Assembly (NCBI RefSeq): GCF_009827445.1
Contig: NZ_WTYI01000001.1
Span: forward strand, 1,998,381-2,062,380
DNA: 64,000 nt
Source of the DNA: Qipengyuania aquimaris
GTDB lineage: Bacteria; Pseudomonadota; Alphaproteobacteria; Sphingomonadales; Sphingomonadaceae
Direction of reading: 5' to 3'
Shown: positions 1 through 64,000 of the stretch, piece after piece
Layout: every line of letters starts with the position of its first letter
Position numbering within the stretch: the first letter of the stretch is position 1
Position numbers and translations under genes: made by a program
Notes under the pieces: model-generated
The model's database searches: none
What the model was told of the DNA's origin: nothing
Seen by the model: the letters and a program-made list of their open reading frames with translations, nothing else

Positions 1-2
1 GC

Positions 3-314
3 CTCCTGTGGAAGGGGGACCGCGACAGCGACCCTGTCCTGATTGCCCTGAGAAGGGAACTGGACTGGTTCAACGACAAGCTCCCGGTGCCCCGGCGTTT
101 TCACGTCCGGGCGCGCCGGGTCTGGTGGAGCGACGGCGTCTGCTGGTTCCGCGACGATGCCCGCGAGATGCTTGCCCATATGCATGCGCTCGTCAGTCTC
201 GTGGAAGAAGTCGGCGTTCCCGTCACACGCAGCTGGACCCGCGATCCGGGCCAGCTGCTTTATCGCGACCGCTGGCAGGTGGTCGCAATGCCCGAGAAGA
301 GGAGGTTGCAATGA
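3..314 (+). CDS. Conserved hypothetical protein, 5' end outside window
   Basis: The open frame runs from the first complete codon at 3 to TGA at 312-314 with no start codon needed inside the window, so the N-terminus is cut off by the window edge. The visible ~103 residues are rich in Trp, Arg and Asp (for example WFNDKLPVPRRFHVRARRVW) and have no signal peptide or membrane segment. I do not recognise a family. The stop overlaps an ATG at 311 (ATGA), which carries a good AGGAGG ribosome site. This ties the gene translationally to what follows, the SEC-C gene region. Confidence 0.6.
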   Translation, partial: LLWKGDRDSDPVLIALRRELDWFNDKLPVPRRFHVRARRVWWSDGVCWFRDDAREMLAHMHALVSLVEEVGVPVTRSWTRDPGQLLYRDRWQVVAMPEKRRLQ

Positions 315-323
315 CCGAATACT

Positions 324-552
324 ATGAAGACACGCCCAACTTTCGAGCGGACTTCCAAACGCCGCAAGGGCTTCCTCAGCGAAACGCGGGTCAAGCGTGG
401 GCATCGGACCATAAAGGGCGGTGCGGTCGAGCTGCTTGAAAAGCTCGGCCGCAACGATCCCTGCCCGTGTGGTTCGGGAAAGAGATTTCAAGCGGTGCTG
501 CCTGAAGAGCAAACGCTTCGACGGGTCGCAGCGGCGTGACTACTGGCGGTGA
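324..552 (+). pseudogene. SEC-C motif protein, apparent 1-nt frameshift
   Basis: Reading from ATG 324 gives a basic protein that reaches [14 protein letters not shown]. This is the N-terminal part of the zinc-binding SEC-C motif, whose usual continuation is K-[KR]-C-C. Here the frame instead runs into QAVLPEEQ and stops at 539. Removing one T from the TTT at 486-488 restores [20 protein letters not shown] and a stop at 550-552, exactly the family pattern. The single extra T is therefore either a sequencing error or a real inactivating indel. The start is also uncertain: ATG 311 has the better ribosome site (AGGAGG) but opens another frame that ends at 439. SEC-C motifs bind zinc in SecA tails and in many small stand-alone proteins. 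The role here is unknown. Confidence 0.6.
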
Positions 553-595
553 GCTTCGCCGTTGAAGCTGCGGGGCACGGCGCTATCGTGAGGGC

Positions 596-1135
596 GTGGG
601 CAAGATCCTTCCCTTCAGGCGCAGGCCGGACAGGCGCGTGCCCCGCTTTCACCGCAAGCCGGTGAGGCGCAGGTCTCGCAAGGGCGGCTGGCGAGCAGCC
701 GTGACTGTCATTCTCACGCTGGCGCTGGTGGCTGCCTGGGTCCTGTTCGAGGACCGCATCGGGCCGCGTCCCGAGATGACCGAGGTGGCCTCGAGCTTCG
801 GGCTGTGCGGCGAAGGCTGGGGTGCCTGCGTGGTCGACGGGGACACGGTGCGGATCGGCGAGCGGCGCATCCGGCTCACCGGCTTCGACGCGCCGGAGAT
901 GGACGGGGCGTGCGAGGCCGAGCGGGTCAAGGCGCGCGATGCCCGCACGGCCCTCCACCAATGGCTATCGCAAGGCCGCTTCAGCTGGACCGGCGGCCAG
1001 GACCCACCCCGCGACCGCTACGGCCGCGAACTGCGCGCCGCCTACCGAGGCGGAGAGAAGCTGGCGGACCACATGATCGACGCTGGCCTCGCCGAGGGAG
1101 ATGGCTGGATGGGGAACGTCAACTGGTGCCGATGA
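596..1135 (+). CDS. Membrane-anchored thermonuclease-like protein (SNase fold)
   Basis: GTG start. The protein is 179 residues: a very basic N-terminus (1-31), one transmembrane helix (about 32-51), then a staphylococcal-nuclease domain (about 62-178). The catalytic set of the family is visible: DGDTV (Asp83 of the calcium/substrate loop), RLTGFDAPE (Arg93, Glu101) and DRYGRELRAAY (Arg144, matching Arg87 of S. aureus nuclease). It should be an Sm-like-fold phosphodiesterase acting on DNA or RNA, tethered to the inner membrane with the domain outside by the positive-inside rule. The last 23 codons have a degenerate copy about 1.1 kb downstream. No clear operon partner. Confidence 0.8.
   Translation: MGKILPFRRRPDRRVPRFHRKPVRRRSRKGGWRAAVTVILTLALVAAWVLFEDRIGPRPEMTEVASSFGLCGEGWGACVVDGDTVRIGERRIRLTGFDAPEMDGACEAERVKARDARTALHQWLSQGRFSWTGGQDPPRDRYGRELRAAYRGGEKLADHMIDAGLAEGDGWMGNVNWCR
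1065..1105 (+). repeat. Repeat copy A, inside nuclease gene 3' end
   Basis: These 41 bp encode ADHMIDAGLAEGDG of the nuclease. They match 2165-2205 at 36 of 41 positions in the same orientation, offset by 1,100 bp, and the two copies flank the sulfotransferase gene. Five substitutions, no gaps. Confidence 0.7.
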
Positions 1136-1151
1136 CGCGCAATGACGCTTC

Positions 1152-2069
1152 CTAGGAAAAACGCGCGTCTATCTCCTCTTTGAGCGATGCAAAATTCGCA
1201 TGGCCGGTCACCGGCGCAACGCGCTCTGCCCACATGGCATCGATTTCTTGCGCGATCGAGGCCGGGAGAACCTTTGCATCGCTTCCGCTGGCCTGCACCT
1301 TGGTGGAATCGCTATTTGCGGGAATGCCGAGATGCTTGTCCATCACGGCACACACCAGCGCGTCGTCGAACCGGTCCTTGTGGCGGTGCATGAATTCGCG
1401 GTCGGTGGCATCGACCACCATTTCGACCAGGTCGTCTCTTGCATCGATGCCAAGGAACGAGGCCATTTCGCGGATCATCCGCCGCTTGTTTTCGACGACC
1501 CATCGATAGGTGACGAGCAGCGTGTCCGGCTCGTCCCGCCGCGCATACCAGCTCAGCAGGTGAGTGAAATAGTCGCAGCCGCCCGGGCCGCCGCCAAGCC
1601 ATAGCGGCATGAATTTTTCGAGCGAGAGTGCGCCCTTTTCCAGATGCCACCCGTCGAAGAAGCGGTACATCGAAACATAGGTCTCGTGCGGATCGCGCAG
1701 CGTCACGACATAGCGCGACCCTTCCGGAAGCCGTTCGTACTCGCGATGGGACTTGAAGCCGCGCGGCGCCGCCTTTTGCGGCGCATGCATGTCGAAATCG
1801 ATCATGGTCGCGGTGTCTTCCCACGGCACCACGCCGCTGATGTCCGTGAAGTCCATGTCGATGGCACCGGTGAGGTGCGCCATGCGAAGCTGGTGGAACA
1901 TCTGCTGGGAGAGCGTCGTCCCGCTCTTGGCCCAGCTGGTGATGTAGACATCGTCCGGTTGCGGCACGATGGAATGGCGCGCCTCAGGCTGCGTGAGCCC
2001 CGCCAAGGCCCCCATGTTCGCCCCGAATTCCTCGATACTGCGGGCGCGTCGCCCTACTCCGACAGGCAT
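1152..2069 (-). CDS. Sulfotransferase domain protein
   Basis: 305 residues from ATG 2069, which has a GGGGAGGG ribosome site. The open frame extends further upstream but that part runs through a repeat and is unlikely to be translated. The 5'-phosphosulfate loop of PAPS-dependent sulfotransferases is seen as TSWAKSGTT (about 44-52), and the 3'-phosphate-binding region as YVVTLRDPHETYVSMY in the middle. The C-terminal part keeps the family's long helical region. It would transfer sulfate from PAPS to a hydroxyl or amine; the acceptor cannot be read from the sequence. It is cytosolic (no signal peptide), alone on its strand, and flanked by direct repeats 1065-1105 and 2165-2205, which suggests the gene was inserted here. 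Confidence 0.85.
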   Translation of the reverse strand: MPVGVGRRARSIEEFGANMGALAGLTQPEARHSIVPQPDDVYITSWAKSGTTLSQQMFHQLRMAHLTGAIDMDFTDISGVVPWEDTATMIDFDMHAPQKAAPRGFKSHREYERLPEGSRYVVTLRDPHETYVSMYRFFDGWHLEKGALSLEKFMPLWLGGGPGGCDYFTHLLSWYARRDEPDTLLVTYRWVVENKRRMIREMASFLGIDARDDLVEMVVDATDREFMHRHKDRFDDALVCAVMDKHLGIPANSDSTKVQASGSDAKVLPASIAQEIDAMWAERVAPVTGHANFASLKEEIDARFS

Positions 2070-2164
2070 AATCGGCCCTCCCCGGTTCCGGCGACCCGAG
2101 ACCGAGGAATATGTCACGAAGTGCGGGGAGTGTGAAGCCCGCTTACCCGGGCGAGTAGCGACGC

Positions 2165-2205
2165 CGGACCATATGATCGACGCCGGGCTCTCCGAGGGGG
2201 ATGGC
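2165..2205 (+). repeat. Repeat copy B, relic of nuclease 3' end
   Basis: This is the second copy of the 41-bp repeat. In the nuclease frame it reads PDHMIDAGLSEGDGGGW and ends in TGA at 2230-2232, so it looks like a degenerate duplicate of the nuclease C-terminal coding end without the rest of the gene. It lies upstream of the sulfotransferase start. Confidence 0.65.
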
Positions 2206-2247
2206 GGGGGTTGGAGGAGTCTGTGGTGTTGAGGAGTTTTGGCCTTT

Positions 2248-2340
2248 CGCACCGACCTCCGTCGGTGCGTCCTCGCTAGACGTGCGGCAAACCGCACCCG
2301 CTGCGGGCGGGCAGTCGCCCTTGCGATCGGCTAGTCGCCG
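2248..2340. other. Cluster of four small hairpins in gene-free DNA
   Basis: Four successive inverted repeats lie within 93 bp: 2248-2256/2261-2269 (perfect 9-bp stem, 4-nt loop), 2282-2287/2292-2297 (perfect 6 bp, loop CAAA), 2305-2309/2316-2320 (5 bp) and 2328-2331/2337-2340 (4 bp). None is followed by a T-run, so they are not ordinary terminators. The surrounding gap, 2233-2601, holds no gene I can support and becomes A+T-richer toward the DUF4145 gene. Confidence 0.5.
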
Positions 2341-2601
2341 ACCGGGTCAGCGCCCGAGAGTTAGACCGGTTCTTGGTCGTGCCAACCAAAGCGCGAACGC
2401 GCTCCACACGGCGTTTCTGAGCGAAAACAAATCACTGGATCGATTACAGCCTCGATCACGGCCTGTTCCATCCCACTCCCCCGACATCGGGCAATGTACA
2501 ATGGCTCAAAACTCCAGAGTGGCAAACTTTTGGTTGCCCCGCCAAAAAACGGGCGGTCCAACCAGAAGCCTGCGAACCGAAACTCGGTGACCTAGAGCGT
2601 A

Positions 2602-3249
2602 TCAACCGTCCTGTTCGATACGTTTTGCACGATTCTGAGCAACCAGGCTTGGTAAGCTGAAAGAATAGCGGACGAATGCTTCCGTGAACTTTTGGATGGC
2701 CACCCCATCCTCTTGAGTTTCGGGCTCTTCGTCGTGGACCGCATCATTTCCGTCGAGCCGAATTTCATGCGACCATTCCCCCATGGCCTCTGTCAATAAG
2801 CCCGAAGCGACCAAACCCTCGATACGTCGAAAGAGGTTCTTTTTCTTATTCTCAGGATCCAGAAGTTTCGTCGCTACATCGAGGGTTTTTCGGAACATCG
2901 CCCCAGCCGCATCCCAGCGTTGGCCAGCTAGATTCTCTAGGCCTTGGAGATAGAACCTCTCAATATTTGGTGGCAAATCTTCAGGAATAGCCATCTGCGG
3001 CTCGGGCCATACATTCACGATCCGATAGTCTATAGACGGGAAATCGTAAGTCCGCGCCGCGAAATCCTTTGGGAAGGGACCGCTCTGACTAACTACGGTG
3101 AGCGTCACTCCGAGGTTGCAAACCGCACATATAGCCAACAAATTCGACCGAGAGGGGCTGGTTCTATGCGCCCACTGCAGAGTAACCACAAAACCAGCGG
3201 CTGTGGTCAAACAGTGGGGGCAATCAAGCCGAAATTGGGTGCCCGCCAA
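2602..3249 (-). CDS. DUF4145 domain protein
   Basis: 215 residues, probably starting at TTG 3249; an AGGAGGG sequence lies immediately upstream but almost abuts the codon. The N-terminus has two CxxC knuckles (CPHC near residue 10 and CAVC near residue 40) that could bind zinc. The C-terminal half carries the DUF4145 pattern, including LDGNDAVHDEEP. DUF4145 proteins of unknown function are scattered in accessory DNA and also occur fused to or beside restriction and defence genes (family knowledge). Base composition is visibly A+T-richer than its neighbours, and the start lies only 5 nt after the nrdB stop, so it is probably a late arrival read through from nrdB. Function unknown. Confidence 0.8.
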   Translation of the reverse strand: MAGTQFRLDCPHCLTTAAGFVVTLQWAHRTSPSRSNLLAICAVCNLGVTLTVVSQSGPFPKDFAARTYDFPSIDYRIVNVWPEPQMAIPEDLPPNIERFYLQGLENLAGQRWDAAGAMFRKTLDVATKLLDPENKKKNLFRRIEGLVASGLLTEAMGEWSHEIRLDGNDAVHDEEPETQEDGVAIQKFTEAFVRYSFSLPSLVAQNRAKRIEQDG

Positions 3250-3254
3250 CCCTC

Positions 3255-4319
3255 CTACTCCGCCGCCACGGCCCCTTCGCCAGCCTCGTCGCCGAACAGG
3301 CCCGGGCCGTCGTCGGTGGTTTCTTCCTCGTTCGCGGCCTTGGCGCTCTGGCGCTTGTCGAAGCTCGACCAGACGGTGTTCCAGTCGCCCTTGGTTGCGC
3401 CCTTGGAGTATTCGGTGGCGCGCTGTTCGAAGAAGTTGGCGTGCTCCACACCGTTGATCAGCGGGGCGAGCCAGGGCAGCGGGTGATCGTCGACCATGTA
3501 GATCGGCTGCATGCCCAGCTGGCCCAGGCGCCAGTCGGCGATGTAGCGGATGTACTTCTTGATGTCCTTGGGCGTCATGCCCGACACCGGACCCATTTCG
3601 AAGGCGAGGTCGATGAAGTTGTCTTCCAGGCGCACGGTCTTCTGGCAGATGTCGACGATGTCTTCCTTGACCGCCTTGGTCAGGCAGTCCCGCTCGCGCA
3701 CGAATTCGTGGAACATGCGGATGATGCCTTCGCAGTGAAGGCTCTCGTCGCGGATCGACCAGCTGACGATCTGGCCCATGCCCTTCATCTTGTTGAAGCG
3801 CGGGAAGTTCATCAGCATCGCGAAGCTGGCGAACAGCTGCATGCCTTCGGTGAAGGCGCCGAACATGGCCAGCGTGCGGGCGATGTCTTCATCGTTGTCG
3901 ACGCCGAACTGCTGCATGTAATTGTGCTTGTCGGCCATTTCCTCATACTCGAGGAAGGCGGAGTATTCGCTTTCCGGCATGCCGATCGTGTCGAGCAGGT
4001 GGCTGTATGCTGCGATGTGTACCGTCTCCATGTTGGAGAAGGCGGTCAGCATCATCTTGATCTCGGTCGGCTTGAACACGCGGCCGTATTTGTCGTGGTA
4101 GCAATCCTGCACCTCGACGTCGGCCTGGGTGAAGAAACGGAAGATCTGCGTGAGCAGGTTGCGCTCGTGCTCGGACAGCTTCTGCGCCCAGTCGCGGCAG
4201 TCTTCGCCCAGCGGAACTTCTTCCGGCATCCAGTGGATCTGCTGCTGGCGTTTCCAGAAGTCGTAGGCCCACGGATATTCGAAGGGTTTGTAGGTCTTGC
4301 GGGCTTCGAGCAACGACAT
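3255..4319 (-). CDS. nrdB: Class I ribonucleotide reductase small (beta) subunit
   Basis: 354 residues from ATG 4319 (ribosome site GGAG). The di-iron/tyrosyl-radical centre is visible: Asp67 in TQADVEVQ, Glu98 and His101 in METVHIAAY with the radical Tyr105, and later Glu/His ligands in WSIRDESLHCEG. The protein generates the radical used by NrdA to make deoxyribonucleotides in the cytosol. There is no ATP-cone at the N-terminus. It lies on the same strand as nrdA, but about 4 kb and four other genes separate them. A 6-bp inverted repeat (4360-4365/4372-4377) sits in its upstream region and could be an operator. The DUF4145 gene follows with a 5-nt gap. Confidence 0.95.
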   Translation of the reverse strand: MSLLEARKTYKPFEYPWAYDFWKRQQQIHWMPEEVPLGEDCRDWAQKLSEHERNLLTQIFRFFTQADVEVQDCYHDKYGRVFKPTEIKMMLTAFSNMETVHIAAYSHLLDTIGMPESEYSAFLEYEEMADKHNYMQQFGVDNDEDIARTLAMFGAFTEGMQLFASFAMLMNFPRFNKMKGMGQIVSWSIRDESLHCEGIIRMFHEFVRERDCLTKAVKEDIVDICQKTVRLEDNFIDLAFEMGPVSGMTPKDIKKYIRYIADWRLGQLGMQPIYMVDDHPLPWLAPLINGVEHANFFEQRATEYSKGATKGDWNTVWSSFDKRQSAKAANEEETTDDGPGLFGDEAGEGAVAAE

Positions 4320-4446
4320 CTTGTGCTTCTCCGGTTGGCAGCTGAGCGTCCTATATAAGGAATCATGCCTGTGATTCGATAGCAAGGGTAAAGAATTACG
4401 CGGGGATAAGACGGCAAAATCTGTGCACGGTTTGCGACAAACCGCC

Positions 4447-4471
4447 GGAACACGAGGGGGCGTGGCGGGTT
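4447..4471 (+). promoter_or_regulatory. EcfG-like (general stress) promoter candidate
   Basis: GGAAC, 16-nt spacer, GGTT. The alphaproteobacterial EcfG sigma consensus is GGAAC-N16/17-CGTT, so only one position differs. It ends 43 nt before the start of the gene at 4515, a suitable leader length. Confidence 0.45.
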
Positions 4472-4514
4472 GGTTGAGTGAAGACAGACAAAGACAGATT
4501 TTTGGAGAGACCCC

Positions 4515-4826
4515 ATGGGCCAGTATGAACCCAACGACAGCCGCGACGTGACGCTCAACCAGGGGCACGAACCCTTCGGCCTCGAACGCACCGGACCCCG
4601 CGAAGGCGAAACGCGCCAGCAGGAACAGTCCGAGGATGCACAGGCGCAGCGCGGCTATGGCAATGCGCGCAATGAAGACGGCACGATGGAACAGGATGTC
4701 GCCACCGCCGACCTCGGCAACCAGCCGCTCGCGCAGGGCAGCGCCGATGCCCAGCCGGGCGAGATTTCCGGCCAGCCGGACGAGCGCGCCAAGGCCGACG
4801 CCAACCGCCCGCTCGGCGAGAGCTGA
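4515..4826 (+). CDS. Small disordered hydrophilic protein
   Basis: 103 residues; ATG 4515 is preceded by TTGGAGAG. Nearly all residues are polar or charged (Gln, Glu, Asp, Gly, Asn, Arg), with no Cys or Trp and almost no hydrophobic stretch, so it is predicted intrinsically disordered. It is reminiscent of small stress or desiccation-type proteins, but I do not recognise a named family. An EcfG-like promoter lies upstream at 4447 and a strong terminator downstream at 4899, so it is probably a monocistronic stress gene. Confidence 0.7.
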   Translation: MGQYEPNDSRDVTLNQGHEPFGLERTGPREGETRQQEQSEDAQAQRGYGNARNEDGTMEQDVATADLGNQPLAQGSADAQPGEISGQPDERAKADANRPLGES

Positions 4827-4898
4827 GCTTACCAGTTCGGGGACTGGCGGACCTTAGTCCGGTTTTTCCCCTTTTGCGGGCTTCGGCTCCGCATCCCC

Positions 4899-4938
4899 GA
4901 CGCCCCGCCTCGCAAGAGGTTGGGGCGTCAACTTTTTT
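4899..4938 (+). terminator. Rho-independent terminator
   Basis: GACGCCCC (4899-4906) pairs with GGGGCGTC (4922-4929), with an inner CCTC/GAGG stem. A run of six T at 4933-4938 follows. It ends the transcript of the gene at 4515-4826. Confidence 0.85.
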
Positions 4939-5034
4939 GCGCCCTAGCGCTGCGCTGCTTGAGGGCTCGGCGTGTCCCCGATGCTGCCGTCGCGTGACTA
5001 TCCTCTGAGCCGTGCACGAGCCTCGACGAAGCGT

Positions 5035-5059
5035 GGACCGTATCTCGTTGCCGCCCGTT
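5035..5059 (+). promoter_or_regulatory. EcfG-like (general stress) promoter candidate
   Basis: GGACC, 16-nt spacer, CGTT: one mismatch to GGAAC-N16-CGTT. It lies 52 nt before the DUF2171 start. Confidence 0.4.
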
Positions 5060-5111
5060 AATAGGGTATAACCAACTCAAAACGCTCGGTTATCCGGGCA
5101 GAAAGTACACT

Positions 5112-5357
5112 ATGTTCGAGAAGATCCGCATCAAGGAACACATGGAAGTCGCCAACTACGAAGGCCAGCACGTCGGTACGGTCGACGCGGTCCAGGACGA
5201 CGCCATCAAGCTGACGAAGTCGGACAGTGCAGATGACATGCACCACTTCCTCTCGCTGGATGACGTCGAGAAGATCGACGACAACCGTATCTACCTCAAG
5301 GAAAGCGCACGCATTCCCGAAGGTCTGGGCAATAAGGCAGTCATGCAGGACGCCTGA
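5112..5357 (+). CDS. DUF2171 family protein
   Basis: 81 residues. The N-terminus MFEKIRIKEHMEVANYEGQ and the central GTVDAVQDDAIKLTKSD match the DUF2171 family of small PRC-barrel-like beta proteins common in Sphingomonadales. Function unknown; cytosolic. An EcfG-like promoter at 5035 suggests general-stress control (inference). An 8-bp inverted repeat at 5366-5373/5382-5389 follows the stop, then a strong terminator at 5407. Confidence 0.85.
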   Translation: MFEKIRIKEHMEVANYEGQHVGTVDAVQDDAIKLTKSDSADDMHHFLSLDDVEKIDDNRIYLKESARIPEGLGNKAVMQDA

Positions 5358-5406
5358 ACCCGCCCTACCCGGTGGTAAATGACCGGGTAAGAAATCAACG
5401 AAATCG

Positions 5407-5441
5407 AAAGGCTCCGGCTGCTACACGCGGTCGGAGCCTTT
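5407..5441 (+). terminator. Terminator hairpin after DUF2171 gene
   Basis: AAAGGCTCCG (5407-5416) pairs perfectly with CGGAGCCTTT (5432-5441), a 10-bp stem with U-rich flanks. It separates the DUF2171 gene from the GGDEF gene. Confidence 0.75.
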
Positions 5442-5489
5442 CGTTCGTCATATCAGGAAGAATAGCGGGTCGAACCCGCAAGATATAAT

Positions 5490-6671
5490 ATGAGTTTGTC
5501 GCAAATCCTTCCCGCCTCGCTGCGCCAGCCCGTTTTCGGGCGTGCTCGCGCAATGGCCGCGAAGGAGGGGATCGACCTGCGCAACTGGGACACGCTCGAT
5601 CGGCACATCGATTCACAAATGCGTTTCCAGACGTTGCTCGGCATGGTCATCGTCGCCGCATCCACGGCGGTCTTCGCGATCATCGCACCCGGGAAGCTCG
5701 CGCTCGATACGCTATTGGAGGTTTCCTGCGTCGTCGCGCTGCAGGTCATCACGCTGGCACTACCGACGCGCCTGCGCCGCCTGCGCCTTGCGCTCGAAGG
5801 ACTGCAGATTATCGCTTTTGCTTCGGTGATCCTGCTCATGGCCGGCAAGCTGCAGCCTGACGAGCGGATCTTCCATGTTTTCGCGACATACCTGCTGCTT
5901 GGTATTGCGACACCCGCCCTACCTTACCGGCCGGCCTACTCGGCTTTGTTCGTTGCAGGCTTTATCGCGATGCTTGCACTCGTCCTGCCGCTGCGCCTTC
6001 CGAATGGAATTCCGTTCCTTTCGATGCTGTTGCTCTCGGTCATCATCGGTATCGGGAGCTGGGTGCTTGCCTATCGCACGTGGCAGCTGACCATAGAAAA
6101 CCTGCTTTTGGCGGAAAGCCACCGGCGCAGGCTCGATGAGCTTGAGCAGGCGAATGGCAGGCTGAAGATCCTGGCCAGCCACGATCCGCTGACCGGGCTC
6201 GCCAATCGCCGCCATGCTACGCAAATGTTCGAAGACCGGTTCGTGAAGGCCGCCGATACGGGAGTGGGCGTGTTCCTGCTCGATATCGATCACTTCAAGG
6301 CTTTCAACGATCGCTACGGGCACCAGGCAGGCGACGATTGCCTACGCTCGGTCGCGGAAACGCTTGGCTATTTTGCGCGTCAGTATCACGGGATTGCGGC
6401 GCGCTATGGCGGCGAGGAATTCGTATTGGTGGCCAAGTCCGACGGGGCGCGTCATGCGGCTCGGATTGCCGAGGAACTGAGGCTCGCCATCGAGCGCATC
6501 GAAGTCCCGGTGGGAGAAGCAGAAGCCGCCGCCACCTGTTCTGCCAGCATCGGGGTTGCCCTTCATAGCGGCGCGGAAAATCCCACATTGAGCCATCTGC
6601 TCTCGCTGGCAGACGAGGCCCTCTACGAAGCGAAAAACGCCGGTCGCAACCGCGTCAAGCTGGCCGCCTAA
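5490..6671 (+). CDS. Membrane diguanylate cyclase (GGDEF)
   Basis: 393 residues. The N-terminal ~210 residues hold about six hydrophobic helices in a compact 6-TM sensor. A short coiled linker (RRRLDELEQANGRLKIL) leads into a complete GGDEF domain: HDPLTGLANRR, DIDHFKAFNDRYGH and RYGGEEF. It makes c-di-GMP from two GTP. The inhibitory RxxD site expected five residues before GGEEF is replaced by QYHG, so product feedback at that site is probably lost. No EAL domain. The 3' end overlaps the convergent glycosyltransferase by 4 bp. Confidence 0.9.
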   Translation: MSLSQILPASLRQPVFGRARAMAAKEGIDLRNWDTLDRHIDSQMRFQTLLGMVIVAASTAVFAIIAPGKLALDTLLEVSCVVALQVITLALPTRLRRLRLALEGLQIIAFASVILLMAGKLQPDERIFHVFATYLLLGIATPALPYRPAYSALFVAGFIAMLALVLPLRLPNGIPFLSMLLLSVIIGIGSWVLAYRTWQLTIENLLLAESHRRRLDELEQANGRLKILASHDPLTGLANRRHATQMFEDRFVKAADTGVGVFLLDIDHFKAFNDRYGHQAGDDCLRSVAETLGYFARQYHGIAARYGGEEFVLVAKSDGARHAARIAEELRLAIERIEVPVGEAEAAATCSASIGVALHSGAENPTLSHLLSLADEALYEAKNAGRNRVKLAA

Positions 6672-7933
6672 CGGCCCATCACTTGCTCGATCAACTCGTC
6701 AATTACGACGAAGGACTTGTCGCGCGTGTAGGCATGGGCGGGCCCTTCCGGTAAATCCGGAATACGCCCCCCGCCAGCGTCCTTGAGGGCAAGCCAAGAC
6801 CGTAATTGTTCTGCGATCCTCGAAGGGTCCTGCGTCGCTATTCCGAAATTTCCGTCACGCACAATCTGCACTGCTTCCCCGCTCTCCAGACCAGTGGCCA
6901 AGATCGGTCGGCGCGCACCGATGTACTCGAACAACTTGCCGGGGATGACATGATCCTCTGCCGGATCGGGCCAGCGGCACATCAGCAGCACGTCTGCCGC
7001 CCGCTCCACCGCCAGGACCTCGCTGCGGGGCAGGAAATCATGAACTTCGACGCTGTCTGACACGCCGTATTCCGCGATCCGCTGGTCGAGAAACCCGTAT
7101 TCGTCATGGTAAAAAATGGCGCGGACCTTGCGCCGGTCTTCGCCCAGCATGGCGATCGCTTCGAACAGGGCCTTGGGATCGCGCCGTTCGGCATAGATCA
7201 AGCCGGCGTGAATGATGGTCAACCGACCGGGATCGAGCGGCTCGGGTAACGGTGTCAAGCCTTCGAAATCGCTTTCGACCCAGCCGTTGCGGGCGAGTTC
7301 CACCCGCTTGCCGGTTTGCCGCGCCAACGTCTGCCGCGCGCCATCGGTCACGGCGACGAAAGCATCGGCGCGGCGTTGCACCCGTCGCCCCTGCCATTCG
7401 TAATAGCGGGTGAGGAAGGGGTGACGCTCGATATAGGGGTTATCGACCCACAGGTCCCGCTGTTCGCAGATCCAGGGCAGGCCTGTCGCCGAGGCGATCT
7501 GTCCGGCAGCGATATGGACGGAATGTGGCGGCCCGGAAGAATACACGAGATCGAAGGCTTCATCGCCGCCCAGCTCGATCACCTTCTGCACCGCCCGCGG
7601 CACCCAATTTGCGCGAAACCGGTCGGGCATCTGGCGTGCTAGCCACAGCCATCGCTTCAGCTTGCCGGGCTTGCTACCGGGTGTGGCCTTGGTATCGGCG
7701 CCGCTTTGCGATCCCTGCGGCTCCGACTTGTCGATCGGCAGCATGTGGGTGGCGAGATTGGGGTGGTCGAGTTCGGTATGGATGCCACTCGCCGTGCCTA
7801 TGCGAGCACCGATGACGGTGACCTTGTGCCCCTGTCGCGCCCAATGCAGGGCAAGCGCACCGGTGCGCGCCGCACCAGCCTGGGCATAGGGCGGAAAGTT
7901 CGGCGTGATGAAAAGGATGCGCTGCGGACCCAT
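6668..7933 (-). CDS. Glycosyltransferase, GT4-type
   Basis: 421 residues; ATG 7933 is preceded by AGGGGGCG. A GT-B fold is suggested by the N-terminal ILFITPNFPPYAQAGAARTG (acceptor-side glycine-rich loop) and a C-terminal donor domain with HAGLIYAERRDP, VLLMCRWPDPAEDHVIPGKL and FEYIGARRPILATG. The latter carries the EX7E-like sugar-nucleotide region of retaining GT4 enzymes. It likely adds a sugar in cell-surface polysaccharide synthesis on the cytosolic face of the membrane. It is not part of an obvious polysaccharide cluster here; it follows the small membrane protein gene on the same strand. Confidence 0.85.
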   Translation of the reverse strand: MGPQRILFITPNFPPYAQAGAARTGALALHWARQGHKVTVIGARIGTASGIHTELDHPNLATHMLPIDKSEPQGSQSGADTKATPGSKPGKLKRWLWLARQMPDRFRANWVPRAVQKVIELGGDEAFDLVYSSGPPHSVHIAAGQIASATGLPWICEQRDLWVDNPYIERHPFLTRYYEWQGRRVQRRADAFVAVTDGARQTLARQTGKRVELARNGWVESDFEGLTPLPEPLDPGRLTIIHAGLIYAERRDPKALFEAIAMLGEDRRKVRAIFYHDEYGFLDQRIAEYGVSDSVEVHDFLPRSEVLAVERAADVLLMCRWPDPAEDHVIPGKLFEYIGARRPILATGLESGEAVQIVRDGNFGIATQDPSRIAEQLRSWLALKDAGGGRIPDLPEGPAHAYTRDKSFVVIDELIEQVMGR

Positions 7934-7970
7934 CGCCCCCTAGGTGCCCCGCATGGGCGAAAAGGGCAAG

Positions 7971-8243
7971 CTAGCTTCGCTTGCGCGCCAGCATCTCTTT
8001 GAAGAGAGCCCTTAGCCAAACCAGCGTGATGGCCGGGAAAGAAGCGAGAAAGCCGAGAAACAGCCAGCCTCTCGTCCCCGCCTTAAGCGAGCAGGTGACC
8101 AGCTCGGCAAGGCGGGCCGTGCGTTGGTAGCTACCCCCAAGGCATTGCGCGTCGATCCCCGCCGAAGCCTGGAGCACGGGAATGAGCCATAGCCAGAGGG
8201 CCAATAGGATCAGGCCCAAAAGAAGAGCGCGCCAGGTCACCAC
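7971..8243 (-). CDS. Small membrane protein of unknown function
   Basis: About 90 residues from GTG 8243 (or the next codon, GTG 8240). The longer open frame upstream overlaps nrdA antiparallel to nothing real and is discounted. Two hydrophobic helices are evident: WRALLLGLILLALWLWLIPV near the N-terminus and LFLGFLASFPAITLVWL near the C-terminus, with two Cys between them. The C-terminus is basic (ARKRS). It starts 44 nt after the nrdA stop on the same strand and may be co-transcribed. No family recognised. Confidence 0.6.
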   Translation of the reverse strand: MVTWRALLLGLILLALWLWLIPVLQASAGIDAQCLGGSYQRTARLAELVTCSLKAGTRGWLFLGFLASFPAITLVWLRALFKEMLARKRS

Positions 8244-8287
8244 AATGGTGCCCCGGCGCGCTTCGTCTTTCCCGTCCAAGGGTTCTC

Positions 8288-10342
8288 TTACTGGCAGGCG
8301 AGGCATTCCTCGTAGTCGGTCTGCTCGGCGCCGGCAGCCAGTTCGTACTTCGCCGCATCGGCGGTGTTGTCCGCTTCCACGCCGCCGGCAAAGCCTGCGC
8401 GCTGCACGCTCTTCGAGCGGAGGTAGTAGAGCGACTTGATGCCCTTCTCCCAGGCCTGGAAGTGCAGCATCATGAGGTCCCACTTGTCGACGTCTGCCGG
8501 GATGAACAGGTTCAGCGACTGGGCCTGGTCGATATAGGGGGCGCGGTCGGCAGCGAATTCGAGCAGCCAGCGCTGGTCGATTTCAAAGCTGGTCTTGAAC
8601 GCGGCCTTTTCTTCCGGCGTCAGGAAGTCGAGATGCTGGACGCTGCCGCCCTGCTCAAGGATCGAGTTCCAGACTGCAGTGCTGTCCTTGCTCTTCTTCT
8701 TGAGCAGCTTTTCCAGGTACGGGTTCTTGACCACGAAGGACCCGGACAGGGTCTTGTGGGTGTAGATGTTCGCCGGGATCGGCTCGATGCAGGCGCTGGT
8801 GCCGCCGCAGATGATGCTGATCGACGCGGTCGGTGCGATCGCCATCTTGCAGCTGAAACGCTCCATCGCGCCCATTTCTTCCGCGTCCGGACATGCGCCG
8901 CGTTCCTGTGCGAGCAGCATGGAAGCTTCCGAAGCCTTGCCCTGGATGTGCTTGAACATCTTCAGGTTCCAGACCTTGGCCATCGGGCTTTCGAAGCCGA
9001 TGCCCTTCTGCTGGAGGAAGGAGTGGAAGCCCATCACGCCGAGACCGACCGAGCGTTCGCGCATCGCGGAATACTTGGCGCGGGCCATCTCTTCCGGCGC
9101 ACGATCGATGTAGTTCTGCAGGACGTTGTCGAGGAAGCGCATGACGTCTTCGATGAACTGCTTGTCTTCGTTCCACTCGTCCCACTTCTCGATGTTGAGC
9201 GAGGACAGGCAGCAGACGGCCGTGCGATCGTTGCCGAGGTGGTCGATGCCGGTCGGCAGGGTGATTTCGGCGCACAGGTTCGAGGTCGAGACCTTGAGGC
9301 CGAGTTCGCGGTGATGCTTGGGCATCATGCGGTTCACCGTGTCCGAGAAGACGATGTAGGGTTCGCCCGTGGCAAGGCGGGTTTCAACGAGCTTCTGGAA
9401 CAGGCTGCGTGCGTCGACGGTCTTGCGGACCGATCCATCCTTCGGGCTGAGGAGGTCGAATTCCTCGCCATTGCGGACCGCTTCCATGAAGGCGTCGGTG
9501 ACCAGCACGCCGTGGTGCAGGTTCAGCGCCTTGCGGTTGAAGTCGCCCGAAGGCTTACGGATTTCGAGGAATTCCTCGATCTCCGGGTGGGTGATGTCGA
9601 TATAGCAGGCGGCCGAACCACGGCGCAGCGAGCCTTGCGAAATCGCCAGCGTCAGGCTGTCCATGACGCGCACGAAGGGGATGATGCCGCTGGTCTTGCC
9701 GTTGAGGCCCACCGGCTCGCCAATGCCGCGGACATTGCCCCAGTAAGTGCCGATGCCGCCGCCCTTGGAGGCGAGCCACACATTCTCGTTCCAGGTGTTC
9801 ACGATGCCGTCGAGACTGTCGGAAACCGAGTTGAGATAGCACGAGATGGGCAGGCCGCGCTGCGTACCGCCGTTCGACAGGACGGGCGTTGCGGGCATGA
9901 ACCACAGGCGCGAGATATAGTCGTACAGACGCTGCGCGTGGTCGGCATCGTCGGCAAAGGCATCGGCGACGCGCGCGAACAGGTCCTGGTAGCTTTCGCC
10001 GGGAAGGAGGTAACGGTCTTCGAGCGTTTCCTTGCCGAACACGGTCAGCAGATCGTCGCGAGAGCTGTCGGTCTTCACGTTGAACCGGCGGTCGAGAACC
10101 TTCTTGGAATCCTCTTTCACCGCGGCGGCCTTGGCGACTTCGGCCATGGCACCAGCCATTGCTTCACCGGCGGCTTCGGCGACCAGTTCTTCGCTGCCCT
10201 TGTCCTGCTTGTCCATTTTCACTGCCTTTTCCGCCGCGTCCTTTTTCGGGGCCGGCTTCTTGGCGGGTGCGGTGTCTTCGTCGCTGTCCTGAGTGTCCAG
10301 ATCCAGTCCCATCGCCGCTTCGTCCCCGCTCTTGAAATCCAT
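8288..10342 (-). CDS. nrdA: Class I ribonucleotide reductase large (alpha) subunit
   Basis: 684 residues from ATG 10342. Active-site elements are present: SCYLN (first redox Cys), NLCAEI (Asn/Cys/Glu triad with the thiyl Cys), CCLSSLN (second redox Cys), LYYLRS (radical-transfer tyrosines) and a C-terminal CLACQ thioredoxin-accepting pair. It reduces ribonucleotides with NrdB in the cytosol. The N-terminal ~80 residues are a low-complexity Ala/Lys/Glu/Asp tail rather than an ATP-cone, so dATP inhibition through that site is not expected. The upstream region has weak NrdR-box-like elements at 10535-10580. Downstream lie a small membrane protein gene and a glycosyltransferase gene. Confidence 0.95.
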   Translation of the reverse strand: MDFKSGDEAAMGLDLDTQDSDEDTAPAKKPAPKKDAAEKAVKMDKQDKGSEELVAEAAGEAMAGAMAEVAKAAAVKEDSKKVLDRRFNVKTDSSRDDLLTVFGKETLEDRYLLPGESYQDLFARVADAFADDADHAQRLYDYISRLWFMPATPVLSNGGTQRGLPISCYLNSVSDSLDGIVNTWNENVWLASKGGGIGTYWGNVRGIGEPVGLNGKTSGIIPFVRVMDSLTLAISQGSLRRGSAACYIDITHPEIEEFLEIRKPSGDFNRKALNLHHGVLVTDAFMEAVRNGEEFDLLSPKDGSVRKTVDARSLFQKLVETRLATGEPYIVFSDTVNRMMPKHHRELGLKVSTSNLCAEITLPTGIDHLGNDRTAVCCLSSLNIEKWDEWNEDKQFIEDVMRFLDNVLQNYIDRAPEEMARAKYSAMRERSVGLGVMGFHSFLQQKGIGFESPMAKVWNLKMFKHIQGKASEASMLLAQERGACPDAEEMGAMERFSCKMAIAPTASISIICGGTSACIEPIPANIYTHKTLSGSFVVKNPYLEKLLKKKSKDSTAVWNSILEQGGSVQHLDFLTPEEKAAFKTSFEIDQRWLLEFAADRAPYIDQAQSLNLFIPADVDKWDLMMLHFQAWEKGIKSLYYLRSKSVQRAGFAGGVEADNTADAAKYELAAGAEQTDYEECLACQ

Positions 10343-10534
10343 GTCGTGCCCCACTCTCGTTTTGTTACGCAGCGGGCCGTTACCCGCTTGCCATCCGGCT
10401 CTTGTTCGAGTCGCCAAGCGGTGTGTGCCTGCCTAGCAATTTCGTCGGTCGTCGGGTTGAAAACTTATCCCCTTTTTCCCCACAGGCCCGACCGGAAAAC
10501 GGCACTCAACCCATATGGGGACGAATGCCGAAAT

Positions 10535-10580
10535 CTCTAGGTCTTGTGGGTACCCCCCGGTGACCGACCACTAGATAGTG
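10535..10580 (-). promoter_or_regulatory. Possible NrdR-box pair upstream of nrdA
   Basis: Two related elements, CTCTAGGTCTTGTGGG (10535-10550) and CCACTAGATAGTG (10568-10580), share a CTAG-core and each preserves one half of a CCAC...GTGG palindrome. Their cores are 34 bp apart. NrdR usually binds two boxes about three helical turns (31-32 bp) apart, so the spacing is slightly off. Confidence 0.3.
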
Positions 10581-10718
10581 AATCAGAGCGGACTCGCGTG
10601 CAAGAGGGTAAAGGCGGAATTAATTCGTAATCACGCAGCTGCGGTCGGGTGTATCATCATGATGCAACGCAGCGACGCGTGGACCAAGCTGGACTTTGGC
10701 GCTGCGCAAGCCCCAAAA

Positions 10719-10753
10719 TGAAATTGCGAAAAAATTTTTGCGGGCAAATTTCA
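10719..10753. repeat. A-tract inverted repeat in long gene-free region
   Basis: TGAAATTGC (10719-10727) and GCAAATTTCA (10744-10753) form an inverted repeat with one bulge around a GAAAAAATTTTT core. This stands out in otherwise G+C-rich DNA. The whole stretch 10343-10806 contains the nrdA promoter region and this element; no convincing gene is visible. Confidence 0.4.
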
Positions 10754-10806
10754 CGCAGCGGGATTGCGCACGGTCCGAATCCGGCCGCGCAATTTTAGAA
10801 TCGAGA

Positions 10807-10841
10807 TGAGAAAAAGGGCCCCGCTCGATGCGAGGCCCTTT
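10807..10841 (-). terminator. Rho-independent terminator of the TonB-C-like gene
   Basis: AAAGGGCC (10813-10820) pairs with GGCCCTTT (10834-10841). On the minus strand the stem is followed by TTTTTCTC. It lies about 80 nt past the stop of the gene at 10925-11425. Confidence 0.8.
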
Positions 10842-10924
10842 CCATGTGGCAGACCCGACGCGAGGCGGCACCCCGCAGACAGATACCGCCTCGACACCGA
10901 GCCGGCTCCTGCCCTGGGGGAGGG

Positions 10925-11425
10925 TCAGGAACTCGGTGATGGTGCCATGTTGAGAGCCAGTACCGCACGCTCAGCGGGATCGTTCGATGCAAGACGGCGA
11001 GCCTCCGATTCTGCAAGCTCGCGCTCAAGGGATTCGCGCGAACGGCGGCCGGCGGCGACAATCACATTTGCCTGGATTATCGGATCGCGACCTGCACTTG
11101 CGGGAAGCGGCAGCAGCGAGTCGATACGACCCACAGCGTCCTGGACCCGGCGGTCGAGCCGCTTGCTTCCCGACGATTCATACGTCTCCATTGCCACCGG
11201 GCGCCCGTCGGGGCCCGCCTGGAAACGCACCTTCACGATGCCACTGGGCGTCCAGCGGTCGTCGATCCGCATCCGGCGAAGCTGGGAATTCAGGTCCTTG
11301 GACACGTCTTGCACGAAGGCCTGGTCGCTACGCGCGGAAACGACGATTTCCTGCGAGGACAGCGGCACGGCAAGCATGGTTGCCGCTGCCGCGGTGGCGA
11401 ATAAGGCTACTGTAAATTTAGTCAT
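10925..11425 (-). CDS. Exported TonB C-terminal-like protein
   Basis: 166 residues from ATG 11425, chosen because AAGGATG lies 7 nt upstream; an ATG at 11434 overlaps that site. A signal peptide is clear (MTKFTVALFATAAAATMLAV, cleavage before about residue 25). The mature part has a TonB-C-like beta-alpha-beta segment (GIVKVRFQAGPDGRPVAMET then SGSKRLDRRVQDAVGRID). A helical Arg/Glu-rich tail follows (RRSRESLERELAESEARRL). It is periplasmic with unknown function; there is no TonB N-terminal anchor or Pro-rich spacer, so it is not a TonB itself. A terminator follows at 10807. Confidence 0.75.
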   Translation of the reverse strand: MTKFTVALFATAAAATMLAVPLSSQEIVVSARSDQAFVQDVSKDLNSQLRRMRIDDRWTPSGIVKVRFQAGPDGRPVAMETYESSGSKRLDRRVQDAVGRIDSLLPLPASAGRDPIIQANVIVAAGRRSRESLERELAESEARRLASNDPAERAVLALNMAPSPSS

Positions 11426-11773
11426 GGTGATCATCCTTTCATAAGACGGGATGATCGGCCGCAGAGAGTATCACACGATGTGCGACTGTGTGTTGTTGCG
11501 ATGACGGTCTATGGTCGATCCGATCCGAGAAGGTCTGCGGAACTCCCCGGATCGGCGACACGATACTCCTGTCCCGGTCCGTTTCCAAATTTCACGACAC
11601 GTTTTTGAGCTTAACATGGCAAATTGATCGATCGCGTCTCTTGCCCGCATCACTGTGTCGAAGGAAAGTGCGAAAACTTCGCTCACCGGGAATGATCGCA
11701 TCGCTGGAGGGTCGCGACTCGACTGCCGGATCGGTGTGCTGGACAGATCAATTGCGTGCGCTATCAAAACCGC
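11426..11773. other. Divergent intergenic region, 348 bp
   Basis: This is the promoter region between the TonB-C-like gene (minus) and the AMP-ligase gene (plus). Some A+T-richer patches occur (11585-11630). I see no gene, terminator or clear operator in it. A loose EcfG-type match (GGAAC-N17-CGAT near 11540, plus strand) is too far from the next gene to rely on. Confidence 0.5.
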
Positions 11774-13330
11774 ATGGGAGACACAGCGGCAGCAGCCACA
11801 CTTTCCGAACCCTTCGGCAATTTTCCGCAGGTCCTGGCTCATTGGGCCAAGCGACAGCCTCAGGTCCCGGCGCTGCTCGACGATACCGGTGCGTTGACGT
11901 GGGCGGCCCTGGCTGACCGGATAGAGCGCATTGCAGCACGGCTTCTCGATGAAGGGTTGGAAAGAGGTCAGTCGGTCGCCATCCTCGGCGTTTCGTCGAT
12001 ACCTTACGCGCTTGTTTTTCTAGGCGCGATACGGGCGGGAGGAGTCGCGGCTCCCCTAACCACAAGCGCCAGTGCAGAGCAGCTGGAAGCCATGGCAAGG
12101 GACAGCGGCGCCCGGCACCTTTTCGTCACAAGGGCCAAGCTGGACGAGGTCGGCGAAGCGCGGTTTGCGGGGCTCGATCTCGTGGTTCTCGACGAGGCGC
12201 TCGACGATTGGATGGCACCGGCAGGTATCGAGGCACCTGCGTCAAACCCTGCTCCGGCAGATCCGTTCAACATCATCTATTCCTCCGGCACCACCGGCAC
12301 CCCGAAGGGCATCGTCCATTCACACCAGATGCGTTGGCGCCAGTTCGCGGCCACTGCATCCAGTTGGCTCGAGGCCGGCATTCCGGTCCGCACGCTCGCG
12401 TCTACCCCGCTCTATTCGAACACCACCATGGTTGCCTTCCTGCCTGCCCTGCTTGCTGGCGGCACGGTCAGGATCATGGGCAAGTTCGATACGATCGGCT
12501 GGCTGACCCATGCTGCAGAAGACAAGACGGCGGTCACGATGCTGGTGCCGGTCCAGTACCAACGGCTCATGGACGAGCCGCGCTTCGACGAGTTCGACCT
12601 TTCCTCGCTGCTACTGAAATATTGCACTTCGGCACCTTTCCCTGCGGATTTGAAGCGCGAGGTGCTGGCCCGGATGCCCGGTGCCCTCATCGAGATTTAC
12701 TCAATGACCGAAGGCGGCGTGGTCTGCCTTCTCGAAGCGCACAAATTTCCGGACAAGCTGCATACGGTGGGCCGTCCGGCGCCCGGCAGCGAACTCAAGG
12801 TGCTCGACGATGAGGATCGTGAAGTACCGGCCGGGACGCCCGGCAATCTCGTGGGCCGCAGCCAAACAATGATGAGCGGCTACAAGAACCGCCCCGACCA
12901 GACGCAGGAGGGCTACTGGACCGATCCTGCTACCGGGGAAACCTGGCAGCGCATGGGCGACATCGGACGCGTGGATGCTGCAGGCTTCGTCGAACTGGTG
13001 GGCCGCGCGAAAGACATGATTATTTCCGGCGGGTTCAACATCTATCCGGTCGATCTCGAAAACGAGCTGATGAAGGAAGCCGATGTGGTCGAAGCGGCCG
13101 TGATCGGGATGCCATCGCGCAGATGGGGCGAAAGCCCTGTCGGCTTCGTGAAGCTGGGGGACAATGCCCGCGAGACCGAGGCGATCCGCGAAGCGGTGAA
13201 CGGACGGCTGGGCAAGACGCAGAGGCTGGCCCAGTTGCATGCGATTAACGAAATGCCGCGAAGCCATATCGGCAAGCTGCTGAAGACAGAACTTCGCGAC
13301 CTTGCCGCGCAGCACGGCGCTCCCGAATAG
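11774..13330 (+). CDS. AMP-dependent acyl-CoA synthetase/ligase
   Basis: 518 residues from ATG 11774 (a GTG six codons upstream is possible; neither has a strong ribosome site). It is a complete class-I adenylate-forming enzyme: phosphate loop YSSGTTGTPKGIVHSH (about 175-190), A5 motif IYSMTEGG, A8 hinge GRAKDMIISGGFNIYPVD and catalytic Lys in SHIGKLLKTEL near the C-terminus. It should activate a carboxylic acid with ATP and load it onto CoA in the cytosol. The substrate is not readable; the closest general type is medium/long-chain or aryl acyl-CoA ligase. It is monocistronic, followed by a 443-bp gap. Confidence 0.9.
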   Translation: MGDTAAAATLSEPFGNFPQVLAHWAKRQPQVPALLDDTGALTWAALADRIERIAARLLDEGLERGQSVAILGVSSIPYALVFLGAIRAGGVAAPLTTSASAEQLEAMARDSGARHLFVTRAKLDEVGEARFAGLDLVVLDEALDDWMAPAGIEAPASNPAPADPFNIIYSSGTTGTPKGIVHSHQMRWRQFAATASSWLEAGIPVRTLASTPLYSNTTMVAFLPALLAGGTVRIMGKFDTIGWLTHAAEDKTAVTMLVPVQYQRLMDEPRFDEFDLSSLLLKYCTSAPFPADLKREVLARMPGALIEIYSMTEGGVVCLLEAHKFPDKLHTVGRPAPGSELKVLDDEDREVPAGTPGNLVGRSQTMMSGYKNRPDQTQEGYWTDPATGETWQRMGDIGRVDAAGFVELVGRAKDMIISGGFNIYPVDLENELMKEADVVEAAVIGMPSRRWGESPVGFVKLGDNARETEAIREAVNGRLGKTQRLAQLHAINEMPRSHIGKLLKTELRDLAAQHGAPE

Positions 13331-13773
13331 GGCAGTCGAGGTCGGCAGGCGCGTTCGAGACGCGGCGCCGACACTTGGGGGGAGGGGGAGAGGAGGTGTG
13401 GGCGGCCGCGTCTCTACTCGCTGCCATATCACCTCGCGCCGGAAGGGCTGAGCGTTAGGAGTACGCATGGGCCAAAAAGGCCAGCGGTTCCGCGCGAGGA
13501 AGGCGACGACAGGTTCTTTAGGGGAGAGCCTGACGCCATCTCTGTGCCGGTCGGAAGGACTTGGGAGACTGTTCCGTTCCCGGCTGTGAGGCCTGTAATA
13601 ATATTGCGAGGTCACGAACGAAAGTGAGAAAAGGTCAGGACTTGTTGCGTTTTGCGCAACATAATCTGATCATTTTCATCGGATCACATTGCAAAGCATG
13701 CAATTTTGCTGCAACTTATTGAAAAAATTGGGGGTTGCCGAGTCGTATCCGGGGTCGCATCCGGAGGTGAAGC
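13331..13773. other. Intergenic region upstream of the TIR operon
   Basis: No convincing gene. The last 150 bp turn markedly A+T-rich and contain a perfect hairpin GTTGCG-TTTTG-CGCAAC near 13645-13661. A weak EcfG-like match GGAAG-N17-CGTT lies at 13553-13578, almost 200 nt before the TIR start. A 40-codon reading frame at 13467 with an AGGAG site was seen but looks unlike a protein. Confidence 0.5.
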
Positions 13774-15813
13774 TTGGCCGAACGTCGTTACAAGGCATTC
13801 ATCAGTTATTCGCACCGCGACAAGCGGGTTGCGAACTGGCTGCATCACGCGTTGGAGACCTATCGGCTGCCGAACGGAGGCGGCGAATCGAAGGACCGCT
13901 ACGGGCTCCGTCCGATCTTCAAGGATCGCGACGAACTCCCCGCCGCAGACAACCTTGGCGAGGCGATCGAACAGGCGATCCGCGCCAGCGATGCCCTGAT
14001 CGTCCTGTGTTCACCCAGCGCTGCCCAGTCTCCCTGGATTGCACGCGAGATCGATCTCTACAAAAGGTTGAACGGCGATCGCGGGATCTTCCCTGTCATC
14101 GTCGACGGTGAGCCGCCCGAGAATTTCCCGCCGCCCCTGCTCGTCCACTACGAAAACGGCGAGCCTACCGAGGCACAGTCTGAGCCGATCGCCGCCGATC
14201 TCAGGCCCGAAGGCGACGGCAGGAAACTCGCCAAACTGAAGCTGATTGCCGGTCTCGCAAATCTCGATCTCGATAGCCTCGTGCAACGCGATGCCGCGCG
14301 GCGCCAGAAGAAGCTCGCCATAGTCGCGGCCGCTTCGCTCGTCGGCATGGTAGGGACGTCCGGGCTTGCCCTCTATGCCGTCGACCAGCGCAACGAGGCA
14401 CGAGACCAGCGCGCCGAGGCGGACGGGCTAATCGAATACATGCTGACCGATTTGCGCAAACAGCTTGAGCCGGTCGGGCGACTGGAGGTGCTCGACGGCG
14501 TCGGCAAGCGCGCGATGGATTATTACGCCAGGCAGAAGCTCGCCGATCTATCGGACGACGAGTTAGGCCGTAGGTCGCGCGCCACGATGCTCGTGGCAGA
14601 AGTTGCCATGGCACGAGGCGACAACCAGTCTGCCCTACCTGCTTTTCGACAGGCGGCGCGAACCACCCAGGCAATTCTCGATCGCAACCCAAATGACCCG
14701 CAAGCGATGTTCAACCACGGCCAAAGCCTTTTCTGGGTGGGTTACATCGCCTGGCAACATGGCGATTTGGACGCGGCTCGGCAGGGAATGGAAGGTTATT
14801 CGGAAATCTCTCGACGCCTGGCGGCCAAGGATCGATCCAATTTCGATTGGCAGATGGAGGAATCCTACTCCTACACCAACCTAGCCCAATTGAATCATGA
14901 TGAGGGCAACTACGCCAAAGCGTTGGCGTTCGCGAAAAAGGGAGCTGCGATCAACGATCAGGTTTCCGAGGCCGAAGGGCGCGATGATGCCCGGCAATTG
15001 GAGCTCGCCGACGCGCTATCGTTTGTCCACTCGCTTCAACGACGCGTGAAAGACGTCGAGAGTTCACGCGGGACGGTAGAGCGCGAACTGGCGATCTACG
15101 CCGACGTACTCGCCCGTGACCCGCAAAACCAGGTCGCGCGCCGATCGATGGGCAATGCACGATCTCGCCACGCAGCAGTTCTCTCGACACTGGGCCGCCA
15201 TGAAGAGTCCTTATCCGAATACGACAATGCGATATCCCTGCTGGAGGAGGTCCACGAAAACGAGCCGGACGATACCGAGACAGCCGACTTCCTCGTCATT
15301 GCGCTCAGGGGCAAGGCTTCAGAGTTGTGGCGCGGATCGCAAGGACCCAAAGCCACTGAGGCCTTTGATAAAGCCGATCGGCTCCTAGCTGCCACCCAGC
15401 GAAAAAATCCCGAAGAGCGCACGCGAAATCTGGTCTGGCGGGCCGAAATGGACCTTATTCGCTTCTTGACCGATCGATCCTTGGTCCCGGCGTCCGACAG
15501 GCTGGCCACGGCAAGGATGTGGCAAGCGCGTCTCCAAAGTGAGCGCGATACCGATCAAACCGCACTCGTACTATCTCACTTTGTTGCCGCGCAGGCACTT
15601 TCGGACCTGAATGGGGCGACTGAACGCACAAAGGAATTCCGCCAGCTTCTTGCAGGCATTCCGGCTGATCCCGCGAACATGCGTAGCGATAATGCGATCG
15701 CGCTTGCGGCGCTTGCGGCAAAGCTCTCCGGAAGGACGCAGATCGCGAAGAACTACGGCAGTTTTCTGGATGAACGGGGGCTGGATCCAGCTCTTGATGA
15801 TCGGCTCAACTGA
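13774..15813 (+). CDS. TIR domain protein with TM anchor and TPR-like region
   Basis: 679 residues from TTG 13774, which has GGAGGTG 5-6 nt upstream. TIR domain at about 5-125: KAFISYSHRDK (box 1), RDELPAADNL, SDALIVLCSPSAAQSPW and the WxxxE motif (Trp88-Glu92). The Glu corresponds to the catalytic residue of NAD-cleaving TIRs. A conserved linker (ADLRPEGDGRKLAKLKLIAG) leads to one TM helix at about 181-203. The rest is an alpha-helical, TPR-like region (for example FNHGQSLFWVGYIAWQHGD, NLAQLNHDEGNYAKALAFAK) on the other side of the membrane. It probably senses through the helical domain and signals through the TIR. A small gene follows 15 nt downstream. Base composition is lower in G+C than the flanks. 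It may act in defence or signalling; unproven. Confidence 0.85.
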   Translation: MAERRYKAFISYSHRDKRVANWLHHALETYRLPNGGGESKDRYGLRPIFKDRDELPAADNLGEAIEQAIRASDALIVLCSPSAAQSPWIAREIDLYKRLNGDRGIFPVIVDGEPPENFPPPLLVHYENGEPTEAQSEPIAADLRPEGDGRKLAKLKLIAGLANLDLDSLVQRDAARRQKKLAIVAAASLVGMVGTSGLALYAVDQRNEARDQRAEADGLIEYMLTDLRKQLEPVGRLEVLDGVGKRAMDYYARQKLADLSDDELGRRSRATMLVAEVAMARGDNQSALPAFRQAARTTQAILDRNPNDPQAMFNHGQSLFWVGYIAWQHGDLDAARQGMEGYSEISRRLAAKDRSNFDWQMEESYSYTNLAQLNHDEGNYAKALAFAKKGAAINDQVSEAEGRDDARQLELADALSFVHSLQRRVKDVESSRGTVERELAIYADVLARDPQNQVARRSMGNARSRHAAVLSTLGRHEESLSEYDNAISLLEEVHENEPDDTETADFLVIALRGKASELWRGSQGPKATEAFDKADRLLAATQRKNPEERTRNLVWRAEMDLIRFLTDRSLVPASDRLATARMWQARLQSERDTDQTALVLSHFVAAQALSDLNGATERTKEFRQLLAGIPADPANMRSDNAIALAALAAKLSGRTQIAKNYGSFLDERGLDPALDDRLN

Positions 15814-15828
15814 AGAAGGAGTATTGCA

Positions 15829-16320
15829 ATGACCATCCAAGTATCGGTGAACGTGTTCGTGTCGAATACGAAGAGTAGTTCAAAGGGTTACAAGGGCGAT
15901 TTCGTCTACCAGCAGACGTCTCCGACCGACAAGCTCTACGTCCAGGAAGATGGTTCGATGGACCTCAGCGACGTCAGCGACGAGGTGCAGATTGCCTTTG
16001 TTTGGAGCTCTCCATGGGTTTTGGTCGACGATCGCATCCTCAATGCCATGTGGGGCGGGCCGCTGAATGCCAATATCTGGATATCGGAAGGCGAAAATTC
16101 GACACCCACTTCGGGCGATGCTCCTCCCGTGGATCCTGGTTCGGGAGACTTCTATGCCCCCACGCCACCGGCTAACCAGCCGCAAAACCTCACGGTTGTC
16201 GACAAGAACGACGATGGAAAGAAGTACAAGTACACCCTGCACTGCTGGGTAAATGACGGAACTTCCGACGGGACCGCAATTTTCGACGATCCGAAGGTCG
16301 TGAATCGCTCGCTGGACTAA
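15829..16320 (+). CDS. Unknown small protein paired with TIR gene
   Basis: 163 residues from ATG 15829 with an AAGGAG ribosome site; it starts 15 nt after the TIR stop, so the two form an operon. There is no signal peptide or TM helix. The sequence is beta-prone and hydrophilic with many Asp, Ser, Thr and Trp residues, a Pro-rich middle (APTPPANQPQN) and a C-terminus KYKYTLHCWVNDGTSDG then FDDPKVVNRS. The Ile/Val-rich strands and the terminal DPKVVN resemble small Ig-like or inclusion-body-type (AidA/PixA) beta sandwiches only loosely. I do not assign a family. It could be a ligand, effector or regulator of the TIR protein. Confidence 0.7.
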   Translation: MTIQVSVNVFVSNTKSSSKGYKGDFVYQQTSPTDKLYVQEDGSMDLSDVSDEVQIAFVWSSPWVLVDDRILNAMWGGPLNANIWISEGENSTPTSGDAPPVDPGSGDFYAPTPPANQPQNLTVVDKNDDGKKYKYTLHCWVNDGTSDGTAIFDDPKVVNRSLD

Positions 16321-16371
16321 GGGCAGGGACTCACCGGATTCACCCGAAAGGGGCGAATCCGGCCACTGCCC
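16321..16371 (+). terminator. Long hairpin after the TIR operon
   Basis: Nested stems GGGCAG/CTGCCC (16321-16326/16366-16371) and CCGGATTC/GAATCCGG (16334-16341/16355-16362) begin directly after the stop of the small gene. There is no T-run, so it is either a Rho-assisted terminator or an mRNA 3'-end stabiliser. It insulates guaA. Confidence 0.55.
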
Positions 16372-16408
16372 TATGGACACGGGTCGCGCCCCTGCTTAAC
16401 CGCCCCAC

Positions 16409-17983
16409 ATGGACGCATCCCACCTTCCCGATTCCATCCTTATCGTCGATTTCGGCAGCCAGGTTACCCAGCTGATTGCACGCCGCGTGCGCGAGGCAGG
16501 GGTCTATTCCGAAATCGCGCCTTTCACGCAGGCCGAAGAGGCGTTCCATCGCCTCAAACCCAAGGGCATCATCCTGTCGGGCTCTCCCGCAGGCGTGCCG
16601 GAAGAAGGAAGTCCGCGGGCACCCGAAATGCTGTTCGAGGCGGGCATCCCGATCCTCGGCATCTGCTACGGCCAACAGGTGATGAGCCACCAGCTCGGCG
16701 GCGAAGTGCGCCCGGGCCATGAAACCGGCGAAGGCGGCGAATTCGGCCGCGCCTTCCTGACCGTCACCAAGGAGTGCGCCTTGTTCGACGGTCTCTGGAA
16801 AGAGGGCGAGCGGCACCAGGTCTGGATGAGCCACGGCGACAAGGTGACCAAATTCGCCCCCGGCTTTGAAATCGTCGCCATTTCCGACGGCGCGCCTTTT
16901 GCGGTCATCGCGGACGAAAAACGCAAGTACTACGGCACCCAGTTCCACCCCGAGGTTGTCCACACACCCGATGGCGGCAAGCTGATCGCCAACTTCGTAC
17001 GCCACGTCTGCGGGCTTGCCGGCGACTGGACCATGGCCGCCTATCGCGAAACCAAGGTCCGCGAAATCCGCGAGCAGGTGGGCGACGGCAAGGTAATCTG
17101 CGGCCTGTCGGGCGGCGTCGACAGTTCGGTCGCGGCGATTCTTATCCACGAGGCGATCGGCGACCAGCTGACCTGCGTCTTCGTGGACCATGGCCTGCTG
17201 CGCCTCAACGAGCGCGAACAGGTCGAGACCATGTTCCGCGATCATTACAATATCCCGCTGGTCGTCGTGGATGCCGAAGACATGTTCATGGACGGCCTTG
17301 CCGGAGTCACCGACCCGGAAGCCAAGCGTAAGTTCATCGGCAAGACCTTCATCGACGTCTTCGAAGCCGAAGCGAAGAATGTGGGCGGCGCGGATTTCCT
17401 CGCCCAGGGCACGCTCTATCCCGACGTCATCGAAAGCGTCAGCTTCACCGGCGGACCTTCGGTCACGATCAAGAGCCACCACAATGTCGGCGGCCTACCC
17501 GAACGCATGAACATGAAACTGGTCGAGCCGCTGCGCGAACTCTTCAAGGACGAGGTGCGCGAACTTGGCCGAGAACTTGGCCTGCCCGACATGTTTGTCG
17601 GCCGCCATCCCTTCCCCGGACCGGGTCTTGCGATCCGCATCCCGGGCGAGGTCACGAAGGAACGCTGCGACATCCTGCGCAAGGCCGATGCGATCTATCT
17701 CGACGAGATCCGCAAGGCGGGACTTTACGATGCAATCTGGCAGGCATTCGCTGTGCTGCTACCGGTCAAGACCGTGGGCGTGATGGGCGATTATCGCACT
17801 TACGACAGCGTCTGCGGCCTGCGTGCAGTGACCAGCACCGACGGGATGACCGCCGATGTCTATCCTTTCGACGCGGCCTTCCTGACCGGATGCGCCACGC
17901 GGATCGTGAACGAGGTGCAAGGCATCAATCGCGTGGTGTACGACTATACGAGCAAGCCGCCCGGCACGATCGAGTGGGAATAA
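16409..17983 (+). CDS. guaA: GMP synthase (glutamine-hydrolysing)
   Basis: 524 residues, full length. Glutamine amidotransferase domain at about 9-200: [16 protein letters not shown], nucleophile Cys86 in GICYGQQ and the His/Glu pair in [11 protein letters not shown]-pyrophosphatase domain with P-loop [12 protein letters not shown]. Dimerisation domain ending KPPGTIEWE, the canonical C-terminus. It aminates XMP to GMP in the cytosol. No ribosome site stands out before ATG 16409. It lies alone between the TIR operon and a methyltransferase. Confidence 0.97.
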
Positions 17984-18054
17984 GATCGGCGAAGAGGTTC
18001 TGAAGCTTACGGCAATCGCTTAGGTTGCCGGCAAACTGTCGTAAAGGGTCGTCG

Positions 18055-18837
18055 ATGATCGTCGAAAAGCTGAAATGGAAGTACCGCAAGGACGGGCTGC
18101 TGCCCACCATCCGTGCACTCGTCAAATATCCGTTCTGGATTGCGTATCGCACCATCTCCGAAGCGCCCATGCGCCGCAAATACGCCCAGATGCTGCAACG
18201 CGGCACCGCCCAGGAACGCTTCACGCAAATCTACGAAGAAAACCTCTGGACCAGCGGCGAATCCGGCAGCGGGGGAGGATCGGAGCTTTCGCATACCGAG
18301 CAGGTCCGCGCGAGGCTGCCCAAGTTTGTCGAAAAGTATCGGATCGAACGGATCGTCGATGCGCCATGTGGCGATCTCAACTGGATGAAGCTGATCCTGC
18401 CGGAGATGGATGTCGACTACATCGGTCTCGACATTGTCCCCTCGGTAATCGAACGTAACCGGCAGGCATTCCAATCCGATCGCATACGTTTCGAAGTCGC
18501 AGATCTCAGCAAGGATCCGATCCCTTCGTGCGATCTGGTGGTGGCGCGCGATTTCCTGTTTCATCTGTCCTTTGCGGATATCGACGCATACCTGCGCAAC
18601 CTGGCCAAGACGGAATATCGCTACGTGCTCACGACGACGCACATAGTGGAACCGGGCTTTGAAAATTCGGATATCGTGACCGGCGATTTCCGGCGCATCG
18701 ATCTCACCAAGGCTCCATTTGGCATAGACGGTGGAGCGCCGGTCGAGTCCTTCCAAGATCACCCCGAAGGGCATAGCGTCCCTCGCAAGATGATCCTTGT
18801 GCGCAAGGAAGACATGCCGACCGCCCTGACATCCTAG
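18055..18837 (+). CDS. Class I SAM-dependent methyltransferase
   Basis: 260 residues from ATG 18055 (AAAGGG upstream). The SAM-binding motif I is IVDAPCGDLNWM (about 101-112), followed by acidic motif YIGLDIVPSVIERN. The post-motif is DLVVARDFLFHLSFADI. The N-terminal NLWTSGESGSGGGSELSHT is typical of a methyltransferase subfamily found with glycan genes (from memory of the family). The substrate is unknown. No partner is adjacent; guaA is upstream and the glycosylase pair downstream. Confidence 0.85.
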   Translation: MIVEKLKWKYRKDGLLPTIRALVKYPFWIAYRTISEAPMRRKYAQMLQRGTAQERFTQIYEENLWTSGESGSGGGSELSHTEQVRARLPKFVEKYRIERIVDAPCGDLNWMKLILPEMDVDYIGLDIVPSVIERNRQAFQSDRIRFEVADLSKDPIPSCDLVVARDFLFHLSFADIDAYLRNLAKTEYRYVLTTTHIVEPGFENSDIVTGDFRRIDLTKAPFGIDGGAPVESFQDHPEGHSVPRKMILVRKEDMPTALTS

Positions 18838-18878
18838 CGCGTTGCGATGCGGTCGAGCGAAGCTTACAGGTCGCAGGG

Positions 18879-19592
18879 ATGCAGCTCCCCCTCGGCCCCG
18901 ACCCGCGCACCGAAACGCTGCGTCGCCTTCAGTCTCTGCTGATCCAGCGCTTCGGGCGGATCGAGAGGGCGGCGGCTGAATGGCGGGAGCCGGAGTGGGT
19001 GCTGGTGCAAGGTGTCATCGGCGCGCGGACCAAGTCAGAAATCTCCAATGCTGCGACCGATCGCCTGCTCAAACGCTATGGCTCGTGGGAGGAAGTGGCC
19101 GACGCGCCGCTGGAGGAATTGCAGGCGGAACTGGCGACGCAGACCTATCCCAATATCGCCGCCGGGCGCCTGAAGGGCAGCCTTTCTGCGCTGGTCGAGC
19201 GGCGCGGCGCAGTCGATCTGGCCCACCTCGCGGAAATGGAAACCCTGCCCGCCATGCGCTGGCTGGAGCAACTACCCGGCATCGGACGCAAGATCGCGGC
19301 AGGTGTGATGAATGCGAGCACGCTGGACCGGCGTGCCATCGTCCTCGACGGCCACCACACGCGCATCCTCCAGCGCATGGGGCTGGTCCCGCCCAAGGCC
19401 ACGACCGACCGCGCATTCGAAGCGATCATGCCGGCGATGCCAGAGGAATGGGACGGCGCGACCTTCGACGAGCATCACCTTCTCATGAAGAAGCTTGGCC
19501 AGACCTGGTGCCGGCCCGCCATGCCCGATTGCGCAACCTGCCTGGCCTTATCGCTGTGCAAGACCGGAACCGAGCGCGTCGGCAATCGCTGA
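18879..19592 (+). CDS. HhH-GPD DNA glycosylase, endonuclease III-like paralogue
   Basis: 237 residues. It has a helix-hairpin-helix LPGIGRKIAAGVM with the Lys of bifunctional glycosylases, an Asp in VLDGHHTRILQRMG at the place of the catalytic Asp (Nth has VDTHV), and a C-terminal 4Fe-4S ligand set C-x6-C-x2-C-x5-C (WCRPAMPDCATCLALSLC). It is predicted to act in base-excision repair. It is more divergent than the Nth gene that begins 6 nt downstream, so the two are probably transcribed together but recognise different lesions (inference). Confidence 0.85.
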   Translation: MQLPLGPDPRTETLRRLQSLLIQRFGRIERAAAEWREPEWVLVQGVIGARTKSEISNAATDRLLKRYGSWEEVADAPLEELQAELATQTYPNIAAGRLKGSLSALVERRGAVDLAHLAEMETLPAMRWLEQLPGIGRKIAAGVMNASTLDRRAIVLDGHHTRILQRMGLVPPKATTDRAFEAIMPAMPEEWDGATFDEHHLLMKKLGQTWCRPAMPDCATCLALSLCKTGTERVGNR

Positions 19593-19598
19593 TCGTCC

Positions 19599-20246
19599 AT
19601 GCTGGACGAGCGCCAAGTCGAGGAAGTCTACCGCATCCTTTCGGAAGAGATGCCCGGTCGCACGCCCGACGCGAAAGGCCCGAAGGGCCAGCCCGACGCT
19701 TTCCGGTCCTGCATCTCCTGCATGCTCTCCGCGCAATCGCTCGATCGCAATACGGCCAAGGCGGCCCGCCAGCTATTCGCGCTTGCGCAAACGCCGCAGG
19801 AGATGCTGGCGCTGGATGACGAGCAAATCACCGCCGCGATAAAGCCATGCGGGCTCTACAACATGAAAACGCGCAACATCCGCGCCTTCTGCACCAGCCT
19901 GTTGGGGGATCACGGCGGGCGTGTGCCGGACACGCGCGAGGGCCTTCTCTCCTTGCCGGGCATCGGGCGCAAATGTGCGGACATCGTGCTGAGCTTTACG
20001 TTCGGTAAGGACGTGATTGCCGTCGACACCCACGTCCATCGGGTCTGCAATCGCATCGGCCTGACCGAGGCAAAGACGGCGGACAAGACCGCGGCCCAAT
20101 TGGAAGAGCGCAGCCCCGCATGGGCCATGGCAGACGGTCATTTCTGGCTGATCCAGTTCGGCAAGCGGGTATGCACCGCACGCGCACCGAAATGTCCGCG
20201 TTGTCCGGTCTCGCAGCTGTGCGAATTCTACGCCGCTACCAGCTGA
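19599..20246 (+). CDS. nth: Endonuclease III
   Basis: 215 residues, the usual length. Canonical Nth features: LSAQSLDRNT (Gln-wedge region), HhH LPGIGRKCADIVL with catalytic Lys, VDTHVHRVCNRIGL with catalytic Asp, and the 4Fe-4S set C-x6-C-x2-C-x5-C in CTARAPKCPRCPVSQLC. It removes oxidised pyrimidines and nicks AP sites. It follows another HhH-GPD gene by 6 nt. Its last 11 bp overlap the convergent DUF924 gene. Confidence 0.92.
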   Translation: MLDERQVEEVYRILSEEMPGRTPDAKGPKGQPDAFRSCISCMLSAQSLDRNTAKAARQLFALAQTPQEMLALDDEQITAAIKPCGLYNMKTRNIRAFCTSLLGDHGGRVPDTREGLLSLPGIGRKCADIVLSFTFGKDVIAVDTHVHRVCNRIGLTEAKTADKTAAQLEERSPAWAMADGHFWLIQFGKRVCTARAPKCPRCPVSQLCEFYAATS

Positions 20247-20787
20247 ACCCGGCCTCGATCGCCGCTTTTTCTTCTGCAGTGGTTTCTCTCCCCAGCACTT
20301 CGTTCCGGTGCGGGAAGCGGTCGAAACGCGCGATCATTTCTCGATGCGAGGTCGCGAATTCCAGCGCGCCGGGCACATGCTTTTCGAAAAGGGTGACGCA
20401 AAGGTCCTGATCCGAGATATCCTCGCTGTGCATCAGCGGCATCAGGACGAATTGCTTTTGTGCAGTCTCCAGGTCTGCAAGCCAGCCGCGCTCCAGCACA
20501 CCATGCGTGAGTTCCCGCGCCAAAGGGTCCCACGCAAAGGCCTTTGCCGTGTCGCGATGGATGTTGCGCGGTATCTGGTCGAACAGGAGGATTGCCGCGC
20601 GCGCCGTATCGAGTTCGCCGAGGAAGCTGGCAGCGGGCTTGACGCCTTCGCGCTCCAGATCATCGCCGAAGCGGTCGCGCAGCATCGCATCGACTTCGGG
20701 AGAGGATGCATACCAGTCGGAGCTGTCGAGCTCCTCGAACCAGGTGCGCAGAAGTGCACGCACCCAGTCTTCGTTATTGTCGCTCAC
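20236..20787 (-). CDS. DUF924 family protein
   Basis: 183 residues. The family core LLFDQIPRNIHRDTAKAFAW and the later MPLMHSEDISDQ and FDRFPHRNEVLGR are unmistakable. It is an all-helical TPR-like protein found across proteobacteria, cytosolic, with unknown biochemical function. Its ATG overlaps the stop of the exported-protein gene upstream by 4 bp (ATGA), so the two are translationally coupled. Confidence 0.9.
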   Translation of the reverse strand: MSDNNEDWVRALLRTWFEELDSSDWYASSPEVDAMLRDRFGDDLEREGVKPAASFLGELDTARAAILLFDQIPRNIHRDTAKAFAWDPLARELTHGVLERGWLADLETAQKQFVLMPLMHSEDISDQDLCVTLFEKHVPGALEFATSHREMIARFDRFPHRNEVLGRETTAEEKAAIEAGFSW

Positions 20788-21194
20788 CCTTCTTCGGGCA
20801 GGCGATAGGGAATGAAGTCGTCGAGGAAGATGACGCCGCTGAACATGTTGGAGGCGCGGTCGCGCGTGGTGACCTGGTCTGTTCGGCAGAGCTGCGATCC
20901 GCTAAACTTGCGGATCACGAGATAATCGCCGTCATCGATGGATTCGGGTGTCTTGGTGTAGTTCACCCAGATCGTCTTGCCGGACTTATAGACCAGCGCC
21001 GTGTCATCGATGCGCTGCATGGAGCGCGAACCGATGGTCGTGATGCAGCTTTCAGGCTCGCCGGCTACGCGGCCTTCGAGCATCTTTGCGAGCTTCGCCC
21101 CGCCCTTCGTCATTTCCTTGTGGTCGTCCGCCTGGACGGCGGGTGCGGCCAGCAGGCCGAGGGTGGCGGTGGCAAGTGCAAGGCGTTTGATCAT
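20784..21194 (-). CDS. Exported protein of unknown function
   Basis: 136 residues from ATG 21194 (AGGAG ribosome site). Signal peptide MIKRLALATATLGLLAAPAV, cleaved after about residue 21. The mature part has two Cys (ESCITTIGSRSM and SQLCRTDQV) that may form a disulfide, a DDTALVYKSGKTIWVNY beta segment and a C-terminal LDDFIPYRLPEEG. It is probably periplasmic. It precedes the DUF924 gene with a 4-bp overlap. Not recognised beyond conserved hypothetical of Sphingomonadales type. Confidence 0.75.
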   Translation of the reverse strand: MIKRLALATATLGLLAAPAVQADDHKEMTKGGAKLAKMLEGRVAGEPESCITTIGSRSMQRIDDTALVYKSGKTIWVNYTKTPESIDDGDYLVIRKFSGSQLCRTDQVTTRDRASNMFSGVIFLDDFIPYRLPEEG

Positions 21195-21257
21195 GACGAG
21201 TCTCCTGATGCTTGGGACTATGTAACACACTACGCCTGAACCGCGCATGAGTTGCGG

Positions 21258-22682
21258 TCAGCCGGTTCCGCCGACCGTGATCCCGTCGATCAAAAGTGTC
21301 GGCTGGCCCACGCCGGCAGGCACGCTTTGCCCGCCCTTGCCGCAGATGCCGATGCCTTCGTCCAGGGCCATGTCGTTGCCGATGCCCTTGACCCGCGTAA
21401 GGACGCTGGGCCCATCGCCGATCAGGGTCGCGCCCTTGATCGGGGCAACGATCTTGCCCTTCTCGACCTTGTAGGCCTCGGTGCAGGCGAAGACGAACTT
21501 GCCGCTCGTGATATCGACCTGCCCGCCGCCGAAGCTGGTGGCGTAAATGCCGTCGTCTAGGCGGCTGAGCAATTCATCCGGATCGTCGGTCCCGCTTTGC
21601 ATGAAAGTGTTGGTCATGCGCGGCATGGGTGCATGCTGGTAGCTTTCGCGGCGGCCGTTGCCCGTCGCTTCCACTCCCATCAGGCGCGCATTGAGGCGAT
21701 CCTGCATATAGCCCTTGAGAATGCCGTCCTCGATCAGCACGGTCTCGCGCGTCGGCGTACCTTCGTCATCGATGCTGAGCGATCCGCGGCGCTCCGCCAT
21801 GCTGCCATCGTCGATTACCGTCACGCCCGGCGCGGCGACGCGTTCGCCAATACGGCCGGAAAAGGCGCTGGTGCCCTTGCGGTTGAAATCGCCTTCGAGG
21901 CCATGCCCCACCGCCTCGTGAAGCAGGACGCCCGGCCAGCCGGCGCCGAGCAGGACGGTCTGTTCGCCCGCCGGAGCCGCCACGCTGTCGAGATTGACCA
22001 GCGCCTGCCGTACCGCTTCGTCGATCGCGCGCATCCAGGCGCCCTCGTTGAACAGGCGGTCGTAGAGATAGCGACCGCCAAGGCCGAAAAAGCCGGTTTC
22101 CCGGCGGCCGTTCTGCTCTGCCACAACCTGTATATTGAGCCGCACCAACGGGCGGATGTCGCGGGCGGTGTAGCCATCGGGCCGAACGATCTCGACCACG
22201 CTCCAATTGGCGAGAAGGCTGGCGGAAACCTGCGCCACGCGCGGATCCTTGGCCCGTGCGACCGCATCGATCTTCTCGAGCAGCGCGACCTTTTCCTCGA
22301 AGGGGACGAGGTCCAGCGGGCACAGATCGGTGTAGAGGTGCCGGTTGGTCCTTTCCGGTGCCGCCGCCAGCGGACTCTTCGCCGGATCGAGCAATTGCAG
22401 CGTCTCGCCGGCCCGCGCGATGGCGGCTGCGCTGATGTCGTTGGCGTGGGCGAAGCCGGTGGTCTCGCCGGAAACGCCCCTCAGGCCGAAGCCCGAATCG
22501 CGGCTGTAATCTGCTGTCTTCAGGCGACCATCGTCGAAGCCGAAAGCCTCGGACGCGATAAACTGCATATACAGCTCGCCATCGTCGCAGGACGACAGCA
22601 GGCGCCGCGTCAGCGATTGCGCTTCTTCAGGGGTGAGCTTGTTGCCGTAAATGAGGGCGTGCGGGTCGGAGGCAATGGTCAT
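21258..22682 (-). CDS. tldD: TldD metalloprotease subunit
   Basis: 474 residues, typical for TldD. The zinc motif HExxxH is in LLHEAVGHGLEGDFNRKG. Downstream landmarks are IDDEGTPT, YQHAPMPRMTNTFM, GIYATSFGGGQVDITSG and the final Gly-rich QSVPAGVGQPTLLIDGITVG. TldD with TldE/PmbA forms a heterodimeric protease that processes modified peptides such as microcins, and also CcdA antitoxin in E. coli. A pmbA partner is not in this window. Confidence 0.95.
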   Translation of the reverse strand: MTIASDPHALIYGNKLTPEEAQSLTRRLLSSCDDGELYMQFIASEAFGFDDGRLKTADYSRDSGFGLRGVSGETTGFAHANDISAAAIARAGETLQLLDPAKSPLAAAPERTNRHLYTDLCPLDLVPFEEKVALLEKIDAVARAKDPRVAQVSASLLANWSVVEIVRPDGYTARDIRPLVRLNIQVVAEQNGRRETGFFGLGGRYLYDRLFNEGAWMRAIDEAVRQALVNLDSVAAPAGEQTVLLGAGWPGVLLHEAVGHGLEGDFNRKGTSAFSGRIGERVAAPGVTVIDDGSMAERRGSLSIDDEGTPTRETVLIEDGILKGYMQDRLNARLMGVEATGNGRRESYQHAPMPRMTNTFMQSGTDDPDELLSRLDDGIYATSFGGGQVDITSGKFVFACTEAYKVEKGKIVAPIKGATLIGDGPSVLTRVKGIGNDMALDEGIGICGKGGQSVPAGVGQPTLLIDGITVGGTG

Positions 22683-22736
22683 GCCGCCAATGTAGGCACG
22701 CAGGGAACGCTTGGCGAGGGGTGTTGGCGGGAGGGC

Positions 22737-22997
22737 CTAGCGGTGGCCCGGATCGCCGCCTTCGGAAATATCCATCAGGGTCGACTGGTCGACACCGTCG
22801 GCAGGTCCGCCTTCCAGCACGAAGCGCCGGTCGCAATAGCCGCAATCGACATAGCCGTGCTCGTCGATCTCGAGATAGACCTTGGGATGGCCCAGCGCGA
22901 TCGGCTTGTAATTCTCGCCGCTGCGGATGTCGGTTGCACCGTCGCACCACACCCGGCGGGTGGTGACCTTGGACACTTCGGGAGGAGGCAGGCTCAT
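22737..22997 (-). CDS. Zinc-finger domain protein (zf-CHCC type)
   Basis: 86 residues. The zf-CHCC pattern is present: C18 in RRVWCDGA, GHPKVYLEID with the ligand His, and CGYCDRRFVLEGG. It is related to the accessory zinc subunit of mitochondrial complex I (NDUFS6 C-terminus). In alphaproteobacteria such stand-alone proteins are thought to associate with complex I (family knowledge; no nuo genes here). It is divergent to the ABC ATPase gene with a 55-bp shared promoter region. Confidence 0.88.
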   Translation of the reverse strand: MSLPPPEVSKVTTRRVWCDGATDIRSGENYKPIALGHPKVYLEIDEHGYVDCGYCDRRFVLEGGPADGVDQSTLMDISEGGDPGHR

Positions 22998-23052
22998 GGC
23001 GGGTGCCGATAATGGGTTTTTATGCGCGCCTCAAGCGCCTAGAGGCACTGGC

Positions 23053-23991
23053 ATGACAACTCCGCCTGCAATCCGCATCGACAACCTCGTCAAACGCTAT
23101 GCCCCGAGCGGGCCGGGCGAAGAGGGTAAGCTGGCCCTGAAAGGCGTGAGTTTCGATGTCCCGCAAGGCGGCGTGTTCGGCCTGTTGGGCCCCAATGGCG
23201 CGGGCAAGTCTACCATCATCAACATCCTTGCCGGCCTTGTCCGCAAGACTTCCGGCAATGCCGAAATCTGGGGTTTCGATATCGACGAAAGCCCGCGCAA
23301 TGCGAAGCGTTCGATCGGAATCGTGCCGCAGGAGATCGTGTTCGACCCCTTTTTCACGCCGTTCGAGGTGCTGGAAAACCAGGGCGGGTTCTACGGGATC
23401 GGCAAGAGCGACCGGCGCAGCGAAGAACTGCTAGCCGCCGTCCACCTGGCCGACAAGCGCAACGCCTATGCGCGCTCGCTTTCGGGCGGGATGAAACGCC
23501 GCCTGCTGATCGCCAAGGCGATGGTCCATTCGCCGCCGATCCTCGTGCTGGACGAGCCCACCGCAGGGGTGGACGTCGAGCTGAGGCGGCAATTGTGGGA
23601 ACTGGTGGGCGAGATGAACGCGGAAGGCGTCACCGTGGTGCTCACCACGCACTATCTCGAAGAGGCGGAGCAGCTGTGCGACCAGATCGCGATCATCAAC
23701 CACGGTGAACTGATCGCCAACAAGCCGACGAAGGAACTGATCGGCATGGCGCGCGAGAAGATCGTGTCGGTCACCGTCGACAAGGATCTGGGCGGCCCGA
23801 TCGTCGAGCATGCTTTCCTGAAATCCGAAGTGGTCGAGCCGCGCCGTCTCGACATCACCTTCGACCGCGACAAGGCGAGCGCGGGCCAGGTGCTCGCGCT
23901 CGTCCAGTCACACGGCTATACGATCGAGGACGTCACCACGCGCGAGGCCGACCTGGAAGACGTCTTTGTCCAGCTGACCGGCGCGGGCTGA
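23053..23991 (+). CDS. ABC-2-type transporter ATP-binding protein
   Basis: 312 residues from ATG 23053 (AGAGG upstream). Walker A GPNGAGKST, Q-loop VPQEIVFDPFF, signature LSGGMKRRLLIAKA, Walker B ILVLDEPTAGVD and H-loop LTTHYLEEAEQ are all intact. The C-terminal ~80 residues are the DUF4162-like tail of drug/polysaccharide exporter ATPases (YadG type). Normally a membrane permease gene follows; here none does, so its partner must be elsewhere. Confidence 0.93.
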   Translation: MTTPPAIRIDNLVKRYAPSGPGEEGKLALKGVSFDVPQGGVFGLLGPNGAGKSTIINILAGLVRKTSGNAEIWGFDIDESPRNAKRSIGIVPQEIVFDPFFTPFEVLENQGGFYGIGKSDRRSEELLAAVHLADKRNAYARSLSGGMKRRLLIAKAMVHSPPILVLDEPTAGVDVELRRQLWELVGEMNAEGVTVVLTTHYLEEAEQLCDQIAIINHGELIANKPTKELIGMAREKIVSVTVDKDLGGPIVEHAFLKSEVVEPRRLDITFDRDKASAGQVLALVQSHGYTIEDVTTREADLEDVFVQLTGAG

Positions 23992-23995
23992 TCGT

Positions 23996-24184
23996 TCAGA
24001 CGAAGTTGCGCGGCCCCAGTCCGGCGTCCTTCACCCGCAGCTTTTCCCATACGTGCGGTTCCACCTCTTCCATCGGCGTGCTGCAGCAACGGCACCTGCC
24101 GACATGCATTCCACCGGCCTTGCGCATATTTGCGTAATCGACCGTGTGTCGCCCGAATGCGCAGGCGAGCAATCCCATTTTCAT
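23996..24184 (-). CDS. Small Cys-rich protein, possible zinc site
   Basis: 62 residues from ATG 24184, selected because GGAGGG lies 8 nt upstream; longer in-frame starts have no ribosome site. The central GGMHVGRCRCCSTPMEEVEP offers His plus three Cys for a possible metal site, with another Cys in GLLACAFGRH. The final residues are DAGLGPRNFV. No named family. It is convergent with the ABC ATPase (4-nt gap) and divergent from nadB. Confidence 0.6.
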   Translation of the reverse strand: MKMGLLACAFGRHTVDYANMRKAGGMHVGRCRCCSTPMEEVEPHVWEKLRVKDAGLGPRNFV

Positions 24185-24235
24185 TATCGCGACCCTCCAA
24201 AGTCCTGCCCCTGTCGATTCGGGCCATAACGCGCT

Positions 24236-24251
24236 GTTAGCCATGGTTAAC
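24236..24251. promoter_or_regulatory. Near-perfect 16-bp palindrome between divergent genes
   Basis: GTTAGCCATGGTTAAC is palindromic at 14 of 16 positions and lies between the small Cys-protein gene (minus) and nadB (plus). It could be an operator, but no regulator can be named. Confidence 0.3.
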
Positions 24252-24312
24252 CCGGTTTTCGCCGAATCGTTCTCTGCTTGCCGCATGGCGATTGCATGGG
24301 CATGACGCGGGC

Positions 24313-25890
24313 ATGACACACGACGTTCTCGTCATCGGTTCCGGTGCTGCCGGACTGACCGCCGCACTCGAACTGGCAGAGCACAAAAAGGTGCTCGTCC
24401 TCGCCAAGGGCAAGCTGACCAGCGGGTCGACCGCCTGGGCCCAAGGCGGCATCGCGGCCGTGCTGGATGCGGGCGACACCTTCGACGACCACATCCGCGA
24501 CACGATGGTCGCGGGCGGCGGCCTGAATGACCAAGAGACGGTGGAATTCGTGATCGAGCGGGCGCCAAAGGCGATCGACCGCCTGTGCGAACTGGGCGTG
24601 CCCTTTAATCGCGAGGAAGGCGATCTGCACCTCACTCGCGAGGGAGGGCATTCGCATCGCCGCATCGTCCATGTAAACGATGCGACCGGCTGGGCCGTCC
24701 AGGCCGCCCTTCTCAAGGCGGCGGAAGAAAATCCCAACATCACCCTTCTGCCGAACCAGAGCTGCGTCGACCTGGTGACCGGCCGCAACCAGAAGGACTA
24801 TTCCGGATCGGGCCGGGTCTGGGGCGCCTATGCGCTGGACGAGGAAAGCGGCAAGGTCGTCACCCACCTCGCGCGGGCAACCGTTCTTGCAGCAGGTGGC
24901 GCAGGCCGCGTCTACCTGTTCTCGACCGCTCCGCGCGGTGCGACGGGGGACGGGATCGCCATGGCATGGCGAGCCGGAGCGCGGGTCTCCAACATGGAGA
25001 TGATGCAATTTCACCCGACCTGCCTTTACAATCTGGACGTGAAGAACTTCCTCATCACTGAGGCTGTGCGCGGCGAAGGCGGACGCCTGTTCAACCCGGT
25101 CACGGGTGAGCGCTACATGAAAAAATACGACGCCCAGCGCATGGAGCTGGCGCCGCGCGATATCGTGGCGCGCGCAAACGACGACCAGATCAAGCGCTAT
25201 GGTCTCGACTACGTCCATCTCGACATCAGCCACCAGCCGCCGGAATTCGTGAAAGAACATTTCCCGACGATCCATGAAAAGCTGCTCGGGCTAGGCATCG
25301 ACATGACGAAGGGGCCGATCCCCGTCGTCCCGGCGCAGCATTACACCTGCGGCGGCGTGAAGGTCGATCTCGATGCACGCACAGACTTGCCCGGCCTCTG
25401 GGCGGCGGGCGAATGCACCGAGAGCGGGCTCCACGGCGCCAATCGCCTCGCCTCGAACAGCCTGCTCGAATGCTTCGTTTTCGGCGAAGCCGCGGCGAAG
25501 GATATCCTGTTGTGCTGGGACAAGCTGGACGATCCGCCAGAAATCCTGCCGTGGGATGAAAGCCGTGTGACGGATTCGGACGAAGAAGTCGTGATCAAGC
25601 AGAACTGGACCGAAATCCGCCGGTTCATGTGGAACTACGTCGGGATCGTGCGCACTACGAAACGGCTCGAACGTGCGGCCCATCGCATTCGCCTGCTGCG
25701 CGACGAGGTGGAGGATTATTACGGCCACTTCCGCGTGACCACCGACCTCATCGAGCTGCGCAACCTGCTCGAATGCGCGAATTTGATCGTGACGAGCGCG
25801 CTGAAGCGGCAGGAAAGCCGCGGCCTGCATTTCACGCTGGATTATCCGGAAACCGACCCGATTGCGCGGGACACCGTTCTCGTTCCCTGA
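24313..25890 (+). CDS. nadB: L-aspartate oxidase
   Basis: 525 residues from ATG 24313 (start by homology; the ribosome site is weak). FAD-binding DVLVIGSGAAGLTAALELAE at the N-terminus. NadB/succinate-dehydrogenase flavoprotein landmarks follow: GSTAWAQGGIAA, GGHSHRRIVH, GEGGRLFNP, HYTCGGVKVD and GLHGANRLASNSLLE. It oxidises aspartate to iminoaspartate in NAD synthesis. nadA and nadC are not adjacent. It uses FAD in the cytosol. Confidence 0.93.
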   Translation: MTHDVLVIGSGAAGLTAALELAEHKKVLVLAKGKLTSGSTAWAQGGIAAVLDAGDTFDDHIRDTMVAGGGLNDQETVEFVIERAPKAIDRLCELGVPFNREEGDLHLTREGGHSHRRIVHVNDATGWAVQAALLKAAEENPNITLLPNQSCVDLVTGRNQKDYSGSGRVWGAYALDEESGKVVTHLARATVLAAGGAGRVYLFSTAPRGATGDGIAMAWRAGARVSNMEMMQFHPTCLYNLDVKNFLITEAVRGEGGRLFNPVTGERYMKKYDAQRMELAPRDIVARANDDQIKRYGLDYVHLDISHQPPEFVKEHFPTIHEKLLGLGIDMTKGPIPVVPAQHYTCGGVKVDLDARTDLPGLWAAGECTESGLHGANRLASNSLLECFVFGEAAAKDILLCWDKLDDPPEILPWDESRVTDSDEEVVIKQNWTEIRRFMWNYVGIVRTTKRLERAAHRIRLLRDEVEDYYGHFRVTTDLIELRNLLECANLIVTSALKRQESRGLHFTLDYPETDPIARDTVLVP

Positions 25891-25899
25891 GGTCTGCTC

Positions 25900-26286
25900 T
25901 TATTCGGGCGGTGCAACCGTGCGTGGATCCAGCGGCGGAAGCACCCTGCCGAACCCGTCGACATTGGTGTCTTCCGGGACATCTATGCCTTCTGCAAAGC
26001 GGAAATAGGCGAGCGTCGCCATTGCGATAGGAGCGTCGAACCTGACGCCTGCGCTGCGCCCCTTTGCCCAGCAGACGATGCCTGATGCCTCCATGTTGTC
26101 CATCAGGGAGAGCGTGATGCTTTGCCCGCTTTCGAGACGACCAGGCTCTATATCCTTGAGGCGACATCCGGCGAGGGAGAGGTCGGAGATGCGGCCCTGG
26201 CCTTCGAAGCCAGGCGCGCGAAGGGGTATCGTGGAAGACGCATCATAGCGTTCCGCGGCACGCCGCTCCATTAGATTGACCCCCAT
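25900..26286 (-). CDS. PilZ domain protein (c-di-GMP receptor)
   Basis: 128 residues from ATG 26286; ATG 26271 (fifth codon after) has a better-spaced GGGGG and is an equal candidate. Both halves of the c-di-GMP site are visible: RRAAER (RxxxR) at the N-terminus and DLSLAG (D/NxSxxG) about 20 residues later. A beta-barrel segment WAKGRSAGVRFDAP completes the fold. It is likely a stand-alone effector that could respond to diguanylate cyclases such as the GGDEF protein at 5490. Convergent with nadB. Confidence 0.88.
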   Translation of the reverse strand: MGVNLMERRAAERYDASSTIPLRAPGFEGQGRISDLSLAGCRLKDIEPGRLESGQSITLSLMDNMEASGIVCWAKGRSAGVRFDAPIAMATLAYFRFAEGIDVPEDTNVDGFGRVLPPLDPRTVAPPE

Positions 26287-26452
26287 TTCACAAGCGCAAA
26301 CCTAGCAAAACGCAGAGAAAAGGCTTGTATGAATACGACTGCGCCGGCCAAAGCGTCCGGCGGCCCGCGGGCGCACGATAGGTTGCAATGGACAACTGCG
26401 TCGGGAATGAGGCAGATAGTTGCCAGATTGCACAACGCCGGGAGAGCGCCTG

Positions 26453-27349
26453 ATGCCCAAGACCACTGCAAACGGGATCGAAATCCATTACGAAGAGCAC
26501 GGTAGGTCGGAAGACCCGGCAATGCTGCTGATCATGGGTTTCGGTGCGCAGTTGACGCTCTGGCCCGACGAGCTGGTCGAAGAGCTGGTCGGTCATGGTT
26601 TCCGGGTAATCCGCTACGACAACCGCGACATCGGCCTCAGCCAGAAGTTCGACGGGGTGAAGGCGCCGGGCCTCGTCAAGATGACGCTGATGAGCAAGAT
26701 CGGCCTTACCCCGCGCGTTCCCTACACGCTGGCCGACATGGCAGCCGACGGAATCGGCCTGCTCGATGCCCTCGGGATCGAGCGTGCGCATATAGTGGGC
26801 GCGAGCATGGGCGGGATGATCGCCCAGCACGTCGCGGCCAAATACCCCGACCGCTGCCTGTCATTCACGCAGGTCTTCTCGACGACCGGGAATCCCAAGC
26901 TGCCTCCGGCACAGAAGGAAGCGCTGCAGGCGCTGGTGACCCGCCCGAAGAGCGATGCGGAAGAGGAGTTGGTTTCGCACGGCATCATGCTGGCGAGGAC
27001 GATCGGTTCACCCGGCTATCCCTCGCCCGAAGAGCGGCTGCGCGAGCGGACTCTCACCAGCGTGCGCCGCAGTTTCTATCCGGAAGGACCGACGCGCCAC
27101 CTGTCCGCCATTGTCGCAGATGGCGACCGCAGCTCCATGCTTGGCGACATCACGGTGCCGACCCTTGTCCTGCATGGGGAGGACGATCCGCTTGTCCCGT
27201 GCGAGGGCGGCAAGCATACGGCGGAATGTATTCCTGACGCGCGCCTCAGGACGATACCCGGTTGGGGCCATGACTTGCCGCTTGAACTGGTCGACGAGCT
27301 CGCTGGCGAAATCGCCGGTCACGCGAAAGCAGTGGCCGGCGCGGCCTAG
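26453..27349 (+). CDS. Alpha/beta hydrolase
   Basis: 298 residues from ATG 26453 (GGGAGAG 7 nt upstream). Nucleophile elbow GASMGG (Ser of GxSxG near residue 115), acid residue in LHGEDDPLVP and catalytic His in GWGHDLP. The MGFGAQLTLWPDELVEEL and RYDNRDIGLS blocks are typical of the esterase/aclacinomycin-methylesterase-like subgroup. Cytosolic; substrate unknown. It ends 1 bp before the convergent sdaA stop. Confidence 0.9.
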   Translation: MPKTTANGIEIHYEEHGRSEDPAMLLIMGFGAQLTLWPDELVEELVGHGFRVIRYDNRDIGLSQKFDGVKAPGLVKMTLMSKIGLTPRVPYTLADMAADGIGLLDALGIERAHIVGASMGGMIAQHVAAKYPDRCLSFTQVFSTTGNPKLPPAQKEALQALVTRPKSDAEEELVSHGIMLARTIGSPGYPSPEERLRERTLTSVRRSFYPEGPTRHLSAIVADGDRSSMLGDITVPTLVLHGEDDPLVPCEGGKHTAECIPDARLRTIPGWGHDLPLELVDELAGEIAGHAKAVAGAA

Positions 27350-27350
27350 A

Positions 27351-28736
27351 TCAGCATTCGATGACGTTGACCGCCAGCCCGCCCTGGCTGGTTTCCTTGT
27401 ACTTGCTCGACATGTCGAGGCCCGTCTGGCGCATCGTCTCGATCACCTGGTCGAGGCTGACGCAGCCCTCCGCACCGGTCCGGTGAAGGGCGAGGCGCGC
27501 AGCATTGACCGCCTTTACCGCGCCGATCGCATTGCGTTCGATACACGGCACCTGCACCAATCCGCCAACAGGATCGCAGGTGAGGCCGAGATTGTGCTCC
27601 ATCCCGATTTCGGCAGCGCTCGCGACTTGCGGCGGGGTTGCGCCCCATAGCCCGGCCAGCCCCCCGGCCGCCATGGAACAGGCGACACCCACTTCGCCCT
27701 GGCAGCCCATTTCAGCACCGGAGATACTGGCGCGCTGCTTGTAGAGGAGGCCGATTGCGCCTGCCGTCAGCAGGAATGTCCTGCGGCTCTCGGTACAGGG
27801 CATCTCGTCTGCGGTCTGGCAGTAGAAGCGGATTACCGCAGGGATGATCCCGGCCGCGCCATTGGTCGGCGCGGTGACGACGCGGCCACCCGCAGCATTT
27901 TCCTCGTTCACTGCCATGGCATAGCAGTTGAGCCAGTCGAACAACTGTTCGCGCTCGTTCGATTGCGGGTTGGCGGACAGCTTGTCCCACAGGTCGGGCG
28001 CGCGTCGTTCTACCTTGAGGCCGCCCGGCAATATCCCGCGCTGCGACAGGCCGCGGTCGATGCACTGATCCATCGCCTGCGCGATCCGGTCGATCCCGGC
28101 GAGCGTCTTCTCCCGCGGGCGGAAGGCGTCCTCGTTAGCCAGCACCAGTTCGGCAACGCTCATGCCCGTTGCCTCGCAACTTTCGAGCAGCTCCTTCGCC
28201 GATCCGAAATCGAACGGGGCCAGCGTGCCGGTGCTGATCCGGTCGTTCTTGGGCTTGCGCTTCAATTGCGCTTCGCTGGCAACGAAGCCGCCACCGGTCG
28301 AATAATAGGTCCGTTCCAGCAGGACCGAGCCGTCGGCGCCCAGCGCTGCCAGCTTCATGCCATTGGGGTGCAGGTCCGGAATGATGTGACCGGCAAGGTC
28401 GATGTCCTCGTCGGGATCGAATGCGATCTCGCGCTTTCCGGCAAAGCAAAGGCGCTTGTCCTCGCGCACGGTTTTGAGCGTCGCCTGCGCCTCGTCCGGA
28501 CAGGTGCGGTCGGGCTTGAAACCGGCGAGACCCAAGATGCTGGCATCGACGGTGCCGTGGCCGACCCCTGTGAGCGCCAGCGATCCCTGCAATTCGACGC
28601 TGACATTCGCCACCTCGTCGAGCTTGCCCGATTTGGCGAGCGCACGTGCGAACAGCGCACCGATCCGCATCGGTCCCACCGTGTGGGAGGAAGAGGGACC
28701 GATCCCGATCCGGAAGATGTCGAGTACCGAAAGCAT
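27351..28736 (-). CDS. sdaA: L-serine ammonia-lyase (single chain)
   Basis: 461 residues from ATG 28736. It is the fused form: an N-terminal beta domain with [16 protein letters not shown], and a C-terminal alpha domain with [27 protein letters not shown] and [17 protein letters not shown], whose Cys residues hold the 4Fe-4S cluster. It converts serine to pyruvate and ammonia in the cytosol. Divergent from gyrB, with about 128 bp between the starts. Confidence 0.94.
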
Positions 28737-28813
28737 GGCGCATGGATGCGCCCAAACTGGTGCAGAATCAACCGGTTTCACTTGAAACCTTCGCTGGCCA
28801 CGCCTGTGGGTAA

Positions 28814-31405
<2,592 letters not shown>

Positions 31406-31424
31406 CGACAAGGGGCAGGACGGG

Positions 31425-32504
31425 ATGGAGGCGCAACGCGGCAAGGCAATCGAACAGGGCGGGTTCCTGCTGTTCCTCGGCCTGATCACACTGGCCTTGC
31501 TGGTCGTCGTCCTGCCGTTCCTCCAGCCCATGCTCTGGGCTGCGCTGGCGGCAATCATGTTCCAGCCCTTGTTACGCTGGTTCCTTGCGCGCCTGCCAGG
31601 CCGCGACAGCCTGGCGGCGTCCTTGACCCTGCTGGTCATTTTCGTCGCCGTCATCCTGCCCGCATTCTGGATCGGCAGCGAGGTGGTCGACGAGGCGGCA
31701 GGCCTGGTGGTCGCTTTCCAGCAAGGCCGTATCGACGTGGCCGACTGGTTCGAACAGGTCTTCGGCGCGCTTCCCGCAAACATCCAGGCATCGCTAAGCG
31801 AATCCGGCTTCGGCGACCTCACTGCCCTGCAAGAGCGGGCGCAGGAGTTCGCGCAGGACAGTCTCGGACTGATCGCGCAGCAGGCGATCGCATTCGGCGG
31901 GAGCGTGTTCGGTTACGTGCTTGCCTTCGCAGTAGGCCTCTACGTCAGTTTCTTCCTGCTGCGCGATGGCAAGGAAATCAGCAGGACTATCCTGCGCGCC
32001 CTGCCCTTCGATCAGTCCATTTCAGAGCGCCTGGCCGAAAGGTTTCTCGGCATCGTACGGGCCACGATCAAGGGCTCCATCGTCGTGGGGCTGGTGCAGG
32101 GTGCGCTGGGTGCGATCACCTTCTGGGTCGTCGGCATGCCGTCGGTCCTGCTGTTCGGGGTAATCATGGCCATCGCCTCGCTGCTCCCGGCGGTCGGCCC
32201 GGCAATCGTCTGGGTTCCGGCTGCGATCTACCTGCTGGCAACCGGAGCGATCTGGGAAGGCGTGGTCGTGATCATATCGGGCGTCGCGCTGATCGGTATG
32301 ATCGACAATATCCTGCGCCCCATCCTCGTCGGGCGCGACACGGGCATTCCGGACTGGCTGATCCTTGTTTCGACGCTGGGCGGCATCGCCCTCGCGGGGC
32401 TGTCCGGGATTGTCATCGGGCCACTCGTCGTCGGCCTATTCCTTGCCGGATGGGGCATCCTGAGCGAGCAACGTGCGGCTGCGGCGGCTACCGCGACATC
32501 CTAG
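31425..32504 (+). CDS. AI-2E family transporter (YdjX/PerM type)
   Basis: 359 residues from ATG 31425 with an upstream GGGGCAGGA. About seven to eight TM helices. Family hallmarks are GLYVSFFLLRDGKEI and, in the C-terminal half, GIPDWLILVSTLGGIALAGLSG then IGPLVVGLF. Members export or exchange small molecules (AI-2 in E. coli TqsA, Na+/H+ in others), so the substrate is open. The start lies 19 nt after gyrB and it may share its transcript. Its 3' end overlaps the convergent gene by 4 bp. Confidence 0.9.
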   Translation: MEAQRGKAIEQGGFLLFLGLITLALLVVVLPFLQPMLWAALAAIMFQPLLRWFLARLPGRDSLAASLTLLVIFVAVILPAFWIGSEVVDEAAGLVVAFQQGRIDVADWFEQVFGALPANIQASLSESGFGDLTALQERAQEFAQDSLGLIAQQAIAFGGSVFGYVLAFAVGLYVSFFLLRDGKEISRTILRALPFDQSISERLAERFLGIVRATIKGSIVVGLVQGALGAITFWVVGMPSVLLFGVIMAIASLLPAVGPAIVWVPAAIYLLATGAIWEGVVVIISGVALIGMIDNILRPILVGRDTGIPDWLILVSTLGGIALAGLSGIVIGPLVVGLFLAGWGILSEQRAAAAATATS

Positions 32505-33028
32505 TCGATAGTTGCGGCGCCAAGCTTAGGATTAAGCGCGCTGATGTGGTTCAGCCATTTCTTCGGGCGGCGTAGCATCTTGTCGGGATATTCTATCGTC
32601 AGCCCCAGAATGCGGCCGATCTCCCCTACGAAATGGATGCAATTACGCGTGTCCAGATCATAGAATTTGCCCGGGGCATCGCGCCACTCGGAAACCAGCC
32701 TCTTCACTTTCCGGTACTGTGCATCGGTCATCTGAAGAGTGAAATGGCGGTTCGTCTTGGTCAGCCATTTCTCTTTTTCCGTCATCACGATGTGTTCGAC
32801 TGGACCGCGCAATACCGCGGGCGTCGCGCGCTTGGCGGAAAACCCGAAATTCTCCTTCACGGTCGTGCCGTCTTCCAGCGTCCCCGACATGGACACGAAT
32901 GTGTGCGGGTAGCGCCCGGCGAAGACCGAGCCGTTGAAGGAGTGGAACGTGATCTCGACCGCCGCCGCGGCCATCGATGACCAGGCGAGCGCGAAGAGGA
33001 CGATGAAATTCCGGAGGGTGCGAACCAT
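32501..33028 (-). CDS. Exported protein with papain-like NCxxFV motif
   Basis: 175 residues. Signal peptide MVRTLRNFIVLFALAWSSMA. Mature sequence features: VEITFHSFNGSVFAGRYPHTF with a candidate catalytic His, and YDLDTRNCIHFVGEIGRILGL with a Cys followed by hydrophobic and FV residues. That arrangement resembles circularly permuted NlpC/papain-fold proteins (inference only). A basic C-terminus follows (MLRRPKKWLNHI). It is periplasmic. It lies alone, ending in a 4-bp overlap with the AI-2E gene. Confidence 0.7.
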   Translation of the reverse strand: MVRTLRNFIVLFALAWSSMAAAAVEITFHSFNGSVFAGRYPHTFVSMSGTLEDGTTVKENFGFSAKRATPAVLRGPVEHIVMTEKEKWLTKTNRHFTLQMTDAQYRKVKRLVSEWRDAPGKFYDLDTRNCIHFVGEIGRILGLTIEYPDKMLRRPKKWLNHISALNPKLGAATID

Positions 33029-33075
33029 GGCGCGCTTCTAACGCGGCACGCCATGGGTTCGCAAGCACCCCTGCG

Positions 33076-36000
33076 TCAGCTCGCCAGCAGCGTGGCGTTG
33101 CCTCCGGCTGCAGTAGTGTCGATGCACACGACGCGCTCGGTCGCAAAGCGCGCGACATAGTGCGGGCCGCCTGCCTTCGGGCCGGTGCCCGACAAGCCCT
33201 CGCCCCCGAACGGCTGGCTTTCCACCACGGCGCCGATCTGGTTGCGATTGACGTAGAAATTGCCGACCTTCGCGCGCGCCTCGACGAAGGCGCGGGTGTC
33301 GTCATTGCGGCTGTGCAGGCCCATGGTTAGGCCGAAGCCGGTGGCATTGATCTCTTCGACCACGCGTCCGAGATCGCTCGATTTGTAGCGAACGACATGC
33401 AGGACTGGGCCGAAGTTCTCGCGTTTGAGGTCGAGGATCGAATCGATCTCGATAATCGTCGGGGCGACGAAGCACCCGGCATTGGCCCCGCGATGCAACC
33501 GGCGGCGCCAGACTGGCATTCCGCCTTTCTTGCGCCGTGCGACGTGGCGCTCGAGCGCGGCCTTGGCATCGGGATCGATGACCGGGCCGACATCGGTCGA
33601 CAGATTCTCCGGATTGCCGATGGTCAGCGCTTCGAAGGCGCCGCGGATCATTGCCAGCATCTCGTCGTAGACCTCGTCCTGAATGTGCAGGACACGCAGG
33701 GCGGAGCAGCGCTGGCCCGCGCTCTGGAAGGCTGAGGCTACGACATCGCGGGTGACCTGTTCGGGCAGCGCGGTGGAATCGACGATCATCGCGTTCTGGC
33801 CGCCGGTCTCGGCAATGAAAGTGGCGATCGGTCCGTCGCGCGCGGCGAGGCTGCGGTTGATGGCCTGTGCGGTCTGGGTCGAGCCGGTAAAGGCAACGCC
33901 TGCGATACGCGGATCGGAAGTGATGAATTCACCAACGTCGCCTGCACCTGGCAGCAACTGGAAGGCTTCTTCGGGAATGCCCGCTTCGTGGCACAGCCTG
34001 ACGGCAAGCGCTGCAATCAGCGGGGTCTGTTCCGCCGGCTTGGCGACCACCGTATTGCCGGCGGCAAGAGCAGCGGCGGCGGGGCCGATGAAGATAGCCA
34101 GCGGGAAGTTCCACGGGCTGATCGTGGCAAAGACGCCGCGACCGGCCAGCGTCAGGCGATTCTCCTCGCCTGTTGGCCCGGGCAGCGGCATCGAGCTTTC
34201 GAAAAGGCGCCGCGCCTCCCCTGCGTAATAGCGCAGGAAGTCAACCGCTTCGCGCAGTTCGAGAATGGCGTCCTGCAGGGTCTTGCCGGCCTCGCGCTGG
34301 CACAGTGATAGGAATTCGTCCGTGTGCTCCTCGAACAGGTCGGCTGCTTCCTCCAGCAGTAGGGCCCTGCGTTCACCGCCCAGCGCATTCCAGCCATGCT
34401 GGATCCGCTCGGCACGCGTGATAGCTTCCTCCACTTCGAAATCGAGCGTATCGCGTCGCGTACCGACCTCTGCCGTGAGGTCGTGCGGCTTGTTGATCGG
34501 GGCGATTTCCGCATCCGCACCCGAAGCAAAGGTCGGCTCTGCATGCCAGTGCCGCGATTCCAGTTCGTGCAGCCGGTCGAGCAGCGGTTCGCGCTCCAGC
34601 GGGTCGGACAGGTCGATCCCTGCCGAATTCCTGCGGTTGGGAAAGATGTCTGCCGGAAGCGGGATCGCCGGATTGCGATACGGCTCGAGCTCGAGCAGGT
34701 CCGCGCAGGGATCGGTGACCAGTTCGGACACCGGCACCTCGGCATCGGCCATGCGGTTCACGAAGGACGAATTCGCACCGTTTTCAAGGAGGCGGCGCAC
34801 CAGATAGGCGAGCAGATCCTTATGCGTTCCCGTAGGCGCATAGATCCGGACATTCGTCTTCCGATTGCCCTCGACCTGGGCCAGCGCGCCGTAGACGTCT
34901 TCGCCCATGCCGTGCAGCCGCTGGAATTCAAACCTTTTGGGTCCGGCGAGCGCTTTCACGGCACCGATGGTATAGGCGTTGTGCGTGGCGAAAGCCGGAT
35001 AGATGACGTCGTCTGCCGCCAGCAGCTTGTCGGCACAGGCAAGATAGCTGACGTCGGTCGCCAGCTTGCGGGTGAAAACCGGAAAGTCGGTAAATCCGCC
35101 GACGTGGCTGAGCTTGATTTCCGTGTCCCAATACGCGCCCTTCACCAGCCTGACGAAGAAACGGCGGTCGTACTTGCGGGCGAGGCGCGCAACCCATGCG
35201 CACATCGGCACGCCGCGCTTCTGGTAGGCCTGGATGGCAAGGCCGAAGCCCTCGTAGCGCGAGCCGTCTGGGCGCGTGAACAGGTCATCGTCGCGCACAA
35301 GGGCTTCGATGATATCCATCGACAGCTCCAGACGGTCCGCCTCTTCGGCATCGATGGTGAAATGGATATTGGCATCGCGCGCCTTGACGATCAGCGAGCG
35401 CAGCATCGGCAGCAGGCCGCTGATGGCGAGGTCCGCATGCAGGAAGGTATATTTCGGATGCAGCGCCGACAGCTTGACCGAAATGCCGGGCGAAGTGGCA
35501 AGATCGCCTGTCGCCTCGCGGGCCAGCCGGTCGATCGCGCGCTCGTAGCTGGCGCGATAGCGTTCCGCATCGGCATAGGTCATCGCCGCTTCGCCGAGCA
35601 TGTCGAAGCTGTGGGTCAGGCCCTTGGCGCGTTCGGGTGCAGCGCGCTTGAGCGATTCCTCGATCGTGCGGCCGTAAACGAACTGGCCGCCAAGGATTTT
35701 CATTGCCTGCAGCGTCGCCTTGCGGATGACCGGTTCACCCAGCCGCGTAACCGCCCCCTTGAGCGTGCGGCGCATGCCCTTTTGCGCTTCCTCGGGCCGT
35801 TCCAGCACTTCGCCGGTCAGCATCAACGAAAAGGTCGCTGCGTTGACGAATGTCGACGAGCTTTCACCGAGATGTTCCGACCAGTCGATATCGCCGATCT
35901 TGTCGCGGATCAGCGCATCCGCCGTCGGCGCATCGGGTACGCGCAGGAGCGCTTCGGCAAGGCACATCAGCGCCACACCCTCTTCGGTGGCCAGCCCGTA

Positions 36001-36213
36001 CTGGTGCAGGAACGCGTCGATCCCGCTCGCCTTCTGGCGCCGGGCGCCTTCGATCAGCCGTGCAGCTAATTCCGCAGCCTCGTCATGCTTCGCGCTGGCG
36101 GGAGCGGCCTGGGTCAGGCGTTCGGCGACACAGGCGTTCTCTTCTGCGCGATAGGCCTCGCGCAGCGACTGGCGGGAAATGGACTGGGGGCGGATTGGAT
36201 CGTGCAGGGCCAT
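33076..36213 (-). CDS. putA: Bifunctional proline dehydrogenase / P5C dehydrogenase
   Basis: 1,045 residues from ATG 36213 (CGGAG 6 nt upstream). The N-terminal proline dehydrogenase barrel has YQKRGVPMCAWVARLA and RRFFVRLVKGAYWDTEIK. The C-terminal aldehyde dehydrogenase has ISPWNFPLAIF, the catalytic Glu in IAETGGQNAMIV and the nucleophile Cys in SAGQRCSALRVL, ending near SQPFGGEGLSGTGPKAGGPH. It oxidises proline to glutamate with FAD and NAD. The short N-terminus lacks the ribbon-helix-helix repressor domain of E. coli PutA (1,320 residues), so it does not regulate itself by DNA binding. Confidence 0.96.
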   Translation of the reverse strand: MALHDPIRPQSISRQSLREAYRAEENACVAERLTQAAPASAKHDEAAELAARLIEGARRQKASGIDAFLHQYGLATEEGVALMCLAEALLRVPDAPTADALIRDKIGDIDWSEHLGESSSTFVNAATFSLMLTGEVLERPEEAQKGMRRTLKGAVTRLGEPVIRKATLQAMKILGGQFVYGRTIEESLKRAAPERAKGLTHSFDMLGEAAMTYADAERYRASYERAIDRLAREATGDLATSPGISVKLSALHPKYTFLHADLAISGLLPMLRSLIVKARDANIHFTIDAEEADRLELSMDIIEALVRDDDLFTRPDGSRYEGFGLAIQAYQKRGVPMCAWVARLARKYDRRFFVRLVKGAYWDTEIKLSHVGGFTDFPVFTRKLATDVSYLACADKLLAADDVIYPAFATHNAYTIGAVKALAGPKRFEFQRLHGMGEDVYGALAQVEGNRKTNVRIYAPTGTHKDLLAYLVRRLLENGANSSFVNRMADAEVPVSELVTDPCADLLELEPYRNPAIPLPADIFPNRRNSAGIDLSDPLEREPLLDRLHELESRHWHAEPTFASGADAEIAPINKPHDLTAEVGTRRDTLDFEVEEAITRAERIQHGWNALGGERRALLLEEAADLFEEHTDEFLSLCQREAGKTLQDAILELREAVDFLRYYAGEARRLFESSMPLPGPTGEENRLTLAGRGVFATISPWNFPLAIFIGPAAAALAAGNTVVAKPAEQTPLIAALAVRLCHEAGIPEEAFQLLPGAGDVGEFITSDPRIAGVAFTGSTQTAQAINRSLAARDGPIATFIAETGGQNAMIVDSTALPEQVTRDVVASAFQSAGQRCSALRVLHIQDEVYDEMLAMIRGAFEALTIGNPENLSTDVGPVIDPDAKAALERHVARRKKGGMPVWRRRLHRGANAGCFVAPTIIEIDSILDLKRENFGPVLHVVRYKSSDLGRVVEEINATGFGLTMGLHSRNDDTRAFVEARAKVGNFYVNRNQIGAVVESQPFGGEGLSGTGPKAGGPHYVARFATERVVCIDTTAAGGNATLLAS

Positions 36214-36300
36214 GCGACTCCGAAAGTGACAAAGGGATTTAACCCCCGCCACTTGGACCCGAGCACCCGCGCTTTCAAGCTTTGTGAACCGCAGGGCGCC

Positions 36301-37788
36301 TCAGGAGCGCGACGAGAACCATTCCCTTACGGATTCTTGCGTTTCGTCGGACAAATGCAGGCCAAGCTTGCTCCGGCGCCACAAGACGTCCTCGGCAGAG
36401 CGGGCATATTCGCAGTCGACGAGATAGCGCATTTCCGCCTCGTAGAGATCGCCACCCAAATGCGCGCCAAGCTCCTCGAGGCTTAGTGCATCGCAGAGGA
36501 CGCGATCGATCCGGGTCCCGTAGGCCCGTGCCAGCCGCAAGAGCATTTCCGGCGGGACCCAGCTGAAGCGGTCGCTCGCTTTCCAGAGGAACCTGGCAAA
36601 GTCACCTTTTTCGATGTCGCCGCCAGGAAGGGGCGCGTGTGCGGTCCAGCCCTGCGAAGGGATTTCGGCGTGGTCGGCAAGCTTTTCGAGCGCGTGTTCT
36701 GCCAGCTTGCGATAGGTCGTGATCTTGCCGCCATAGACCGACAGGATTGGCGCCCCGCCCTCGGCGTCGATCTCGAAGACATAGTCGCGCGTCACCGTGG
36801 AATTGGACTTGGCATTGTCCTCATAGAGCGGCCGAACGCCCGAATAGGTGTGCACGATATCCTCTTCGGTGATCCCGCTCCTGAGATAGCGGGTCGCCGC
36901 CTCACGCAGATATTCGCGTTCTTCCGCGAAGATCTCGACATGATCTAGGTCGCCTTCGTACAGCAGGTCCGTCGTCCCGATCAGTGTGAAATCGCGTTCG
37001 TAAGGAATGGCGAAGACGATCCGGTCATCGGCCTGCTGGAATATATAAGCATGGTCGCCGGAGTAGGCGCGGGGCACTATGATGTGGCTCCCTTTCACCA
37101 GCCGCAGGTGCGCCGGCGTTCCTTCGCCAAGCGCGGACTTGGCAACCTTGTCCACGAAGGGACCGGCGGCGTTCACTACCGCCTTGGCCTCCACCACACG
37201 CTCGCCGTCGGACCCGCCCAAAGTGGCGACCCAATGGTCGGCCTTGCGATCCAGTGCGGTGCATTCGGTTCGCGTCCACACCTTCGCGCCGCGCTCTTCC
37301 GCATCCATTGCGGTAAGGACGACAAGGCGGGAATCCTCCACCCAGCAATCCGAATATTCGAAGCCGCTGGTCAGGTGATCCTGCAGGATCGCGCGATGCG
37401 GCGGATCGCGCAGGTCCACCTTGTGCGAGCCCGGCAGCGTCTTTCGCCCGCCAAGGCGGTCGTAAAGGAACAGGCCCGCACGCAGCATCCACTTCGGCCG
37501 CATACCGGGCTCGTGCGGCAGGACGAAACGCAGCGGCCAGATGATATGTGGTGCATTCGCGAGCAGCACTTCGCGTTCACGCAGGCTTTCGGCCACCAGC
37601 CTGAATTCGTAATGTTCGAGATAGCGCAGGCCGCCATGGACGAGCTTGGTGCTGGCCGACGACGTGTGCGAGGCCAGGTCGTCCTTCTCGACCAGCGCGA
37701 CCGACAGGCCGCGCCCTGCGGCATCGCGGGCGATACCGGCCCCGTTGATGCCGCCGCCGATTACAAGGAGGTCGAAGCGTTCGCTCAT
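36301..37788 (-). CDS. glpD: Glycerol-3-phosphate dehydrogenase, aerobic
   Basis: 495 residues. FAD-binding DLLVIGGGINGAGIARDAAG, then SSASTKLVHGGLRYLEHYEF and GLFLYDRLGG. Further landmarks are VNAAGPFVDKVAKS, FAIPYERDFTLIGTTD and SVYGGKITTYRKLAEHALEK. The membrane-associated enzyme passes electrons from glycerol-3-phosphate to quinone. Its start overlaps the mtnP stop by 4 bp (ATGA), so mtnP is upstream in the same operon, an unusual pairing. No glpK or glpF nearby. Confidence 0.94.
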   Translation of the reverse strand: MSERFDLLVIGGGINGAGIARDAAGRGLSVALVEKDDLASHTSSASTKLVHGGLRYLEHYEFRLVAESLREREVLLANAPHIIWPLRFVLPHEPGMRPKWMLRAGLFLYDRLGGRKTLPGSHKVDLRDPPHRAILQDHLTSGFEYSDCWVEDSRLVVLTAMDAEERGAKVWTRTECTALDRKADHWVATLGGSDGERVVEAKAVVNAAGPFVDKVAKSALGEGTPAHLRLVKGSHIIVPRAYSGDHAYIFQQADDRIVFAIPYERDFTLIGTTDLLYEGDLDHVEIFAEEREYLREAATRYLRSGITEEDIVHTYSGVRPLYEDNAKSNSTVTRDYVFEIDAEGGAPILSVYGGKITTYRKLAEHALEKLADHAEIPSQGWTAHAPLPGGDIEKGDFARFLWKASDRFSWVPPEMLLRLARAYGTRIDRVLCDALSLEELGAHLGGDLYEAEMRYLVDCEYARSAEDVLWRRSKLGLHLSDETQESVREWFSSRS

Positions 37789-38657
37789 CGTGCGCGGAAA
37801 AGCCGTCCTGCCACCGCGTCGAGCTTGGCCATCAATTCCCTGTCGTGCTGGTCGGGCGACGTAATCACCGCATCGTCGAGCGCGCGGTCGATCGGCGAGG
37901 GACTGCGCTTTTTCGGCAGGCCCTTGCAGAATGCCACCAGCGCCTTCTTGGCCAATTCCGAATTCTTCTGCATCTGGGCGACGATTTCCGCGACGTCGAC
38001 AGTCGCCTCGTCATCGCGCCAGCTATCCCAGTCTGTCACCATCGCGAGCAGCGCATAGGGCAGCTCTGCTTCGCGCGCGAGTTTGGCCTCGGGCATGCCG
38101 GTCATGCCGATCACCTCTGCCCCCCAATGGCGGTAGAGCTTGCTTTCCGCGCGGGTGGAGAATTGCGGGCCTTCCATCGCGAGATATGTCGCGCCGGTGG
38201 TGACGTCGCCGCCCGATTTCTCGACCGCCTTGCCGATATGTTTCGACAGGCGGCTGCAGACCGGATCGCCGAACGGCACATGCGCGACGAAGCCGTTGTC
38301 GAAAAAGGTCGAGGCACGTCCCTTGGTGTTGTCGATGAACTGGTCGACCGTCACGAAGCGGCCCGGAGGCAGCTCTTCCGACAGCGAACCGACCGCGCTG
38401 ATGGCGAGAATGTCGGTGCAACCCGCCCGCTTCAGCGCGTCGATATTGGCGCGCGCATCGATCCGTCCGGGAATGATCGGGTGGCCGCGTCCGTGGCGCG
38501 GCAGGAAGCGGACGCGGACATGGCCGATAGTGCCGCACAGGATCTGGTCGGACGGCTCACCCCATGGCGAGTTGATCTCGATCCATTGTGCGTCTTCAAG
38601 CTCGTCGATCGCATAGAGGCCCGACCCGCCGATGATGCCGATGGTCCAATCGCTCAT
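37785..38657 (-). CDS. mtnP: S-methyl-5'-thioadenosine phosphorylase
   Basis: 290 residues. Family blocks: IGIIGGSGLYAIDELED, FLPRHGRGHPIIPGRI, AISAVGSLSEELPPG, YLAMEGPQFSTRAESKLYR and GMTGMPEAKLAREAELPY. It cleaves methylthioadenosine with phosphate in the methionine salvage pathway, in the cytosol. First gene of a two-gene operon with glpD. Confidence 0.93.
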   Translation of the reverse strand: MSDWTIGIIGGSGLYAIDELEDAQWIEINSPWGEPSDQILCGTIGHVRVRFLPRHGRGHPIIPGRIDARANIDALKRAGCTDILAISAVGSLSEELPPGRFVTVDQFIDNTKGRASTFFDNGFVAHVPFGDPVCSRLSKHIGKAVEKSGGDVTTGATYLAMEGPQFSTRAESKLYRHWGAEVIGMTGMPEAKLAREAELPYALLAMVTDWDSWRDDEATVDVAEIVAQMQKNSELAKKALVAFCKGLPKKRSPSPIDRALDDAVITSPDQHDRELMAKLDAVAGRLFRAR

Positions 38658-38915
38658 GTATCCATATCCTGTTTCGTGCCCTTCACCGCAAAGCCGGCCC
38701 TTGCGGACCTAGCGCGTGAGTGTGCGCGAGCTGTTAACGCCTGGCGATTGGGTGACGAAGGAAAGCGCAGGTGTAAAGGGAGAAGGGCGGAACACCCGCG
38801 GACAGTGCGCCGTTACCGATGCGCAAACCTATTCATGGCGCCGCCGGGACCCCGCCCTTGACTCACCGCCCCCTTTTCCCGGCATTTACGCGCCGAAACT
38901 CATGTGGAGCGCGCC

Positions 38916-41690
38916 TTGACCGATCTGTCCCCCCTATCCTTCGACACCCTGGCCGAACGACTGCGCGAACTGCACGCAAGGACGCAGGAAACCCCGCTCT
39001 TCAATCCGGTGTTCCAGCTTGCCCATGATCTGTCGCGCAATCTGGAAGCGGGAGAGCTGTCGCTCGAGGATCTGGCGGGACTGATCGAGGAACTGGAAGG
39101 ACAGGCACTCGAAGTCAGGTCCGATCATTTACGCGACCTCGTGTCGCCCGACAATGCGCCGCAGCGGCTGGATACCTTTTGCAAGGACGCCGAGGATTTC
39201 GATGCATTTGCAGCGCATTGGGCCCATCCGCAGCTGCATGTCGTCTTTACCGCGCACCCGACCTTCCTGCTTCCGCCGGGACAGACCGCCGCCGTCGCCA
39301 AGGCCGCCGGCGAAGGCTTGAAGGTGGGCCACCCGGATGGCGAACGTGCGCAGATCACGCTCGATTACGAACATGGCGAGGCGATGTCCGCGCTGGCACA
39401 CGCCCAGGAAGCCCGCGACCGGATCGTGACTTCGCTTTACGCCTGCGCGGCCAAGAAATGGCCCAAGCGCTGGCGCGAATTGCAGCCGCTGCCATACCAT
39501 TTCGCCAGCTGGGTCGGCTATGACATGGACGGGCGCACGGATATCAAGTGGTACACCTCGATCCGCTTCCGCCTGTCCGAAAAGGCACAGCGATTGGGCC
39601 GCTATGCCGACCAGCTCGCCGCAATCGATTCCGATCATTCGCTCGTCGCCACCCTGCGTGCGGCACAGGCCCACACGCTGCGCAGCGCGGAAGACTTCGC
39701 GGGCGACCTGACCGACCCGAAAGACCTGTCGGAGGCTGCCAATCGCCTGACCGCCGACCATGACGACAAGCTCTTGTCGCTGACCCCGATCATCGAACAG
39801 CTGGAGAGCGAAGCGGCAGACGAGGCGACCGAGGAAGCAATCGCCTTCAAGACGCTGGCCGCCGCCATGCGCGCCGATGGCCTCGGCATGGGCCACATCC
39901 ACTTCCGCGTGAATGCAAAGCAGCTTCATAACGCCATTCGCACGCGGATCGACAATGGCGAGGAACTGGACCTCGGCAGCCAGGGCGCGCTGGGCGCTCT
40001 GCGCGACCTGCTCGCCAAGGCCAAGCCGCTCTCGGCCAATTTCGCCTCACTCGCGATCGAAAGTTCGACCGCGGTACGCCAGTTCCTCGCCATGGCGCAG
40101 ATCCTCAAGCACGTGGACGCCGATGCGCCGATCCGCATGCTGGTGGCGGAATGCGAACAGCCCGCGACCGTGCTCTCGGCGCTCTATTTTGCACGCCTCT
40201 TCGGCATCGAGAACAAGGTCGATGTATCGCCCCTGTTCGAGACCGAAAGTGCGCTGGAACATGGCGGCCGTTTCCTCGACGCCCTGCTCGCGGAGGAAGC
40301 CTATCGAGACTATGCGCGCCTGCGCGGCAGGGTCGCGATCCAGACCGGCTTTTCCGATGCGGGCCGTTTCGTCGGGCAGATCCCTGCCAGCCTCGCAATC
40401 GAACGCCTGCAGGGCCGCCTTGCCGAAGCGATGGCCGCCAATGGCCTGACCGATGTCGCCGCGCTCGTCTTCAACACCCATGGCGAAGGCATGGGGCGCG
40501 GCGCGCATCCGGCCAGCTTCAAGGACCGCCTCGAATGGCCAATGAGCCCCTGGGCGCGCCGCCGGTTTGCGCGCGCGAATATCCGGCTCGAGCCCGAGGC
40601 AAGCTTCCAGGGCGGTGACGGCTACCTGTTCTTCTCGACCCCCGAACTGGCGCTGGCGACGCTTTCCGAAATTGCCGAGCGGGCGCCGGCCACGGCGGAC
40701 CTGGAAGCGCCGACCGACCCCTTCTATCGCCGGACCGACCTCAGCCTCGACTTCTACCGGGCGGTGAAGGACCACCAGCAGGAGCACCTGGAAAGCCGGA
40801 CCTACAGCCGGGCGATCACCGCTTTCGGCCTGGGTCTGCTCAATTCAACCGGCAGCCGCGTGTCGCGCCGCCAGAGCGATCTCAACGCCGACCGAGAGAT
40901 GAGCCTGCGGCAGATCCGCGCGATCCCGCACAACGCCATTCTCCAGCAATTAGGCTATCCGGTGAATATCATTGCCGGTGTCGGTAGCGCGGCCGAAAGC
41001 AATTACGAGGACATCGCAGAGTTGCTGCGCGAAAGTCCGCGCGGCCGCCAGATCATGCGCCTCGTGCGCGCCTCCAACGCGCTGGCCAGCATCAAGACGG
41101 TGGCGGCATATGGCGAGCTGTTCAATTCCGCCTACTGGGCGAGCCGCCCCTATCGCGGGACGGAAGACCATCTCTCGCGCGCATGCGAGTCCCTGGCGGA
41201 GTACCTCATCCAGGACGATCGCAACGGCGTTTTCAGGCGTCTTGCCTCGCGCCTGCGGGTCGATGCGCTCAAGCTTCATCGCCTGTTCGATCTCGTGCCG
41301 GACGAAGAGCCGCATCCCGAGCGTGAGCACACGCGCCGCATGATCGGCGTGCTCCAGGCAGTTCGGCTCGCGCTCATGCAGCACATGTTCCTCAAGATCG
41401 TCTCGGTCCCGGTATTCAGCCGCGCAAACGACATCAGCCGGACCGACGTACTGGAGATGGTCTTCACCTTGCGCGTCGACGAAGCGCTGGCTCAGCTGCG
41501 CCGCGCCTATCCGACCAGCTTCCCGCGCAAGACCGATTTCGCGATGGACGAAGGCGGTGAATACCCGCGCGGAACCGGCGAGGGGTATGACGCAATCAGG
41601 GCCAATTACATCGACCCGATCGAAGATGCGCACAATCTATCGCTGCGCATCTCGACCGCGATCGCAAACCTGTTCGGCGCTCACGGATAA
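38916..41690 (+). CDS. Phosphoenolpyruvate carboxylase-like protein, altered motifs
   Basis: 924 residues from TTG 38916, where GGAG lies 7 nt upstream; the in-frame GTG 38904 lacks a site. A TTGACT at 38858 may be the -35. PEPC-family order is clear: TAHPTF (His114; canonical TAHPTE), a GFSDAGRFVGQ block in place of GYSDSxKDxG, NTHGEGMGRG (about residue 520) in place of FHGRGGxxGRGG, and GSRVSRRQ...IRAIPHNAIL matching the GSRPxxR...LRAIPWIF region. The mobile glycine loop is two residues shorter and its first Arg is Glu. It may be a divergent PEPC or a relative with changed activity. Cytosolic; monocistronic. Confidence 0.75.
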   Translation: MTDLSPLSFDTLAERLRELHARTQETPLFNPVFQLAHDLSRNLEAGELSLEDLAGLIEELEGQALEVRSDHLRDLVSPDNAPQRLDTFCKDAEDFDAFAAHWAHPQLHVVFTAHPTFLLPPGQTAAVAKAAGEGLKVGHPDGERAQITLDYEHGEAMSALAHAQEARDRIVTSLYACAAKKWPKRWRELQPLPYHFASWVGYDMDGRTDIKWYTSIRFRLSEKAQRLGRYADQLAAIDSDHSLVATLRAAQAHTLRSAEDFAGDLTDPKDLSEAANRLTADHDDKLLSLTPIIEQLESEAADEATEEAIAFKTLAAAMRADGLGMGHIHFRVNAKQLHNAIRTRIDNGEELDLGSQGALGALRDLLAKAKPLSANFASLAIESSTAVRQFLAMAQILKHVDADAPIRMLVAECEQPATVLSALYFARLFGIENKVDVSPLFETESALEHGGRFLDALLAEEAYRDYARLRGRVAIQTGFSDAGRFVGQIPASLAIERLQGRLAEAMAANGLTDVAALVFNTHGEGMGRGAHPASFKDRLEWPMSPWARRRFARANIRLEPEASFQGGDGYLFFSTPELALATLSEIAERAPATADLEAPTDPFYRRTDLSLDFYRAVKDHQQEHLESRTYSRAITAFGLGLLNSTGSRVSRRQSDLNADREMSLRQIRAIPHNAILQQLGYPVNIIAGVGSAAESNYEDIAELLRESPRGRQIMRLVRASNALASIKTVAAYGELFNSAYWASRPYRGTEDHLSRACESLAEYLIQDDRNGVFRRLASRLRVDALKLHRLFDLVPDEEPHPEREHTRRMIGVLQAVRLALMQHMFLKIVSVPVFSRANDISRTDVLEMVFTLRVDEALAQLRRAYPTSFPRKTDFAMDEGGEYPRGTGEGYDAIRANYIDPIEDAHNLSLRISTAIANLFGAHG

Positions 41691-41693
41691 GAG

Positions 41694-43289
41694 TCAGGCG
41701 AGGCCCCAGCGTTCGAGGGCGGGCGAGATGAAAACCTCGTCCCGCTCCCCCAGCAAGGCCTTGCGTGCCGCGCGATAGGCTTCGACCGCCGCCCCGTACT
41801 GGTCGCGGATATCTGCCGCATCCATCTGCGCATCCTTGCCCCAATGCATGGTGAAGGGAATGCCCGCCTTCTTGAAAAGGTATTGCAGGCGCCGCGCAGC
41901 CACATGCGCGTCGGTGCCGAGCAGGAAATTCTTCGGCAATCCGTCGATATTGATGATCGCGTTGTTGTCGAACTTCAGGAAACCCATGGTGGCTGGGCTC
42001 CTCTTCGCGAAGCGCACCGTGTATACGAAATCCTTACTGAAGGTCCGGATGTTGTCTTCGGTCCCCGCCGCCATCTCGCGAGCGATGCGCAAGGCTTCGA
42101 GCAGTCGCTCCAGCGGTACCGCGAACGCTGCATTGTAGACATCGACCCGCAATCCGAAGAGCCGGTGCGGCTCCCACTCTGCCGTTAGCTGCGAAAGCGT
42201 GCGTGGCACATCGCGTTCATCGCACGCATGCTCCTTGAAGTCGCCGAAGATCATCCCCGGAACATCGATCAGGTCGCGCAGGCGCGCCTCGATCATTTCC
42301 GGGGCAAGCGGGTTCTCGGTGATCTGTTTTACGCCCTTGGCGGCCTGCTCACCCAGTGCTTCGAACGAGGTCCGGCTCACTGGGGTTGCATCGAGGGCGA
42401 GCTTGGCTGTCGTCTCGATATCGAGCCAGATTGTCTCGAGCACCTCTTCGTCATCCGCCGCAAAGGGATCGAACGTAAGCTCGTAATAATGCGGCGAGCG
42501 ACCTTGGGTGATATCGCCCATCGCCTCGGCAAAGCGACCTTGTGCAACCAGGTCGCCCCAGTCGGCGGGGAGCACACGGGCGCGTTTCACCAGGCCGCAG
42601 TAGAATTCCTCCACCGCCTCGATGAGGTAGGCCGAAACGTAACCCATGCCGCCGAGATGGACCCGCGCAGCCGCGAAGTGAGCAGGATCGCCCGGGGTCG
42701 CAAAGCGTGCGATCCAGTCATCCTTCAGGATGGGATTATCCGGATCACCGAGCCATACTGCCTCGCCCTTGCCGGTCGATATGACCATGCCCCTCACATG
42801 CGTTTCGCAGCCCGTTTCATCCAGCGTCGAACCATGCGATCCGGTAGCGACCATGCCCGCCAGACTCTGGCCCTTGTGCGAACCGGCAGTACGCAGCGAA
42901 AGGTCGCGGCCCGGTTTGCCGAGCCAGTCCATCAACCGGTGTATCTTCGTCCCTCCGGTCACCAGGACATAGCGTTGGCGGTTCTCGACCCCGTCGAGGA
43001 AAGCGTCGTCGGGGACCGGCCAGATGCCTTCGTCATCGTCGGTCGTCACATGGCTGGAGAGGCCGTGGAAGAGCTTGCTTTGCGACCAGCCGGACCCGGT
43101 CACGCACAGCTCCCGGTCGCGCTTGGCCTCATAGTCGATGAGGTCGCCCATCGTGTCCCGCCGCTGTGCGAGAACGCTCGCCACGTCACCGCCCGCATCC
43201 GCATGGACCTCGATCGTCCGCCGCATGAATTTGAAGATCGAGCGGTGCTCGTTCACCCACGGCCCGCCGCGCTTGCGTTCGATGCGCAT
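41694..43289 (-). CDS. FAD-binding oxidoreductase (sugar-lactone oxidase type)
   Basis: 531 residues from ATG 43289 (GGGGGAAC 8 nt upstream). The PCMH-type FAD domain is at about 25-240, with YVLVTGGTKIHRLMDWL and the FAD-contacting GSHKGQSLAGMVATGSHGST. The C-terminal part resembles the substrate domain of D-arabinono-1,4-lactone/xylitol oxidases. It could oxidise a sugar lactone or polyol. No signal peptide. It is convergent with the PEPC-like gene, 3 bp apart. Confidence 0.85.
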   Translation of the reverse strand: MRIERKRGGPWVNEHRSIFKFMRRTIEVHADAGGDVASVLAQRRDTMGDLIDYEAKRDRELCVTGSGWSQSKLFHGLSSHVTTDDDEGIWPVPDDAFLDGVENRQRYVLVTGGTKIHRLMDWLGKPGRDLSLRTAGSHKGQSLAGMVATGSHGSTLDETGCETHVRGMVISTGKGEAVWLGDPDNPILKDDWIARFATPGDPAHFAAARVHLGGMGYVSAYLIEAVEEFYCGLVKRARVLPADWGDLVAQGRFAEAMGDITQGRSPHYYELTFDPFAADDEEVLETIWLDIETTAKLALDATPVSRTSFEALGEQAAKGVKQITENPLAPEMIEARLRDLIDVPGMIFGDFKEHACDERDVPRTLSQLTAEWEPHRLFGLRVDVYNAAFAVPLERLLEALRIAREMAAGTEDNIRTFSKDFVYTVRFAKRSPATMGFLKFDNNAIINIDGLPKNFLLGTDAHVAARRLQYLFKKAGIPFTMHWGKDAQMDAADIRDQYGAAVEAYRAARKALLGERDEVFISPALERWGLA

Positions 43290-43385
43290 CAATTGTTCCC
43301 CCGATGTCGTCCCTCTCCAATAGGCTTGGACGCGCAAACACTATAGGCAAAATCCGACTGGTGGCTGTCGAGGGGGCAAGCGACA

Positions 43386-44804
43386 ATGCTGGAAAACCTG
43401 ATTTACCTCGTAGTGGGCTTCTGCCTGCCGTTCCTGTTCTTCTTCATCGGGCGCAAGCTTTTCAACTGGGGGCCGCATGAGGTTCCCTGCAGCCATTTCC
43501 ACGATCACGTGCACGAGGCAGCGCCCAACCGCTTCATCCGCGACATCCAGCGCGATGCGCCCCCTCCGCACAGCCAGTCGGCAATCGCCAAGGCCGGGCA
43601 CGGCCATCACGCTGGTCATGACAGCGACCCGCTCGGCGACGATCTCGAAAAGCTGGTCGAAGAATGCGCATTGCACGGCCACGACGAACACGGCCGCAAG
43701 CTCGCGCATGATCCGGACGAGCCTCACAACGCGCCGGGCGCAAAGGTGCTAATGCTTTCGGGTGGAGGCCAATGGGGCGCCTATGGCGCGGGTCTTTTCC
43801 GCACCATGCACGATGCCAGCGGTCGCGACCTAGCGATGCGCGACGTGAAGATCATCACCGGCATTTCCACCGGATCGCTTCAGACCCTGCTGCTCATGGT
43901 GGCGCTGGACGAGACCCAGCCGGTGCAAACAAGGCGCTATGCGATGGACCGGCTGGTATGGGGCTATTCCCCGCGTACCGAGCGCGACGTGGTGCGCAAC
44001 ACCGGCCTTGAAATGCTGCCCTTGCGGGGCGCCCAGGCGGGCACTGCTCCGCTGCGCAAGCGCATCCGCAATGCGATCTTCGAAAACGGAGACTCAACGC
44101 TTCTCGACGCACTGCGCCAGTCGAAGATCGCCGGCTATATCGGCTTCGTCGAGGCGAATTGCGGCCTGTTCCATTATGTCGACGTGCGCGGCCTAGTGCG
44201 GGACGAACCCGACAACGAAAAGGCGGTCGACGCTTTGAGCGCTGCGGCGATGGCATCTTCCGCCATGCCGGTATTCCACCAGCAGTTGCGCGTGACCGGC
44301 TCCAGCAAAGGATCCCGTGCGCTATACGATGGCGGCGTCAGGCGCTCTGTCTTCTTTGAAAAGTCGATGGAGCGGATGCACCAAAGCGTGTGTCGCCACG
44401 CCGGCCTGCCGGAGGATGAACATCCCAACGGCGCCGAACGGAGGGCGGTCACCCCCGCTTTCTTCGTCGTGCGCAACGGGCCGACAACGCGCGTGGCGGA
44501 TCCCGGCCTCGACACGAAGGACGGCCCGATCCTCAACGGGAAGCGCGGATACGACCTGCTGGTCAACGAAAGCGAAGTCGGCGCCATCGCCGGCTTGCGC
44601 CTGCTGAACCCCTATGGCGACATCTATCTCACGACTGCAGACCAATGGGACACCTTCGACTGCCAGTGCGAAGAGGCGGACTGCTCGAAGGGCACCGAGA
44701 TGTTCAAGCCCGGCTTCATGGCCTGCCTGCGCGATCTGGGTCGCCACAAGGTCCAGCGCAATGGCGGCGCCTGGTGGGCCATGAGCCCGATCGACAATCG
44801 CTGA
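43386..44804 (+). CDS. Patatin-like phospholipase with His-rich segment
   Basis: 472 residues. N-terminal membrane anchor at about 3-21 (NLIYLVVGFCLPFLFFFIGR). Residues 31-114 contain 15 His, in clusters such as HFHDHVH and GHGHHAGH, suggesting metal binding. Patatin domain: oxyanion loop LSGGGQWGAYGAG (124-136), GISTGS with nucleophile Ser161, and catalytic Asp in LYDGGVRRS. C-terminal Cys cluster CQCEEADC. It is likely a membrane-bound acyl hydrolase. It starts 97 nt from the divergent FAD oxidoreductase gene and is followed by the response regulator gene. Confidence 0.88.
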   Translation: MLENLIYLVVGFCLPFLFFFIGRKLFNWGPHEVPCSHFHDHVHEAAPNRFIRDIQRDAPPPHSQSAIAKAGHGHHAGHDSDPLGDDLEKLVEECALHGHDEHGRKLAHDPDEPHNAPGAKVLMLSGGGQWGAYGAGLFRTMHDASGRDLAMRDVKIITGISTGSLQTLLLMVALDETQPVQTRRYAMDRLVWGYSPRTERDVVRNTGLEMLPLRGAQAGTAPLRKRIRNAIFENGDSTLLDALRQSKIAGYIGFVEANCGLFHYVDVRGLVRDEPDNEKAVDALSAAAMASSAMPVFHQQLRVTGSSKGSRALYDGGVRRSVFFEKSMERMHQSVCRHAGLPEDEHPNGAERRAVTPAFFVVRNGPTTRVADPGLDTKDGPILNGKRGYDLLVNESEVGAIAGLRLLNPYGDIYLTTADQWDTFDCQCEEADCSKGTEMFKPGFMACLRDLGRHKVQRNGGAWWAMSPIDNR

Positions 44805-44892
44805 CAGTCGTCCCCCGATGAAACAAAAGATATGAATTGCGAAACCTTTTGCCCGCGAAGGTATTCTGACCCGCAAAAGGGGAAGATTTTTC

Positions 44893-45270
44893 GTGTCGCT
44901 ATCCAGCCGGATCCTTATCGTCGATGACGAGGCCTTGATCGCTTTCGATTTCGAGATGACCCTTGTGGATGCCGGTTACGACGTCCTTGGTCCGGCGACC
45001 TCGCTCGACGAGGCGCTCGACATGGTGAGCGAGGAAACACCGCGTGCTGCGGTGCTGGACATCGATCTCAACGCCCGACCCGTCTGGCCCCTGGCGCGCA
45101 AGCTTCGCGAAGCCGGCACGCATATCGTCTTCGTCAGCGCAAACCTGCGGCACGACGAGTTGGCGACCGAATTCAAGAATGAACCCCAACTCGACAAGCC
45201 GGTTTGCGAAAGTGACCTGTTGGAGGCTCTCAGGCTGGGTTTGAAGGAGCAGGCGACGCACTGTCACTGA
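44893..45270 (+). CDS. Single-domain response regulator
   Basis: 125 residues from GTG 44893 (GGGGAAG upstream). It is a CheY-like receiver: acidic pair ILIVDDEALIAF, phospho-acceptor Asp56 in AVLDIDLN, Ser in VFVSANLRH and Lys in LDKPV. No output domain, so it works as a phosphate shuttle or by protein contact. Such receivers are typical partners of HWE kinases. Its last 41 bp overlap, on the opposite strand, the 3' end of the HWE kinase gene. Confidence 0.9.
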   Translation: MSLSSRILIVDDEALIAFDFEMTLVDAGYDVLGPATSLDEALDMVSEETPRAAVLDIDLNARPVWPLARKLREAGTHIVFVSANLRHDELATEFKNEPQLDKPVCESDLLEALRLGLKEQATHCH

Positions 45271-48200
45271 GCGGGAAGACCAAGCGGCGAGTATAGCCGT
45301 TTTCAGCCTTTTCGCCCTCAACCCTACCGGACAATTGCCGGGCAGTGACCTCGAGCAGACGGGTTCCGAAACCCTTACCGGTGCCGTCTTCTCCCGTACT
45401 GCCGTTTTCGATCCAGTCGAGGCGCAAGTCGCCTCCGTCCAGGTCCCAATTGACTGTCACGGACCCGCTCTCATCGCCCAAAGCCCCGTATTTCGAGGCA
45501 TTGGTGGCCCATTCGTGCAGGATTAACGCCACCGAGGTCAGCTTGGCATTGGGCACTTCGACGTCAGGCCCATCGAAATCGAGCCTCTGGTTCTCATGCG
45601 CCGGAGCCAGCACCGTGTCGAGCAACTCGCGCAAGTGAACAGAACCGCCATCCGCATGACGCGTAGTCAATGCGTGTGATCGTCCAAGGGCGTGGATGCG
45701 ATTGCGCAGGTCTTCCGCGAAATCGTCGAGATTGTCGGCCTCGCGCCGCGAAATGGCGACCATGGCGGCAATCACCGCAAACAGGTTTTTCACGCGGTGG
45801 TTCATCTCGCGCAGCATGATCTCGCGCTCGGCAAGCATCTCGCGCTCGGGGGTGATGTCGTAGGTAACGCCGATGAACTTGGCACCCTCGCTACCCATGA
45901 TGCGTCGACCAAGACCGTGGAGCCACCGTGTGCCGCCATTGTCCAATGGCAAGGAGAAGACCTCGTCGAAGTCCTTTCCACCATCCATCGCCCGGCGTAG
46001 CGCGGTGTTGACGCGGTCTCGATCCGGCCCAGGTAGCTTGGCGAGGATCGGTTCCATGGTGTCACCTTCGTCGTCGCCCAATTCAAGCAGGCGCCGCTCC
46101 ATCTTGTCGAGCACCGTGCGATCGGTCGCCGGCTCGTATTCCCAGACCCCAATCTTGGCCACTTCAAGCGCCAGCCGCAGCCGTTCACGTTCTTCGCGCA
46201 GGTCACGTTCCATCGCCAGGGCGTCGGTCACATCCGTGAAAACGATTGTCGCACCGTCGATCTCCCCGTCCATCTGTCGATAGGGGATCACGCGGCCGAT
46301 GTACTCGCGCGAACCGTCTGACAGCGAAGTATGGTAATCTTCGGAGCGCCCCTGAGCGGCCGCAGCCTTGGCCATGCGCAGATAGCTCTGATCCTTCAAC
46401 TCCGAAGGCAAGACGTCGATATGCCGACCGATGTCGCGTTCGTTAATGGGGAAAATCCGCGTGGCCGCTTCGGTAAAGCTGCGCAGGTTCAGATCTCCAT
46501 CCACGACGAGCACCATCAGTTCTGTCGTGGCGAAGAAGTTCTTCAGATCCGCATTGGCGACGGTCACCTGGTCGACTTTTGTCTTCAATTCGTCATTGAC
46601 CGTGGTCAGCTCCTCGTTGGTGGACTGGAGCTCCTCGTTCATCGACATCATTTCTTCGTTGCTGCTCTTGAGCTCCTCGTTCGTGGTTTCGAGCTCTTCC
46701 ACCGTGGATCGCAGCCGGTGGCGCGTGTTCTGCAGCTCTTCCTCGAGGAACTGGAGCTGGCCGTCGCCGATTTCGAATTCCTCGAAATCTTCTTCGTCGA
46801 ACGGGCGTAGTGCTCCCGTTTCGCGAATGACGATGAGATAGCCGCCCGGCGCGATCGGTTCGCACAGAACCGAGGTGCTTATCCGGCCGAATTCGGTCGT
46901 GATTTCCTGATCGCGCGCAATCAGGCGGGTTTGTCCCTCGACCACCTTGCGCAAAAGCGGACCGATGACCTCACGCAGCCCCGGGCGTGCCAGTGTCGGA
47001 ACGTGTACCGTCCGCTCGAGGCGGTCTGGAAATTCCAGGTAACGGCCGGCGGCCCCCCATTTCTGCAGCAGGGCCCCTTCCTGGTCCACCAGGAAGCTGA
47101 CTGGCGAGTATTTTTCCGCAAGACGACGCAGCGCCGCAACCTCGGTCGAACCGGAAGATCGCTGTTCCGACGGGGCATCGCTACGTTCGCGCCTTCGCAC
47201 GTAGGTGGGAGCATTCGTTCTGGCGAGTTGCAGATTATAATTGCTCTTCACGTTGCGGCGTTTGAAAATGCGCGCACGCTGGTCGACCGTTTCGAAGAGA
47301 TCTTCGAACCGTCCGATGCCTTCGGAAGTGCCGAGGAAAAGGAACCCACTGTCGCGCAGCGCGAAGTGGAACAATGGCAGGACGATCCTCTGCAATTCCT
47401 CGTCGAAATAGATCAGCAGGTTTCGGCACGAAACCAGGTCGATCTTGGAGAATGGCGGATCGCGCACGACATTGTGCAGGCTGAAACGGACCATGTCCCT
47501 GATCTGGGGGACCATCGAGAACGTATCTGTCCCGCCGATTACGTAGTGATGCTGGAATTCCGCGGGAATGTCGGGCAGCGCGGAGACAGGGTAGGTCGCG
47601 CTGCGCGCAATATCGAGCATCTTGTCGTCGATGTCGGTTGCGAAGATCTGGACGTAGGGCCGCTTATCCTCGCGTCGCATCGATTCCGCAAAAAGCATGG
47701 CGATGGTGTAGGCTTCCTCGCCGCTCGAGCAGCCGGGAGCCCAGATCCGCACTTCCTGCCCATCGCGGGCATTGCGCACGATGGTGTCGATGACGCCCTC
47801 GTGCAGCGTTCTGAAGTCTTCTCCATCGCGGAAGAATTGCGTGACGTTGATAAGGAGGTCCTGGAACAACGCCTGGCACTCGTCCTCGTCGGAACGCATC
47901 CGCCGCACGTACCGCCCGGCATCTTCTATCGACAGGACCTGCATCCTTCGGGCGACGCGGCGCACAAGCGTCGAACGTTTGTAACGCGAGAAATCGTGCC
48001 CCACGGCATCGCGCAGAACTTCACACAGCTCGTCGATGCGGTCGGCGACCTCGCGGGCCTCATCTTCGAGCTTTTCGGAAGGTGCCCGCTGGAAGAAATC
48101 GCTGACCACGTCGATGATTTCGGCAGGCTTGGCGACAACGTCGACAAGGCCGGTGGCGATGGCCGATACGGGCATTCCGTCGTAGCGGGCCGTGTCCGGG

Positions 48201-48664
48201 TCCTGGGCTACTGCCAAGCCGCCCATTTCCTTGATCGCGCGCAATCCCCGGCTCCCGTCCGCGCCCGTTCCGGAAAGGATGACACAGGCAGCGAGGTGAT
48301 TGCGATCATTGGCAAGGCTGTCGAAGAAGTCGTCGATCGGGCGACGCTGGCCGCGCGGATCGGAAAATTCGGTGAGTTCGAGAACGCCATTGGTAACCGC
48401 CAGGCCGTGAGCGGGCGGGATCACATAGATGTGATCGGCCTCGAGGACCTCTCCGCCTTCCGCTTGCCTCACCTTCATCGAGGTGTACCGCTCGATCAGC
48501 TGCGCCATGAGGGATTCGTGGGTAGGGTCGAGATGCTGGATGACCACGAAGGCGAGGCCCGTGTCATCGTCTTGTGCGCCGAAAACCTCTCGCAAGGCCT
48601 CCAGTCCTCCCGCCGAAGCCCCGATGGCCACGACGGGCACGCCCTTTTTCAAACCCTCGCTCAC
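45230..48664 (-). CDS. CheB-CheR-PAS-HWE hybrid histidine kinase
   Basis: 1,144 residues. Domain order: CheB methylesterase (VAIGASAGGLEAL, VIQHLDPTHES, LSGTGADGSRG; about 10-190), CheR methyltransferase (TQFFRDGEDF, APGCSSGEEAYTIAM, VSCRNLLIYFD; about 200-480), a long coiled coil (TVEELETTNEELKSSNEE, about 650-720), two PAS domains, then an HWE kinase with phospho-His in REMNHRVKNLFAVIAAM, HEWATNASKYGAL and the W-x-E motif LDWIENGS. No membrane segment: a soluble sensor kinase. Its ATG overlaps the LOV gene stop by 4 bp, so the LOV protein is the likely light input. The catalytic residues of CheB look intact. Confidence 0.93.
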   Translation of the reverse strand: MSEGLKKGVPVVAIGASAGGLEALREVFGAQDDDTGLAFVVIQHLDPTHESLMAQLIERYTSMKVRQAEGGEVLEADHIYVIPPAHGLAVTNGVLELTEFSDPRGQRRPIDDFFDSLANDRNHLAACVILSGTGADGSRGLRAIKEMGGLAVAQDPDTARYDGMPVSAIATGLVDVVAKPAEIIDVVSDFFQRAPSEKLEDEAREVADRIDELCEVLRDAVGHDFSRYKRSTLVRRVARRMQVLSIEDAGRYVRRMRSDEDECQALFQDLLINVTQFFRDGEDFRTLHEGVIDTIVRNARDGQEVRIWAPGCSSGEEAYTIAMLFAESMRREDKRPYVQIFATDIDDKMLDIARSATYPVSALPDIPAEFQHHYVIGGTDTFSMVPQIRDMVRFSLHNVVRDPPFSKIDLVSCRNLLIYFDEELQRIVLPLFHFALRDSGFLFLGTSEGIGRFEDLFETVDQRARIFKRRNVKSNYNLQLARTNAPTYVRRRERSDAPSEQRSSGSTEVAALRRLAEKYSPVSFLVDQEGALLQKWGAAGRYLEFPDRLERTVHVPTLARPGLREVIGPLLRKVVEGQTRLIARDQEITTEFGRISTSVLCEPIAPGGYLIVIRETGALRPFDEEDFEEFEIGDGQLQFLEEELQNTRHRLRSTVEELETTNEELKSSNEEMMSMNEELQSTNEELTTVNDELKTKVDQVTVANADLKNFFATTELMVLVVDGDLNLRSFTEAATRIFPINERDIGRHIDVLPSELKDQSYLRMAKAAAAQGRSEDYHTSLSDGSREYIGRVIPYRQMDGEIDGATIVFTDVTDALAMERDLREERERLRLALEVAKIGVWEYEPATDRTVLDKMERRLLELGDDEGDTMEPILAKLPGPDRDRVNTALRRAMDGGKDFDEVFSLPLDNGGTRWLHGLGRRIMGSEGAKFIGVTYDITPEREMLAEREIMLREMNHRVKNLFAVIAAMVAISRREADNLDDFAEDLRNRIHALGRSHALTTRHADGGSVHLRELLDTVLAPAHENQRLDFDGPDVEVPNAKLTSVALILHEWATNASKYGALGDESGSVTVNWDLDGGDLRLDWIENGSTGEDGTGKGFGTRLLEVTARQLSGRVEGEKAENGYTRRLVFPLSDSASPAPSNPA

Positions 48665-49221
48665 AAGTACCCCCTGTAATCGGACAACCGCATTTCCGCG
48701 ATAATCGAATGGCTGGATGCGAGCTGTTCATATGTGCCCAGCATCACCATCCCCAATTCCCCCGCTACCCCGCGCAGATTTCGAACGTCCTGCTTCAGCG
48801 CGGTCTCGTACATTTCCAACGCGACGCCGCCGTGCTGCGCAACTTCGAACTGAGAGCCCATTATGTACACGATTTCATTACGCAAATTGAGCTTTGACAG
48901 ATAAACGAGGTTGAGAAAAGGCGCGCCGTCGGCCTTCACATTCGGCACGAGAAATTTGCCTTCGCTCAAATTTGCATCGGCTATGAAATCGCGCATCCTC
49001 TGGCGAACGGGGCCTGCACCGCCCGCAGGTTGCAAGAAGCGGCAATTTCTGCCGAGCGCTTCCTTGGCCGAATAGCCGGTCATGGTGGTGAAGGCAGCGT
49101 TGACGCCCACAAGCGGAGCATCTTCCAAACGCACATCGGCGAGCGAGAGCGAAACCTTGCTCCTGTCGAGCACGGTCCCAAGAGCTTGCGGAAGCTCGCC
49201 GTCCTTATCCAGCCATTGCAT
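48661..49221 (-). CDS. LOV domain photoreceptor protein
   Basis: 186 residues (GGAGAG upstream of ATG 49221). The flavin-binding LOV signature GRNCRFLQ includes the adduct-forming Cys60. NVKADGAPFLNLVYLSKLNL and IVYIMGSQFEV supply the Asn and Gln residues that hold the isoalloxazine ring. A C-terminal helical tail of about 60 residues (ALEMYETALKQDVRNLRGVA) has no known output domain. It is predicted to sense blue light and to signal to the CheB-CheR-HWE kinase encoded by the overlapping downstream gene. Erythrobacter is known for LOV-histidine kinases, where LOV and kinase are fused; here they are split. Confidence 0.92.
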   Translation of the reverse strand: MQWLDKDGELPQALGTVLDRSKVSLSLADVRLEDAPLVGVNAAFTTMTGYSAKEALGRNCRFLQPAGGAGPVRQRMRDFIADANLSEGKFLVPNVKADGAPFLNLVYLSKLNLRNEIVYIMGSQFEVAQHGGVALEMYETALKQDVRNLRGVAGELGMVMLGTYEQLASSHSIIAEMRLSDYRGYL

Positions 49222-49349
49222 CGATCACGCTCTCCGGCCGCCCGAATCCTTCCGGTGCGGCAAGAAAGGTCTAAGCCCGCTATGCGGCAGCGACAAGCAA
49301 TGATGCCGATGCCTGCCTGCAGCTTCATGATCGGGAGATAGGGGACTGT

Positions 49350-49436
49350 TGGTGCGGTCGAGAAGACTCGAACTTCCACGGCCTTGCGGCCACAACGACC
49401 TCAACGTTGCGCGTCTACCAGTTCCGCCACGACCGC
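49350..49436 (-). tRNA. tRNA-Leu (anticodon GAG)
   Basis: The acceptor stem GCGGTCG/CGACCGC closes a type II cloverleaf of 87 nt. The anticodon arm is CAACG-TTGAGGT-CGTTG with anticodon GAG. The long variable arm is GGCC-GCAA-GGCC. The T-arm and an encoded terminal CCA (49350-49352) are present. It reads CUC/CUU codons. No gene overlaps it. Confidence 0.95.
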
Positions 49437-49550
49437 ACACAGTCAAATCCGGTAGCGAATCCCGCATGTGCAGGAGGCGTGCTACCGCCGGTAGGAGCGC
49501 GCCACTAGCAGCGAGATTGCGCCCCCGCAAGCACCTTGTTCATGCAAACT

Positions 49551-50402
49551 CTAAAGCGGCGCCCAACCCACGTCGGCATAGACCGCATTGCGCGGCACCT
49601 GCGTGCTCGCCTCGTCGATCGTCACCGTTTCGCCCGGCGCCAGGGTCGGCTGCGGCGGCTGGACTATCCAGGTGAAGACCTGGTCCTCGCGCTCGTTCAG
49701 CATGACGATCTGGATCGGCGGAAGGTCACGGCTTTCGCGGGAGGTGTTTTCAACCTCGATCCGGGCGGAAAACAGGTAGGTCTTGTTTTCCAGCTCACGC
49801 CAGCTTTGCGCCTCGGGTGGGAAGCGCAATTCGAGATCCGGCTGCGCCTGACCGAAAGTCGGCTTATCGACCGGCCACCAGGACGGCGTACCGAATTGCG
49901 TGATGGCGACCACCGCGCCAAGCGCCAGGACTGCGAATATCGCTGCCGCCCAGGTCCACAGCTTCATCATGTTGCGGCGCGGACGGAAGGGCGGTGAATG
50001 ATCGAAGCGCGACACGAAATCGCCTTCGTCATCATCGGTATAGACGGGTGGTGTCGGCTCTGCATCTTCGTAGGAAGGCGGATGCGTCTCGTCGAAATCC
50101 GGAGCGACCTCGCCGTCATCGGTCGCAACTTCCCCACTGTCTCTGCCGACGTCACCTTCATTGAAACTGAAGCCGGGCCGGGCTTGCGCGTCTCCATCCT
50201 CGACCCGCGGCGGAGGGGGTGGAGGAGGCGGAGGTGGGGGTGGCGGCGCAACGGCCTCGCTCGCCTGAACGCCCGCTACATCGGCGCCATCCTGGAACCA
50301 GGAGTGCTTGCATTTGGCGCAGCGAACGGTCCGACCGTCCACACCGATGGCGTTGTCCGGAACGACATAACGCGTGCTACAGGCGGGACAGGCGATAATC
50401 AT
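49551..50402 (-). CDS. MJ0042 zinc-ribbon membrane protein
   Basis: 283 residues from ATG 50402. N-terminal zinc ribbon CPAC (5-8) and CAKC (28-31), the MJ0042/zinc_ribbon_5 type. A run of about 13 prolines and a long acidic low-complexity region follow. Next comes one TM helix (LWTWAAAIFAVLALGAVVAI), then a C-terminal beta domain with LFSARIEVENTS and PPIQIVMLNEREDQVF, resembling DUF3426. The N-terminus should be cytosolic and the beta domain periplasmic. It is divergent from ftsEX, a neighbourhood suggesting an envelope role. The function is unproven. Confidence 0.85.
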   Translation of the reverse strand: MIIACPACSTRYVVPDNAIGVDGRTVRCAKCKHSWFQDGADVAGVQASEAVAPPPPPPPPPPPPPRVEDGDAQARPGFSFNEGDVGRDSGEVATDDGEVAPDFDETHPPSYEDAEPTPPVYTDDDEGDFVSRFDHSPPFRPRRNMMKLWTWAAAIFAVLALGAVVAITQFGTPSWWPVDKPTFGQAQPDLELRFPPEAQSWRELENKTYLFSARIEVENTSRESRDLPPIQIVMLNEREDQVFTWIVQPPQPTLAPGETVTIDEASTQVPRNAVYADVGWAPL

Positions 50403-50460
50403 GGTGGATGAAAGCCTTACGCATTGGGGCGAATCGCGACAAGCTGCGCATCTGTGCGTG

Positions 50461-50481
50461 AAAGCCCCAAGCGGCTTTTTT
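50461..50481 (+). terminator. Terminator-like hairpin in the ftsE leader
   Basis: AAAGCC (50461-50466) pairs with GGCTTT (50473-50478) around loop CCAAGC, and Ts continue to 50481. It lies 80 nt before ftsE, so it could attenuate the operon or end a short transcript. No reading frame explains it. Confidence 0.4.
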
Positions 50482-50561
50482 CCACATCGAAGGGCGGTTA
50501 TAGGCTCCAATTGGACGATGTCGGCCCTATTTCACCTCTTTTTCTCGGCGAAACCAGGCCG

Positions 50562-51293
50562 ATGAGCGCAAAGGAAAGCGCGATCGTGCAGTTCGACAAC
50601 GTCGGATTGCGCTACGGCACCGAGCGCGAGGTGCTGTCGAATATTTCCTTCACCCTGTTTCCGGGCCGGTTTTATTTCCTCACCGGCGCCAGCGGGGCCG
50701 GCAAGACTTCGCTCCTGAAACTGCTTTATCTCGCCCAGCGCCCTTCGCGCGGCGGGATGCGCATGTTCGGCACCGACGTGATCACCATGCCGCGAGACGA
50801 ATTGCCAGGCTTCCGCCGCCGGATGGGCGTGGTGTTCCAGGATTTCCGGCTGGTCGACCACTTGTCCGCATTTGACAATGTCGCCCTGCCGCTACGCGTA
50901 TCGGGAGTGAGGGAGCGTGACCTGGCAGGGCCCGTCAACGACATGCTCGACTGGGTCGGACTGGGACACCGTGCCGATGCACGGCCCGCGACCCTTTCCG
51001 GCGGCGAACAGCAGCGCGTTGCCATTGCGCGCGCAGTCATCGCCCGCCCGGAAATCCTCGTCGCCGACGAACCGACCGGCAACGTCGATCCCGAAATGGC
51101 GCTCAAACTGATCCGCCTGTTCGAGGCGCTCAACCGGCTGGGTACAACCGTGGTGGTCGCGACCCATGACTACCAGCTGATCAGGAAAGTGCCCGAAAGC
51201 CTCATCATGCGGCTCGACAAAGGTACGCTTTCCGATCCGACCGGCGCGCTGCGCTATCCACCTAAACGCGCGCCGAGCGGGGTAGAGGCATGA
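50562..51293 (+). CDS. ftsE: Cell-division ATP-binding protein FtsE
   Basis: 243 residues from ATG 50562; the open frame upstream is non-coding leader. Walker [15 protein letters not shown]-loop [11 protein letters not shown], signature [15 protein letters not shown], Walker [13 protein letters not shown] and H-loop VATHDYQL. It powers the FtsEX complex that regulates septal peptidoglycan hydrolases. It overlaps ftsX by 4 bp, starting a four-gene operon ftsE-ftsX-ydcF-plsC. Confidence 0.94.
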
Positions 51294-52225
51294 CCGGCAA
51301 ACCCCCGACCCTGGGCCGAGCGGTCGATCGTGGCCTCGCTCCATTCCGCGGGCGCAGGGCGGCAAGCCTCCTCCCGCGAACGCGGCTTGGAGGACCGGTG
51401 CCGTGGGTCATCGCGATCATGGTCGCGCTCTGCGTCCTTGCCGCAGGTGGCGCGCTGGCCCTTTCCAACCTCGCAGCCAGTGCCCGCGGCGAACTGGCCG
51501 GTAGCGCCACGGTCCAGATAATCGAAGCCGACAACGATTTGCGGGCCGAACAGGCACGCCGCATAGCTGGCCTGTTGCGCGAGGATCCGGCCGTAACGGG
51601 CCTGCGAATGGTGCCCGGGAGCGAGGTCGCCGCGCTACTGGAGCCCTGGCTGGGATCGGGCGAAGCGGTCGATGCTGTCCCGCTGCCCGCGCTTATCGAT
51701 CTGGAACTGGCCGCGGAAGTGGACGACGCCGCGCTTGCCGAACTGGAAAACAGGATCGCGGCCTACGCCCCTTCCGCCCGGATCGACAGCCAGGAAACGT
51801 GGCTCGCCCCGGTGCTGGACGCATTGCGCACCCTGCAAATCATGGCCTTGTCCCTGATCGGGCTGCTTGCCTTTGCAGGCGCGGCAGCAGTCTGGCTGGC
51901 TGCGCGCAATGCCCTCGGGGGTAATCGAGACACGATCGAGATCGTCCACCTGCTCGGCGGTAGCGACGCCCAGATCGCCAGCGTTTTCCAGCGCTCTATC
52001 CTGTTCGATGCGATTGCGGGCGGGCTGCTTGGACTGGTTCTGGGGGCAGGTGCAATGACACTTCTGGCGAACAGATTTGCCGCGCTTGATTCGGGGATGG
52101 TTGCAGGCGGGTCACTGTCCGCGATCGATTGGGTCATCTTGGCCACGGTCCCGCTTTTCGCCGTCGTCATTGCAGTCTACACGGCTCGCATGACCGTCCT
52201 CGCATCCTTGCGGAAACTGCTGTGA
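51290..52225 (+). CDS. ftsX: Cell-division permease-like protein FtsX
   Basis: 311 residues with four TM helices: one near residues 38-60 and three in the C-terminal half (LQIMALSLIGLLAFAGAAAV; IAGGLLGLVLGAGAMTLLA; WVILATVPLFAVVIAVYTA). The large periplasmic loop between TM1 and TM2 contacts hydrolase activators. The N-terminus is basic and Pro-rich. It overlaps ftsE (ATGA) and ydcF (GTGA) by 4 bp each. Confidence 0.93.
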   Translation: MTGKPPTLGRAVDRGLAPFRGRRAASLLPRTRLGGPVPWVIAIMVALCVLAAGGALALSNLAASARGELAGSATVQIIEADNDLRAEQARRIAGLLREDPAVTGLRMVPGSEVAALLEPWLGSGEAVDAVPLPALIDLELAAEVDDAALAELENRIAAYAPSARIDSQETWLAPVLDALRTLQIMALSLIGLLAFAGAAAVWLAARNALGGNRDTIEIVHLLGGSDAQIASVFQRSILFDAIAGGLLGLVLGAGAMTLLANRFAALDSGMVAGGSLSAIDWVILATVPLFAVVIAVYTARMTVLASLRKLL

Positions 52226-52752
52226 TCCTTCGCTTCGTCGCCGCCCTCGTGCTGCTCTACACCTTTGCTTTCGTCGCCTTTTCGGTGACCCTGCCCTCGC
52301 CTGCCAAGGAGGTGGAGACCGATGCCGTCATCGTGCTGACCGGCGGACCTGGCCGTATCTCTCGCGGGCTGGAAGTCGTCGCCGAAGGCCAGGCGCAGGA
52401 GATGTTCGTTTCCGGCGTCGACCCGGAGGTCAAGGAGGGCGAGTTTGCCGCGGAATTCGATGTCTCGCGCAGGATGATGAATTGCTGCGTCACACTCGGG
52501 TATCTGGCAGTCGACACGCGCAGCAACGCAGGCGAAGTCGCCCAGTGGATGAAGGAGAAGGAATTCACCTCCGCCCGCCTCGTGACGACCGACTGGCACA
52601 TGGCGCGCGCCTATTCGGAAGTGGCCGGCGTGCTTCCGGCAGAGACCGAGCTGGTGAAGGACGCGGTGCCTTCCCATCCCGACCTGCAGACGCTGTTCCT
52701 GGAATACAACAAGCTGCTGGCCTCCGAGATTTCGCAGGGGCTGCCGGTCTGA
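52222..52752 (+). CDS. YdcF/SanA/ElyC-type membrane protein (DUF218)
   Basis: 176 residues from GTG 52222, overlapping the ftsX stop (GTGA). The N-terminal TM/signal anchor is RFVAALVLLYTFAFVAFS. DUF218 pattern: DAVIVLTGGPGRISRGLEV, MFVSGVDPEV, the RSNAGEVAQWMKE region and LVTTDWHMARAY. These proteins act in envelope (peptidoglycan/carrier lipid) metabolism. The operon with ftsEX and plsC fits that. Confidence 0.88.
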   Translation: MILRFVAALVLLYTFAFVAFSVTLPSPAKEVETDAVIVLTGGPGRISRGLEVVAEGQAQEMFVSGVDPEVKEGEFAAEFDVSRRMMNCCVTLGYLAVDTRSNAGEVAQWMKEKEFTSARLVTTDWHMARAYSEVAGVLPAETELVKDAVPSHPDLQTLFLEYNKLLASEISQGLPV

Positions 52753-52756
52753 TCCG

Positions 52757-53437
52757 ATGATAGTCCTGCGCAATATCGCGTTCTACCTGGCGTTCTATTT
52801 CGGCTCGATTTTCATCACTGCCGCAGCGCTGGCCTGCGTGCCTTTCTCGAAACCCGCCTTCCGCCGGCGCGTCGAGAATTGGAGCGGGTGGCAACGCTGG
52901 TGCATGCGCACTTTCCTCGGCATCGAGCTCGTGATCGAAGGCGGTCCGGTAGAAGGGCCTGCACTCTACGCGGTAAAGCATGAAAGCTTCTTCGAAGCGA
53001 TCGACGCGCCGACATTGTTCGACAGCCCGGCCGTGTTCGCCAAGAAGGAGCTCCACGGAATACCCGGTTGGGGCCGCGCGGCGGCCGCCTATGGCCTTAT
53101 CTTCGTCGCGCGCGAACAGGGCGCGAAAGCCCTGATGACGATGATCCGCTCTGCGAAATCGCGTTCTGCGGAAGGCCGTCCGCTGGTCATCTTTCCGGAA
53201 GGCACGCGCGTCCCGCATGGCGAGCGGAGACAACTTCAGTCGGGCTTTGCCGGGATCTACAAGATGATTGGCCTGCCGGTTGTGCCCGTCGCGGTGAACA
53301 GCGGTCCGCTGTATCATCGCGGCCTTAAGAAGAAGGGCACGATTATCTACCGCTTCGGCGAAACGATCCCTGCAGGGTTGCCGCGCGACGAAGTGGAAGC
53401 GCGGGTCCTCGACGCGATCAACGCGCTCAACGACTGA
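52757..53437 (+). CDS. plsC: 1-acyl-glycerol-3-phosphate acyltransferase (PlsC-type)
   Basis: 226 residues. N-terminal TM helix (NIAFYLAFYFGSIFITAAAL). The acyltransferase block reads KHESFFEA where most PlsC proteins have NHxSxxD, so the acidic residue of HX4D is Glu. The FPEGTR block (VIFPEGTRVPHG) is intact, as are GFAGIYKMIGLPVVPVAVN and the C-terminal part. It makes phosphatidic acid at the inner membrane. Last gene of the ftsE operon, abutting the convergent tyrA. Confidence 0.9.
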   Translation: MIVLRNIAFYLAFYFGSIFITAAALACVPFSKPAFRRRVENWSGWQRWCMRTFLGIELVIEGGPVEGPALYAVKHESFFEAIDAPTLFDSPAVFAKKELHGIPGWGRAAAAYGLIFVAREQGAKALMTMIRSAKSRSAEGRPLVIFPEGTRVPHGERRQLQSGFAGIYKMIGLPVVPVAVNSGPLYHRGLKKKGTIIYRFGETIPAGLPRDEVEARVLDAINALND

Positions 53438-54343
53438 TCAGTGATCCGACCGGCCGAAGTCCGGCCGCGCATCGTCCTGGCCCTCCTCGATGATCGACCG
53501 GCGGATCGTCCGCGTGCGATCGAAGAGGTCGTGCAGCGTATCGCCATCGCCGTTGCGGATCGCGCGCTGGAGCGCAGTGAGGTCCTCGGTGAAACGCCCC
53601 AGCACTTCGAGCACCGCCTCGCGGTTCGACAGGAACACGTCGCGCCACATGACGGGATTTGAGGCGGCGATGCGGGTGAAATCGCGGAAACCGCCTGCGG
53701 AGTATTTGATGACCTCGCCCCGGGTCACATCCTCGAGGTCAGACGCGGTGCCCACGATGGTGTAGGCAATGAGGTGAGGAATGTGGCTCGTCACGGCGAG
53801 CACCAGGTCATGGTGCGCGGCATCCATGATTTCGACTTTGGCACCGAGGCCTTCCCAGAAAGCCGCAAGGTCGGCGACAGCGTCTTCGGGCGCATTTTCG
53901 GGCGGCGTGACGATGCACCAGCGATGACGGAAGAGTTCGGCGAAGCCTGCTTCCGGTCCGCTCTTCTCCGTCCCGGCGACGGGATGTGCAGGGATGACCG
54001 TCGCATCCGGAAGCGCCTTTGCGAGTGCCGCCGCAACGCTCGCCTTGGACGAACCCACGTCGCTGACGATCGCGCCCGGTTTGAGCGAGGCAGAGATTGC
54101 GCGCGCCGCCTCTTCCATCGCACCGACGGGCACGCACAGCACCACCAGATCCGCATCCGCGACCGCATCGCTGGCGGTTTCGCATATTATCCCGACAAGA
54201 CCTCGCTCCGCGGCGCGTGCACGCACATCGGGATCGGCATCCCAACCCGTGGTGGCGATATGCGGAGCCATCTTGCCCGCAGCTAGCCCGATCGACCCGC
54301 CGATAAGGCCGAGACCGATGATGGCGACACGGTCGATGGTCAC
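53438..54343 (-). CDS. tyrA: Prephenate/arogenate dehydrogenase
   Basis: 301 residues. NAD(P)-binding VAIIGLGLIGGSIGLAAG, then VLCVPVGAMEEAARAI and SDVGSSKASVAAAL. The substrate motif is IPAHPVAGTEKSGPEAGF, with SHIPHLIAYTIV containing the catalytic His region. No fused chorismate mutase or ACT domain. It makes tyrosine precursors in the cytosol. Its start overlaps the hisC stop by 4 bp, and HisC-type transaminases often serve the same pathway. Confidence 0.93.
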   Translation of the reverse strand: MTIDRVAIIGLGLIGGSIGLAAGKMAPHIATTGWDADPDVRARAAERGLVGIICETASDAVADADLVVLCVPVGAMEEAARAISASLKPGAIVSDVGSSKASVAAALAKALPDATVIPAHPVAGTEKSGPEAGFAELFRHRWCIVTPPENAPEDAVADLAAFWEGLGAKVEIMDAAHHDLVLAVTSHIPHLIAYTIVGTASDLEDVTRGEVIKYSAGGFRDFTRIAASNPVMWRDVFLSNREAVLEVLGRFTEDLTALQRAIRNGDGDTLHDLFDRTRTIRRSIIEEGQDDARPDFGRSDH

Positions 54344-55458
54344 GCCGCAGCCTCGCAGGCTTTGCCGAGGATAGCGGCGATCTCGCCCATCTGCTCGCGC
54401 GTGCCGATAGTGATCCTCAGCGCATGGGGAAGGCCCTGTGAGGGCAAGTGCCGCACGGCATAACCACCTTCGGCCAAAGCCTCCAATGCAGCATCCGCGC
54501 TCAGCGTGCCCTCGAAAAGGACGAGCACGAAATTCGCCTCACTCGGCTTGGCCCTGAGGCCGTGATTGCCGAGCTCCGCGATCTGCCGCTCGAAAGCATC
54601 GCGCGCGGCCAAGTTTTCTTCGCAGGACTTGCGGACGAAGGCCATGTCGCCGACTGCCGCCAGAGCCGCGCGTTGCCCTGCCGCCGTGACGTTGAAAGCG
54701 CCGCGCAGGCGGTTGAGCGCGCCCACGATCTCCGCAGCCCCGGTGGCCCAGCCGATCCGCTCACCTGCAAGGCCGAACGCCTTGGAGAATGTCCGCGTGA
54801 CGAGGACGTTGTCGTGCTGCGCCGCCAGCTCCATCCCGCCATCGTCGAGGCCGAGCGCAAGGTATTCGACATAGGCGTGGTCGATCACCAGCAGCACATC
54901 GCGCGGCAGGCCATCGTGAAGGCGCGCGACCTCGTCCCGGTCGAGCCATGTGCCGACCGGATTGTTCGGATTGTCGAGCAGGACCACGCGGGTCTTGTCG
55001 GTCACCGCCGCCAGCAAGGCATCGACGTTCGGGGCGTGATCGTCATCGTCCGCGTAAACAACCTTTGCGCCGACCTTTGCCGCGAGCAGCGGGTAGAGCG
55101 AGAAGGAGTAGCGCGCGCAGACGACCTCGTCGCCCGCCCCCGCATAGGCCTGCACCGCGCCATGCAGCAGCTCGCCTGATCCCGCCCCGCACACAATGCG
55201 CGACGGATCGATCCCGTGGGCCTCGCCCAGTGCCTCGCGCAGGGCCGTGCTGTCGGGATCGGGGTAAAGCGCCGGGTTGGCGAGATCGGCCAGCGCTTCC
55301 GTCGCAAGCGGGCTGCAGCCGTGCGGGTTCTCGTTGGCCGAAAGCTTGACCAATTCGCGCCCGTCGCTGCCCTTCGACTTGCCCGGCACATAGGCATGGA
55401 TCGCCTCGATCCAGGGCTTCATTGTCGGGCGGGCGGCGCTGTCGGCTGTGTCTGTCAT
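54340..55458 (-). CDS. hisC: Histidinol-phosphate aminotransferase
   Basis: 372 residues from ATG 55458; ATG 55422 (MKPWIEAIHAYVPG) is an alternative. PLP-enzyme landmarks: KLSANENPHGCSP, GAGSGELLHGAVQAYAGAG, LLDNPNNPVGTWL, a DHAYVEY block and the PLP-lysine in TRTFSKAFGLAGERIGW. It transaminates imidazole-acetol phosphate and possibly prephenate or phenylpyruvate, consistent with its coupling to tyrA. Confidence 0.93.
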   Translation of the reverse strand: MTDTADSAARPTMKPWIEAIHAYVPGKSKGSDGRELVKLSANENPHGCSPLATEALADLANPALYPDPDSTALREALGEAHGIDPSRIVCGAGSGELLHGAVQAYAGAGDEVVCARYSFSLYPLLAAKVGAKVVYADDDDHAPNVDALLAAVTDKTRVVLLDNPNNPVGTWLDRDEVARLHDGLPRDVLLVIDHAYVEYLALGLDDGGMELAAQHDNVLVTRTFSKAFGLAGERIGWATGAAEIVGALNRLRGAFNVTAAGQRAALAAVGDMAFVRKSCEENLAARDAFERQIAELGNHGLRAKPSEANFVLVLFEGTLSADAALEALAEGGYAVRHLPSQGLPHALRITIGTREQMGEIAAILGKACEAAA

Positions 55459-55505
55459 CGCGGCTTGTTCGCATGAAAGAAAAACGGCCCTTCGACAAGC
55501 ACCTG

Positions 55506-55526
55506 CCTTGGCTGTAGAGGCCAAGG
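55506..55526 (+). promoter_or_regulatory. Hairpin covering the metX ribosome-binding region
   Basis: CCTTGGC (55506-55512) pairs perfectly with GCCAAGG (55520-55526) around TGTAGAG, ending one base before the metX ATG at 55528. The purine-rich AAGGA and GAGG that would bind the ribosome are inside it. It could limit metX translation. Confidence 0.45.
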
Positions 55527-55527
55527 A

Positions 55528-56619
55528 ATGGCCGGGGCGTCACAAGTTTTGCAATTGACCGATCCGCTGCCGCTCGACGGCGGGGGCGAGTTGCATGGCG
55601 CCGAGATCGCTTTCGAGACCTATGGCACGCTCAATGACGACCGCTCGAATGCTATCCTGTTGTGCCACGCGCTGACCGGCGACCAATATGTCGCCTCACC
55701 CCACCCGGTGACCGGTAAGCCCGGCTGGTGGGAGCGCATGGTCGGACCCGGAAAGCCCATCGACACGGATCGCTATTTCGTGGTCTGCGCCAATGTGGTC
55801 GGCAGCTGCATGGGCTCGACCGGCCCTGCAAGCGAGGCGCCCGACGGCAAGCCTTATGCCATGCGCTTCCCCGTGATCACCATTCGCGACATGGTGCGCG
55901 GCCTCGTCGCGCTGCTCGACGGTCTCGGCATCGAAAAGCTGCACGCGGTAGTCGGCGGGTCGATGGGCGGGATGCAGGCACTGAGCCTTGCCGCCAATTG
56001 GCCGGACCGCGCCGAACGTGTCCTGGTGATCGCATCGACCAGCCGCCATTCGGCGCAGAACATCGCCTTCCACGAGCTCGGCAGGCAGGCCGTCATGGCC
56101 GATCCCAATTGGCACCAGGGCGATTATTATGCGCAGGAGAGCCAGCCCGACAGCGGATTGGCCGTCGCCCGCATGGCCGCGCATATCACTTATCTTTCCG
56201 AAGAGGCGCTCACCGGCAAGTTCGGGCGCAATCTGCAGGATCGCGACACCAAGAGCTTCGGCTTCGATGCCGATTTCCAGGTCGAAAGCTATCTGCGTTA
56301 CCAGGGCAGCGGCTTCACGCGCCGGTTCGACGCCAACTCCTATCTCTATATCACGCGCGCGATGGATTACTTCGACCTGGCGGAAGAGCATGGCGGCAAG
56401 CTCGCCAATGCCTTTGCGGGGACCGAGGCGCGCTTCTGCCTCGTCAGCTTCGACAGCGACTGGCTCTATCCGACGGCAGAAAGCCGCCACGTGGTGCATG
56501 CTTTGAATGCAGCAGGTGCGGCGGTGAGCTTCGTCGAACTGTCCGCGCCCCACGGGCACGACAGCTTCCTGCTCGACGTCCCCGCACTCGACCGCGTGGT
56601 GAAAGGCTTCATTGAATGA
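55528..56619 (+). CDS. metX: Homoserine O-acyltransferase
   Basis: 363 residues. Alpha/beta hydrolase-fold transferase: [14 protein letters not shown] (oxyanion region), [13 protein letters not shown] with the nucleophile Ser, [16 protein letters not shown] with the catalytic Asp, and [11 protein letters not shown] with the catalytic His. It activates homoserine for methionine synthesis; acetyl versus succinyl specificity cannot be set by eye. It overlaps metW by 4 bp. Confidence 0.95.
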
Positions 56620-57203
56620 GCGACCTTCGCCCCGACCTTGCCGCCATCGCCTCCGCGATTGAACCGGGCACCCGCGTGCTCGATATCGGCTGCGGCGACG
56701 GCGCCCTCTTGGCCGAGCTTCGCGCGTCAAAGCGGGTGGATGCGCGCGGTATCGAAATCGACGGAGGCTGCGTCGAACGCTGCGTAGCGCAGGGGCTTTC
56801 GGTCGTGCAGGGCGATGCCGACAGCGCGCTCGCGGATTATCCGGACAAGGGCTTCGACTACACGGTGCTCAGCCAGACGCTACAGACCGCGCGGCGGCCC
56901 GATCTCATGCTCGACCAGCTGCTGCGCGTGGGCAAGCAGGCCTTTGTTTCCTTTCCGAATTTCGCCCACTGGCGCACGCGCGGCGCGCTGATGCTCGGCG
57001 GGCGCATGCCGGTCACCCGCTCCATCCCGGTCAGCTGGTACGAGACGCAGAACATCCACCACGTGACGGTGAAGGACTTTCGCGAACTGGCGCGCGAGAA
57101 AAACGCACGAATCGAGCGCGAGTGGTTTTTCGCCAATGAGAAACCGGTTTCGGGCGCGGCGAATTTGCGCGCCGAATTCGCGGTCTTTCTGCTCAGCCAC
57201 TAG
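56616..57203 (+). CDS. metW: Methionine biosynthesis protein MetW
   Basis: 195 residues. SAM-binding [16 protein letters not shown] and [20 protein letters not shown]. MetW-specific [41 protein letters not shown] and [15 protein letters not shown]. MetW stimulates MetX activity in other proteobacteria, hence the coupled ATGA overlap. Its 3' end overlaps the convergent DUF4126 gene by 11 bp. Confidence 0.95.
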
Positions 57204-57801
57204 GCGGATCGACGGGTTTGCCCGCGCCGAAGAAGGAGCGGATCAGCCTGCGGGCAGTCAGGATCAGCCAGACCGTGAGGCCCAGTAACACCAGCGCGAT
57301 TGCACCTGCCGCATAGGAAAATTCGTAAGCGAGGTAGAGCAGGCCGACCGTTGCCACGTCCTCTACCGTGGAAACCGCGACATTGCTGACCGGTTCGGGG
57401 CTGGCATTGACCACGCCGCGCGCGCCCGCCTTGCCGGCATGCGCCGTCAGGGCAGCTCCGCCGCCGAGGAGGAAGGCGACAACCTGCGTGGCGGGATCGG
57501 AGGGATCGACGATGGCAAGCGCCAGCAGCGCACCACCGATGGGCCGGACGAAGGTATGGACGGCATCCCATGCGCTATCGAGCCACATGACCTTGTCGGC
57601 GAAGAATTCGGCCACGGCGGCAATCGCGGCGATCCCCATGATCCACGGGTTCGCCAGCACGTCGAGGCTTTGCAAATGTTCGGGCAGCGGGATCGCGTCC
57701 AGCCGCATGGCGAGTCCGGTCGCAAAAATGCTCAGGTAGAGCCGCCATCCCGCCAGCAGGCTGACGCTTCCGGCTATCCCGATGATTTCCATCACTCCCA
57801 T
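57193..57801 (-). CDS. DUF4126 membrane protein
   Basis: 202 residues, most likely from ATG 57801; a TTG further upstream and ATG 57792 are alternatives. About five TM segments, including SLLAGWRLYLSIFATGLAMR and AAIAAVAEFFADKV. The DUF4126 pattern has GARGVVNASPEPVSN and VGLLYLAYEFSYAAGAIALV. Function unknown; inner membrane. Divergent from the DUF2807 lipoprotein gene. Confidence 0.88.
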   Translation of the reverse strand: MGVMEIIGIAGSVSLLAGWRLYLSIFATGLAMRLDAIPLPEHLQSLDVLANPWIMGIAAIAAVAEFFADKVMWLDSAWDAVHTFVRPIGGALLALAIVDPSDPATQVVAFLLGGGAALTAHAGKAGARGVVNASPEPVSNVAVSTVEDVATVGLLYLAYEFSYAAGAIALVLLGLTVWLILTARRLIRSFFGAGKPVDPPSG

Positions 57802-57870
57802 AAGTGCCAGTATGCCTTCAATTTCCCATTCGTCCAACGACCAAGTGCAAACGACGAGCGGGAATTGACC

Positions 57871-57895
57871 CGAACGGCGATGCGGGCCTATCGTT
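57871..57895 (+). promoter_or_regulatory. EcfG-like (general stress) promoter candidate
   Basis: CGAAC, 16-nt spacer, CGTT: one mismatch to GGAAC-N16-CGTT. The element ends 34 nt before the start of the GSGD-repeat lipoprotein. Confidence 0.4.
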
Positions 57896-57929
57896 TACAA
57901 ATGTCAACGCAACCCATCGGGAGGACAGG

Positions 57930-58700
57930 ATGACACGGAAATTCACCATCGCCGCCACCCTTGCGGCCACTTCGCTCGCCGCTTGCAACAGCGCGAATGC
58001 GGGGTCGCAAACGCATACCACCACCTCGCACAACACATCGGTCTCAGTCTATCGGAGCGGCGAGACGCAGATCGTGGGATCGGGCGTCGTGGTCGAAGAG
58101 AACAGGCGTATTCCGGCCTTCGGTGCCCTGGCCATCGACGGCCCCGTGGACGTCGTGATCCGGCAGGGTGCGCCTTCACTGCGCCTCGTCGCGGAAGACA
58201 ATATCATCGGCCTGATCGACACGAAGAAGGACGGCGACACGCTGTCGCTGACGACAGAGGGCAGCTTCGGCACGAAGAAACCGATCCTTGCCTACCTTTC
58301 GGTCCCCGACTTGCGGGAAGTGACGATCAACGCCAGCGGCGACGTGCGGCTTGAGGGCTGGGATGCCCCCGCACTCTCGCTGTCGATCCGTGGTTCGGGA
58401 GATATCGAGATCGATGGTTCGGTCGACGATATTCGTGCACGCATCGGCGGTTCGGGCGATATCGACCTGGCCCCCGTCCGCGTGGCGCGGGTCGACGCGG
58501 CAATCAACGGGTCCGGCGATGTTGCGATCGGGTCGGTCGACCGGCTGGTCGCCTCGATCAACGGATCGGGCGATATCCGCGCAGGCGATGTCGGAGAGCT
58601 ATCGGCAGACGTCAATGGATCGGGCGACATCAGCTATCGCAGCGCGCGCGTCATCACCCGGCGCGAGGTCAGTGGCAGCGGCGATATCCGCGCCCGCTAA
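57930..58700 (+). CDS. GSGD-repeat lipoprotein (DUF2807 head GIN domain)
   Basis: 256 residues from ATG 57930 (GGAGG 5 nt upstream). Lipoprotein signal with lipobox SLAAC (Cys near residue 19). The mature part is a DUF2807 parallel beta-helix built of short repeats, with seven SGD turns: NASGD, RGSGD, GGSGD, three NGSGD and SGSGD. Function unknown; anchored in the envelope. An EcfG-like promoter upstream suggests stress control; a bidirectional terminator follows. Confidence 0.88.
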   Translation: MTRKFTIAATLAATSLAACNSANAGSQTHTTTSHNTSVSVYRSGETQIVGSGVVVEENRRIPAFGALAIDGPVDVVIRQGAPSLRLVAEDNIIGLIDTKKDGDTLSLTTEGSFGTKKPILAYLSVPDLREVTINASGDVRLEGWDAPALSLSIRGSGDIEIDGSVDDIRARIGGSGDIDLAPVRVARVDAAINGSGDVAIGSVDRLVASINGSGDIRAGDVGELSADVNGSGDISYRSARVITRREVSGSGDIRAR

Positions 58701-58720
58701 TTCGCCGGTTACCGGCAAAG

Positions 58721-58762
58721 AAAAAAGGGCGGCACCGTTTGCGCGGCGCCGCCCTTTCTTTT
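58721..58762. terminator. Bidirectional rho-independent terminator
   Basis: AAAGGGCGGC (58724-58733) pairs perfectly with GCCGCCCTTT (58748-58757). Ts follow on the plus strand and six Ts on the minus strand. It ends both the lipoprotein gene and the convergent thiolase gene. Confidence 0.88.
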
Positions 58763-58779
58763 GTCTATAGTAAGACGGA

Positions 58780-59958
58780 TCAGAAGATTTCGAAGAGACC
58801 CGCTGCGCCCATACCGCCACCGACACACATGGTGACGACGCCATATTTCGCCTTGCGGCGCTGGCCTTCGCGCAGGATGTGGCCGACGCAGCGCGCGCCG
58901 GTCATGCCGTAGGGGTGGCCGATCGAGATCGAGCCGCCGTTGACGTTGAGCTTGTCGTTGTCGATGCCCAGCTTGTCGCGGCAATACAGGACCTGCACGG
59001 CGAAGGCTTCGTTCAACTCCCACAGGTCGATGTCCTCGACCTTCATGTCGAAGCGTTCGAGCAGCTTGGGGATCGCGAAGATCGGGCCGATGCCCATTTC
59101 GTCGGGCTCGGTGCCTGCAACCGCCATGCCGATGTAACGGCCGAGCGGGTTGAGGCCGCGCTTTTCGGCTTCCTTGGCTTCCATGACGACGACTGCCGCC
59201 GAACCGTCGGACAGCTGGCTGGCGTTACCGGCCGTGATCGTGGTGCCCGGACCCATGACCGGCTGCAGCGAGGCGAGGCCTTCGAGCGTGGTCGAGGGGC
59301 GGTTGCCTTCATCCTTGGCGATCGTCACGTCTTCGTCCGAAACCTCGCCGGTCTCCTTGTTCATCACCTTGTGCGTGGTGCTGACCGAGACGATTTCGTC
59401 GTCGAAGATACCGGCTTCCTGAGCCGCGGCGGTGCGCTGCTGGCTCTGGAGCGAATACTCGTCCTGCGCTTCGCGGCTGATGCCATAACGCTGGGCGACG
59501 GTTTCAGCCGTCTGCAGCATGGGCATATAGATCGCGCCGTGCATGTTCACCAGTTCGGGGTCGGGCATGACCCGCATTTCCTTGGTCTGCACGAGGCTGA
59601 TCGATTCCTGGCCGCCCGCCGCGACGATCTGCATGCGGTCGGTGATGACCTGCTTGGCAGCCGTGGCGATGGTCATCAGGCCCGAGGAGCACTGGCGGTC
59701 GATGGTCATGCCCGAAACGCCGATCGGGCAACCGGCGCGCAGAGCGACCTGGCGAGCGAGGTTGCCGGCCTGTGCACCCTGCTGGAGCGCTGCGCCCCAC
59801 AGCACGTCGTCGACTTCGCCGGCATCGATGCCGGCGCGCTCGATCGCGGGCTTCAGCGCATAGGAGCCGAGCGTTGCGCCGGGCGTCGAGTTGAAAGCGC
59901 CCTTGTAGGCCTTGCCCATACCGGTACGGGCGGTGGAAACGATGACTGCGTCACGCAT
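58780..59958 (-). CDS. Acetyl-CoA acetyltransferase / 3-ketoacyl-CoA thiolase
   Basis: 392 residues from ATG 59958 (AAGGA 6 nt upstream; ATG 59964 overlaps that site). Thiolase signature: nucleophile Cys in [41 protein letters not shown] with the catalytic His and [10 protein letters not shown] with the second Cys. It condenses or cleaves acyl-CoA. It follows the MaoC-like gene on the same strand (61 nt), consistent with a fatty-acid beta-oxidation or polyester-type pair. Confidence 0.93.
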
Positions 59959-60019
59959 GGTCATTCCTTAAATCTATCTGGTCGTTGAACGTCTGTTTCT
60001 CCCGGGGAGGGGAAAGAAA

Positions 60020-60469
60020 TCAGACGAAGTACATCGTCATCCATTCGCAGATCAGGGCGGGCTTGTCCTCGCCTTCGATCTCGATGGTGATTTCCATTGT
60101 CTGCTGCCACTGGCCGGGACGCTTCTCGGTCATTTCGAGCAGCTTCCAGTGGCCACGGATCTTCTTGCCCGAGCGAACGGGATTGATGAAGCGGGTTTTG
60201 TTGCCGCCGTAATTGACGGCCATTTTGATCCCGTCGACGCGCGGCACATCGCTGTTCGCGGTGAGGTAGGGGATCATCGAAAGCGTCAGGAAGCCGTGGG
60301 CGATCGTGCCGCCGAACGGCGTCATCTTGGCCGCTTCCTCGTTGACGTGGATGAACTGGTGGTCACCGGTCGCATCGGCGAACTGGTTGATGCGCTCCTG
60401 GCTCATTTCGACCCATTCGCTGGTGCCGACCTGTTCGCCGACCTTGGCTGCTACGTCCTGGGGGGTCAT
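60020..60469 (-). CDS. MaoC-like (R)-hydratase
   Basis: 149 residues from ATG 60469 (GGAG upstream). Hot-dog fold hydratase 2 motif: FADATGDHQFIHVNEEAA with catalytic Asp and His, then TIAHGFLTLSMIPYL. Predicted to hydrate enoyl-CoA. Probably co-transcribed with the thiolase gene downstream. Confidence 0.88.
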   Translation of the reverse strand: MTPQDVAAKVGEQVGTSEWVEMSQERINQFADATGDHQFIHVNEEAAKMTPFGGTIAHGFLTLSMIPYLTANSDVPRVDGIKMAVNYGGNKTRFINPVRSGKKIRGHWKLLEMTEKRPGQWQQTMEITIEIEGEDKPALICEWMTMYFV

Positions 60470-60628
60470 TGCTCGCTCTCCTCGAAAACTTGCTGAATTA
60501 CGCGACTCCGCATCGCATTTGCGCGCGGACTCATGGCGCATGGAGAAGGGCTGTGCAACTGCCGCAAAGCTGCCGTTACGGCATTGGGGGACTGCGGGCC
60601 GGACCGCGATGCGGCGCGCAGGGATGCG

Positions 60629-62011
60629 CTAGGAAGACGCCACTTCGCGTCCGCGTTCGCGGCGCGCGGCGAGGCGCTTCTTGCGCTCGCGCTGATTCTC
60701 GCGCCGGTCGCCCTGCACCACCAGGCCGGTCAGCGCCATCTGCATGGCCAGAACGGTCATGATGAAGGGCTGGTAGGCGACGCCGACGAAGAGCGCTCCG
60801 AACAGATAGACCAGTTGCACCTGCTGGAGGGCATTGGCGAGCGTGCCCCAGCGTTGCAGTTCCGGATCGTCCGATTCCCGCCCGCGCCTGCGCAGCCGCT
60901 CCATCGCGACGAGGCCCGTGCCGTGAAGGAGGGTCCACAGCAAGAAGCCGAAAACGCCCTGTTCGCCCAGCACTTCGAAATAGCTGGAGTGGAAGGCGCG
61001 CCGTGATTCGGTAACCTCCGTCCTCTCCGTACGCTCGACATTGCCCTCGCGGATCGTTTCCACCGTTTCATAAGTGAAGGAATTTGCGAGATAGACGTCG
61101 AAGCCGCCGCCAATGGGGTTCTCAGCCACATAGTCGAGCGTCCAGTCCCAGACCTGGAGGCGCGTCGAAGCGGACTGGTCGGCCTGATAGTTGCTGATCG
61201 TCCCCATGCGTTCCTGGAACGACTGCGGCAGGAACGGAATCGAGAGCAATACGAGCAGGCCCGCAGCGGCGCCGAAAGCGAACTTGTTCGGCACAGAGCG
61301 CAGCAGGAGCAGGCCCAGAAAGGCGACGCACAACAGCCCGGTCCGCGCCTGCGTGCCGATCGGGATCAGCAGCGATGCACCGGTCAGGGCGACCGCAAGG
61401 AAAATGGCGCTTTTCGTGCGGGCGGGAAGGATCGTCCCGTGCATGGCAAGCCACCAGACCAGCGGGATGCATGCGATGGTGACGGTGGACAGCGTGCTGC
61501 CTTCGTAAATGCCCGAGTTGCTCGCCGAAAGAGTAACCAGCACGCCGTAGCCGCCGCCCGTCAGCAGGGTCTTGATGCCGCCCGAAATGACGATTGTCGC
61601 CAGCGACAACACGCTGACGTAGACGGCCGCTTCCAGACGGAGCCGCGTGCGCAGGACCAGCGGCAGGAACAGGGCGAAGAGCATCGACTTCCAGACCCAG
61701 GCCCATTTCAAAGCCGCGCTTTCGGGAAATTCCGCAATCGCCGTCGTGAAGCCGCACCAGATAAGGAAGGCGAGCAGGATACCCTGCCTGATCGAGACCT
61801 GCGTCCCCTTCTTGTTGTCGAACATGATCCACCCGGCGAACGCTAGGATGAAGGTAATGAGAGACACCTTCAGATCGGGAAGGAAGACGTAACCCACCTG
61901 CTGCGGCACGACGATGTCGACGTACAGATAGGTCAGGACCCAGATGAAGGGTCGACGAAGGCCCAGCACGACGAGCACGGCGAGAAACGCGAGGATAACG
62001 AAGTCAAACAT
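60629..62011 (-). CDS. O-glycosylation ligase, exosortase-A-associated type
   Basis: 460 residues from ATG 62011. Wzy/O-antigen-ligase-like polytopic protein (about 10-12 TM) with the start LRRPFIWVLTYLYVDIVVPQ and a large periplasmic loop containing ADQSASTRLQVWDWTLDYV and ENPIGGGFDVYLAN. The C-terminus is very basic (RRENQRERKKRLAARRERG). The N-terminal pattern and the neighbouring glycosyltransferase match the exosortase-A (PEP-CTERM) glycosylation ligase family. It likely joins lipid-linked glycans to protein or polysaccharide outside the inner membrane. Confidence 0.8.
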   Translation of the reverse strand: MFDFVILAFLAVLVVLGLRRPFIWVLTYLYVDIVVPQQVGYVFLPDLKVSLITFILAFAGWIMFDNKKGTQVSIRQGILLAFLIWCGFTTAIAEFPESAALKWAWVWKSMLFALFLPLVLRTRLRLEAAVYVSVLSLATIVISGGIKTLLTGGGYGVLVTLSASNSGIYEGSTLSTVTIACIPLVWWLAMHGTILPARTKSAIFLAVALTGASLLIPIGTQARTGLLCVAFLGLLLLRSVPNKFAFGAAAGLLVLLSIPFLPQSFQERMGTISNYQADQSASTRLQVWDWTLDYVAENPIGGGFDVYLANSFTYETVETIREGNVERTERTEVTESRRAFHSSYFEVLGEQGVFGFLLWTLLHGTGLVAMERLRRRGRESDDPELQRWGTLANALQQVQLVYLFGALFVGVAYQPFIMTVLAMQMALTGLVVQGDRRENQRERKKRLAARRERGREVASS

Positions 62012-62177
62012 CGCCGCCGCGTCCCTTGTCCCGGCCGCGACGCTTGCGCGTGACCGACTTGCCCGGCGCAGGCGGCGGTGCTGCCAGCGGATCGTCCAGA
62101 TCCTCGCGCGCAAGCAATCGCCAGCACACGAGCACGATCAGCCCGTGGGTCAGAAAAATGGCGAAATAATCGATCAC
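62004..62177 (-). CDS. 57-residue membrane protein, exosortase-locus accessory
   Basis: Reading on the minus strand from GTG 62177 gives MIDYFAIFLTHGLIVLVCWR, one TM helix, then an acidic DDP turn, a Pro/Ala stretch and a very basic tail ending GRGGDV. The stop lies inside the ligase start (the ligase ATG is 8 nt upstream of the stop end), so the two genes overlap and form an operon. It is too short for ordinary gene finders. It resembles small accessory proteins of exosortase systems (inference). The divergent glycosyltransferase begins at 62279. Confidence 0.7.
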   Translation of the reverse strand: MIDYFAIFLTHGLIVLVCWRLLAREDLDDPLAAPPPAPGKSVTRKRRGRDKGRGGDV

Positions 62178-62278
62178 GCTAGGTTGTGGCCCGCCCGTTG
62201 CCCGAAAAACGGCTCATCCCTTGGTAACAGCACAGGGTTGACGCGTCGTTAAGCCTGTTGTGTCACAAGAAAGCGATA

Positions 62279-63511
62279 ATGACACGGGTCCTTCACATCC
62301 TCGACCACTCACTGCCCCTCCATTCGGGCTACACCTTCCGCACGCGCGCCATCCTGAAGAGCCTGCAAGCGACTGGGTGCGAGGTGCAGGCAGTGACAGG
62401 GCAGCGCCATTCGGCGGACGGGCCGCAGGTCGAGGAAGTGGACGGGCTGGTCTTCCATCGCACGCCGGGCATCGCGTCGGGCCCGCCCGTAGTACGCGAA
62501 ATGCGCGAAGTGGCGGCGCTGAAGGAAACGATCGAAAGCGTCGCGTCGCAATGGCGTCCTGACGTCATCCATGCTCACTCGCCTGCGCTATGCGGCATGG
62601 CCGCGCTAAAAGTCGCCAGAAGCTTGGGACTACCGATGGTCTACGAGATCCGCGCCTTCTGGGAGGATGCCGCCGTCGGGAATGGCACGGGGCGCGAGGG
62701 CTCGGCCAAGTATCGCCTGACCCGCGCGCTCGAAAACCGGGTCGTCAAACGCGCCGATGCAGTCTTCACGATCTGCGAGGGCCTGCGCCGCGACCTCGCC
62801 GAACGGGGGCACGACACGGCCAAGATCCGCCTTTCGCCCAATGGCGTCGACCTGTCACTGTTCGGAGAGCCGCGCCAGCGCGACGATGCGCTCGGGACAC
62901 AGCTGGGCCTTGGCAATGGTCCGGTGATTGGCTTCATCGGCAGCTTCTACGATTACGAAGGGCTGGACGACCTGATCGCCGGCATGCCCGCCTTGCGCGA
63001 CCATCATCCCGAAGCGCGCCTCTTGCTGGTCGGCGGTGGGCCGCGCGAAGGCGCGTTGCGGGCGCAGGCCGCCGCCTCCCCGGCGTCCGATGCAATCGTC
63101 TTCACCGGGCGCGTGCCGCATGACGAGGTGGATCGCTATTATTCGCTGACCGACGTGCTCGCCTATCCGCGCAAGAAATCGCGCCTGACCGATCTGGTCA
63201 CGCCGCTCAAACCGCTCGAAGCCATGGCTCAGCGCCGGATCGTCGCGGCGAGCGATGTGGGCGGGCACCGCGAATTGATCGAGGACGGGGTGACCGGCGC
63301 TCTGTTCGCGCCCGACGATCCGCAGGCAATCGGAGCGGCTCTTTCGGACCTGATCAACCGCCACGAAGAATGGGATGCCATGCGCGAGGCGGGCCGCGAA
63401 CATGTCGCTGCACATCACGACTGGGGACGCAATGTCTCGCGTTATCGCGAGATTTACCAGGCGCTGGTACAAGCGGCTTCGCCGAAGCGAACGGGATTGG
63501 GGCAGGCATGA
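62279..63511 (+). CDS. Exosortase-associated glycosyltransferase (GT4)
   Basis: 410 residues from ATG 62279. The opening ILDHSLPLHSGYTFRTRAIL is diagnostic of the TIGR04063-like family found in exosortase/PEP-CTERM gene clusters. GT-B donor domain: LSPNGVDLSLFGEP, IGFIGSFYDYEGLDDLIAGM, LLLVGGGPREGALRAQA and TPLKPLEAMAQRRIVAASDV. It adds a sugar to a lipid carrier on the cytosolic side. The downstream membrane-protein gene overlaps by 4 bp (ATGA). Confidence 0.9.
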   Translation: MTRVLHILDHSLPLHSGYTFRTRAILKSLQATGCEVQAVTGQRHSADGPQVEEVDGLVFHRTPGIASGPPVVREMREVAALKETIESVASQWRPDVIHAHSPALCGMAALKVARSLGLPMVYEIRAFWEDAAVGNGTGREGSAKYRLTRALENRVVKRADAVFTICEGLRRDLAERGHDTAKIRLSPNGVDLSLFGEPRQRDDALGTQLGLGNGPVIGFIGSFYDYEGLDDLIAGMPALRDHHPEARLLLVGGGPREGALRAQAAASPASDAIVFTGRVPHDEVDRYYSLTDVLAYPRKKSRLTDLVTPLKPLEAMAQRRIVAASDVGGHRELIEDGVTGALFAPDDPQAIGAALSDLINRHEEWDAMREAGREHVAAHHDWGRNVSRYREIYQALVQAASPKRTGLGQA

Positions 63512-64000
63512 GCTATACGGAAGAATCCAGCATGACGCAGCGCGCATGGTTCCGCCCCGTGGTAGGGCTGTGGTTCGCCCTCCTCCTCGGCGCAGGGACG
63601 CTAGGCGTGCTTTACGTGATGGCTCCCGCAACGCGCGACTATTACTTCGCGCGCACCGGACTGGCCGGCCTGCATCCCTACTTTGAAGCGCCTGTCGGCA
63701 TGGCAGGGTTTGCGGCAGTCGCCGTCGTGGCCGCGCTTGTCGGCCTGGTGTTCGGCCTAATCGTCGCGGCGCGGCTCGCCAAAAGGGACGATGCAGATCT
63801 CGAGGAGGTCTGGGCCGACGAAGATGCCCCCGAGCAGGTCGTAGAAGAAGAAGAACCGGCACGAAACCGCGTTTTCTCGGCCCGAGAGGACATCGACGGA
63901 GACGGGATCGCCATCACGGAGACCGCGGAGTTCGTCGAGATCGATGACCGTGTCCAGAACGAGGTCAATGTCGAGGTTCTCGAAGAGAGGATACCTGTCG
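63508..64000 (+). CDS. Membrane protein, 3' end outside window
   Basis: Starts at ATG 63508, which overlaps the glycosyltransferase stop, and stays open to the window end (164 codons seen). Two TM helices (LWFALLLGAGTLGVLYVM and AAVAVVAALVGLVFGLIVAA) enclose a short loop. A long acidic region follows (VVEEEEPARN, IDGDGIAITET). No family recognised; probably another member of the exosortase-linked operon. Confidence 0.7.
   Translation, partial: MSYTEESSMTQRAWFRPVVGLWFALLLGAGTLGVLYVMAPATRDYYFARTGLAGLHPYFEAPVGMAGFAAVAVVAALVGLVFGLIVAARLAKRDDADLEEVWADEDAPEQVVEEEEPARNRVFSAREDIDGDGIAITETAEFVEIDDRVQNEVNVEVLEERIPV

Follow-up and report, generated by a model that had tools for sequence, protein, structure and literature searches.

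A TIR-TM-TPR receptor and a small partner form a recurring two-gene unit in which distal sensor and partner diverge together

The two-gene unit and its site

The window, the 64,000-nucleotide stretch of Qipengyuania aquimaris DNA analysed here, contains a two-gene unit between a ligase gene and guaA (Table 1). In the receptor encoded by the first gene, Pfam recognises TIR_2 (PF13676; 61.3 bits, cut-off 28), ThsB_TIR (40.6 bits, cut-off 21.2) and TPR_12 (39 bits, cut-off 30.1). The AF2 model (mean pLDDT 86.6) places helical repeats behind an alpha/beta N-terminal domain, with pLDDT below 50 at residues 185-206 and 36-42, and its best Foldseek matches are TPR and other helical-repeat proteins. 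At a KD threshold of 1.25 or above, there is one hydrophobic segment, starting at residue 180. The TIR residues W88 and E92 are invariant in 29/29 aligned receptors, and a W...E motif lies between residues 61 and 130 in all 80 receptor loci taken as the best 80 of at least 571 relatives. Judged from its sequence, the receptor would cleave NAD+. The TTG start follows a Shine-Dalgarno sequence, GGAGG (13763-13767), and coincides with the beginning of the receptor ORF in homologues L050 and L055. A longer N-terminus (PSRIRGRIRR..), hinted at by open frames in relatives, was rejected and the TTG kept, because the window frame contains a TGA and L050 and L055 start shorter.

Table 1 Features of the unit and its upstream region (all on the + strand)
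Feature	Position	Strand	Basis and remarks
Older element upstream of guaA, GAACGAAAGTGAGAAAA ... GTTGCGTTTTGCGCAA	13616..13659	+	Empty-site search
Conserved leader of the unit; the Shine-Dalgarno sequence forms its end	13735..13767	+	In 12/14 aligned loci, not in L050 and L055
TIR-TM-TPR receptor gene	13774..15813	+	679 aa, TTG start; ORF, Pfam, AF2
TIR domain, residues 1-175	13774..14298	+	Pfam, WxxxE; bases converted from residue numbers
WxxxE, W88 to E92 of TIR	14035-14049	+	Alignment
Single TM helix, about residues 180-202	14311..14379	+	Hydrophobicity, K/R bias on the N side
Conserved stalk and proximal TPRs, residues 203-400	14380..14973	+	Identity to orthologues; homology to the wHTH-nSTAND1 TM-TPR part
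Hypervariable distal TPRs, residues 401-679	14974..15810	+	25-34% identity in orthologues; covaries with partner
Partner gene, predicted beta sandwich	15829..16320	+	163 aa, no hydrophobic N-terminal segment; ORF, model, hydrophobicity
Codons of invariant D154-P155 near the partner C-terminus	16288..16293	+	9 residues after Asp; alignment
Hairpin between partner gene and guaA	16321..16371	+	No T run; folding

The partner ORF begins after a gap of 15 bp, and its product is modelled as a beta sandwich (pLDDT 91.8, pTM 0.86). D154-P155 is invariant in 17/17 aligned partners; the only other invariant positions of the window partner alignment are D125 and Y135. An earlier note on this DNA had described a TIR domain retaining its WxxxE glutamate, one membrane helix with a helical sensor behind it, a tightly spaced small beta-rich gene and a long closing hairpin, and each of these features was recovered here, the hairpin region folding with -39.5 kcal/mol for 80 nt. 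The low G+C that it ascribed to the whole unit applies to the partner gene (54.5%, within the lowest 1-2% of 500-bp windows, which have 62.5 +/- 2.9%) but not to the receptor gene, whose 60.0% is ordinary (both neighbours, 62.2%). An Rfam search of 13200-16450 returned no known RNA, the best match having an E-value of 0.37, below the gathering score.

Across the genus, the unit has one location, in the order ligase-unit-guaA, and the same interval was found in 13/13 orthologues checked. Of 20 other same-genus genomes examined (20 of the 23 without a full-length receptor; G004, G013 and G028 were left out), 18 have an empty site here. The leader element is absent from the 18 empty sites with up to three mismatches allowed. 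At the same tolerance, GAACGAAAGTGAGAAAA of the upstream element is present in 17 of the 18 and GTTGCGTTTTGCGCAA on the same strand in 13. Since the GTTGCGTTTTGCGCAA box precedes guaA in these sites, it is older than the unit, which lies between the element and guaA. The box had been considered as the unit's own operator, as its exact form occurs once in the genome; its presence at empty sites led us to reject this.

Pairing of receptor and partner

The receptor is patchily distributed, with 18 copies in 17 of 60 genus genomes, and the small gene adjoins all 18. Among the best 80 of at least 571 relatives, a set that includes the genus members already counted, 50 loci have a small downstream ORF ending in a DPxIxN-like motif, compared with 35 of 5750 control ORFs; the strict pattern, DPx[ILVFM]x[NDG], was chosen after reading partner C-termini. 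The D-P lies near the C-terminus (median 9 residues after Asp). A profile finds the partner in 59 of these 80 loci, a count that is not independent because those 50 pattern-positive loci supplied the sequences for the profile, and finds none in the other 21, two of which are cut by contig ends. Six loci carry second partner ORFs and two carry tandem receptor-partner pairs. Because the pair recurs across loci, pairing exceeds chance. The co-conservation that the earlier note had raised is thus borne out, and the small gene is not absent beside most homologues. Plasmid matches to the receptor came from 13 records, and in none did the match extend over 80% of its length; phages gave no partner match and viral contigs no receptor match, and the idea of phage-borne relatives was rejected.

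Joint divergence of the distal sensor and the partner

We compared the unit between species, using one genome per species. Identity to the window is 62-95% in the TIR and TM-stalk and 52-63% in TPR1, and falls to 25-34% in the distal TPRs and 16-42% in the partner in species with 86-99% identity in guaA. With the contribution of TIR and stalk removed, partner identity correlates with distal TPR identity at a partial r of 0.72 (0/5000 permutations, 17 loci), and at 0.51 when near-duplicates are dropped (21/5000, 12 loci). The correlation of TIR and stalk with the partner is 0.32 in the full set (4/5000) and 0.17 in the reduced set (635/5000). The distal TPRs and the partner therefore diverge together. 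Positive selection was considered and rejected, pairwise dN/dS being below 1 in every region of seven close pairs.

Resemblance of the partner to DP-EP proteins

In a Foldseek search, the partner model has its best match in the DP-EP protein SO1698 (E 8e-5; TM 0.60 by target and 0.47 by query; rmsd 5.3). It also matches 4lzk (E 4e-4) of PixA, a family (PF12306) found in 2 of 249 genomes. The predicted fold is thus moderately like that of SO1698. Pfam returned no DP-EP (PF08985), pNTSase1 (PF20301) or PixA match to the window partner at E <=1, and a distant partner, L137, reached 17.6 bits against PF08985 (cut-off 25). In PDB, the partner profile had 21 matches at E <=10, the best a cadherin (0.019), and SO1698 was absent from them; the L137 partner gave none.

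The DP-EP family PF08985 is also named DUF1888. Osipiuk 2012 is said to have found that SO1698 of Shewanella cuts itself at Asp-Pro; to our knowledge, such self-cleavage of DP-EP proteins has been described and its role is not known. By analogy, the window partner may cut itself at its own Asp-Pro. Lys98 and Asp37, which belong to the self-cleaving site in SO1698, appear to vary across the partner family (the alignment at Asp37 is uncertain, and the window has a K before Y-x-Y where relatives vary), so that cleavage may not occur. The window partner thus shares with DP-EP proteins the moderately similar predicted fold, the C-terminal D-P and a gene position directly behind a TM-TPR receptor, and differs in falling below the Pfam model, in the apparent lack of conservation at Lys98 and Asp37 and in accompanying a receptor with a TIR output.

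The same sensor and partner under wHTH-nSTAND1

Nine receptors have a homologous TM-TPR part but carry wHTH-nSTAND1 in place of the TIR domain (nSTAND1 is named in PMC8195603); the partner lies directly behind the receptor in 9/9, one of them weak. These nine comprise seven receptor-first matches and two receptors reached with the window TM-TPR segment, L202 (the query) and L203. The receptor-first search of 299 genomes gave seven near-full-length matches, each followed immediately by a small DP ORF, weak in G214; five were known from the partner-first search and the others are G353 and G214. In that partner-first search, DP-EP genes occurred in 5 of 299 genomes, directly behind a receptor of 1066-1112 aa in 5/5, and the four of these receptors that were scanned are all wHTH-nSTAND1-TPR proteins. 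The Pfam scan covered six of the nine wHTH-type receptors; for L171, L250 and L251, the match to the wHTH-nSTAND1 query extends between residue 5 and at least residue 1056. With the same query, the TM-TPR part of the window receptor is recovered as well (E 3e-25). The wHTH receptor of G294, which matches the query only over residues 4-592, has no partner, and the L251 partner ends in DPQVVC, outside the strict pattern.

The partner families themselves match over their C-terminal part, hhalign giving 92.8% over the C-terminal 54 columns for the window family and DP-EP-type partners. The C-terminal profile of TIR partners matched only L250 (0.0074), L173 (0.061), L251 (0.074) and L175 (0.9) at E <=1 among the nine wHTH-type loci. 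The wHTH-nSTAND1-TPR receptors are therefore homologous to the window receptor in TM, stalk and TPR and have a partner of the same type, and differ in an output that consists of a DNA-binding domain and an NTPase. Because they also carry the partner, it is tied to the sensor rather than to TIR.

The wHTH-nSTAND1 output domains imply a transcriptional output, which would suit a housekeeping or envelope-stress pathway in which the receptor monitors some part of the cell and plays no role in conflict. Such a pathway would also accord with the constant ligase-guaA interval, behind an element that precedes guaA in empty sites too, and with pairwise purifying selection. It fits poorly with a patchy unit whose site is mostly empty and whose distal TPRs and partner differ so strongly where guaA is nearly identical, and we regard it as unlikely.

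The partner could instead be an enzyme that produces a nucleotide signal, an idea suggested by Pfam's name for the family of some TIR-linked partners, pNTSase1 (predicted novel nucleotide synthetase). In G187, the gene that takes the partner's place next to a TIR receptor is a PF20301 member (147 bits). Against a cut-off of 25, two further partners reach 25.3 and 20.5 bits, and hhalign matches the window family to pNTSase1-type partners at 75% over 110 columns. We consider this very improbable for the window partner, which has no PF20301 match, a beta-sandwich model closest to SO1698 and an alignment with four invariant positions only; moreover, a comparison of DP-EP-type with pNTSase1-type profiles gives no match (0.3%).

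Third genes in relatives and known systems

Among the relatives, we aligned 64 of 71 third-gene ORFs (seven genus loci were left out), which are longest-ORF calls that may include wrong frames. Two homology clusters hold 33 of the 64, and from their sequences we read them as SLOG-membrane and TPR-S proteins. In cluster B, 11 of 14 third genes encode a [VI]G[VI]T[GS]HR motif, read as SLOG, together with membrane segments. Cyclase and SLATT matches also occur; these family counts cover all 64 members with no cluster assigned. The third genes fit NAD-derived or ADP-ribose-type messengers, and with the intact Glu they support a signalling role for the TIR domain.

In the window, the order downstream is receptor, partner, then guaA, with no adjoining SLOG effector. 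A tblastn search of the 64-kb window with eight cluster B and two cluster A third genes (ThsA not among the queries) found none, and TPR-S is without a match in the genome that holds the window.

PMC9503650 describes Thoeris as a system in which a TIR protein makes an NAD+-derived signal that a SLOG protein reads. The window resembles it in a TIR domain that passes ThsB_TIR, and relatives in the SLOG-like, membrane-segment third genes of cluster B. The window differs from Thoeris in the TM and TPR parts of its receptor, the beta-sandwich partner and the lack of a cluster third gene, and its TIR matches the PADLOC ThsB model only at E 0.063, which does not pass. Assignment to a named defence system was rejected, as PADLOC gives weak TIR matches only, the best at E 5.7e-8 to a SAVED-TIR model.

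PF20301 (pNTSase1) and PF20308 (TPR-S) are conflict-system families, and Burroughs and Aravind 2020 reportedly described both. Related TIR-TM-TPR loci resemble TPR-S/pNTSase1 systems in having pNTSase1 or weakly pNTSase1-like partners and TPR-S or cyclase third genes, whereas the window has neither family. Some of the related set may already be described; the earlier note's suggestion of an undescribed system is only partly supported, both families of the related loci being already named in Pfam. Its reading as a defence or signalling system gains from the TIR evidence on the signalling side, but the fixed guaA site, the sparse PADLOC matches and the lack of a phage link give the defence side no support. 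The enrichment near defence genes that it had envisaged was not found: PADLOC matches among third genes are sparse and give no sign of a defence island.

Topology and proposed mechanism

In the receptors of the best 80 of at least 571 relatives, K+R is higher on the N side of the TM segment in 71, with a tie in seven. By the positive-inside rule, this K/R-rich N side places TIR inside and TPR outside. At a KD threshold of 1.5 or above, exactly one segment is found in 48 of these receptors, two or three in 31 and none in one. Among 81 partner sequences (one gene, L052 and L070, counted twice), 72 have no N-terminal hydrophobic segment and nine have one, six of the nine with a lipoprotein-like Cys by eye. 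These two features conflict, which counts against the mechanism proposed below: most partners have no signal peptide, yet the TPR should be periplasmic.

We give an even prospect to the following mechanism, in which the unit is a two-gene membrane recognition system whose partner controls recognition at the TPR and thereby switches the NAD+ chemistry of TIR. The TIR domain would lie in the cytoplasm, a single helix would span the inner membrane, and sensing would fall to the TPR superhelix. The partner, dedicated to the variable distal TPRs, would most likely bind there, keeping the receptor off or reporting a trigger, and might cut itself near its C-terminus as SO1698 does. Once the partner has been displaced, altered or cut, receptors would cluster and TIR would cleave NAD+. 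In many relatives, the target of the TIR product would be the SLOG-like membrane protein or TPR-S protein encoded next door; for this genus, where no such neighbour was found, the output would be either an unlinked effector or the loss of NAD+ as such. The unit would likely serve a response to an invader or rival.

Alternatively, the partner could be an activating ligand: a cell would release or export it as a marker of self, and the TPR of that cell or of a neighbour would read it, in kin recognition or allorecognition. Joint change of distal TPR and partner would be expected of such a pair, and the nine hydrophobic N-termini, the lipoprotein-like Cys residues, the second partner ORFs and the tandem pairs point the same way, whereas the window partner itself has no hydrophobic N-terminal segment and the third genes of relatives resemble death or messenger effectors. 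We hold this ligand role to be improbable, and equally so its corollary that the co-variation reflects self-matching, not an arms race with phage.

The unit, in which we favour partner control of a TIR receptor, is probably a modular recognition system with a defensive purpose. A broader version, which we offer as doubtful though conceivable, is a Proteobacterial platform: a hypervariable TM-TPR sensor would have a self-cutting Asp-Pro partner as its matched self ligand, outputs would be swappable (TIR acting on SLOG-membrane or TPR-S/cyclase proteins, or transcription through wHTH-nSTAND1), and cutting or displacement of the partner would be the trigger. If true, bacteria would have here a receptor in which the sensing half and the small partner diversify jointly while an immune-type output stays fixed, with the output domain itself swapped between lineages. 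It would also provide a setting for DP-EP proteins such as SO1698, and would cast doubt on partners of the pNTSase1 kind being nucleotide synthetases.

Organization of the receptor-partner unit

The window covers 64 kb of a single-contig 2.66-Mb genome and holds a receptor gene followed closely by a gene for a small partner protein. The receptor matches TIR_2 (61.3 bits) and TPRs in Pfam, and its close orthologues with named records come from Qipengyuania and Erythrobacter. The glutamate of the TIR WxxxE motif, which the earlier note had described as kept, is indeed conserved: W88 and E92 are invariant in 29/29 aligned receptors and the motif is present in 80/80 loci. The proposed single membrane helix with a large helical domain behind it also holds, as we found one hydrophobic segment, starting at residue 180, and the AlphaFold2 model (pLDDT 86.6) predicts an N-terminal alpha/beta domain and a long helical repeat, for which the top Foldseek matches are TPR and other helical-repeat proteins. 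A PDB entry pair, 9m0n / 9umd (824-aa 'Tetratricopeptide repeat protein'), matches the window TIR weakly (E 0.25) and could be a solved TIR-TPR relative.

Features of the unit and its upstream region ('acyl-CoA ligase' is the label from the initial sequence-only reading of the window)
Feature	Coordinates	Strand	Description
Hairpin element	13339-13436		ligase-guaA interval; GAGACGCGG ... CCGCGTCTCTACTCGCTGCC, G-rich loop; strongly conserved
Upstream stretch	13735-13773		conserved as DNA with the matching stretch of relative loci L043-L049, L053, L054
Receptor gene	13774-15813	+	ORF, 679 aa; between putative acyl-CoA ligase gene and guaA
Partner gene	15829-16320	+	ORF, 163 aa; starts 15 bp past receptor gene

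The hairpin element was found in 25/25 intervals examined, with the unit present or absent, and has no Rfam family; it may represent a small RNA not yet described. The relatives that share the conserved stretch have, ahead of the receptor start, an open frame reading approximately PSRIRGRIRR, and in the window this frame is interrupted by a TGA behind the Shine-Dalgarno sequence.

Conservation of the pair and its site

Among 61 relatives searched, the full-length receptor (identity at least 47%) is present in 14/37 same-genus genomes, the window's own included. Across 60 genus genomes, 17 hold the receptor in 18 copies, and a small partner-type gene adjoins all 18, which bears out the pairing proposed in the earlier note. 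Beyond the genus we took, from genomes with names, the best 80 of at least 571 relatives, a set that includes Alpha-, Beta- and Gammaproteobacteria as well as a single Verrucomicrobia record; here a downstream ORF ending in DPx[ILVFM]x[NDG] occurs in 50/80 receptor loci versus 35/5750 control ORFs of the same loci. A C-terminal profile finds the partner in 59 of these 80, a count not independent of the 50 motif-positive loci. Six loci of this sample have two partner ORFs and two have tandem receptor-partner pairs, and the earliest possible starts of some partner ORFs overlap the receptor stop.

The unit occupies the ligase-guaA interval in 13/13 orthologues checked; at L050, ~1.6 kb lies between the partner gene and guaA, and at L051 guaA runs off the contig end. 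In genomes without the unit, guaA follows the ligase gene with a 336-2021 bp gap in 18/20, the ligase gene being absent from the stretch fetched in the remaining two. In the window, the unit is preceded by an element that at most empty sites stands ahead of guaA; the unit therefore separates guaA from this older element. Qipengyuania vesicularis (L069 / L247) has two receptor-partner pairs in tandem, and a same-order genome (G057:C1 11374-53122) has several TIR-TPR receptor pieces within ~42 kb.

Joint divergence of the distal TPRs and the partner

Identity of 16 orthologues to the window is 86-99% for guaA, 66-90% for the TIR, 62-95% for the TM and stalk, 52-63% for the proximal TPRs, 25-34% for the distal TPRs and 16-42% for the partner. 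L051 and L053 share 93% identity in TIR and stalk, 49% in the distal TPRs and 24% in the partner. Across 136 pairs, the identity of the partner tracks that of the distal TPRs when TIR and stalk are removed (partial r 0.72, 0/5000 permutations); for TIR and stalk with the distal TPRs removed, the partial r is 0.32 (4/5000). After removal of near-duplicates, which leaves 12 loci and 66 pairs, the two coefficients are 0.51 (21/5000) and 0.17 (635/5000), respectively. Positive selection is unsupported because dN/dS is below 1 in every region of seven close pairs. We conclude that this is a real, conserved and fast-diverging recognition pair.

The predicted fold of the partner moderately resembles SO1698

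The small gene had been called beta-rich, and structure prediction gives its product a beta-sandwich fold (pLDDT 91.8). Searches of Pfam gave a chance-level match alone (CILP, E 0.19), and PADLOC and NCBIfam gave none. The best structural match is SO1698 of Shewanella (E 8e-5; TM 0.60 by target, 0.47 by query), the structure of which carries the title 'aspartic peptidase', followed by PixA (4lzk). SO1698 was reportedly found by Osipiuk in 2012 to self-cleave at Asp116-Pro117, leaving a nine-residue tail. In the window partner, D154-P155 is invariant in 17/17 aligned sequences and nine residues follow the Asp, Pro counted, nine also being the median in 68 partner sequences with the pattern. SO1698 groups with DP-EP-type proteins, as the partner at L173, a PF08985 match, finds it at E 1e-5; a sequence-profile search with the window partner family did not retrieve it. 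However, the partner family does not appear to keep Lys98 and Asp37 of SO1698, and the Pfam DP-EP model is not reached; consequently, we do not file the partner as DP-EP.

The partner accompanies the TM-TPR part with either output domain

DP-EP genes occur in 5/299 genomes, preceded in 5/5 by a gene for a 1066-1112 aa protein, and the four of these scanned are all wHTH + nSTAND1 + TPR. The window TM-TPR segment alone matched 18 of 337 genomes, among them two further wHTH-type receptors, L202 and L203 (31% and 30% identity), behind each of which lies a small ORF that ends in DPEITN or DPEVVN. The L202 receptor has seven near-full-length matches in 299 genomes, five being the DP-EP genomes, and in 7/7 a small DP ORF comes immediately after the receptor (that of G214 weak, E 0.074, DPQVVC); the L202 query also retrieves the TM-TPR part of the window receptor (E 3e-25). 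The wHTH receptor of G294, matching over residues 4-592 alone, has no partner. Comparing the profiles of the window partner family and nine wHTH-type receptor partners gave 92.8% over the C-terminal 54 columns. The TIR-partner C-terminal profile reaches E <= 1 in 4/9 wHTH-type loci, so what ties the two partner groups together is their position, motif and fold, plus the comparison of profiles. Subject to this limit, a single TM-TPR-plus-partner chassis bears either TIR or wHTH-nSTAND1.

A third gene in relatives

The first long ORFs after the receptor at 64 loci outside the Qipengyuania set form two main homology clusters (19 and 14 members), with family matches overall to TPR-S (PF20308, 17), SLATT_1 (8) and a cyclase domain (7); PADLOC matched few, with at most two members per model. 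The 14-member cluster has three or four hydrophobic segments in 14/14 and [VI]G[VI]T[GS]HR in 11/14, a motif that we read as SLOG. PMC9503650 states that ThsB produces cADPR-type signals that SLOG reads, and that SLATT is a predicted membrane effector regulated by ADPR. Queries with ten of these third genes gave no match either in the window or in 13 further loci of the genus, and TPR-S has no match at E <= 1e-3 in the window's genome.

Proposed working and topology

In the most likely reading, the partner would act at the distal TPRs and set the receptor state, as either a brake or a trigger, with the TIR as output; relatives would add a messenger reader through the third gene, while this genus seems to manage with just the TIR or with an unlinked protein.

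A Lys/Arg excess on the N-side of the hydrophobic segment in 71/80 receptor homologues places, by the positive-inside rule, the TIR inside and the TPRs outside; the TPR side should be periplasmic. This is a serious difficulty, as an N-terminal hydrophobic segment is absent in 72/81 partner sequences examined. Of the nine that have one, six (L101, L104, L115, L116, L131, L102) show a lipoprotein-like Cys by eye, and the window partner is unlike them. Either the TPRs are not where the charge rule puts them or the partners arrive by another route. More than one hydrophobic segment is present in 31/80 receptors, so the TPRs may lie elsewhere.

Our literature search found no description of the pair; Burroughs and Aravind 2020, likeliest to hold a related one, lay outside its coverage. 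TPR-S and pNTSase1, a member of which is the partner in G187, are families already named in Pfam. New as far as tested are the fold predicted for the partner, the connection of this protein with DP-EP proteins, a chassis shared by TIR and wHTH-nSTAND1, and the coupled divergence of partner and distal TPRs. The pair likely has a role in defence.
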